Source of the DNA: Candidatus Sulfopaludibacter sp. SbA3
GTDB lineage: Bacteria > Acidobacteriota > Vicinamibacteria > Vicinamibacterales > UBA2999
Assembly (NCBI GenBank): GCA_945876205.1
Contig: CAMCNL010000008.1
Coordinates: forward strand, 1 to 36,732
Reading direction: 5' to 3'
DNA length: 36,732 nt
In this document: positions 1-36,732 of the stretch, one piece after another
Position numbering within the stretch: position 1 is the stretch's first letter
Layout of the letters: each line of letters opens with the position of its first letter
The notes under the pieces: model-generated
Databases searched by the model: none
Seen by the model: only the letters and a program-made list of their open reading frames with translations
What the model was told of the DNA's origin: nothing
Program-made: the position numbers and the translations under genes

Positions 1-1
1 C

Positions 2-61
2 ACCGGCAGGGCGGGCCGGCTCCATCGCCTCCAGGAGGCCAACGCGGAGTACGGGGGGTGA
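2..61 (+). CDS. possible C-terminal end of an upstream gene (partial)
   Basis: The second frame at the left edge is open from base 2 to a TGA at 59-61 and encodes about 19 residues ending QEANAEYGG. Every codon ends in G or C, as in the real genes of this window, and the next 200 bp have no such bias. That is the only support. The family cannot be recognised from so short a tail, and a chance reading frame is quite possible. Confidence 0.25.
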   Translation, partial: TGRAGRLHRLQEANAEYGG

Positions 62-269
62 GTTCCTGGCATCAGGCGAGTCCGATGGCGCACATGAGGA
101 CCGCTGGACCCTAAGGAGGGAGCAAACGGTATACCACTGGGAGTGCTGCGGTCTCGTGTATAACTCACTGTGTTTCAACGAATTAGAGGCTATTCTACCC
201 CGTCGGCGCACGCTCGGATCCAACCATCGGAACGAGCCGTTCAATGAAATGGACGCCCAAAACGTCGAC
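62..269. other. gene-poor spacer at left edge
   Basis: About 200 bp lie between the possible upstream gene end and the terminator of the leftward receptor gene. GC content is visibly lower than in the flanking genes. One frame stays open across most of it but has no good start codon and no coding-like third-position bias. No tRNA, repeat or convincing promoter was seen. Confidence 0.4.
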
Positions 270-304
270 AAAAAAAGGTCAAAGGCCGGTTGTGGCCGTT
301 GACC
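270..304 (-). terminator. intrinsic terminator of the leftward receptor gene
   Basis: On the minus strand a stem of six plus four base pairs (304-299 with 282-277, and 297-294 with 287-284, one mismatch between them) closes a 6-nt loop. It is followed directly by seven T residues (positions 276-270 read leftward). The hairpin begins 20 bp beyond the stop codon of the receptor gene. This is the only classical stem plus T-tract terminator found in the window. Confidence 0.8.
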
Positions 305-323
305 CCCTGACTTCTGGCCGCGC

Positions 324-2210
324 CTAGAAGCGGACGGTGACGCCGCCGACGACGCGCTTGGGCGGACGGACGACGAGCAGCTCGTCGTAGACCGAACCGT
401 CGCCGATCTCCTCACGGAACATGTTGCGCACCGCGACGAGCATCTCCCACTGCGCGCTCGCGAACTGCAGGAACGGCAGAGACTGGTTCACTTGAAGGTC
501 GAAACGGGCGCCCGCGTGCGGCATTCGCGACCCTGCGTCGCCAGCCAGGCCCGAGTTGATCTTGTAGATCATGAAGATCCGCGTGTCGGTCGCCGGCACG
601 ACGCTCTCGATGGAGGTCGTCAGATCGTGGAAGCGGTCGTTGCCTTCGCGCAGCAGCGATCCCGCCACGGCTGCGAGCACCGCTTCGTCCGGCGATCGTC
701 GCAACCAGGTTGATTCCACCTGCGTGTAGTCGACCGACGCGCGCAGGGCGCCCGTGACCGAGCGGCTGACGCCGACGCCCCAGCCACGCGCCTCGAAGTC
801 GCCGCCGGACGTCACGTAATAGTGGCCAATGCTCGCGGGGGACGTCCCGGGCATCGCCACACCAAAGACGGTGATCAGCTGATCGTCGACGACCTGGCGG
901 AAGGCCTTGATGCCAACCACGAAGTCCCCCGCCCATTCACGCTGCGCGCCGACTTCAACGTGGTCGACCCGCTCGGGCGTAAAGCCCCGGCGCGCCGAGA
1001 CGGGTGAAAAGGTCCGTTCCGGCGGCAGCCATAGCCCCGTTGCGGGGGGGAGGAACTCTTCGGCGCCAGGCGCGAGCGCGCGGCGTGACACGAGCGCGCG
1101 CACCTTCAGCTTGTGGCTGTCGGTCGGCGAGATCGTCACGCTCGCTCGCGGGCTGAACTGCCCCTGATCGCCCAGATAGTCGTAGCGGGCGTACTTGGCG
1201 CCGTAGCTGACGCTGAAGCGCGAATCAATCGCCCAGTTGTCGTACGCGTACACCGCGCCAACGTTGCGGCTTCCGTCCGAGACGGCGGCGAGCGCGTTCG
1301 CGTTACCACCCAGGTACCGCTGCATCCCGTAGGAGAGCCCAGCTTCGTACTGATGCGCGGCGGCGGTGCTGCGCAGGTAGGAGCCGGCGAGGATCCACGA
1401 GGACAGGTCGCCCTGCGTCATCGCGCCGCGCATCGACCACTCGCCGCCGCTGGTGGGCGCCTGGAGCGAGAGGTAGGCGATGCCGGTGGGCATCCACGAG
1501 TCGCCGGCGAAGAGATCCTGCGGGCGGTCGAGGGACGTGCGCGTGAGCAGATTGAACTGACCATTCACCGGAAGCTCAGTAAAGAGCGCCGATGCGATGC
1601 GCGCAGACGCGGCAGCCGCCCGGGTAAAGGCGGTGAGCGGATCTTCCTGGAAGGAAACCGAGTCGCCGAGATCGATCAGTCCCGTGGAGGCGTCCTTGAG
1701 CACGCTGCGCTTCAGGTGACGAAGCCGCCAGGCCACCTCGCCGTGATCGTCACCTTCCGGCTGACTCTCGATGCCGCTGGGGGCATCGGCGGGAGCGACG
1801 CCCGCGGCCAGCACCTGCGTCGGCTGGTTTTCGTCGGCGCGCCGCGTCAGCGCAATCATCGATACGTCGTGAACGGTGGGACTGACCTGGATGATGCGGC
1901 CGCGCGCCGGCAAATAGCCCTGCAGGTGCGCGCGAACGAGATAGGGTCCGGATGGAAGGTTGCGGAACGAGAAGCGGCCGTCGCGGCCCGAGACGGCGAA
2001 GGCTGACGTCGATCCGAGCGCGGAGATGACAGCCCCCGCGACAGGCTGTCCGCGATCGTCGACGACCTGGCCGTGGAGATCAGCCTGCGCGAGCGCCGCA
2101 ATCCGTGTGACCGGCTGCGGCCTCGCGCTGAACTGGGCAGAGGCAGGAGCGCTGATTCCCACCACACACACAAGAGCCACCGCGGGGCACAGCGTGGAGA
2201 GGTGGTTCAT
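324..2210 (-). CDS. TonB-receptor-like outer-membrane protein with carboxypeptidase-regulatory domain, no recognisable plug
   Basis: The 628-residue product starts with a signal peptide ending about residue 25 (APASAQ). A carboxypeptidase-regulatory-like beta-sandwich follows at about 43-125 (LHGQVVDDRGQPVAGAVI, then GRFSFRNLPSGPYLV). The remainder alternates polar and hydrophobic residues like an outer-membrane barrel and ends in VTVRF, a C-terminal aromatic residue typical of barrel proteins. Receptors of this kind usually also carry a plug domain and are 700-1100 residues long. Here the stretch between the regulatory domain and the barrel (about 125-200) shows no recognisable plug or TonB box, so TonB-driven uptake is doubtful. 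A GGAG lies 12 nt before the ATG. It is the second gene of a leftward pair, 31 bp after a secreted protein gene, and ends at an intrinsic terminator. The substrate is unknown. Confidence 0.7.
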   Translation of the reverse strand: MNHLSTLCPAVALVCVVGISAPASAQFSARPQPVTRIAALAQADLHGQVVDDRGQPVAGAVISALGSTSAFAVSGRDGRFSFRNLPSGPYLVRAHLQGYLPARGRIIQVSPTVHDVSMIALTRRADENQPTQVLAAGVAPADAPSGIESQPEGDDHGEVAWRLRHLKRSVLKDASTGLIDLGDSVSFQEDPLTAFTRAAAASARIASALFTELPVNGQFNLLTRTSLDRPQDLFAGDSWMPTGIAYLSLQAPTSGGEWSMRGAMTQGDLSSWILAGSYLRSTAAAHQYEAGLSYGMQRYLGGNANALAAVSDGSRNVGAVYAYDNWAIDSRFSVSYGAKYARYDYLGDQGQFSPRASVTISPTDSHKLKVRALVSRRALAPGAEEFLPPATGLWLPPERTFSPVSARRGFTPERVDHVEVGAQREWAGDFVVGIKAFRQVVDDQLITVFGVAMPGTSPASIGHYYVTSGGDFEARGWGVGVSRSVTGALRASVDYTQVESTWLRRSPDEAVLAAVAGSLLREGNDRFHDLTTSIESVVPATDTRIFMIYKINSGLAGDAGSRMPHAGARFDLQVNQSLPFLQFASAQWEMLVAVRNMFREEIGDGSVYDELLVVRPPKRVVGGVTVRF

Positions 2211-2241
2211 AGGCGTTTCGCGCTCCTGCGCCGAATCCGTC

Positions 2242-3291
2242 TCAGGATTCGACGGTAAACGTGGCGTTCTGCGTCAACGTCTTGGTCGACTTCTTGTCGG
2301 TGATCTTGATCTCGAGCCGGTAGTCGCCCGACGGGAAGCTCCCGAGCGGCACTACCAGGCTGCCCGGCAGCTGGTGGCCAGCGGCCGTGCTGAACTCGGG
2401 CGGCAGCGTCGTCGAGTTGAGCGCCTGCGGCGCCGTCTTGTTGAAGTACTTTTCGCCTTCAGCGGTCTTCTGGTAGAAGCTGTAATCGATCGTCACGTCC
2501 GGCTTGCTTGCCGCATCGGTCTCCGCGCCGTAGACCCAGAACAGCACCTGGAGCTCGCCGGCCTTTTTCAGCTTCGCGTCGACCGACGGCACCACGGTCA
2601 TCGTGCCGAACGTGTACGGTGACTCCTGCTGCTGCTGCGTGGTCAGCGGCGTCGTCACCGGCTGGATGTCGCTCGCGATGATCACGCTGCTCGTCGCCAG
2701 CTCGGGCTTGCCGAAATCTGGCACGGTAAGCTCACGGCGAAGGACGCCCACCTTGGCGGGCGGCGCGTTCTTCGGCGGCTTGCCCTTGGTCGCTTCCTTG
2801 ACGGCGATGAAGACGTCGTAATCGCCCGGTTTCACGGCCATCGCGCGCGACACCTTGCCGGACGCGGGCACTTCGAGGAAGTGCACGTTGTCCCACGGAT
2901 AGACCACGCGAGCGTCGTCTTTCTTGGCCTTCGGGTCAGCAACCGGCGCCGGAGCCGTCTTGCTGACGACGCGGACGTACATGGCCGACGCCGGATTGGC
3001 GAGCTTGCTGCGATCGATGGTGAGGTTGAAGGGGATGTAGGTCGAGCCGTCGGAGCCCTTGACGAAGTGGTTGTAGTCCCACGTAATCCCGACGTCGGTG
3101 GGCGCCGGCTGCTGTCCCATCATGACAGCGTCTACGAGCCGGACCATCGTCTGGATGTCCTGCTGTTCCTGCTCGCTACGCTTTTCCTGATCTTTGCGCT
3201 GCTGGTTATTCTGCTGCGCCACGAGCGCCGAGGATGCGGAGCCGATCACGGCCGCCGCGACAGCGAGGGCGACAACCCGACGAATATTCAT
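2242..3291 (-). CDS. secreted protein of unknown function
   Basis: About 349 residues. The start is the second of two adjacent ATG codons (3291), because GAGAGG then sits 4 nt upstream; a longer reading frame from 3390 would run through the promoter and leader hairpin. The N-terminus MNIRRVVALAVAAAVIGS through SALVAQQ is a signal peptide. A Gln/Lys/Glu-rich stretch follows, then beta-rich segments, including PGDYDVFIAVKEA in the middle and PSGDYRLEIKITDKKSTKTL near the C-terminus. The second resembles the closing beta-domain of Acidobacterial GWxTD-type proteins, but no GWxTD motif was found, so the family is left open. It is likely periplasmic. It is co-transcribed with the downstream receptor-like gene from the promoter at 3367-3395, so a joint envelope role is inferred. 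Confidence 0.65.
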   Translation of the reverse strand: MNIRRVVALAVAAAVIGSASSALVAQQNNQQRKDQEKRSEQEQQDIQTMVRLVDAVMMGQQPAPTDVGITWDYNHFVKGSDGSTYIPFNLTIDRSKLANPASAMYVRVVSKTAPAPVADPKAKKDDARVVYPWDNVHFLEVPASGKVSRAMAVKPGDYDVFIAVKEATKGKPPKNAPPAKVGVLRRELTVPDFGKPELATSSVIIASDIQPVTTPLTTQQQQESPYTFGTMTVVPSVDAKLKKAGELQVLFWVYGAETDAASKPDVTIDYSFYQKTAEGEKYFNKTAPQALNSTTLPPEFSTAAGHQLPGSLVVPLGSFPSGDYRLEIKITDKKSTKTLTQNATFTVES

Positions 3292-3329
3292 CATGCCTCT
3301 CTCATCACGGGAAGTACGGAAAGTAAGAG

Positions 3330-3353
3330 TTCTTGGACAGGGCCATCCAAGAA
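3330..3353. repeat. perfect 8-bp inverted repeat in the 5' leader of the secreted-protein gene
   Basis: TTCTTGGA (3330-3337) and TCCAAGAA (3346-3353) are exact reverse complements separated by 8 nt. Three more pairs (AGA with TCT) can extend the stem past a bulge. It lies just downstream of the start point predicted from the promoter at 3367-3395. It may be a transcript-stabilising hairpin at the 5' end or an operator for a dimeric repressor. Confidence 0.55.
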
Positions 3354-3366
3354 TCTGAATCGATTG

Positions 3367-3395
3367 ATCATAGGATCGAAGAACTGGCAAGTCAA
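3367..3395 (-). promoter_or_regulatory. sigma70-type promoter for the secreted-protein/receptor pair
   Basis: Read leftward: TTGACT (3395-3390), a 17-bp spacer, then TATGAT (3372-3367). This is five of six and five of six against the consensus at the ideal spacing. The predicted start near 3360 gives a leader of about 70 nt before the ATG at 3291. Confidence 0.7.
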
Positions 3396-3463
3396 ACGCC
3401 TAAACCCCCTCAGATGTTGAGCATATCGATCAAATCAGCGGTTTCGGGACAAACGACGCGTGC

Positions 3464-3469
3464 TATCAT
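3464..3469 (+). promoter_or_regulatory. putative -10 element for glgC
   Basis: TATCAT lies 21 nt before the glgC ATG. No convincing -35 hexamer sits 16-18 bp upstream, and there is no clear Shine-Dalgarno before the ATG. It fits the weak -35/strong -10 style seen before other rightward genes here. Confidence 0.4.
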
Positions 3470-3490
3470 CGCCACCCCTTCGGCGGACCC

Positions 3491-6096
<2,606 letters not shown>

Positions 6097-6100
6097 AGCG

Positions 6101-6847
6101 ATGAAACGGCTGGTCCTGCTGCGTCACGGCGAGAGTGAGTGGAACAAGGAAAACCGCTTCACCGGGTGGTACGACATCGACCTCACCGACAAGGGACGTG
6201 AGGAGGCGCGCGAGGCGGGCCGTCTCATGGCGGCGGAGAAATTCGAATTCGACGTCGCCTACACCTCGGTGCTGAAGCGGGCCATCCGCACGCTCTGGAT
6301 CGCGCTCGACGAAATGGATCTGATGTGGATCCCCGTGCACCGGTCGTGGCGATTGAACGAACGTCACTATGGCGCGCTGCAGGGGCTGAATAAGGCGGAG
6401 ACCGCCGCGCTGCACGGCGAGGCGCAGGTCAAGATCTGGCGGCGCAGCTACGACATCCCGCCGCCGCCACTGACGCCAGACGATCCGCGGCATCCCTCCC
6501 GCGATCGGCGCTACGCCGATCTGAAAAGGACCGAGTTACCGCTCGCCGAATCGCTGAAAGACACGGTCGCGCGCTTCCTTCCCCACTGGCATGAGGTAAT
6601 TGCTCCGGACATCGCCGCCGGGAAAAAGGTCCTGATCGCCGCCCACGGCAACAGCCTGCGTGCGCTCGTGAAGTACTTGGACAACGTTTCCGAAGACGAG
6701 ATCGTCGAGCTGAACATCCCGACCGGCATTCCGCTCGTGTACGTGCTGAACGACGACCTGCAGCCGCTGCAGAAGTTTTACCTGGGCGATCCCGAGAAGG
6801 TAAAGCAGGCGACGTCGGCGGTGGCCGGCCAGGGCAAGGCGCGCTAG
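6101..6847 (+). CDS. gpmA: 2,3-bisphosphoglycerate-dependent phosphoglycerate mutase
   Basis: The 248-residue enzyme interconverts 3- and 2-phosphoglycerate, the step just before enolase. The start [15 protein letters not shown] contains the RHGE motif with the phosphorylated histidine. [15 protein letters not shown], the [12 protein letters not shown] segment and the late [14 protein letters not shown] with the second catalytic histidine complete the cofactor-dependent family pattern. It starts 4 bp after eno. Its TAG stop overlaps, in CTAG, the stop of the convergent membrane-protein gene, so no terminator fits between them. Confidence 0.96.
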
Positions 6848-8406
6848 AACAGCGCGGCGTTGCGGAATACCTTGTCCAGCACGATTCTCCAGAAGGCGTA
6901 GTGCGCCGTCGCGAGGAGTATCGCGGCGATATAGGTCCGCTTTGCATCGTGCGCGCAGACCCAGGCCAGGGCGTATACCGCCGCGAACCGGCCGAACACC
7001 AGATGCATGCCCTCGCCCAACCCCTGGGTCGGCCAGATGAAGACCGTGAAATAGAGCGATGGCAGCGCGTACGCCAGCGCCATTCGTACCTCATCCCTGT
7101 ACCTGCGCCATAACGAGGCGGCCACCACCAGCAGCGGCGCGCCGACCACCCATGCCGTCATCGACAGATCGCGCGCGCCGATCGCGCTGAAGATCGCCGC
7201 GTTGACCCGGCCCGCGCTGAGGTCGTCGGTGAACCAGGGACGCCACGGCATCGCGCGTGCGTTCCCCAGAGTGATGGGCATCTTCAGGATGACGATGTCG
7301 ATCGCGAGCCAGCCGACATAGGCGGCCGTCCCCCACGCGGCGATTCGGAGGAGATAGCCAATCCGGTCCTGGACCCGCGCGCGCGCCACCAGCGCCGCAA
7401 GCGCGGCCCCGACGAGCGACACCAACCCGAACCCGTGGAATGCCGCCCCAAGGCCCGTCAGCGCGCTGCCAGCCTCGAGCCGCCAGTCCCCGTGACGCAG
7501 TCCACGCGCAAGCAGCGGAAACGCGGCCAGGTTGAGCGAGTGATAGCCCGTTTCGAGCCACCCGAAATACAGGAGCGCCGACGGCGCGAGGAGCGAGAGG
7601 GCGAGATACCGGACGACGAGCGGGGACCACCGCTCGAGAAATCCGACCGCCAGCGCGCAGAGGACGAACCACGCCGTGGTGGCGTGCGCAAATACGAGCT
7701 GCGCTTGCCGTGGAGCCTCTGCCGTCCGGCCGAACATTTGATCGAGCTTGCCGAGGATCACGTAGGACAGATGCGCCTCGAACCGCACTTCCCGCACGGC
7801 GGCATAGAGCTCGAAGCTGCGACGGGTGTCGGCGTTTTGCCTCGCATCGCCCATGTGCACGAGCGTCGACGGAATGGGAAACGTCCAGGCGATCGTGCCG
7901 ACGAGCAGCAGCGCGGCGATCGTCGTGTTGCGCCTCAGGCCGTCGCTCGATGCGCGCGCCGCCCAGAGCAGCACACCGCCGGCGAGCAGCAGCCACACGC
8001 TTTGATGCAGCTGCAGGAGCTGTGACGGTCGATCGAACAAATCGCTGAAGGGATATGACGGCCAGCGAAAGGTGACCCGCACATCTCGAGGACGAGCGGT
8101 CATCGCTTCTCGATCGATGTATCCAGTGTCGAGCACCGCGGGGTCGTGGATCAGCGCGGCGATGTTCTCGCGGGAGCGGTCGCCGAGGTCGTACCGCCAG
8201 GTGGTGCCTTGATCGAGCTCGCCCTCGATCAACTCGTACTGGCGTTCGCGTTGGATTCGAGCGGCGGGAGCGACGTCCGGCGACCACTGGATCGAGACTC
8301 GCGGTCCGCTGATCTGCACGTCGACCAACGCAAGCACGGCGAGCAGCACGCCGCCGAGTGCGCCCCAGACCCACTTCCATCGCAGCAATGACGTTGGCTT
8401 CAGCAA
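6844..8406 (-). CDS. polytopic membrane protein, tandem paralogue C of an unrecognised family
   Basis: About 520 residues. The start is taken as TTG at 8406, 13 bp after paralogue B, because no ATG or GTG fits; AGGG lies upstream and the product then matches its siblings from the first membrane segment on. It has one N-terminal membrane helix, then an extracytoplasmic segment of about 100 residues with [19 protein letters not shown] and [12 protein letters not shown]. About ten hydrophobic segments follow, with conserved pieces [38 protein letters not shown] and [14 protein letters not shown]. It is about three-quarters identical by eye to paralogue B and roughly half to A. The many-helix fold with an acidic motif in an early loop would suit a GT-C-like glycosyltransferase, but that is a guess. 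It is the last gene of the operon. Confidence 0.8.
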
Positions 8407-8419
8407 TGGCGCCGCATCC

Positions 8420-10003
8420 CTATTGAATCGTGGCGTTCTGGAAATTCGGGTCCAGACAGATCCGCCAGAACGCGTAGTGCGCCGAGACGAGCAGGGCGGC
8501 GGCGATGTAGGTCCGCCTGGAGTCATGCGCGCACACCCAGGCCAGGGCGTAGATGGCCGCGAACCGCGCACATACCAGGTGCATGCCGGCGCCAAGTCCC
8601 TGCGTTGGCCAAATCACGACCGAGAAAAACAGCGACGGCAGTGAATACGCGAGGGCCGGCAGCACCTCATCGCGGTACTGCCGCCACATTGACGCGGCGA
8701 CGACCAGCAGGGGCGCGCCGACCACCCACGCGGTCATCCCGACATCCCGCGCGCCGATGGCGCTGAAGATCGCGGCGTTCACGCGATCGAACCGGATCTC
8801 GTCGATGAACAGGTGGCGCCACGGCAGCGAGTCGGCGTTGCCGGTCACGATCGGAAGCTTGAGCACGATGACGTCAATGGCGAGCCAGCCGAGATAGGCC
8901 GCCGTCCCCCAGGCTGCGATGCGAAGCACGTAGCCGATCCGCTCTGACAGCCGCGCCCGTGTCACCAGCGCCGCCAGCCAGGCGCCAAAGAGCGACACCA
9001 GGCCGAATCCGTGGAGCGCCGCACCGAGGCCCGTCAGCGCGCTGCCGGCTTCGAGGCGCCAGCTTCCCTTGCGCAACCCGCGCGCAAGCAGCGGAAACGC
9101 CGCCACGTTGAGCGAGTGATAGCCGGTTTCGAGCCACCCGAAATACAGCAGCGCCGACGGTGCGAGCAGCGCAAGCCCGAGGTACCGCAGGACGAACGGC
9201 GACCAGCCCTCGAGAAGCCCGACCGCGAGGGCGCAGAGGACGAACCAGGCCGTCGTGCCGCGTGCAAACGCCATCTGCGCCTGCCTGGGAGCCTCCTCCG
9301 TTCGGCCGAACACTCGATCGAGCTGGCCCAGGATGACGTACGAGAGATGCGCCTCGAATCGAACGCGGTCAATCGCGGCGTACATCGAGAACCGCCCGCG
9401 GTCTCCGCCGTTCTCTCTCGCATCGCCCATGCGGACCAGCGTCGGCGATATCGGCAGCATCCAGGCCAGCACGCCGACGAGCAGCAGCGCGGCCACCGTG
9501 ACGTTGCGCCTGCGCGTCACGCTCGGCGCGCGCGCGGTCCACAGCAGCACGCCCCCGGCGATCAGCAGCCACAGGCTCTGGTGCAGCTGAGACAGGAGCC
9601 GCAGCCTCGGGTATCCCTCATCCTCGTCATCCTCGTCGCCGGAGAACGGCAGGCGCCGGATCGACACGCGAAGCTGCGGACCTTCGGCGGTCAGGGCATC
9701 ACGATCGATGTAGGCGGTGTCCTCAACGGAAGGGTCGCGCACGATCGCGCCGATGTTCTCCCGCGACCGATTACCAAGCTCGTATCGCCACCCGCTGGTC
9801 CCCTCGATGGAGATGCCGTCGCGCAGCGCATAGCGGCGCTCGAGCTCGGCACGCGCCGGCGCGCTCACGTCCGCGCTCCATCGAACGTGCACGCGCGGAC
9901 TGGTGAAGGTGACCTGCACGAGCGCGAGCATGACGGCCAGCGCGCCAAGTGCGACCCACGCCCACCTTCGGCGCCGCGGGACGTTACCCGATCTGAACAG
10001 CAT
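8420..10003 (-). CDS. polytopic membrane protein, tandem paralogue B of an unrecognised family
   Basis: About 527 residues, started at the ATG at 10003, which overlaps the end of paralogue A by 20 bp. A longer start would add residues absent from the siblings. It is organised like the others: a first helix, then an extracytoplasmic domain with WRYELGNRSRENIGAIV and DTAYIDRDALTA. About ten hydrophobic segments follow, with [25 protein letters not shown] and [19 protein letters not shown]. It carries an acidic insert (EDDEDEGY) before the second helix that the other two lack. B and C are clearly the most recent duplicates. No family was recognised; the linkage to a flippase-like protein and a GT-B-like protein suggests envelope glycan work. 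Confidence 0.82.
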   Translation of the reverse strand: MLFRSGNVPRRRRWAWVALGALAVMLALVQVTFTSPRVHVRWSADVSAPARAELERRYALRDGISIEGTSGWRYELGNRSRENIGAIVRDPSVEDTAYIDRDALTAEGPQLRVSIRRLPFSGDEDDEDEGYPRLRLLSQLHQSLWLLIAGGVLLWTARAPSVTRRRNVTVAALLLVGVLAWMLPISPTLVRMGDARENGGDRGRFSMYAAIDRVRFEAHLSYVILGQLDRVFGRTEEAPRQAQMAFARGTTAWFVLCALAVGLLEGWSPFVLRYLGLALLAPSALLYFGWLETGYHSLNVAAFPLLARGLRKGSWRLEAGSALTGLGAALHGFGLVSLFGAWLAALVTRARLSERIGYVLRIAAWGTAAYLGWLAIDVIVLKLPIVTGNADSLPWRHLFIDEIRFDRVNAAIFSAIGARDVGMTAWVVGAPLLVVAASMWRQYRDEVLPALAYSLPSLFFSVVIWPTQGLGAGMHLVCARFAAIYALAWVCAHDSRRTYIAAALLVSAHYAFWRICLDPNFQNATIQ

Positions 10004-11543
10004 CAAATCGCGAATCCAGAAGAATTCGCCAGAAGGCAATGTGGGCTGACGCAAGAAGCAGGGCGGCGATCGTCGTCCGTTTGGAATCGTGCGCGCAGAT
10101 CCACGCCAGCGCGAAGAAGGCCGGGAACCCGGCGGCCACCAGCTCCATGCCGCCGCTCAGACCTTGAAATGGCCAGCGGAAGAGCAGGAACAGGAGTGAC
10201 GGCGGCAAGTACCAGAGGACGCTACGCATCTCTTCGCGGTAATGGCGCCGGAGAGAGAGGGCGACGATCAGCAGCGGCACACCGACGACCCACGCGCTCA
10301 TGAGCACGTCACGGGCGCCGGTGACGCTGAGAATCGCCGAGCTCACCCGTCCCTGGCGAATTTCGTCCACCAGCCAGGGACGCCACGGGCTGACGCCGAC
10401 GGGCCCCGGGTCGGGAGCAATCGGAAGAAGCAACACGATCTCGTAGATCGCGACCCATCCCAGGTACGCGGCCGTACCCCACGCGACGACGCGAAGCGCG
10501 CGGCTGATCCGATCCTTCAACTGCGCCGATGTCCCGAGTGCCGCGAGTCCGGCGCCGGCGAGCGCCACCAGTCCAGATCCGTGCAATGCGGCGCCAAGTC
10601 CGGTGAGCGCGGTTCCCGCCTCGAGTCGCGTGCCGCCGTCACGCAGTCCGCGAATCAGCAGCGGAAACGCGGCGACGTTCATCGAGAGGTATCCGAACTC
10701 ACGCCACCCGAAGTACAGCAGCGCCGATGGCGCCAGCACCGCCAGCCCGAGATAGCGAAGCACGAGCGGCGACCAGCGCTCGACGAACCCAATCGCGAGC
10801 GCCGACAGCACGAACCACGCGGTCGCAAGGCGAGTCATCACCACCATCGCCCGTTCGGGCGCCGCTTCGTCGTCCCCGAAGCTGCGATAGACCTGGAGCA
10901 GCACCGTTTGCGACAGGTGCTTCTCGAAGCGAACCCGTTCGCCAAAGTACTGCTCGAAGTTCGAGCGGTTCTCGGCGTGCTCCCGCGCCTCGCCCATGGT
11001 CACGAATTCCGGATCGAGCGGAAACGCGATCGCGATGACGCCGAGGATCAGCAGTATGGCCACAGTCGCGTTGCGGCGCAGATGTTCCGTGGACACGCGC
11101 GCCGCCCACAGCAGGCCTCCGCCCGCCAGGAGCAGCCACACGCTCGGGTGCAACTGAAGGAGCTGTGAAGGACGGTCCAGGAGATCGCTGAACGGATACC
11201 AGAGGGGACGGAGGGCGATCTGGATGTCACGGGATGGCGCCGTCATGGCGTCACGATCGATGTTGCCTGTGTCCTCGACCGCGGCGTTCTCGACGAGCCC
11301 GCGGACGTTCTCGCTCGAATGAGTGCCCAGCTCGTATCGCCACCCGGTGGCGGTTCCCTCGAGCGGCCTTCCATTCCTGAGGTCGTACTCGCCTTCAAGC
11401 GCCGCGCGCTGCGCCGGGTTGACGGCGGCGCTCCACCGGACATTAACGCCCGGATTCACTACCGTGACGCGGACGAGGGCAAGCGCCGCGGCGAGCGCCA
11501 CGCCCAACGAGATCCATGCCCACGTCCGTCGGTATCGCGTCAT
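9984..11543 (-). CDS. polytopic membrane protein, tandem paralogue A of an unrecognised family
   Basis: The 519-residue product starts MTRYRRTWAWISLGVALAAA, with the ATG overlapping the TGA of the upstream flippase-like gene (ATGA), a sign of translational coupling. It has the family plan: WRYELGTHSSENVRGLV and DTGNIDRDAMTA in the extracytoplasmic part, then MGEAR (aspartate replaced by glutamate) and [40 protein letters not shown] comes next, and the end is close to the siblings, with ICAHDSKRTTIAA and AFWRILLD. It is the most divergent copy, roughly half identical by eye to B and C, so it probably reflects an older duplication. The function is unknown. Confidence 0.82.
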   Translation of the reverse strand: MTRYRRTWAWISLGVALAAALALVRVTVVNPGVNVRWSAAVNPAQRAALEGEYDLRNGRPLEGTATGWRYELGTHSSENVRGLVENAAVEDTGNIDRDAMTAPSRDIQIALRPLWYPFSDLLDRPSQLLQLHPSVWLLLAGGGLLWAARVSTEHLRRNATVAILLILGVIAIAFPLDPEFVTMGEAREHAENRSNFEQYFGERVRFEKHLSQTVLLQVYRSFGDDEAAPERAMVVMTRLATAWFVLSALAIGFVERWSPLVLRYLGLAVLAPSALLYFGWREFGYLSMNVAAFPLLIRGLRDGGTRLEAGTALTGLGAALHGSGLVALAGAGLAALGTSAQLKDRISRALRVVAWGTAAYLGWVAIYEIVLLLPIAPDPGPVGVSPWRPWLVDEIRQGRVSSAILSVTGARDVLMSAWVVGVPLLIVALSLRRHYREEMRSVLWYLPPSLLFLLFRWPFQGLSGGMELVAAGFPAFFALAWICAHDSKRTTIAALLLASAHIAFWRILLDSRFDAVQIG

Positions 11544-12607
11544 TCACCCGGTCGGTTCCTGTTCGCCACCCCGCGTGCCTCTTCGATGGCGATCGCGAGG
11601 TACGGACGCATGATCGGCAGGGCCGCAAGGGGCGGCAGCAGGCCGCGCGTCGCGATCAGGATTCCCATCGCCGCCGCGGCCTCCGGCCGCATGTAGCCCG
11701 CCAACAGCACCACGAGCGCCATGTCGCGCGCACCCAGGCCGCCAAGCGTGAACGGGAGCTGCCCGGCCATGAGGGCAACCGCGGACAGACTTGCGCACAC
11801 GGTAAACGGGATGCCCACCGACAGCGCGAGCGTGAACATCCACATCTGAACGACGTGCACGAGCCACAGAAAGACGGAGAACAGGACGACGCCTATCCGC
11901 CGGCCGTGCAGACGCTGAACGAGGTCGGGCCACCCTTCGGCCAGGTTGCGCAACCGTCGAAGCTTGGGGTGCGGCAGTGCCTTGACGACGATGAAGCGCG
12001 AGAGCCCGGCGACGCGCTGCGACGAGACGAGCACCAGCGACACCGCCCCGATGGCGCCGAGCAGCGGCCAGATCGCCTGAGGCACCCGGGTGGTCACGGG
12101 TCTCGCGACGAGCCATCCCACCATGCACCAGAAGATCAGTCCGAAAAGATCGCACAGCCGCTCGTAGACGACGATCGCCACCGCGACGCCGGTCGATCCG
12201 CCGCCGCGCTTTCGCACGAAGTAGCTCTTGATCAGGTCGCCAGCTTTGCCAGGCACGAACACATTGAGCGCGCTGGCGACAAGCGTCAGACGGAGCGCTT
12301 CGCCTAGTCCCGTGAGCGCACCGGCTGGGGCGACCCAGTAGAACCGCACCGCACGAAGGAGCGTAATCGGCACGATCATCGAGAGCGACACGACGAGCCA
12401 GAGCGGATCGGCCCGGCGCAGCGACTGGCCGACCATCCGCATGTCGATGCTGCGGTACAGAAAGACGAGCAGCGCCGTGCTGACGCCGAGGCTCACTACA
12501 CGGATGAGGGGCCGCTGCCAGCTTGGCTTGGATGTCGCCGGCGCCAGGGATTCCAATCCCTCGGAGCTTACGTTAGGCACAGGTGGCATTCGGGCTCTGG
12601 GATTCAC
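11540..12607 (-). CDS. UPF0104 / flippase-like integral membrane protein (lysylphosphatidylglycerol-synthase TM family)
   Basis: About 355 residues. It has the eight-helix pattern of the family related to the N-terminal flippase half of MprF and to AglD, which acts in lipid-linked glycan transfer. Typical segments are LRAVRFYWVAPAG, NVFVPGKAGDLIKSYFVRKR, VVYERLCDLFGLIFW and, near the C-terminus, LPFTLGGLGARDMALVVLL. The C-terminal synthase domain of MprF is absent. The reading frame starts at GTG 12607, overlapping the upstream gene by 35 bp; the ATG at 12589 is an equally possible start. It is coupled to paralogue A by ATGA. Moving a lipid-linked sugar or lipid across the membrane is the family-based inference. 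Confidence 0.85.
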   Translation of the reverse strand: MNPRARMPPVPNVSSEGLESLAPATSKPSWQRPLIRVVSLGVSTALLVFLYRSIDMRMVGQSLRRADPLWLVVSLSMIVPITLLRAVRFYWVAPAGALTGLGEALRLTLVASALNVFVPGKAGDLIKSYFVRKRGGGSTGVAVAIVVYERLCDLFGLIFWCMVGWLVARPVTTRVPQAIWPLLGAIGAVSLVLVSSQRVAGLSRFIVVKALPHPKLRRLRNLAEGWPDLVQRLHGRRIGVVLFSVFLWLVHVVQMWMFTLALSVGIPFTVCASLSAVALMAGQLPFTLGGLGARDMALVVLLAGYMRPEAAAAMGILIATRGLLPPLAALPIMRPYLAIAIEEARGVANRNRPGE

Positions 12608-13886
12608 ACAACTGCCATATCGCGCGCTGAACCTCGGCGCCGATGATTGTCTCAGGACGCAGGTAAGCCGCGTCGTATTTCTGGAATCGCGCCGGCCACT
12701 CTCCGGCGAAGAAGCTGGCCAGGGCCTCAGCGCGGACCTCGCGGATCGAGTCTACCGGGGGATAGACAATGTCATTGGCGGCGAAGCCGTACAGATCCGA
12801 CCGGCTGTCCGGGTACAACCCAAGGTGCTTGATCGCCACCGTGGGAATCCCGAGCTTCATGACGGGCAAGTGCACGCCGCTGTTCTCATCCGCAATCACC
12901 CAGTCGCATTGCGCGGCGATCTCCCAGACGGTCGCCTTGGGCGACGATTCCACGACGCCGGTGAGGTCTTTGAGCACATGATCGAGCTTCGGAGGCTCGA
13001 TCATGCTCGGGTGCCACCGGATGATGATCTGCCTGGCGTGCAGATGTTGCCGGCAGTCGGAAATGATCGCCGAGAGCGCCGGCCATGAAATCGCCTTCGG
13101 GGTGAAGATGCCGACCACCGGATTCGCTCGCGCGAACCTCGTCGCATCGAGAGCGGCGGAATCGCCTTCCAGGCCTGCGAACACCACCCGCCCCTTGATC
13201 GGCCCCTTGCGGCTGCGCGCCTGCACTTCTGCCTCGCCTTCAAGAATCGAGAGGCTGAAGTCGAGCACCGGCGAGAGCGGCGTCGGATAGGCGTGCGAGA
13301 TGAACACGCTTGGAATCCGGCGAGCCCGCGCGGCCGCCACAAAGCCCAATTCCTCGGGATTCGAGTCGCTCGAGACCAGCACCGCATCCGGCTTGTGCAC
13401 TGAGAGGATGGCCGCGGCGCGCGCGTACCACGCCAGCGCCCCCGCCACGCGGCAGGAGACGAGAAACCCGTACGTCCTATCGACGCGACGGATCATGCGG
13501 AATGCCGTGGCGAGGTGATGGGAGGCGCGGCGCGTGAATGCAAACGGGCCGAGGACGCCCTTCAGGCTGGTTTTCACCTGGCCGCACTGCTCGTGTCCGA
13601 CCCACGACGCGACGCGGTGCACCTGCCGGCGCGCGTTCGCGTGTCGTGCGACGGTCAGGATGCGAGCGCGGGGATTGCGATCGGACGCGATGGTCAGGAA
13701 GAACACCGCGCCGTAACAGGAGACCAGAAGGGCAGCAAGAGACGGGTTGCCGAGTCGCTCGTGCAACCCGTAGACGAGACGCGCCGGTAGGCTCGATTGC
13801 CTCAGATTCGCAAAGAGCGCCTGGCGAACAGGATCAGAGTCGGCGCGGATCACGATCCGAATCGCTCGAAGGAGGAAGACGTCCAT
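12573..13886 (-). CDS. GT-B-like protein, putative glycosyl/glycerophosphate transferase
   Basis: The 437-residue soluble protein has no signal peptide. The second half looks like the C-terminal Rossmann half of a GT-B enzyme or of capsule/CDP-glycerol-type transferases: IIIRWHPSMIEPPKLDHV with the Arg-x-His-Pro pattern, a predicted turn at SSPKATVWEIAAQCDWVIAD, then NSGVHLPVMKLGIPTVAI, which resembles the sugar-nucleotide loop. The first half contains AVLVSSDSNPEELGFVAAAR, a likely first Rossmann domain. No donor-specific signature was recognised. It is the second gene of the six-gene operon, directly before the flippase-like gene, so a role in making an envelope glycoconjugate precursor is inferred. 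No strong ribosome-binding site precedes the ATG. Confidence 0.6.
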   Translation of the reverse strand: MDVFLLRAIRIVIRADSDPVRQALFANLRQSSLPARLVYGLHERLGNPSLAALLVSCYGAVFFLTIASDRNPRARILTVARHANARRQVHRVASWVGHEQCGQVKTSLKGVLGPFAFTRRASHHLATAFRMIRRVDRTYGFLVSCRVAGALAWYARAAAILSVHKPDAVLVSSDSNPEELGFVAAARARRIPSVFISHAYPTPLSPVLDFSLSILEGEAEVQARSRKGPIKGRVVFAGLEGDSAALDATRFARANPVVGIFTPKAISWPALSAIISDCRQHLHARQIIIRWHPSMIEPPKLDHVLKDLTGVVESSPKATVWEIAAQCDWVIADENSGVHLPVMKLGIPTVAIKHLGLYPDSRSDLYGFAANDIVYPPVDSIREVRAEALASFFAGEWPARFQKYDAAYLRPETIIGAEVQRAIWQLCESQSPNATCA

Positions 13887-13944
13887 CCGTTGGTAAGTTC
13901 CCGGACGGCTTCACGGTCCGTCGCGCGTCAGGAGGGGCAACCGG

Positions 13945-14247
13945 CTATTCCACCGTCTCCTTCGCTTCGTCCGCGCCGATCCGGAGCGAACGGAGGAACC
14001 GGCGATCGTTGGCCGTCAGGTCGAATGGGCGTTTCGCGGGCAGCAGGCGCGCCGGGGTGGTGACCTTCGTGACCGAGCTGCCGCTCGTCCGGTTCACAAA
14101 CCCCACGACGGCTTCGAGCGTCACCCGCATATCGAACCCGGCCTCGCGGGCCTTCGCCCGGCACGCTTCGACCTGGGCATTTTCGGCTACCGCAGCGGCG
14201 ATCGCGTCGGCCAGCTCTTTCGCGAACCGGTTGACGACGTCATCCAT
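13945..14247 (-). CDS. small conserved-looking protein of unknown function, first gene of the operon
   Basis: A 100-residue protein with an excellent Shine-Dalgarno (GAGGAGGA, 6 nt before the ATG) and codon use like its neighbours. The N-terminal third is a predicted amphipathic helix rich in Ala/Glu (VVNRFAKELADAIAAAVAEN). The middle holds MRVTLEAVVGFVNRT and the C-terminus has FDLTANDRRFLRSLRIGADE, a possible helical pair. It has no signal peptide and no membrane segment. It follows the consensus promoter at 14391-14419 after a leader of about 137 nt and lies 58 bp before the GT-B-like gene. The family is not recognised. Confidence 0.7.
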   Translation of the reverse strand: MDDVVNRFAKELADAIAAAVAENAQVEACRAKAREAGFDMRVTLEAVVGFVNRTSGSSVTKVTTPARLLPAKRPFDLTANDRRFLRSLRIGADEAKETVE

Positions 14248-14344
14248 TCCAGTTCCTCCTCACCCGCCGCCGGGCCGGGATCCGGGGCGTCTCCCAATCC
14301 GAACCTGCACAGGACCGGGGAAGTCGGCAGGGATTGAGCGCCAA

Positions 14345-14366
14345 AGGTGTTTATCTGCAGGTGTTT
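14345..14366. repeat. two 9-bp direct repeats in the leader of the six-gene operon
   Basis: AGGTGTTTA occurs at 14345-14353 and again at 14359-14367, a 14-nt period with a 5-nt spacer. A partial third copy (AGGTGT) lies at 14411-14416, inside the promoter next to its -35 box. They fall just downstream of the predicted start point, a plausible place for a repressor to bind. Confidence 0.45.
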
Positions 14367-14390
14367 AGCCTCCGACTGAAGCTGCGGCCG

Positions 14391-14419
14391 ATTGTAGAGG
14401 CACTCTCAGGAGGTGTCAA
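14391..14419 (-). promoter_or_regulatory. near-consensus sigma70 promoter of the six-gene membrane/glycan operon
   Basis: Read leftward: TTGACA (14419-14414), a spacer of exactly 17 bp, then TACAAT (14396-14391). The -35 is a perfect match and the -10 matches five of six. It is the best promoter in the window and points into the operon ending at 6844. The predicted start is near 14384. Confidence 0.8.
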
Positions 14420-14493
14420 CAGACGACCTGCCTGTCGTACGCAAGGGAGCCGGTCTTAGTGGCTCATACCCAACAACATGCGGGACACCGGGG

Positions 14494-14499
14494 TAGAAT
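14494..14499 (+). promoter_or_regulatory. putative -10 element for the mutase gene
   Basis: TAGAAT lies 11 nt before the ATG at 14511 with no Shine-Dalgarno between them. No -35 match is evident. Its place favours 14511 over the upstream ATG at 14478 and suggests a leaderless or very short-leader transcript. Confidence 0.45.
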
Positions 14500-14510
14500 C
14501 CGGACACCCG

Positions 14511-16076
14511 ATGAGCACCCGTTCGACCGACCGGCCCTTTCGCTCGCCTGAAGACCTGGCCGGGTCGGATCCGCAGCAGGACATCGGAAATCCGGGGTCT
14601 TTCCCCTTCACCCGGGGGATTCAGCCGACGATGTACCGGGGACGCCCCTGGAGCATGCGGCAGTACGCCGGCTTCGCCACCGCCGCCGAATCGAACCAGC
14701 GCTACCGCTACCTGCTGTCCCAGGGCGTCTCAGGCCTGAGCGTCGCGTTCGATCTTCCTACGCAAATCGGCTACGACTCGGACCATCCGCTCGCCGCCGG
14801 CGAGGTCGGCAAAGTCGGCGTGGCGATCGACTCGATCGAGGACATGTCGGAGCTCTTTGACGGCATTCCCCTTGGCCGGGTGTCGACCTCGATGACGATC
14901 AACGCGACCGCCATCATCCTGCTCGCGCTCTACGCCGCGGTCGCCCGGCGCCAGGGCGCGCCGCTGACGTCGCTGTCTGGGACGCTGCAGAACGACATCC
15001 TCAAGGAGTACGTCGCGCGCGGCACCTATATCTTTCCTCCACGCCCTTCGCTCCGCATCGTCACCGACGTGATGGCGTTCTGCGCGCGGGAGATGCCGGA
15101 GTGGAACACGATCTCGATCAGCGGCTATCACATCCGCGAAGCGGGATCGACAGCCGTGCAGGAACTGGCGTTCACGCTCGCGCATGCGGTGGCGTACGTG
15201 CAGGCGGCCATCGACGCCGGACTTGACGTCAATGTCTTCGGCCAGCGCCTGTCGTTCTTTTTCAACACGCACAATAACTTTCTGGAAGAGATCGCAAAGT
15301 TCCGGGCGGCGCGGCGGATGTGGGCCCGGATCATGCGCGACCGGTTCGGCGCCACCAACGTTCGCGCGCAGCAGCTTCGCTTCCACGCGCAAACCGCCGG
15401 GAGCACGCTGACGGCGCAGCAGCCGAACAACAATATCGTCCGCACCTCGCTGCAGGCGCTGGCTGCCGTGCTCGGAGGGGCGCAGTCGCTCCACTGCAAC
15501 GGCCGCGACGAGGCGCTCGCGCTGCCGACGGAAGAGAGCGCGACGATCGCCATCCGCACGCAGCAAATCCTGCTGCACGAAAGCGGCGTGGCGAACACGG
15601 CCGATCCCGTGGGCGGTTCCTATGCCATCGAAGACCTGACCAATCAGATCGAGAACGAGGCGATGGCGCTCCTGGCGCGTATCGATGCCGCGGGCGGAAC
15701 TCTCGCCGCGATCGAATCGGGATTCATCCAGCAGCAGATCCAGGATTCGGCGTACCTGGCGCAGCAGGCGATCGATGCCGGGGACACGATCGTGGTGGGC
15801 GTCAACCGGTTCGTCGACGAACGCGCGTCAGCAGTGAAGGCTGGCATCTTCCGCGTCGATCCCGAGATCGAGCGGCGGCAGATCGATCGAGTTCGCGCCG
15901 TGCGCGCAAGCCGCAGCGAGCAGGAGTGGCGTTCAGCGATCGCGGGCATCGAGCGCGTGGCGCGCGAGGGCGGCAACCTCGTGCCGCCGATCATCACCGC
16001 GGTCGAGAGCCGTGCGACCGTTGGTGAAATGGCCGACACGATGCGCGGCGTCTTCGGCGAGCACCGGGAATCCTGA
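14511..16076 (+). CDS. methylmalonyl-CoA mutase-type large subunit (no B12-binding domain)
   Basis: About 521 residues. It is the TIM-barrel, substrate-binding half of the acyl-CoA mutase family, which rearranges branched to linear acyl-CoA with adenosylcobalamin. Family segments are [47 protein letters not shown], the [17 protein letters not shown] run, [13 protein letters not shown] with the active-site histidine, and [17 protein letters not shown]. Tyr in RQYAGF is the residue associated with methylmalonyl-CoA, where isobutyryl-CoA mutases have Phe. The C-terminal cobalamin-binding domain (DxHxxG) is absent, as in two-subunit enzymes, and the small subunit is not in the window. The stop overlaps the start of the next ABC ATPase gene (TGATG), so translation is coupled. 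Start 14511 is preferred to 14478 because a -10-like TAGAAT lies between them. Confidence 0.88.
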
Positions 16077-16873
16077 TGACCGCGCCCCTGCTCGATGTCA
16101 AGCATCTCACCGTCGTGTTCGACGGATCGCCCGCGGTCACCGCGGTTGACGACGTCAGCTTCCAGATTGCGGCAGGCGAGACACTCGGGCTCGTCGGGGA
16201 ATCAGGCAGCGGCAAGTCGGTGACGGCGTTCTCGGTGCTGCGGCTGCTGCAGCCACCGGGACGGGTCAGCGGTGGCCAGGTACTCTTCGAGGGTCGCGAC
16301 CTGCTCACGCTCTCCGAGCGGGAGATGCGGGCGGTGCGCGGCGCACGAATCTCGCTGATCTTCCAGGAGCCGATGACGGCGCTGAACCCGGTCATGCGCG
16401 TCGGCGATCAGATTGCCGAAGCGCTGCTCGTCCACGGACAGGCATCCAAGTCAGAAGCGCGCGCACGTGCGGTCGACCTGCTCAACGCGGTCCGCATCCC
16501 GGACGCGGCGCAGCGCGTTCGTGACTATCCACACCAGTTGTCAGGCGGCATGCGCCAGCGGGTGATGATCGCCATCGCCCTCGCCTGCCAGCCGCCGCTC
16601 ATCATCGCCGACGAGCCGACCACGGCGCTCGATGTCACGATCCAGGCGCAGGTCCTCGAACTGCTGCGCGACTTGAAGGCGCAGTTCAACCTGGCGCTGC
16701 TGCTCATCACGCACGACTTCGGTGTGGTGGCCGAGATGGCCGACCGCGTAGCCGTCATGTACAAGGGCAAGCTCGTGGAACAGGGACCGGTACGCCAGAT
16801 CCTCCGCGAGCCGGCGCACGAGTACACACGGAGCCTGCTCGCCGCCGTGCCGGGGATGAAGGGCGCTCGCTGA
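16076..16873 (+). CDS. ABC transporter ATP-binding protein, oligopeptide/dipeptide type (DppD/OppD-like)
   Basis: The 265-residue ATPase has Walker [18 protein letters not shown]-loop [11 protein letters not shown], signature [12 protein letters not shown], Walker [13 protein letters not shown] and the switch histidine in [15 protein letters not shown]. The end, [12 protein letters not shown], is the start of the oligopeptide-type C-terminal extension. Such proteins energise peptide, nickel or related uptake as heterodimers with a DppF/OppF-type partner, here the next gene (TGATG overlap). No permease or solute-binding protein is in the window. Coupling to the upstream mutase gene is unusual and may be only positional. 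Confidence 0.92.
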
Positions 16874-17747
16874 TGCCGCTTCTCGAGGTTCGGCATCTCG
16901 TCAAGCACTTCGTCCGCAAGCAGGGCTTATGGCGTCCGCCGTCGGTAGTCCGTGCCGTGGACGATGTGAGCTTCACGATTGACGAGGGCGAGATGTTCGG
17001 CCTGGTCGGTGAATCCGGCAGCGGCAAGAGCACGACCGGCCGGTGCATCCTGCGGCTCATCGAGCCCTCTTCCGGTGAGGTGCTGTTCCGCGGCGAGAAC
17101 GTCCTCGGGTTTGACCGTTCGCGGATGCGCGCCGCGCGACGCGACATGCAGATCGTCTTTCAGGATCCCTATTCCTCGCTCAATCCGCGTATGCGCGTCG
17201 GCGACATCGTCGAGGAGCCGCTTGTCATTCACAACCTCGGCACCAGGGCCGAACGGTTGACGCGGGTGGCGGAGCTGTTCGAGCTGGTCGGCCTCGAGTC
17301 GAGTTATCTCTCGCGGTATCCCCACGAGTTCAGCGGCGGGCAGCGTCAGCGCATCGGCATCGCCCGCGCGCTCGCGCTGAACCCGGCGCTGATCATCGCC
17401 GACGAAGCGGTGTCAGCCCTCGACGTGTCGATTCAGGCGCAGGTCGTGCGGTTGCTGATGGATCTGAAGGAGCGGCTGAAGCTTACCTATCTCTTCATCG
17501 CGCACGACCTGCGACTGGTCGAACACATCTGCAGCCGCGTCGCGGTCATGTACTTGGGGAAGATCGTGGAGATTGGGGAGACGCGTGCGCTCTTCTCGCA
17601 GCCGACGCATCCGTACACGCGCGCGCTGCTGAGCGCAATTCCGGTGCTCGATCCCGATGCGCCGCACGAACGAATCCAGCTCGATCCCGCCGCGTTCGAT
17701 CGCGCCGCGCCGCTGCGCGAGATCGGAACGCAGCACTGGGCAGCCGT

Positions 17748-17751
<4 letters not shown>
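16873..17751 (+). CDS. ABC transporter ATP-binding protein, oligopeptide/dipeptide type (DppF/OppF-like)
   Basis: The 292-residue partner ATPase has Walker [18 protein letters not shown]-loop [13 protein letters not shown], signature [12 protein letters not shown], Walker [13 protein letters not shown] (Ala in place of the usual Pro) and [12 protein letters not shown]. The C-terminal [19 protein letters not shown] is the oligopeptide/dipeptide transporter motif. It overlaps the previous ATPase gene by one base. Its TAG stop shares CTAG with the convergent LolD-like gene. With the preceding gene it would make a complete ATPase pair, but the membrane and binding components must be encoded elsewhere. 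Confidence 0.92.
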
Positions 17752-18434
<683 letters not shown>

Positions 18435-18582
18435 CTACTGGACCGTCCGGACTGATTGGGTACTACTCACAACAAGCCTCCGAGCGCGATTGTTCGGCCG
18501 CGACAACGGCGCGGCCGGTAGTGATCCAGAAGCTACGTGCCATGAGGTCCATACGGCGCGGCCGCTGCGGCAGTCCCGCACG

Positions 18583-19416
18583 TTATCCGGATTTCAAACG
18601 GGCCAGCAGCGACTTGACGACGTCCGGCGCGTCGGTCGGAATATGCGCCGCCCAATTGACCGTGTTGACCGGCACCATGATCAGCTTGCCCCCGGCCGGC
18701 ATCGGCTTGCGCTTCTGTTCGGCAATCGCCATAGCCAGGTCGCGCGCCGGCGCGACTTTCGGCGCCATCAGAAACACGCACAGGTCGCGCTGCTTGTCCG
18801 GTTTCATCCGGCTCGCCATGGTCCAGGATTCGGCCAGGATGGCCGCATCCACGTGGTCGGTGAACCGTCCCAGCACGCGCGACGGTAACTTGAGCTTCCA
18901 GAATGGCGGCTTGGGAATACAGGTGATCTGGAAACCCTGGAGCGGAGGCTGCTCGAAGTTTCCGAACTCGCTGACGAGCGCCTGGCGAAACCGCATGACC
19001 GTCGCCTTCCTCACGAGGTCGCTGGCGCCCGCCCGATCCTGCGAGAACACTGACGAGGACACGGAGGCATCCGGTTCGGCAGTCGGGACTCGTTCCGCGC
19101 CGGGGCGTGCAGCCTCCGGGGGACGCGGTGGTGCATCCGTCGAGGGTACCGCCGCGGGCGCGGCCGCGTGGTAGGCGGCTGTTGGTTCACCGGTTTCGAG
19201 CTGGGCGTCGTAGTCGGCACGCAGCGTCTCATCGGTGAGCGTCTTATAAGACTGGGTCAGCTCCGCGGCCTTGACGGCCGCGATCTCCTGGAATTCCTTG
19301 CCAAGATGCTGAACCTTGTCGGGATGGTATTTCGCGATCTCGCGGCGGAAGGCGCGTTTGATCTCATCCATGGACGCCGTTGGGGTGACGTCCAGCATCT
19401 CGTAGTAGGTCTTCAC
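18583..19416 (-). CDS. J-domain protein with unrecognised C-terminal domain
   Basis: The 277-residue protein starts at GTG 19416, with a G-rich stretch upstream. The first 75 residues are a J-domain: MKTYYEMLDVTPTASMDEIK, then the HPD tripeptide in AKYHPDKVQHL, and the helix ending LRADYDAQLE. J-domains stimulate the ATPase of DnaK-type chaperones. A Pro/Ala-rich linker (about 80-125) leads to a C-terminal domain of about 150 residues (from VMRFRQALVSEFGNFEQP to the end) that is not the zinc-finger/substrate domain of DnaJ and was not recognised. It lies 19 bp after the PilB/GspE-like ATPase, probably in one transcript, which suggests service to that machine. Confidence 0.85.
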   Translation of the reverse strand: MKTYYEMLDVTPTASMDEIKRAFRREIAKYHPDKVQHLGKEFQEIAAVKAAELTQSYKTLTDETLRADYDAQLETGEPTAAYHAAAPAAVPSTDAPPRPPEAARPGAERVPTAEPDASVSSSVFSQDRAGASDLVRKATVMRFRQALVSEFGNFEQPPLQGFQITCIPKPPFWKLKLPSRVLGRFTDHVDAAILAESWTMASRMKPDKQRDLCVFLMAPKVAPARDLAMAIAEQKRKPMPAGGKLIMVPVNTVNWAAHIPTDAPDVVKSLLARLKSG

Positions 19417-19435
19417 AACCCCCGAAGTCTACTTT

Positions 19436-21487
19436 CTATTTCTTGAATTCCGCGACGTTCCTGGCGGCCGGTAGCTCTGGGAGCTCGCGCTGGGTGCGCA
19501 GGCGTTTCGCGCCGCCGGCCTTCTTGGCGGTGGCCGGATCGGTGCTCTTGGCGCAGTACGGGCAGAACTTCCAGCCCGCCTGCACGGGCTTGTTGCAGTG
19601 CGGGCAGCCGCCGCCGACATGGTGCCCGCAGGCCGGGCACGCGACGAAATCAGGTGACACGTTGATGCCGCACTCGGGGCAGACGGAGCGTGCTTCGCGA
19701 ACCTCGGTGACGACGCGCAGCAGTTCTTCCGGCGTCGTCTGTCCCGCTTTGACCTTCAGCAGGCCGTCCTCACCGAGCGAAATCATCCCCGCCGAGATCG
19801 CCGCGTCGCGAAGCTGCGCTTCGGAACCCTTCTGGGAAATCAGTCGGCGGAGCTTATCGGTGACCGGCATGATCTCGTAAATACCGACGCGGCCGCGATA
19901 GCCGGTGTGATTGCACTGGTCGCATCCCACGGCTCGATAGAAGGTCAGCGTCGCCGCCTCGGCTTCCGCCACGCTCATGGCGCGCAGCGTTTCGGCCTCG
20001 GGTGTGTAGGGACGCTTGCAGTGGTTGCACAGCCGGCGCATCAGCCGCTGGGCGACGACACCAATCAACGCGGATGCCGCCACGTAGGGCTCGATGCCGA
20101 TGTCGGTGAGACGCGTCACGCACGAGGGGGCATCGTCGGTGTGCAGCGTGGAGAGCACGAGGTGGCCCGTCTGCGCCGCCTGCATCGCGATGCGCGCCGT
20201 TTCCTGGTCGCGGATTTCGCCGACCAGCACGACGTCCGGGTCCTGCCGGAGAATGGACCGCAGGGCGCTGGCGAACGTCAGGTTGATCTTGGCGTTGATC
20301 TGCGTCTGGTTGACGCCGGGGATCTGGTACTCGACCGGGTCTTCGATCGTGATGATGTTCGTGCGCTCGGATCGGACCGACGTCAGCGCCGAGCAGAGGG
20401 TCGTCGTCTTGCCCGAACCGGTCGGTCCGACGACGAGGATCATGCCGTGCTGATGGCGCAGGAAAAAACGGATGTGCTCGAGGGCGTGGGCCGAGAAGCC
20501 GAGCTCTTCGAGCGGCGGCACGCCCTTGCGGTGGTCGAGAACGCGCATGACGATCTTCTCGCCGAAGATCGTCCGCAGCGTCGAGGCGCGGAAATCGACT
20601 TCCAGTCCATCTTCGGCGGTGGCGCGCACGCGTCCGTCCTGGGGCAGGCGCGTCTCGGCGATGTCCATACCGCCCATGATCTTGAAGCGCGCGACAAGTC
20701 CCTCGTGGACCCACTTGGGCAGGTCCATGACTTCCTTGAGCAGCCCGTCGAGGCGATGACGGACGACGACGTTGTTTTCGTTCGGCTCGATGTGGATATC
20801 GCTGGCGCGACTCTTGAGCGCGCTCTTGATGACCAGATCGACCAGGTCGATGATCGGCGCGGTTTCCGGCGTCGCGCCCTTGCCGCCGCCGACCTGCTCA
20901 AAGATATCGTCTTCCGGGCGCGGGATGAGGCCGGCGCCGGGGTCGGTGAGCGGCGCGAGCATGCCGCCGGTGGTCGTGTCTTCGGTGCCGGGCTGGCCGC
21001 GTCGCGGCCGGTTCTGCACTGAAAGCCCGCCGCCGCCCGGCTGATTGAGACGGGCGAGCGCCTTGTCGGGATAGGATGCGTGAATCGATTCGACGATTTC
21101 CGCGCGCGTCGCCACCACCTGCTTGATGCGATAGCCGGTCTGGAATTCGAGGTCCTGGACGAGCGTGAACAGCAGTGGATCGGACATCGCCACCGTCAGC
21201 AGGTTCTTTTCGACCGCGATGGCAATGCAGGTGCGCTTCAGGGCCACGTCCTTGGGGATCAGGACGACGGCCGACGGGTCCGGGGGGTTCTCCGCGAGGT
21301 TGACGTATGAGAATCCGAGTTGGTACGCGAGGGCTTTCGCGATCTGGCGTTCAGTCGCGAGGTTCATCCGCACGAGTACAGACCCCAGGCGTTCGCCCGA
21401 GCGTTTATGCTCGACGAGCGCCGTCTGGAGATCCGCTTCGGTGATCAGTCCCGCCTGGACGAGACACTCACCGATTTTTTTGCGCAA
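19436..21487 (-). CDS. PilB/GspE-type secretion or pilus assembly ATPase with MshEN region and C-terminal double zinc ribbon
   Basis: 683 residues. Start TTG at 21487, chosen because GAGGAG lies 5 nt upstream. Two tandem MshEN-like motifs open the protein (KIGECLVQAGLITEADL at 4-20, RLGSVLVRMNLATERQI at 33-49); this fold can bind c-di-GMP in other ATPases. The second N-terminal subdomain follows to about 140, then a Gly/Pro linker. The motor has Walker A GPTGSGKTTT (354-363), an aspartate box, LVGEIRDQETA (421-431), STLHTDDA and a tetracysteine module (CNHC, then CDQC). An unusual C-terminal extension holds four CxxC pairs (603/606, 617/620, 628/631, 642/645), i.e. two zinc ribbons. It would power a type IV pilus or type II secretion assembly; no other pilus genes are in the window. 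Confidence 0.93.
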   Translation of the reverse strand: MRKKIGECLVQAGLITEADLQTALVEHKRSGERLGSVLVRMNLATERQIAKALAYQLGFSYVNLAENPPDPSAVVLIPKDVALKRTCIAIAVEKNLLTVAMSDPLLFTLVQDLEFQTGYRIKQVVATRAEIVESIHASYPDKALARLNQPGGGGLSVQNRPRRGQPGTEDTTTGGMLAPLTDPGAGLIPRPEDDIFEQVGGGKGATPETAPIIDLVDLVIKSALKSRASDIHIEPNENNVVVRHRLDGLLKEVMDLPKWVHEGLVARFKIMGGMDIAETRLPQDGRVRATAEDGLEVDFRASTLRTIFGEKIVMRVLDHRKGVPPLEELGFSAHALEHIRFFLRHQHGMILVVGPTGSGKTTTLCSALTSVRSERTNIITIEDPVEYQIPGVNQTQINAKINLTFASALRSILRQDPDVVLVGEIRDQETARIAMQAAQTGHLVLSTLHTDDAPSCVTRLTDIGIEPYVAASALIGVVAQRLMRRLCNHCKRPYTPEAETLRAMSVAEAEAATLTFYRAVGCDQCNHTGYRGRVGIYEIMPVTDKLRRLISQKGSEAQLRDAAISAGMISLGEDGLLKVKAGQTTPEELLRVVTEVREARSVCPECGINVSPDFVACPACGHHVGGGCPHCNKPVQAGWKFCPYCAKSTDPATAKKAGGAKRLRTQRELPELPAARNVAEFKK

Positions 21488-21492
21488 CCGGG

Positions 21493-21511
21493 CTCCTCAA
21501 AACGAGTTATA
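21493..21511 (-). promoter_or_regulatory. ribosome-binding site and possible -10 for the PilB/GspE-like gene
   Basis: GAGGAG (21498-21493 read leftward) is spaced 5 nt from a TTG codon and fixes that codon as the start. TATAAC (21511-21506) lies 18 nt before the start codon's ribosome-binding region and could be a -10 element, but no -35 match was found. Confidence 0.55.
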
Positions 21512-21526
21512 CGACCCCTCAAGGTT

Positions 21527-21575
21527 TCGGTTGGAACCGACGAATGCCGTAGAGGTGGCGAAATCTGTAAGATTT
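21527..21575. repeat. two small inverted repeats in the divergent PilB/GGDEF intergenic region
   Basis: TCGGTT-GG-AACCGA occupies 21527-21540 and AAATCT-GTA-AGATTT occupies 21561-21575. Both are perfect. They sit about 40-90 bp upstream of the ATPase start and 110-160 bp upstream of the GGDEF start. They may be operator sites or short hairpins; no known operator was recognised. Confidence 0.45.
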
Positions 21576-21684
21576 GAGTATACAAACCCACCAGGGGAGA
21601 TGGGACAGGCCAAATTTGGTAAGTCATTCGCAAACGGACATTTCTACCTAAGTGTCGTGTAGAGTCCTATGAAGTTCATTGTCC

Positions 21685-22710
21685 ATGCTGGCCGTGCCAC
21701 CTCAAACCGATAGCGACCACGTGCAGGAACCAGCCGAGCTCCGAAACCAGGTCGCTCGAACCCTGCTCCTGCGCGCGCAGACCATCGCCAGGGATTCGGT
21801 TGCCGTGTTCCCGTTCGCCGGGGTCGAAGAGGTCGACGCCGAGTTCAGCCTCAAGCTCGCCGACCTGATCCTTCAGTTGATCACCGACGCGGCCCTGACC
21901 GGGCAGCTCAATCCCCGCACGCCCACCGTCAATGACCTTCGGCAGGTCGCATCCGAGAAGGCCATCGGCATCCGGCAGCTCTTTGGGCTGGTGTACGTGA
22001 TGGAACGGGCTGCGCTCGACGAGCTCGCACTCGACGAGTCGTTCGGCGCCATGTCCGAGCCCTGGCCGTCGATTGCGCAGATCGTGCGGCGCTCCTCCTT
22101 CGATGTCCTCTCCGCCTTCTCGACGAATCTGACGTTGGAGCCGGGCGACAGCGCGATCGTCGATCCCTTGACGACGCTGCATACGAGGGCGGTGTTCCTT
22201 GCGGCGCTGGAGAAGGAAATCCAGAGGTCAGAGCGGTTCGGTCACCCGTTTGCGTTGATTCTGCTCGATGTCGATCACCTCGCGGACATCAACGCCAAGC
22301 ATGGATACGGTTCGGGCGACCGCGTGCTGGAGCGGATCGGCTTCACGGTTCGCAATTACTTCCGTGAACAGGACTGGGTGGCGCGATACGCCGGCGACTG
22401 TTTCGCCGTGCTGCTGCCGGAGACGCATCGCGAGCACGCGGAGCAGCTTGCCGACCGCATCCGCGGCACCGTTGAGACGAGACTGGAGCTCCACGATTAC
22501 CGCTCCGACGAGCAGGTGCCGGTCACCGTCTCGGTTGGCGTGCTGATCGCCGAAGCGGTCGATCAGAGCGTGCGCGCCGAGCAGCTCCTGCACGATGTGA
22601 AAGAGGCGGTCGATCGAGCCAAGCAGGCCGGCCGCAATCGCCTGGAGCGAGTGAATGTCGCGCTGAACCGATCGGTTCCGCCTGCGCGCGACAACCTGCC
22701 GATGGATTAA
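21685..22710 (+). CDS. GGDEF-domain protein with degenerate active site (AGDCF) and intact I-site
   Basis: About 341 residues from the ATG at 21685; a TTG two codons upstream is an alternative. The N-terminal half (about 1-155) is helical, with no recognised sensor family. The C-terminal half is a diguanylate cyclase fold: DPLTTLHTRAVFLAALEKE, FALILLDVDHLADINAKHGY, SGDRVLERI, and YAGDCFAVLLPET where the GGDEF motif should be (A236-G-D-C-F). Loss of the glutamate and first glycine argues against cyclase activity. R227-E-Q-D230, exactly five residues before the motif, is a proper RxxD inhibitory site, so the protein may bind c-di-GMP instead of making it. It is transcribed divergently from the MshEN-bearing ATPase. 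Confidence 0.85.
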   Translation: MLAVPPQTDSDHVQEPAELRNQVARTLLLRAQTIARDSVAVFPFAGVEEVDAEFSLKLADLILQLITDAALTGQLNPRTPTVNDLRQVASEKAIGIRQLFGLVYVMERAALDELALDESFGAMSEPWPSIAQIVRRSSFDVLSAFSTNLTLEPGDSAIVDPLTTLHTRAVFLAALEKEIQRSERFGHPFALILLDVDHLADINAKHGYGSGDRVLERIGFTVRNYFREQDWVARYAGDCFAVLLPETHREHAEQLADRIRGTVETRLELHDYRSDEQVPVTVSVGVLIAEAVDQSVRAEQLLHDVKEAVDRAKQAGRNRLERVNVALNRSVPPARDNLPMD

Positions 22711-22715
22711 ATCAA

Positions 22716-24680
22716 CTAGTGCTCGTCCTCGTACCGATCTTTCAGCTTCGCCACGACCGCGGGATCCGCCAGGGTCGTTGTATCGCCTAGCGCTTTTCCT
22801 TCGGCAATATCACGCAACAAGCGCCGCATGATTTTTCCGGAGCGCGTCTTCGGGAGATCGGCCGCGAAGATGATGTCGTCGGGTCGCGCGATCGCGCCGA
22901 TCTTCTTCGCCACGTGATCCTTCAGCTCGGCGACCAGCCGCTCGGTGCGTTGGGTGCCTTCCTTCAGCGTGACAAACGCGGCGACGGCCTGGCCCTTGAT
23001 TTCGTGCGTGCGGCCGACCACCGCCGCTTCCGCGACGCGCGGATGATCGACGAGCGCGCTTTCCACTTCCATCGTGCCGATGCGGTGGCCCGCGACGTTC
23101 AACACGTCGTCCACTCGACCGAGCAGCCAGAAGTAGCCGTCTTGATCGCGCTTGGCGCCGTCGCCCGTGAAGTAGATGTCCGGCGTCCAGCGGCTCCAGT
23201 ACTGCTTCTCGTAACGCTCCGGATCGCCGTAGATGCCGCGCAGCATCGCCGGCCACGGCCGCGTGAGTGCGAGCAATCCGCCGCCGGTTGCAATCGACTC
23301 GCCTTTGTCGGTCTTGATTTCAGCCTTGATCCCCGGGAACGGACGCGTGGCCGAGCCTGGCTTGCACACCGTGATGCCAGGCAGCGGCGCGATCATGATC
23401 GCGCCTGTTTCGGTCTGCCACCAGGTGTCCACGACGGGACAGCGCTCGCCGCCGATGTGGCGGTAGTACCAGACCCACGCCTCGGGATTAATCGGCTCAC
23501 CGACCGAGCCGAGCAGGCGCAGCGATGACAGGTCGTGACGCTCGGGCCAATCCGTGCCCCAGCGCATGAACGCGCGAATGGCGGTCGGAGCGGTGTAGAA
23601 AATCGTGACGCCGTAGCGCTCGATGATCTCCCAGAGGCGGTCCTTCTGCGGCCAGTCAGGCGCACCTTCGTACATGACCACTGTCGCGCCGTTCGCGAGC
23701 GGCCCGTAGACGACGTAGCTGTGGCCGGTGACCCAGCCGATGTCCGCGGTGCACCAGTAGACGTCTTCTTCTTTGAGATCGAACACCCACTTGGTCGTCG
23801 CGTAGGTGCCAACCAGGTATCCGCCCGTCGTGTGCACGATGCCCTTGGGCTTTCCGGTCGTGCCGGACGTGTAGAGGATGTAGAGCATGTCCTCCGCGTC
23901 CATCCGCTCAGGCTCACACGTGTAGGGCGCGTCCTGCATCAGGCGGTGATACCAGTGGTCGCGTCCCTCCTTGATGCGCACCTGGACCGGCGATCCGTGC
24001 AGTCGCTGCACGATCACGACGTTCTCGATCGAGGGCGTTCCCTCGAGCGCTTCGTCGGCCATCTGCTTGAGCGGCACGACGTTGCCGCGCCGCCATCCGC
24101 CGTCGGCGGTGATGAGCAGCGTGCACTGCGAGTCGTTGATGCGGTCTCGCAGCGATTCGGCGCTGAAGCCGCCGAAGACGACGGAGTGCACCGCGCCGAT
24201 GCGCGCACAGGCCAGCATCGCAATCGCGAGCTCAGGAATCAGCGGCAGGTAGATGGCCACGCGGTCGCCGCGCTTCACGCCAAGCGACTTCATGGCGTTC
24301 GCAAACTGGCTGACCTGGCGGTAGAGGTCGAAGTAGGTCAGCGTCCGGCGGTCGCCGGTCTCGCCTTCCCAGATGATGGCGGCCTTGTTCCGGCGCGCAC
24401 TCCGCACGTGGCGGTCGACACAGTTGACGCTCGCGTTGAGCGTTCCACCAACAAACCATTTGGCGTGCGGCGGCTTCCATTCCAGCACCTGTGACCACGG
24501 CGTGAACCATTCCAGCTCTTTCGCAAACTCTGCCCAGAACGCTTCGGGGTCGCGCTCGGCGCGCTCGTAGACCGATTCATCGCGCACGATCGCCTGCGCC
24601 CGGAATGATTCCGGCGGCGGAAAGGTGCGGTCTTCCTGGAGCAGGTCCGAGATTTCAGCTGGCGGTTTCTGATCGGCCAT
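22716..24680 (-). CDS. acs: acetyl-CoA synthetase (AMP-forming)
   Basis: About 654 residues from [12 protein letters not shown]. It makes acetyl-CoA from acetate, ATP and CoA through acetyl-AMP. Landmarks are [18 protein letters not shown] near the N-terminus, the P-loop-like [97 protein letters not shown] and [14 protein letters not shown] with the lysine that is acetylated in studied homologues. A longer frame to 24725 exists, but the extra residues overlap the neighbour in another frame. The gene overlaps the upstream membrane-protein gene by 26 bp and ends 5 bp from the convergent GGDEF gene. Confidence 0.95.
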
Positions 24681-25122
24681 ATGGGGAAAAGAATACCGCG
24701 CCCAGCACCCCGCCGAGCGTCGCAAAGATCACTCCGCCAAAGAAATGGAACAGGAACCCGAGGACGTAACGCAGCGGAGACGACGCGCGGTTGCCGATCG
24801 TCTCGAGCCAGGCGCGGACGTCGGGCGGCATGTCCTGCGCATTCCGGATCATCGAATCGACCATCCGCTCCTGGAGCGGAGCAACGACGACGTTGAGCGC
24901 CATGGTGGCAAACAGCCAGATAAACGCGCCGGAGATGCCCGCGAGCAGGCCCGCGCGCGCACCGCGGCCGACGGTCATCGGCCGGGGGTCGTCCTGTGCG
25001 AGGTAGGAAGCGATCAGGCCGCCGCCCACAATCCAGAGGCAGCAGCAATTGGCGACGTTGACGATCGGCAGCGCCGAGAGGATCCCGATGAACAGGCCGC
25101 CGAGCAGCGCGGAAGAATTCAC
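24655..25122 (-). CDS. small integral membrane protein with NCCCLW motif
   Basis: The 155-residue product starts at GTG. Three to four hydrophobic segments are visible: [20 protein letters not shown] at the N-terminus, [39 protein letters not shown], and a C-terminal [20 protein letters not shown]. The Asn-Cys-Cys-Cys-Leu-Trp stretch is conserved-looking, but its function is unknown to me. It sits between inositol-3-phosphate synthase (6-bp gap) and acs (26-bp overlap), clearly one transcript. Confidence 0.75.
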
Positions 25123-25128
25123 CGCCTG

Positions 25129-26442
<1,314 letters not shown>

Positions 26443-26450
26443 AATCGGTC

Positions 26451-26460
26451 ACTATATCAT
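26451..26460. promoter_or_regulatory. overlapping divergent -10 elements between ino1 and the methyltransferase-like gene
   Basis: The ten bases ACTATATCAT read as TATCAT (26455-26460) rightward and TATAGT (26456-26451) leftward. The rightward ATG is 11 nt away and the leftward GTG 8 nt away. Neither side has a Shine-Dalgarno or a clear -35, so a shared bidirectional promoter with leaderless products is inferred. Confidence 0.5.
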
Positions 26461-26471
26461 GAGCAAAATCG

Positions 26472-26981
26472 ATGTTTTTCCTACGGAAGACCAAGCAACA
26501 GGAACAATTGCCGATCTCGATGAGCGGCGTGCGCATGGGTGAGCGCGCGCTGCAGATCGGGATCGACGATCCATCCCTCACCGGGGCGCTTGCCGCGAAG
26601 GTTGGCTTGAGCGGTCACGCGGCTGTTGCCGTCGGCGACGACGCGGCTGCCGCCAGCGCGCGCAAAGCCGCGGAGAAGGCGGGCGTACTCGTCGATCTCC
26701 ACGTTGCGCCCCTGCATGCGCTGCCGTTCGCGGATGATTCGTTCGACGTGATCGTGATGCACTCCAAGAGCGGATGGCTGACGTCGCTCGATGACGCCTC
26801 GCGGCAGCCGATTCTGCGCGAGGCGCACCGCGTGCTTCGCGGCGGCGGCCGCCTGATTGCCATCGAAGGCCCCACGGGCAGCGCCGCTGAGGCCCTCCCA
26901 GGCGCTGGCTTCAAGGCCACCCGCGTCCTGGCGGAACGCGACGGTTACCGCTTCACCGAAGGGCTCAAAGCCCGGATCTGA
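26472..26981 (+). CDS. class I methyltransferase-like protein, degenerate SAM motif
   Basis: A 169-residue cytoplasmic protein. The later strands of a class I SAM-dependent methyltransferase are clear: LHALPFADDSFDVIVMHSKS (motif II region) and ILREAHRVLRGGGRLIAIEG (motif III). Motif I is poor: ALQIGIDDPSLTGALAAKVG lacks the GxGxG glycine loop. The protein is also shorter than usual. It may be a diverged or inactive member, or use a modified SAM site. The substrate cannot be predicted. It is divergent from ino1, with a palindromic repeat just after its stop. Confidence 0.65.
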   Translation: MFFLRKTKQQEQLPISMSGVRMGERALQIGIDDPSLTGALAAKVGLSGHAAVAVGDDAAAASARKAAEKAGVLVDLHVAPLHALPFADDSFDVIVMHSKSGWLTSLDDASRQPILREAHRVLRGGGRLIAIEGPTGSAAEALPGAGFKATRVLAERDGYRFTEGLKARI

Positions 26982-26986
26982 CCCGC

Positions 26987-27007
26987 CACTGGGGTCAGAC
27001 CCCAGTG
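26987..27007. repeat. perfect 21-nt palindromic element (possible REP-like repeat or terminator)
   Basis: CACTGGGGTC (26987-26996) and GACCCCAGTG (26998-27007) are exact reverse complements around a single A. It begins 5 bp after the methyltransferase-like stop codon and has no T-tract. The TGGGGTC/GACCCCA core resembles palindromes dispersed in many bacterial genomes. Only one copy is in this window. Confidence 0.6.
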
Positions 27008-27157
27008 ACCAGTGAAGAGCGGACTCACATTTTGACATCGCCTGCGGACAGCCAGACCGTCCCGCAACGGCCACACTCCCGTGCCGATCGCTCAGATTCG
27101 GCCTGAAACGACCGCAAAGAATCAGGCAAGCCTTTTGCCCCGTAGGCTGGCGGATTC

Positions 27158-28255
27158 ATGTCTCAAGTGACGCTCCCTGAAGTCTTTACGCCGGACGAGC
27201 TTGCCCAGGCCGCCGGCGTCGACCCCGAAATCGTTGCGGGGCTGATGAGCTCCGGTGGGCTTCGGACGATTCCGGGCTCCGGCTACATCGCCGCCGCGGA
27301 CGCGATCCGGGTCGGCCGCCGACTGCGGAGCGATGCGGCCTCATGTGCCACGCCCCCGCCTTCGGACCTCTTTGCCGCATCCGGCGATGTCGCGTCCGTG
27401 AGCGAACGCCGCGTCGGCCTGCCGGCCTTTGCCTCGTCGCTCGCCCACGCTACTTTGTTTCTGGCGCTGATCTGGCTCACCGCGGCCCCCGCAGATTCAA
27501 CATCGAGCGAAGAAACGGTGCAGGAGCCAACGCACCTCGTCTTCATCATGAGTCCCGGCCCAGGAGGCGGCGGAGGTGGGGGCGGCCTCAGAAATCCTCT
27601 GCCACCACGAAAGGTCGAACGACGCGGCGTCCCGCAGCCGCGCATCGCGGTTCCCCCGGTCACGCCGAAGCCGGTGCTGACGACCGCACGTGCTGAAGAA
27701 CCACCCAGGCCGACGCCGGTTGCACCGGCACAGCCGAAGATTGAACCCGCACCCGAACCGCTGCCGTCACGCGTGCTCGTGGCGCCCGTCGTCGCCGCTG
27801 CCACCAACGATCGCGACCGCGAAGGCGTCATCGAGAAACCCAGGGACGTGGCCGAGAGCCAAGGCTCGGGCATCGGCGGAGGCTCTGGCTCCGGGCAAGG
27901 TACGGGCAACGGTGAAGGGCTTGGCTCGGGCATCGGCGATGGCTCTGGCGGTGGTACCGGTGGCGGTCCGTTCCGGCCTGGCAGCGGCATCGAGCCTCCC
28001 CGACTTCTCCGCGAGGTGAAGGCCGACTACACCGACGAAGGACGCCGACGGAATGTCACCGGAGACGTCGTCCTCGAGATCGTCGTGCGGCGCGATGGAT
28101 CGGTGAGCGACGTGCGCGTGAAGCAGGGACTGGGGTCGGGGCTGGACCAACGCGCCGCCGACGCGGTGCGCCAGTGGCGCTTCGAGCCGGCGCGGCGTAA
28201 GGGCGTCGCGGTCGACGTCATCGTCGAAGTCGCGGTCGAGTTCACGTTGCGATAA
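27158..28255 (+). CDS. TonB-family protein with N-terminal helix-turn-helix-like domain
   Basis: 365 residues. The N-terminus (about 8-55) reads like a MerR/excisionase-type helix-turn-helix: FTPDELAQAAGVDPEIVAGL, a turn, then IPGSGYIAAADAIRVGRRL. One membrane helix (about 93-110, SLAHATLFLALIWLTAAP) separates it from a periplasmic part: a Gly run, a Pro-rich spacer (about 145-205), a Gly/Ser-rich spacer (about 235-275) and a C-terminal TonB domain (PPRLLREVKADYTDEGRRRN, then RDGSVSDVRVKQGLGSGLDQ and VRQWRFEPARRKG). TonB C-terminal domains contact outer-membrane receptors. No ExbB/ExbD genes are nearby. TAGGCT sits 9 nt before the ATG, with no ribosome-binding site. Confidence 0.85.
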   Translation: MSQVTLPEVFTPDELAQAAGVDPEIVAGLMSSGGLRTIPGSGYIAAADAIRVGRRLRSDAASCATPPPSDLFAASGDVASVSERRVGLPAFASSLAHATLFLALIWLTAAPADSTSSEETVQEPTHLVFIMSPGPGGGGGGGGLRNPLPPRKVERRGVPQPRIAVPPVTPKPVLTTARAEEPPRPTPVAPAQPKIEPAPEPLPSRVLVAPVVAAATNDRDREGVIEKPRDVAESQGSGIGGGSGSGQGTGNGEGLGSGIGDGSGGGTGGGPFRPGSGIEPPRLLREVKADYTDEGRRRNVTGDVVLEIVVRRDGSVSDVRVKQGLGSGLDQRAADAVRQWRFEPARRKGVAVDVIVEVAVEFTLR

Positions 28256-28266
28256 GGGTCACGGAA

Positions 28267-28965
28267 ATGAATCTAGTACTGACGGCTCTCACGGTGCTGT
28301 CGCTGATTGCGGCGGTCGGTTGTGCGGTGGTCGCCTGGCGAAGTCTCGCCGAGGAGCGCCGCCGCTCGGCGGCTCGCGTCGCTGCGCTGGCATCCGCCAT
28401 TGACGACGGCGTCCAGCGTACCGCGTCCGCGAGCGCGCCTGTCGCGGTGGCATCGATGTTCACCACGGCGCCAGGCGGCTCGCTCAAGAGCCGTCCGTTC
28501 ATCAAGGCCGCCGTCGTGGCGACGATGGGCGTGGCGATTGTCGTGGCGGTGGCGATGTCCAGCCGTGGACAGGATGACGCGGCCTCAAGGCCCGCTGCCG
28601 TCAACGCCGCGGCACGGCAAGCCGCGCCGCTCGAGCTCGTGTCGATGCGCCATGCACGCGAGGGCAGCAACCTGACGATCTCGGGGCTGGTTCGAAACCC
28701 GCGCGCCGGAAGCCCGGCCGCGCGAATCACCGCTGTCGTGTTCGCGTTCGACAAGGGTGGGACATTTGTCGCCAGCGGACGCGCGCCACTGGATTTCACG
28801 ACGCTCGAGCCGGGTGACGAATCACCCTTCGTCGTCACGATTCCCAACGTCGCCAACGTGGGACGATACCGGGTAAGCTTCCGCACCGAGTCGGGCATGC
28901 TGCGCCATGTCGACCGCCGCGCCGATCAAATGCGCCTTGCGGCCGCACGCCGCCCCGAGGCTTGA
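28267..28965 (+). CDS. membrane protein with FxLYD-like C-terminal domain
   Basis: The 232-residue product has two hydrophobic segments (LTALTVLSLIAAVGCAVVAW near the start and AAVVATMGVAIVVAVAMS at about 80-97). The C-terminal part, about 115-225, is beta-rich: LELVSMRHAREGSNLTISGL, then GGTFVASGRAPLDFTTLEPG and NVGRYRVSFRTESGM. That order (a statement on free versus extra contributions, then a later-strand PG motif) resembles FxLYD-type extracellular domains, but the match is by eye. It lies 11 bp after the TonB-family gene and overlaps the spacer before the VWFA gene, clearly one transcript. Confidence 0.65.
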   Translation: MNLVLTALTVLSLIAAVGCAVVAWRSLAEERRRSAARVAALASAIDDGVQRTASASAPVAVASMFTTAPGGSLKSRPFIKAAVVATMGVAIVVAVAMSSRGQDDAASRPAAVNAAARQAAPLELVSMRHAREGSNLTISGLVRNPRAGSPAARITAVVFAFDKGGTFVASGRAPLDFTTLEPGDESPFVVTIPNVANVGRYRVSFRTESGMLRHVDRRADQMRLAAARRPEA

Positions 28966-28967
28966 AG

Positions 28968-30014
28968 ATGACGATCCTCCCCCGTCCGCTCATTGCGCTC
29001 ACATTGGCGATCGCCGGCGTCGCGTCCCTTGCGGCGCAGGACCAGGACCAGGACGGGTTCCGCTTCCGGAGCGGCGTCGAGTTGATCAACGTGACGGCGA
29101 CGGTGACCGACGACGACAGCCGGTTCGTCTCGGGTCTGCGTAAAGAAGACTTCACCATCTACGAAGACGGGCAGCGCCAGGAGGTGACGCACTTCAGCAA
29201 CGAGCGCGTGCCCGTCAGCCTGGGAATTGCGCTCGACGCCAGCGGCAGCATGACGCCGGACAAGATGTCGGCGGCGCGGTCGGCGATCGACCGTTTCGTT
29301 TACGACCTGCTCGGAAAAGACGACGAGCTGTTCTTCATGGAGTTTGCCAACCGTCCGTACATCTCACAAGGGTGGACGGCGGATCGCCGCGCCATCAGCC
29401 GTGCGGTCAACGACGTCAATCCGTCCGGCGGCACGGCGATGTACGACGCAATCGCCGATGCGCTCCCGCTCGCGGAAAAGGGACAGAACAGGAAGAAGGC
29501 GCTGCTCGTCATCTCCGACGGCAACGACACCAACAGCTCGACGTCGGTGAACGAGCTCCGGCAGATGATTCGCGAGAGCGAAGTGCTGGTCTATGCGCTC
29601 GGCGTCGACGGCACCACGCGGACGATGACGCGCAACGGTCCTTCGGTCCGGGTGCCGCTGCCAATCCCGTTTCCGTTTCCTGGCGGCCGCAGGCCGCAAG
29701 GGAGAATGCCTCCCATCATCGGCGGCGGCGGTGGCGGTAATTCCGGCGGCACCTGGTCGCGGAACAGCGGCGAGGGGGTGAACGCCGACGCGCTTCGCCA
29801 GATCACCGACGAGACCGGTGGGCGCACCGAGATCGTTCGCGGGTTCGGCGATCTCGATGGCGCCACTACGCGCATCGCCGACGAGTTGAGCAAGCAGTAC
29901 TACCTGGGATACGCCAGCACCGGCAAGAACGACGGACGCTGGCACACGATCCGCGTCGAAGTGAAGGATCGCCGCTATACCGTCCGCGCGCGACGCGGCT
30001 ACGTAGCCTCGTAA
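28968..30014 (+). CDS. secreted VWFA-domain protein (Acidobacterial VWFA-related type)
   Basis: About 348 residues. The ATG at 28968 has GAGG 7 nt upstream and gives a clean signal peptide (TILPRPLIALTLAIAGVASL, cut near AAQ). An N-terminal strand region, VELINVTATVTDDDSRFVSG and DFTIYEDGQRQEVTHF, precedes the von Willebrand A fold. Its metal site shows as D90-A-S-G-S, then FANRPYISQGWT, SGGTAMYDAIADALPLAEK and KKALLVISDGNDTNS. A Gly/Pro-rich insert (about 225-265) interrupts it, and the end reads QYYLGYASTGKNDGRWHTI with VEVKDRRYTVRARRGY. This is the layout of VWFA-related proteins abundant in Acidobacteria; likely periplasmic or surface protein binding, partner unknown. Confidence 0.88.
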   Translation: MTILPRPLIALTLAIAGVASLAAQDQDQDGFRFRSGVELINVTATVTDDDSRFVSGLRKEDFTIYEDGQRQEVTHFSNERVPVSLGIALDASGSMTPDKMSAARSAIDRFVYDLLGKDDELFFMEFANRPYISQGWTADRRAISRAVNDVNPSGGTAMYDAIADALPLAEKGQNRKKALLVISDGNDTNSSTSVNELRQMIRESEVLVYALGVDGTTRTMTRNGPSVRVPLPIPFPFPGGRRPQGRMPPIIGGGGGGNSGGTWSRNSGEGVNADALRQITDETGGRTEIVRGFGDLDGATTRIADELSKQYYLGYASTGKNDGRWHTIRVEVKDRRYTVRARRGYVAS

Positions 30015-30020
30015 TATGAT
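30015..30020 (+). promoter_or_regulatory. putative -10 element for the ZIP transporter gene
   Basis: TATGAT begins directly after the VWFA stop codon and ends 8 nt before the GTG start at 30029. No Shine-Dalgarno precedes the GTG. An overlapping TAATAT at 30012-30017 is an alternative. Confidence 0.35.
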
Positions 30021-30028
30021 GCCGTCAC

Positions 30029-30760
30029 GTGTCGCTCTTTTTCATTGCTATCGGACTGAGCCTGCTCGGCGGACTGGGCGGGCTGCTCGTCGCAGCAAGC
30101 GTTCTTCTTTTTAAGGATTCCTTCCGAGCTCGCCTCGTGCCCTGGCTGGTCAGCTACGCCGTGGGCGCGCTGCTTGGCGTCGCGATGCTGAATCTGCTGC
30201 CCGAAGCGCTGACGCACCTGCCGGCGTCGCGGGTATTTGCCACGCTGCTCGGCGGCATCCTGCTGTTTTTCGTGCTCGAGAAGCTGGTGCTCTGGCGCCA
30301 CTGCCACACCCATGATTGCGACGTGCACGACGGCAGCGTCGTCCCCGTGCTGGTCGGCGATGCCTTTCACAATTTCGTGGACGGAGCGGTGATCGCGGCA
30401 GCCGTGCTGACATCCGTGCCGCTCGGGGTGAGCACGGCGTTCGCCGTGGCGGCGCATGAGATCCCGCAGGAGGTGGGCGACTTCGCCATCCTGCTCCACG
30501 CGGGCTACTCGCGCGGACGCGCGCTGCTGCTGAACGTCCTCTCGGCCACCGCCAGCGCCGCCGGCGCAGTCGTCGCGTTTTTCGCCCTCGAGTCGCTGCC
30601 GTTGCTTCTTCCCTATTGCCTGGTCCTTGCGGCCTCGAGCTTCCTCTACGTCGCGATGGCTGACCTGATCCCCGGGCTCCACCGCGGTCGCACCGACGCG
30701 GGATCGCTCCGTCAGATCCTGCTCATCGCCGCCGGCGTCGCGACGATGGTGCTGCTCTAG
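30029..30760 (+). CDS. ZIP-family divalent metal transporter
   Basis: The 243-residue product, GTG start, has about eight membrane helices. The metal-site helices are clear: GDAFHNFVDGAVIAAA (helix IV, with His-Asn-x-x-Asp) and AAHEIPQEVGDFAILLHAGY (helix V, with His-Glu-x-x-x-Glu). Between helices III and IV a His/Cys loop, WRHCHTHDCDVHDG, is the usual variable metal-binding loop. ZIP proteins carry zinc, iron or manganese into the cytoplasm; the metal cannot be told from sequence. It lies 14 bp after the VWFA gene but has its own -10-like element. Confidence 0.9.
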   Translation: MSLFFIAIGLSLLGGLGGLLVAASVLLFKDSFRARLVPWLVSYAVGALLGVAMLNLLPEALTHLPASRVFATLLGGILLFFVLEKLVLWRHCHTHDCDVHDGSVVPVLVGDAFHNFVDGAVIAAAVLTSVPLGVSTAFAVAAHEIPQEVGDFAILLHAGYSRGRALLLNVLSATASAAGAVVAFFALESLPLLLPYCLVLAASSFLYVAMADLIPGLHRGRTDAGSLRQILLIAAGVATMVLL

Positions 30761-30764
30761 TCGA

Positions 30765-30786
30765 GCCGTCCGCAGCAGAGGACGGC
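30765..30786 (+). terminator. hairpin after the ZIP gene, possible terminator
   Basis: GCCGTCC (30765-30771) and GGACGGC (30780-30786) pair perfectly around an 8-nt loop, 4 bp after the ZIP stop codon. A C-run rather than a T-run follows, so termination would be weak or factor-dependent. Confidence 0.45.
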
Positions 30787-30830
30787 CCCCCGCAATCCAC
30801 GGAAACTGGCGCGATTTACAGCGATTTTTA

Positions 30831-30847
30831 CTGGCATTCTCCTTGCC
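30831..30847 (+). promoter_or_regulatory. sigma54-like promoter upstream of the BON-domain gene
   Basis: CTGGCA and TTGC are placed so that GG (30833-30834) and GC (30845-30846) are exactly ten bases apart, the invariant -24/-12 spacing of sigma54 promoters. The -12 TTGC is perfect; the -24 box departs from TGGCACG at its last two bases. The predicted start near 30858 would give a leader of about 15 nt that still holds the GGAGG at 30860-30864. Confidence 0.45.
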
Positions 30848-30872
30848 CCGGCAAAGGCTGGAGGTTAGACAT

Positions 30873-31415
30873 ATGTTTGCCAGGTTTATCGCCGCCGCTG
30901 CAGTCGTGCTCACGATGAGTGCGCCGGTGCTCGCGGCGGATACGGGGAATCTGCAGATCTTCCGCAACGTTTCAAAGCAGGTCCTGCAGTACCCGAACTT
31001 CACGGTGTTCGACAACGTTCAGGCCGAAGTCAACCAGGGCGTCGTGACGCTCACGGGTAAGGTCACGATGCCCTACAAGGCCAAGGACATCGAAAAGAGG
31101 GTTGCCAAGCTGACGGGTGTGACCCAGGTGAACAACCAGATCGAGACCCTTCCGGTTTCGCAGTTCGACGACGACCTGCGACGCGGAATCGCGCGGGCGA
31201 TTTACGGTAACTCGAATTTCTGGGGCTATGGCTCGATGGTCAACCCTCCAATCCACATCATCGTGGACCGCGGGCACGTGACGCTTGAGGGCGTGGTCAA
31301 CAGCAACGTCGACCGGGTGATCGCCAGGTCTCTGGCGAGCGGGTTCCCCGCGTTCTCGGTGACGAACAACCTGAAGACCGACGCCGAGATGAAGGCGGAG
31401 CTCGAGAAGATCTAA
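30873..31415 (+). CDS. periplasmic protein with two BON domains
   Basis: About 180 residues. The start is the ATG at 30873, with GGAGG 8 nt upstream; ten further codons upstream are not supported. The signal peptide runs to about residue 22 (LTMSAPVLAAD). Two BON-type modules follow: one with VFDNVQAEVNQGVVTLTGKV and AKLTGVTQVNNQIETLPVS, and one with PIHIIVDRGHVTLEGVVNSN followed by a short diverged end. BON domains bind phospholipid or other membrane surfaces and are typical of envelope-stress proteins such as OsmY. A sigma54-like site precedes it. It ends 7 bp from the convergent acetyltransferase gene. Confidence 0.9.
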   Translation: MFARFIAAAAVVLTMSAPVLAADTGNLQIFRNVSKQVLQYPNFTVFDNVQAEVNQGVVTLTGKVTMPYKAKDIEKRVAKLTGVTQVNNQIETLPVSQFDDDLRRGIARAIYGNSNFWGYGSMVNPPIHIIVDRGHVTLEGVVNSNVDRVIARSLASGFPAFSVTNNLKTDAEMKAELEKI

Positions 31416-31422
31416 CGAGCGC

Positions 31423-32022
31423 TCAGATGTACTTGACGAGCTGAATCTCGTCGAGGATGGGAATGCCCGCGAAGCCAACGATCTGCCGGTCGCGGGAATG
31501 GGCCGCCACGGAATCACGCAGGATGGCCGACACACGGTACCCCCGGCGCTGATAGAAGTACAGCGCCGGGAGGTTATCGTTCGTAATCGTGACAATCACA
31601 CGAGGTTGCTCCTGGCGCCGCGCCAGGAGCTCGGCCTCGACCACTAGATGCCCGCCGACTCCGGCACGCTGCCACATCGGATCGGTCGCCAGCGCGAGGA
31701 TGTGGAACGCGCCATCGAAGTGGCGCCACGCCAGCGCTCCCCCGATCTCACCATCTGTTTCCGCCACCAGCGCCGCCGCATCGTCTAGCGTCACGGCTTC
31801 GCCGTAGGCCACCAGCTGCGCGGGACCGAAGTCCCTCCTGAATAGCTCGAGCGCCTTTTCGCGCTCGGCCGGCGTCGCTTCGCGCACGAGGACCGGCGGC
31901 AGATCGATATGAGGGCGGCAGGGACAGACCACTTGCAGTCGCGCGTCTTCCCAGTCCACGAACTTTCCGCAGCGGCCGCAGCGCAGCACGGCGGGCTTCG
32001 CGCCGAACGCCAGCTTGTTCAT
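31423..32022 (-). CDS. GNAT-family N-acetyltransferase with N-terminal cysteine-rich head
   Basis: 199 residues. The first 38 hold C15-x-x-C18 and C33-x-C35 followed by Arg-Pro-His, which could form a small metal knuckle. From about 45 on it is a GNAT fold: VLVREATPAEREKALELFRR, ALAWRHFDGAFHILALATDP, the acetyl-CoA pyrophosphate loop WQRAGVGGHLV, TITNDNLPALYFYQRRGYRV near the C-terminus. The substrate is unknown. The start overlaps the stop of the upstream gene by ATGA, so the two are translationally coupled. Confidence 0.88.
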   Translation of the reverse strand: MNKLAFGAKPAVLRCGRCGKFVDWEDARLQVVCPCRPHIDLPPVLVREATPAEREKALELFRRDFGPAQLVAYGEAVTLDDAAALVAETDGEIGGALAWRHFDGAFHILALATDPMWQRAGVGGHLVVEAELLARRQEQPRVIVTITNDNLPALYFYQRRGYRVSAILRDSVAAHSRDRQIVGFAGIPILDEIQLVKYI

Positions 32023-32786
32023 GATTGCGACTCCGCCATCTCACCGTGACGCCCGCGTCGGACGACCCACCAGATCAGCAGCGCGAAGGCGATCGCCGCG
32101 GCGACGACCGTCGAGCCAAAGAGGAGCAACGTCGTGTAGAGGATCGATTCGGGTTCCAGTTGAACCTGCACATCGAGCGGCGTGCTGTTCAGCCGCTCGA
32201 CCAGCGGTTGCTGCCACTCGAGGATGTTTCCGCGCTGGACGCCCGTGGGCGAGTTGTGAAACGGGATCTCGCTGGGCAGATGCATGCGGAAGGCGACGAT
32301 TTCCTGTCCCGTCCACCCGGCGTCCACCTGCTTGCCGGCGGACCGGCCGACGACCTGCCTGAACTCGATGACGTCGCCCTGGCGGTCGAGACGATACGAC
32401 GACCACGCGAACGGCGCACGCAGGGCGAGGCGGCGCACGTCCATGACCTGGATGCTCACGTGGACGAAGCGCCGGCCTTCGCGTCGCGAGAGGCTCACCT
32501 TCGAGACGTCTACGCCGGGTCCCTCGAACAGCGCGCGCACAGCCGCGCGATCGATGCGCGCGCGCGGGTTCGGATCGAGGGCGACACCGCGCAGCGCTAC
32601 CAGCGATGCGACGGACGCGTTGACGTTCAACGTCGCCGAGCCGTCGAGCGCCAGGTACAACTCCTCTTCGTACTCGAACTCGGGTTTGAAGACGCCGCGG
32701 CCGGCGCACGCGCTGCTCACCAGCGCGCAGGCACACACGATGAAGAAGGATGCGCGCCGGACAGCGCTCGGAGGCCCAAAGAGCAT
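32019..32786 (-). CDS. membrane-anchored envelope protein of unknown function
   Basis: About 255 residues from the ATG at 32786; a longer frame would cross into the divergent polA gene. The N-terminus (FFIVCACALVSSACAGRG) is a signal peptide with a poor lipobox at the cysteine of SSAC. The middle contains YEEELYLALDGSATLNVNAS, then LSRREGRRFVHVSIQVMDVR and EIPFHNSPTGVQRGNILEWQ. A C-terminal membrane helix (YTTLLLFGSTVVAAAIAFAL, WW) ends in a basic cytoplasmic tail. Not recognised. It shares a palindromic -10 region with polA and is coupled to the acetyltransferase. Confidence 0.65.
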   Translation of the reverse strand: MLFGPPSAVRRASFFIVCACALVSSACAGRGVFKPEFEYEEELYLALDGSATLNVNASVASLVALRGVALDPNPRARIDRAAVRALFEGPGVDVSKVSLSRREGRRFVHVSIQVMDVRRLALRAPFAWSSYRLDRQGDVIEFRQVVGRSAGKQVDAGWTGQEIVAFRMHLPSEIPFHNSPTGVQRGNILEWQQPLVERLNSTPLDVQVQLEPESILYTTLLLFGSTVVAAAIAFALLIWWVVRRGRHGEMAESQS

Positions 32787-32796
32787 GAGGTTCAAT

Positions 32797-32804
32797 GATA
32801 TATC
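32797..32804. promoter_or_regulatory. palindromic -10 shared by polA and the divergent envelope-protein gene
   Basis: GATATATC reads the same on both strands and supplies a TATATC-type -10 in each direction. The polA ATG is 8 nt to the right and the leftward ATG is 10 nt to the left. Neither gene has a Shine-Dalgarno, consistent with leaderless or nearly leaderless transcripts. Confidence 0.5.
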
Positions 32805-32812
32805 CTGACCAG

Positions 32813-35530
32813 ATGGCCCGCCCGACGCTCTTCCTGATTGATGGCAGCTCCCAGATGTACCGCGCCTACCATGCGTTCCGCGGCAAGGGACTGTCAAACC
32901 AGGAGGGTCAGACCACTCACGCCGTTTACGTGTTCGTCACGATGCTGCGAAAGCTGATGACCGATCACAAGCCCGAGTTCATCGCGGCGTCATTCGATCT
33001 GAAGGGCCCCACCTTCCGCGACCAGATCGTCAGCGACTACAAAGCCAACCGCGCCGCGATGCCCGACGACCTTGCCGAGCAGATCAACTGGGTGCACGAG
33101 GCCTGCGAGGCACTCGGCGTCCCGATCCTCAACTCGCCGGGATATGAGGCCGACGACGTGATTGGGACGATGGCACGGCGCGCGGTCGATGAAGGCTTCG
33201 AGGTCGCCATCGTGTCGATCGACAAGGATTTCTTCCAGCTCGTGCGAGACGGCATTCGCGTCTACGACCCGCGCGAGGACGGTGCCTGGTTCGACGCCGA
33301 GGGCGTGATTGAGAAGTTTGGCGTGAAGCCGTCGCAGGTGGTCGACGTGCTGGCGCTGGTCGGAGACACGAGCGACAACGTGGCGGGCGTTCCCGGGGTG
33401 GGAAAGAAGGGCGCCATCGACCTGATCACGACGCACGGCAGCCTCGACGCGCTGCTCGATCACGCCGCGGACCTGCCGCAGAAAAAATATCGCGAGTCGT
33501 TGCTTGCGCACCGGGCCGAGGCGATGCAGAGCCGCGACCTCGTGACCATCCGCTGCGACGTGCCGCTCGAGATCGACTTCGAGGCGTTGCGCTACCGCGG
33601 CGCGTCGACGGAGCGGTGCTACGAGCTGTTTTCGCGGCTGGCGTTCAGGACGTTGATGAACGAGTACGCGCCAACCGCGGAAACGGTGGTGAAGGATTAC
33701 TCGCTCGTCCTCTCGCTGCCGGACCTCGATGCGCTGATCGCCGAGCTGCGCGCCGCTGGCGAATTCTCGTTGCGGCTGATTCCCGACCGGCCCTCTGCAA
33801 TGCTCGCGGCGATCGTGGGAATTGCCTTCTCCACCGCGGATCGCCAGGCGCGGTACATCCCGATGGGCCACACAGGCGGCGATTCGAGCGGCGACTTGTT
33901 GTCGGGCGCCGCCGCGCCTCCTCAACTGGATTCGCGCGCCGTGCTCGAGCGTCTCACGCCGCTGCTCGAGGACGAAGCCGTTCGCAAGGTCGGGCACGAT
34001 CTCAAGTTCGACCTGGAGGTCCTCGCCGGCCACGGCGTGACGCTCAAGGGCATCGCCTTTGATTCCATGCTGGCGAGCTATCTGCTCGACGCCACGCGGT
34101 CCGGCCATCCGCTCGAGGAAGCATCGCTCGAACACCTCGGCTACAAGGCACTGACCGAGGAGGACGTGTGCGGCCGCGGCGCCAGGTCGCAGCCGCTCGC
34201 GGGGCTCTCTCCCGACGTCGCGCTGAACTTCGCGGGCGAGCGCGCGGACCTTGCGCGTCAGTTGTCGAATCGTCTCGCGCCACTGCTCGTCACGGATCAA
34301 CTCGATGGCGTCTTCCGTGAAATGGAGATGCCGCTGCTCCCGGTCCTCGCCGACGTCGAGCGCGCGGGCATCAGGATCGACGGTCCGGCGCTGGCCGAAC
34401 AGTCACAGCACGTCGAGCAGGAACTTGCGCGGTACTCGGCCCGCATCTTTGGGCTGGCGGGCGAAGAATTCAATATCAACTCGCCCAAGCAGCTCGGCGA
34501 GATCCTGTTCGAGAAGCTCCAGCTCCCGGCGCTGAAGAAGACCGGAAAGTCGAAGTCGTACTCAACGGCGGTCGAGGTGCTCGAGGAATTGGCGCTCTCG
34601 CACGAGCTTCCGCGCCTGATTCTCGACTGGCGCGGACTCCACAAGCTGAAGAGCACCTACATCGACGCGCTGCCGCTGCTGGTACATCCTGTCACCGGCC
34701 GCGTCCACACCTGCTTCAACCAGGCCGTCGCCGCGACCGGGCGGTTGAGCAGCTCGGATCCGAACCTCCAGAACATTCCGATTCGAACCGAGCTCGGACG
34801 CCTGATCCGCCGCGCGTTCGTGGCCGCGCCGGGCAACGTCCTCATCTCCGCCGACTATTCGCAGATCGAGTTGCGCGTGCTGGCGCACCTGGCTGGTGAA
34901 GAAGCGCTGATCGAATCATTTCGCAGCGGCGAGGACATCCACGACCGTACGGCGCTGAAAGTGTTCGGCGCCGACAGCGGCCTCGATCCGCACGAGCTGC
35001 GTCGCCGCGCGAAGATCATCAACTACGCGCTGCTCTACGGCAAGACCGCGTTCACGCTGGCCAAGGACATCGGCGTCACCAAGGAAGCCGCGCAGGAATT
35101 CATCGACGCCTACTTCGCCGGGTTTCCCCGCGTCCGCGGATTCATCGAAGAGACCCTGCAGCGTGCCCGGGAACAAGGCGTGGTGAAGACCATGTTCGGA
35201 CGACGACGGCTGGTGCCCGAGTTGAACAGCCGGAACGGGCAGATTCGATCGGCCGCCGAGCGTGTGACCGTCAACATGCCGATCCAGGGCACCGCGGCCG
35301 ACATCCTGAAGAAGGCGATGATCGACGTCCACGCCGAGCTCGCACGGCGCCAGCTGGCGACGCGCATGATCCTCACCGTGCACGACGAACTGCTCTTCGA
35401 AGGACCGCGGGAAGAGTCGGAGCAGGCTGCCGAGATGGTTCGTGAGCGGATGGAGGGCACCGTCTCGCTGACGGTGCCCCTCACGGTCGATGTCGGAATC
35501 GGCGACAACTGGCGGGACGCGAAACCCTAG
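32813..35530 (+). CDS. polA: DNA polymerase I (5' nuclease and polymerase active, proofreading site degenerate)
   Basis: 905 residues from MARPTLFLIDGSSQMYRAYH; an ATG six codons earlier lies within the -10 region and is rejected. The 5' nuclease domain is intact (KGPTFRDQIVSDYKANR, GYEADDVIGTMA, VSIDKDFFQLV, GDTSDNVAGVPGVGKKG). In the 3'-5' exonuclease domain the motif holding the metal-binding Asp and Glu in E. coli (D355, E357) reads FSLRLI (R321, I323), and the third motif FAGER has Phe and Arg for Tyr497 and Asp501, so proofreading is probably lost. The polymerase domain is complete: DYSQIELRVLAH (Asp681), the O-helix RRRAKIINYALLYG and TVHDELLFE. The O-helix has Tyr738 where E. coli has Phe762. 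Role: replication gap filling, primer removal and repair. Confidence 0.95.
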   Translation: MARPTLFLIDGSSQMYRAYHAFRGKGLSNQEGQTTHAVYVFVTMLRKLMTDHKPEFIAASFDLKGPTFRDQIVSDYKANRAAMPDDLAEQINWVHEACEALGVPILNSPGYEADDVIGTMARRAVDEGFEVAIVSIDKDFFQLVRDGIRVYDPREDGAWFDAEGVIEKFGVKPSQVVDVLALVGDTSDNVAGVPGVGKKGAIDLITTHGSLDALLDHAADLPQKKYRESLLAHRAEAMQSRDLVTIRCDVPLEIDFEALRYRGASTERCYELFSRLAFRTLMNEYAPTAETVVKDYSLVLSLPDLDALIAELRAAGEFSLRLIPDRPSAMLAAIVGIAFSTADRQARYIPMGHTGGDSSGDLLSGAAAPPQLDSRAVLERLTPLLEDEAVRKVGHDLKFDLEVLAGHGVTLKGIAFDSMLASYLLDATRSGHPLEEASLEHLGYKALTEEDVCGRGARSQPLAGLSPDVALNFAGERADLARQLSNRLAPLLVTDQLDGVFREMEMPLLPVLADVERAGIRIDGPALAEQSQHVEQELARYSARIFGLAGEEFNINSPKQLGEILFEKLQLPALKKTGKSKSYSTAVEVLEELALSHELPRLILDWRGLHKLKSTYIDALPLLVHPVTGRVHTCFNQAVAATGRLSSSDPNLQNIPIRTELGRLIRRAFVAAPGNVLISADYSQIELRVLAHLAGEEALIESFRSGEDIHDRTALKVFGADSGLDPHELRRRAKIINYALLYGKTAFTLAKDIGVTKEAAQEFIDAYFAGFPRVRGFIEETLQRAREQGVVKTMFGRRRLVPELNSRNGQIRSAAERVTVNMPIQGTAADILKKAMIDVHAELARRQLATRMILTVHDELLFEGPREESEQAAEMVRERMEGTVSLTVPLTVDVGIGDNWRDAKP

Positions 35531-35548
35531 CCTGAGCGCAGTCGAAGG
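35531..35548. repeat. possible dispersed repeat directly after polA
   Basis: CCTGAGCGCAGTCGAAGG starts at the base after the polA stop codon. Similar sequences (CTGAGCxxxGTCGAAGG) recur in intergenic DNA of many bacteria. Only one copy lies in the window, so its repetitive nature here is recalled rather than shown. Confidence 0.35.
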
Positions 35549-35570
35549 CGGCCGGACCGTCGTGGAGCGC

Positions 35571-35828
35571 CGCCGCGGGGATGCCGGCCTGCGCCCGCCG
35601 GCTACGCATGCCGGGAAATGCGCGCTCCGACTCGCTGTCCTATCGCTGGCGCGTTGACTACGAGCTGATTCGAGGCGGCGTCTGTCAGGCGCAATCGGAC
35701 CTTCATGGGCGATCCGGGCGCCTGTGTGCACACGGACCGAAGTCAACGCGGAAGCCTCGCTCCGCGCGATTTCCGGATCGTGAATCGGCATGCTCCGACG
35801 GCGAGCGCAGGCCGGCATCCCCGCGGCG
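35571..35828. repeat. pair of exact 24-bp inverted repeats, MITE-like
   Basis: Positions 35571-35594 and 35805-35828 are exact reverse complements, 24 bases each; the core reads GGGGATGCCGGCCTGC. Similarity continues inward for roughly 20 more bases with mismatches (CGCCG, then GCATGCCG). A further CGTCGT/ACGACG pair lies outside them. The 210-bp interior encodes no protein I can support. No clear target-site duplication was seen. Confidence 0.55.
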
Positions 35829-36067
35829 ACGACGTATTTCAGAACCGCCGGCGCTGTCGATATTTGCGACCGGCTCCACCGACAACGTCGCTATACAGGT
35901 CGGCCCAACCCCGCGACTTCTGTCCAGGCCCGATCCACGCGTGGGTGAATGTAAGACCTATTCCGATGTGAACGCGAGCGTGTCTGGCGTGATGCTGCGA
36001 GGCGCACAGAAATATCTAGATAGGTAGTTCGGTACCGGGACCCGTTAGCCGCCTCGTTCGCGCGTAA

Positions 36068-36514
36068 CGCCCTTTCGCGGTTCCGGTCGATCGTGTCACG
36101 TGGCGGCTCATATCGTATGCACAGCGCCTCGCTGACGGGACAACAAGACAGAGCCCTCTGAGTTTTGGCTACATCATTTACACGGACACGAATCACATGT
36201 GTGCGGTTCTGATGGACCCCAATCGTCCCAAATGGAAGCTGTCGAACCCCTACGCGGTTACGACGGACGAATCGGAAGCGCTGTCGGCGGTCAGGGGGTC
36301 TGATGCGTACTGCAGCAGGGTTGAAGTTCACGCTAAGGAGGGGTTCGTCTTGCATCATGTTGAGGACGCAGTTCGGCCCAACCTTGTCGGCGTGACGCGT
36401 AAGCGGTGGTTTAGCTTCGAGGGACCCAACCGAGTCGTGCTGCGTATCGACGCTCCGGAACTGGCCCCTCCCGTGGTCGAGGGCACGCTCACTTGGGAAC
36501 GTGTCGTGAGATGA
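36068..36514 (+). pseudogene. lipocalin-like domain protein remnant without a usable start codon
   Basis: The frame is open from after a TAA at 36065-36067 to the TGA ending at 36514. Reading from about 36098 it matches the small lipocalin-like family (Lipocalin_5 type) throughout: TWRLISYAQRLADGTT, then GYIIYTDTNHMCAVLMDPNR, VLHHVEDAVRPNLVGVTRKR and VVEGTLTWERVV. Members usually run about 140-150 residues starting just before the TWRL strand, and this frame gives 139 from there. But no ATG, GTG or TTG exists in frame before 36197, which would remove the first third of the domain. The 5' end therefore looks broken or frameshifted. Its GC content is lower than that of the core genes, hinting at acquired DNA. 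A real short gene starting at 36197 is less likely. Confidence 0.55.
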
Positions 36515-36732
36515 AGCAAGGGGGAAGCCCGTCTGGAGCGCTGTTTTGGGACCTGGGACCGCGAGGCCAATCAAGACGGGCTGAGTTCTCCAACTTGCGC
36601 GTGTGCAACCGGGAACATAGGTGAGCCGCCGAACACGCGCTGCACCCGGCCGGCGCAGAGAAGACGGTGAGCGCCGGCGGGTAAGCGCTGGCCGTATATG
36701 GCTGGATCCTGTCAACTTGGCCTGGGCCGCGT
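36515..36732. other. right-edge non-coding stretch with a long-range hairpin
   Basis: No gene can be supported in the last 218 bp. AGCCCGTCT (36526-36534) and AGACGGGCT (36574-36582) are exact reverse complements 39 nt apart, just after the lipocalin-like frame; they could form a stem-loop or terminator-like structure. The remainder is GC-rich with no recognised element. It may belong to a feature cut by the window edge. Confidence 0.35.

Follow-up and report, generated by a model that had tools for sequence, protein, structure and literature searches.

The window, by which we mean the whole 36,732-nucleotide stretch analysed here, carries a gene for a GGDEF-fold protein and a gene for a secretion- or pilus-type ATPase that diverge from each other, with a J-domain gene beside the latter (Table 1). 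The gene coordinates of the first-pass annotation proved correct, as did its observation of two MshEN-like motifs at the N terminus of the ATPase: Pfam matched T2SSE (PF00437, E = 1.1e-127) and MshEN (PF05157, E = 1.1e-16; 61 bits against a cut-off of 23.1), and residues 4-56 matched the NCBIfam c-di-GMP_motif model NF053729 (64.1 bits against a cut-off of 38). The protein scored below the NCBIfam equivalog cut-offs for both PilB (576.8 < 675.65 bits) and GspE (546.8 < 630.25 bits). Walker A and the other T2SSE motifs are undamaged across the orthologue alignment, and four CxxC pairs lie within the last 90 amino acids in 44 of 45 orthologues.

The only Pfam family found in the GGDEF protein was PF00990 (E = 1.2e-34); the scan revealed no EAL domain, and the helical N-terminal domain matched no Pfam family. 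Its AlphaFold2 model (pLDDT 87.4) superposed on PleD (2wb4) with Z 25.0 and rmsd 2.5 over 173 aligned residues. The motif string R-E-Q-D-WVARY-A-G-D-C-F places the end of RxxD exactly five residues ahead of AGDCF, as first read from the sequence.

Table 1. Positions of genes, domains and motifs in the window.
Feature	Position	Strand	Remarks
J-domain protein, HPD intact	18583..19416	-	directly 3' of ATPase gene; PF00226, 1.5e-14
MshEN-T2SSE secretion/pilus-type ATPase	19436..21487	-	683 aa, TTG start
C-terminal tail NVAEFKK	19439..19459	-	pattern present in 43/45 ATPase orthologues
C-terminal double zinc ribbon	19553..19681	-	four CxxC pairs; PF12773, 2.1e-09
T2SSE ATPase core	19715..20866	-	PF00437, residues 208-591; Walker A GPTGSGKTTT, CxxC/CxxC zinc site
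MshEN C-terminal subdomain	21065..21316	-	PF05157, residues 58-141
MshEN motif II (RLGSVLVRMNLATERQIAKALAYQ)	21320..21391	-	ATPase residues 33-56; terminal Gln present
MshEN motif I (KIGECLVQAGLITEADLQTALVEH)	21407..21478	-	ATPase residues 4-27; His at terminal Gln position
Divergent intergenic region	21488..21678	.	between GGDEF and ATPase genes
Degenerate GGDEF protein	21679..22710	+	start at ATG 21685 more likely
N-terminal all-helical domain	21733..22137	+	AlphaFold2 helices, residues 17 to 151
GGDEF domain	22153..22641	+	Pfam match and model superposition
RxxD I-site (REQD)	22363..22374	+	R and D in 39/39
Degenerate A-site motif AGDCF	22390..22404	+	fourth-position Glu in 0/39

At gathering thresholds Rfam matched nothing in the whole window, a c-di-GMP riboswitch included, and a scan of positions 21350-21800 returned no sigma-70-like site and one terminator-like match (expected 0.5). 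The J-domain gene is present in 46/48 loci; in the remaining two, the contig stops inside the ATPase gene. H31, P32 and D33 of its product are invariant over 38 rows. Its C-terminal domain gave Foldseek NucC rows (E about 0.007) and a superposition on the YqgP N-terminal domain (Z 8.5, rmsd 3.5, 126 residues), both too weak for a name.

A-site and I-site of the GGDEF family

Conservation was assessed in 39 sequences, the window and 38 named loci, all with a complete motif. Glutamate is absent from the fourth GGDEF position in every one (residues there are S/T/A/G/C/V/M), whereas the arginine and aspartate of RxxD are present in all 39. A 37-row tree with a length of 16 substitutions per site (median 7 changes per site) showed 15 changes at the fourth position and none at the RxxD arginine and aspartate (R227 and D230, which correspond to R359 and D362 of PleD). 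The partner arginines R181 (PleD R313) and R258 (PleD R390) are kept in 35/37 and 28/37 sequences, respectively, with all four I-site residues together in 27/37, and an eight-residue I-site stretch holds 4 of the domain's 17 invariant positions (P = 0.004). By our count, RxxD also occurs in 15 of 16 non-family GGDEF domains with readable motifs; because it is so common elsewhere, its presence alone is weak evidence, and the argument lies solely in its having stayed conserved while the A-site drifted.

The reading of the first-pass annotation, a dead A-site beside an intact I-site, describes a state fixed in the family, although 'dead' is too simple: the guanine-recognition residues N203 and D212 (PleD N335 and D344) are invariant (37/37), so GTP binding is possible. 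The metal ligand D195 (PleD D327) and the third-position aspartate are each retained in 36/37, K313 (PleD K442) in 34/37 and R317 (PleD R446) in 26/37; the second motif residue is glutamate in 29/39, and the second glycine is lost in 32/39. Within the same genome, all six other readable GGDEF proteins (L001-L006) carry the fourth glutamate; L008 gave no GGDEF hit in that comparison, and a paralogue on contig C205 (SDDTF) also lacks the residue.

In DgcR, the equivalent of the fourth-position residue is reported to coordinate metal M2 (PMC8041772), and in VCA0965, a natural AGDEF enzyme, changing AGDEF to AGDAF is reported to have abolished activity (PMC3974145). From these residue patterns, the GGDEF protein very probably has no cyclase activity, and its I-site likely binds c-di-GMP. 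We consider it highly improbable that the protein has an unusual but working site and remains an active cyclase: the same report describes active AGDEF and SGDEF enzymes, and the third-position aspartate, D195, N203 and D212 are retained here, but the active variants possess the fourth glutamate (PMC3974145), which is missing in 39/39, and the second glycine of the motif has mostly gone as well.

MshEN motifs of the ATPase

Two 24-residue MshEN motifs separated by a five-residue spacer open the ATPase. Against the extended consensus (R/K/L)LG..Q (PMC11731258), our count gives agreement at 9 of 11 key positions for motif I and 8 of 11 for motif II, the main departures being His for Gln24 in the first motif and Asn for Gly10 in the second. 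The former is fixed, with histidine in 48/48 orthologues in the alignment and glutamine in 30 of 32 other MshEN domains; motif II retains its terminal glutamine in 48/48 and has asparagine at position 10 in 42/48. According to one study, changes at the motif-terminal glutamine of MshEN cost at most fivefold (PMC5013675). Thermus PilF GSPII-A is described as also having histidine there together with other defects, and as regaining binding only when the histidine was changed along with others (PMC12002112). These two accounts differ on how much weight the glutamine carries. With this clade-fixed histidine in place of glutamine in motif I, c-di-GMP binding by the MshEN domain of the ATPase is no more than reasonably likely.

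Conservation of the gene pair

Members of the family occur only in a single acidobacterial order of soil bacteria. Conservation of the pair, suggested as a check when the locus was first annotated, was borne out, and the two genes are divergent in 39/39 loci carrying both. Our tally of 58 relatives gives 19 with both genes, 3 with the ATPase only, none with the GGDEF gene only and 36 with neither. Among named loci with enough upstream sequence (contig ends as read by us), 39 of 42 have the GGDEF gene. The ATPase occurs without it, despite upstream DNA, in L062 (= L122), L064, L131 and L132; since some ATPase lineages manage without the GGDEF protein, it is not obligatory. Pairwise protein distances of the GGDEF protein and the ATPase correlate with rho 0.79, the best of 15 neighbour pairs, a value that can reflect shared ancestry and linkage.

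In some relatives an extra gene lies between the two; with fragments, matches were found in 15/48 loci, two of them the query loci. A PilM-like name, suggested by eye for this intervening gene, was dropped, as there was no convincing Pfam or NCBIfam match and nothing credible in a PDB profile search.

Candidate machines

Type IV pilus- or type II secretion-like neighbours (PilB-, PilC-, pilin- and PilS/PilR-like) adjoin the family in a minority of relatives, at few loci. Upstream of the pair or ATPase, L093 has histidine kinase, sigma-54 regulator, PilB-like and PilC-like genes, and L132 has T2SSE, T2SSF and pilin-like genes. The window's contig contains no T2SSF platform gene and no type IV pilus-like genes. 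The earlier proposal that both proteins are effectors of one pilus or secretion machine gains backing from these relatives but not from the contig itself. The ATPase was rejected as the genome's main PilB, as a PilB with PilT and PilC sits on another contig (C172). For C213 and C215, where two T2SSF matches lie near a T2SSE gene, a Tad-like label would be our own reading. The genome also encodes cyclases with intact motifs, able to supply c-di-GMP.

Interpretation and alternative explanations

The pair resembles several known systems in part. Degenerate GGDEF proteins are reportedly linked to PilB-type ATPases in the FimX-PilB and FimX-PilZ-PilB systems of Pseudomonas and Xanthomonas. As proposed here, a catalytically degenerate GGDEF-fold protein is tied to a PilB-type extension ATPase and to c-di-GMP in those genera (PMC11656802); however, FimX binds c-di-GMP through its EAL domain, whereas the protein described here has an intact I-site and is not a FimX orthologue, having no C-terminal EAL domain. 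The genes here also differ from FimX-PilB in being divergent neighbours and in the J-domain gene that accompanies the ATPase. The GGDEF fold, disabled catalytic motif and RxxD five residues upstream that mark I-site receptors of the CdgA/PopA/SgmT type are all found here. CdgA (Bd3125) of Bdellovibrio bacteriovorus, which likewise combines a degenerate motif with RxxD five residues upstream, is reported to have no cyclase activity and to bind c-di-GMP with a Kd of about 2 uM (PMC3271064). Its motif, GVNEF, has Glu-Phe, unlike the motif here, it functions at the predator 'nose', and pairing with an ATPase gene is not mentioned in the available part of that source (PMC3271064). The ATPase shares with MshE, Thermus PilF and Chloracidobacterium PilB the N-terminal tandem 24-residue motifs, five-residue spacer and T2SSE core, but differs in the histidine of motif I, the C-terminal double zinc ribbon and NVAEFKK tail, and its scores below the PilB and GspE cut-offs.

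Taken as a whole, the best explanation, to which we give a probability of about one half, is that the GGDEF protein, like FimX, is a pseudo-enzyme that partners a motor in response to c-di-GMP, the motor here being an additional pilus-type ATPase without a platform. It would be an enzymatically dead cyclase with c-di-GMP bound at its I-site, serving as dedicated regulatory partner of the divergently encoded ATPase, as FimX does for PilB; that is, it probably reads c-di-GMP for the motor instead of making it. As the ATPase keeps a modified MshEN site, it may read c-di-GMP itself, and the J-domain protein, encoded on the same strand, would help in assembly or remodelling of the motor. As the machine driven by this motor we envisage one resembling a type IV pilus or type II secretion system: an ancestral one still flanking the pair in some relatives or, here, one encoded elsewhere in the genome. 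Considered separately, action of both proteins on one machine is fairly likely. The sequences themselves show the gene anatomy, the family-wide loss of the catalytic glutamate, the intact I-site, the conserved pairing and the pilus-like neighbours in a minority of relatives; we infer that either protein binds c-di-GMP and that the two touch, as well as which machine they serve and what the J-protein does.

Alternative interpretations concern each half of the pair and the link between them. The GGDEF protein might sense GTP, by itself or jointly with c-di-GMP at the I-site, through a non-catalytic A-site that would still bind GTP and report the guanine-nucleotide or energy state to the ATPase. 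The near-complete retention of N203, D212, D195, the third aspartate and K313 is consistent with this, as is the prevalent second-position glutamate, which recalls the GEDEF domain of Caulobacter CC3396, said to bind GTP, make no c-di-GMP and act on its own EAL domain (PMC4823724); for the GDSIF motif of FimX, which is important in piliation, a weak affinity for GTP is predicted (PMC11656802). We consider a GTP sensor unlikely, however: CC3396 has the fourth glutamate, lost in this family, N203 and D212 are possibly retained for fold stability, and R317 is conserved in just 26/37. CC3396, which shares the guanine-binding residues, also differs from the protein here in having an EAL domain.

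Similarly doubtful is the view that the ATPase, instead of being a motor, acts in signalling or as a scaffold, reading c-di-GMP and influencing another process. Its contig lacks a T2SSF platform, whereas the genome's PilB, GspE-like and two other T2SSE loci each have an adjoining platform gene; the additional double zinc ribbon and conserved tail would fit such a role, and an influence of Myxococcus PilB on exopolysaccharide production has been reported (PMC5544727). Against this, the Walker A and other T2SSE motifs are intact, PilC-like and pilin-like genes adjoin in L093 and L132, and a motor could use a platform encoded elsewhere. That the genes are mere neighbours, with the GGDEF protein a decaying cyclase in an unrelated structural role, appears improbable. 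ACS, INO1 and ABC genes are likewise conserved around the pair, so the region is generally stable, and some lineages have the ATPase without the GGDEF gene; but no relative (0/19) has the GGDEF gene without the ATPase, loci lack ACS or INO1 more often than they lack the GGDEF gene, and the I-site shows strong site-specific conservation.

Control of pilus motors by c-di-GMP has so far been known from a handful of cases in proteobacteria and Thermus. In the pair described here, from a little-studied acidobacterial lineage, the dead cyclase and the modified MshEN ATPase both appear to have c-di-GMP-type sites. The pair lends itself to asking cleanly whether a single motor answers to two receptors, and the histidine fixed family-wide at a contact position lets nature's own variant probe the MshEN consensus. 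Searches of the open PMC literature found nothing joining Acidobacteria, c-di-GMP, GGDEF and PilB, nothing combining any three of GspE, DnaJ, zinc ribbon and MshEN, and nothing on Vicinamibacter with c-di-GMP. Since a dead A-site has kept its guanine-binding residues invariant, one may ask whether GTP and c-di-GMP are sensed together. A bolder and rather speculative proposal is a two-ligand pair unique to one order, in which a pseudo-cyclase holding c-di-GMP at the I-site and GTP at the A-site would gate a third kind of T2SSE ATPase, neither PilB nor GspE, which pilus machines from other parts of the genome would use as a plug-in motor or brake. In this view the A-site, of the form [GSA]-E-D-[STA]-[IF] in most family members, would be reshaped for GTP, and the ATPase would combine a retuned MshEN site (Gln to His) with a zinc-ribbon tail and its own J-protein.

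Gene pair and taxonomic range

The first-pass annotation described an MshEN ATPase gene divergent from a gene for a GGDEF-fold protein, and both genes were found at the coordinates it had claimed. ATPase residues 4-56 scored 64.1 bits against a cut-off of 38 for the NCBI model of c-di-GMP-binding MshE-related domains. The GGDEF protein more probably begins at the ATG at 21685. The window forms one of the 391 contigs in its draft genome. The helical N-terminal domain of the GGDEF protein, which contains one invariant Trp (W127), is possibly a sensor or ATPase-binding part. In almost every family member a J-domain gene lies behind the gene for this secretion-type ATPase; its product has an intact HPD and a C-terminal alpha/beta domain with weak NucC- and YqgP-like fold matches and no clear family.

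Features of the window, its genome (G000) and a related locus
Feature	Location	Strand	Description
J-domain gene	18583-19416	minus	Behind the ATPase gene
ATPase	19436-21487	minus	T2SSE + MshEN + C-terminal double zinc ribbon
NVAEFKK tail	19439-19459	minus	ATPase C-terminus
GGDEF protein	21679-22710	plus	Single GGDEF domain; N-terminal region without assigned family
N-terminal domain	21733-22137	plus	All-helical, GGDEF protein
Trp231	22375-22377	plus	Right after RxxD
PilB gene	C172		With PilT and start of PilC
GspE-like gene	C335		With GspF
Two further T2SSE loci	C213, C215		Two T2SSF matches each
Second GGDEF-protein copy (L061)	G000:C205, 1-992		Frame-broken, halves in two frames
Proline-rich protein	L097:3437-5242		Between GGDEF and ATPase genes

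When 84,980 species genomes were scanned with the ATPase N-terminus, 48 loci matched at 72-97% identity; identity then fell to 42%, and this drop argues for a discrete family. Members occurred in 7 of 297 genomes drawn evenly from the phylum (the window's genome included), all in the same order, probably Vicinamibacterales, and the named close relatives are mostly labelled as Acidobacteria (several gp6) or Vicinamibacterales MAGs, a few other labels appearing wrong.

Conservation of the pair, which the annotation had proposed as a check, was borne out: the GGDEF gene was present in 39 of the 48 named ATPase loci and divergent from the ATPase gene in all 39. Six of the nine loci lacking it have less than 1 kb of upstream sequence; in L122, L131 and L132 it is absent despite more than 1 kb. 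The J-domain gene was found in 46/48 loci, the remaining two contigs stopping inside the ATPase gene. By our reading of identity and coverage, 22 of 58 relatives have ATPase orthologues and 19 have GGDEF orthologues; both genes occur in 19, the ATPase alone in 3 (in one, L063, the contig stops at the ATPase) and the GGDEF gene alone in 0. At all 18 loci with enough contig, the GGDEF gene adjoins the divergent ATPase gene, with the J-domain gene behind the latter. Pairwise distances of the GGDEF protein and ATPase correlated at rho 0.79, the highest of 15 gene pairs compared (others 0.15-0.68), which is soft evidence because linkage and ancestry contribute. The NVAEFKK tail is kept in 43/45 ATPases; it is absent from the divergent copy in G002, another genome (L064), which also has no GGDEF neighbour.

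Loss of the catalytic motif and retention of the I-site

The view that the AGDCF protein is a non-catalytic GGDEF protein gained support from the 39 complete family sequences (the window and 38 loci; L105, cut by a contig end, was left out), none of which has Glu at motif position 4 (S 15, T 8, A 7, G 3, C 2, V 2, M 2). Position 2 is E in 29, G in 7 and D in 3, and position 3 is D in 38/39. On the 37-row GGDEF tree (16 substitutions per site), position 4 changed 15 times, against 7 for the median position. Six other GGDEF proteins of the window's genome (L001-L006), used as a control, keep the Glu. The fourth residue coordinates metal M2 in DgcR (PMC8041772), and changing it abolished the activity of the natural AGDEF enzyme VCA0965 (PMC3974145). 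The cyclase is thus predicted to be dead across the whole family.

The A-site is, as judged from the alignment, reshaped and not erased. N203 and D212 (PleD N335 and D344, guanine recognition) are each kept in 37/37, D195 (PleD D327) and the third-position Asp in 36/37, and K313 in 34/37, so that GTP binding would be possible. The GEDEF domain of CC3396 bound GTP and had no cyclase activity (PMC4823724), and weak GTP affinity was predicted to remain for the GDSIF motif of FimX (PMC11656802).

The I-site had been proposed to be intact beside this defective A-site, with RxxD exactly five residues before AGDCF. That spacing is correct, and R and D are both kept in 39/39, with zero changes of R227 and D230 on the tree, while position 4 varies. 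The protein model (pLDDT 87.4) superposed on PleD with c-di-GMP (2wb4) at Z 25.0 and rmsd 2.5 over 173 residues. By the offset to PleD numbering, R227, D230, R258 and R181 correspond to PleD R359, D362, R390 and R313, residues whose roles are described in PMC12943098 and PMC8041772. The window's protein has the whole predicted I-site. Across the family, R181 is kept in 35/37, R258 in 28/37 and all four together in 27/37. By our own count, RxxD also occurs in 15 of 16 non-family GGDEF domains with a readable motif; since it is common outside the family, what counts here is that it stays conserved as the A-site drifts. Trp231 is invariant (37/37), and the non-family GGDEF domains examined have other residues at this position.

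The MshEN site of the ATPase

The two MshEN-like motifs reported for the ATPase, of 24 residues each, hold at the level of the domain model, but both carry substitutions. The last residue of motif I is His in 48/48 orthologues versus Gln in 30/32 other MshEN domains from the same scan, and Asn replaces Gly at position 10 of motif II in 42/48. The position-3 glycines and hydrophobic stacking positions are retained. At its first position motif I has Lys in 40 and Met in 7 of the 48 loci (one incomplete), and Lys occurs there in strong c-di-GMP binders (PMC11731258). Altering Arg9, Asp12 or Gln32 of MshE shifted affinity at most fivefold (Wang et al., PMC5013675). In Thermus PilF, GSPII-A has the equivalent His together with a poor motif II and is non-binding; in a shortened construct, binding was restored only by changing this His along with two further positions (PMC12002112). 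We consider c-di-GMP binding at this site likely, but not safe to assume.

Associated machinery and proposed mechanism

The annotation's further proposal, that both proteins serve one pilus or secretion machine, was upheld in part: type IV pilus- or type II secretion-like neighbours occur in a minority of relatives, but no platform gene was found on the window's contig. The ATPase scores under the NCBI PilB and GspE equivalog cut-offs, and the window's genome has seven T2SSE matches over cut-off. Upstream of the pair at L093 are genes for a histidine kinase, a sigma-54 response regulator, a PilB-like ATPase and a PilC-like protein, and the kinase and regulator recur at L126. Upstream of the ATPase at L132 come a T2SSE gene, a T2SSF gene and one for a protein whose N-methylation (pilin) motif is weak. 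Among the examined loci of the window's genome, no orthologue of the L093 PilB or PilC was seen (best PilC-like match about 32% or lower). In that minority of loci only, these neighbourhoods tie the family to a machine of the pilus or secretion type.

In the mechanism we propose, c-di-GMP would be sensed by the GGDEF protein at its I-site, perhaps with tuning by GTP, and this protein would act on the ATPase in the manner of FimX on PilB, with the MshEN domain possibly supplying a second c-di-GMP input. More speculatively, the J-protein may bring Hsp70 for hexamer assembly. Both kinds of protein, dead GGDEF receptors and ATPases with MshEN domains, are already known. Their fixed pairing, accompanied by a J-domain gene and a clade-fixed MshEN substitution, did not turn up in searches of the open-access literature or in papers on PilB together with degenerate GGDEF proteins (including PMC11656802, PMC12943098 and PMC4823724).

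Variant loci

In a subclade (L097, L104, L105, L115, L125 and others), a proline-rich protein of about 490-740 aa is encoded between the GGDEF and ATPase genes; it has a conserved C-terminal domain (ILYSxDRxLAIVDGRIV), and Pfam, NCBIfam and PDB gave no credible family for it. The second GGDEF-protein copy in the window's genome, located at a contig end, has the motif SDDTF and keeps RxxD; it may be a paralogue, an assembly error or admixture.
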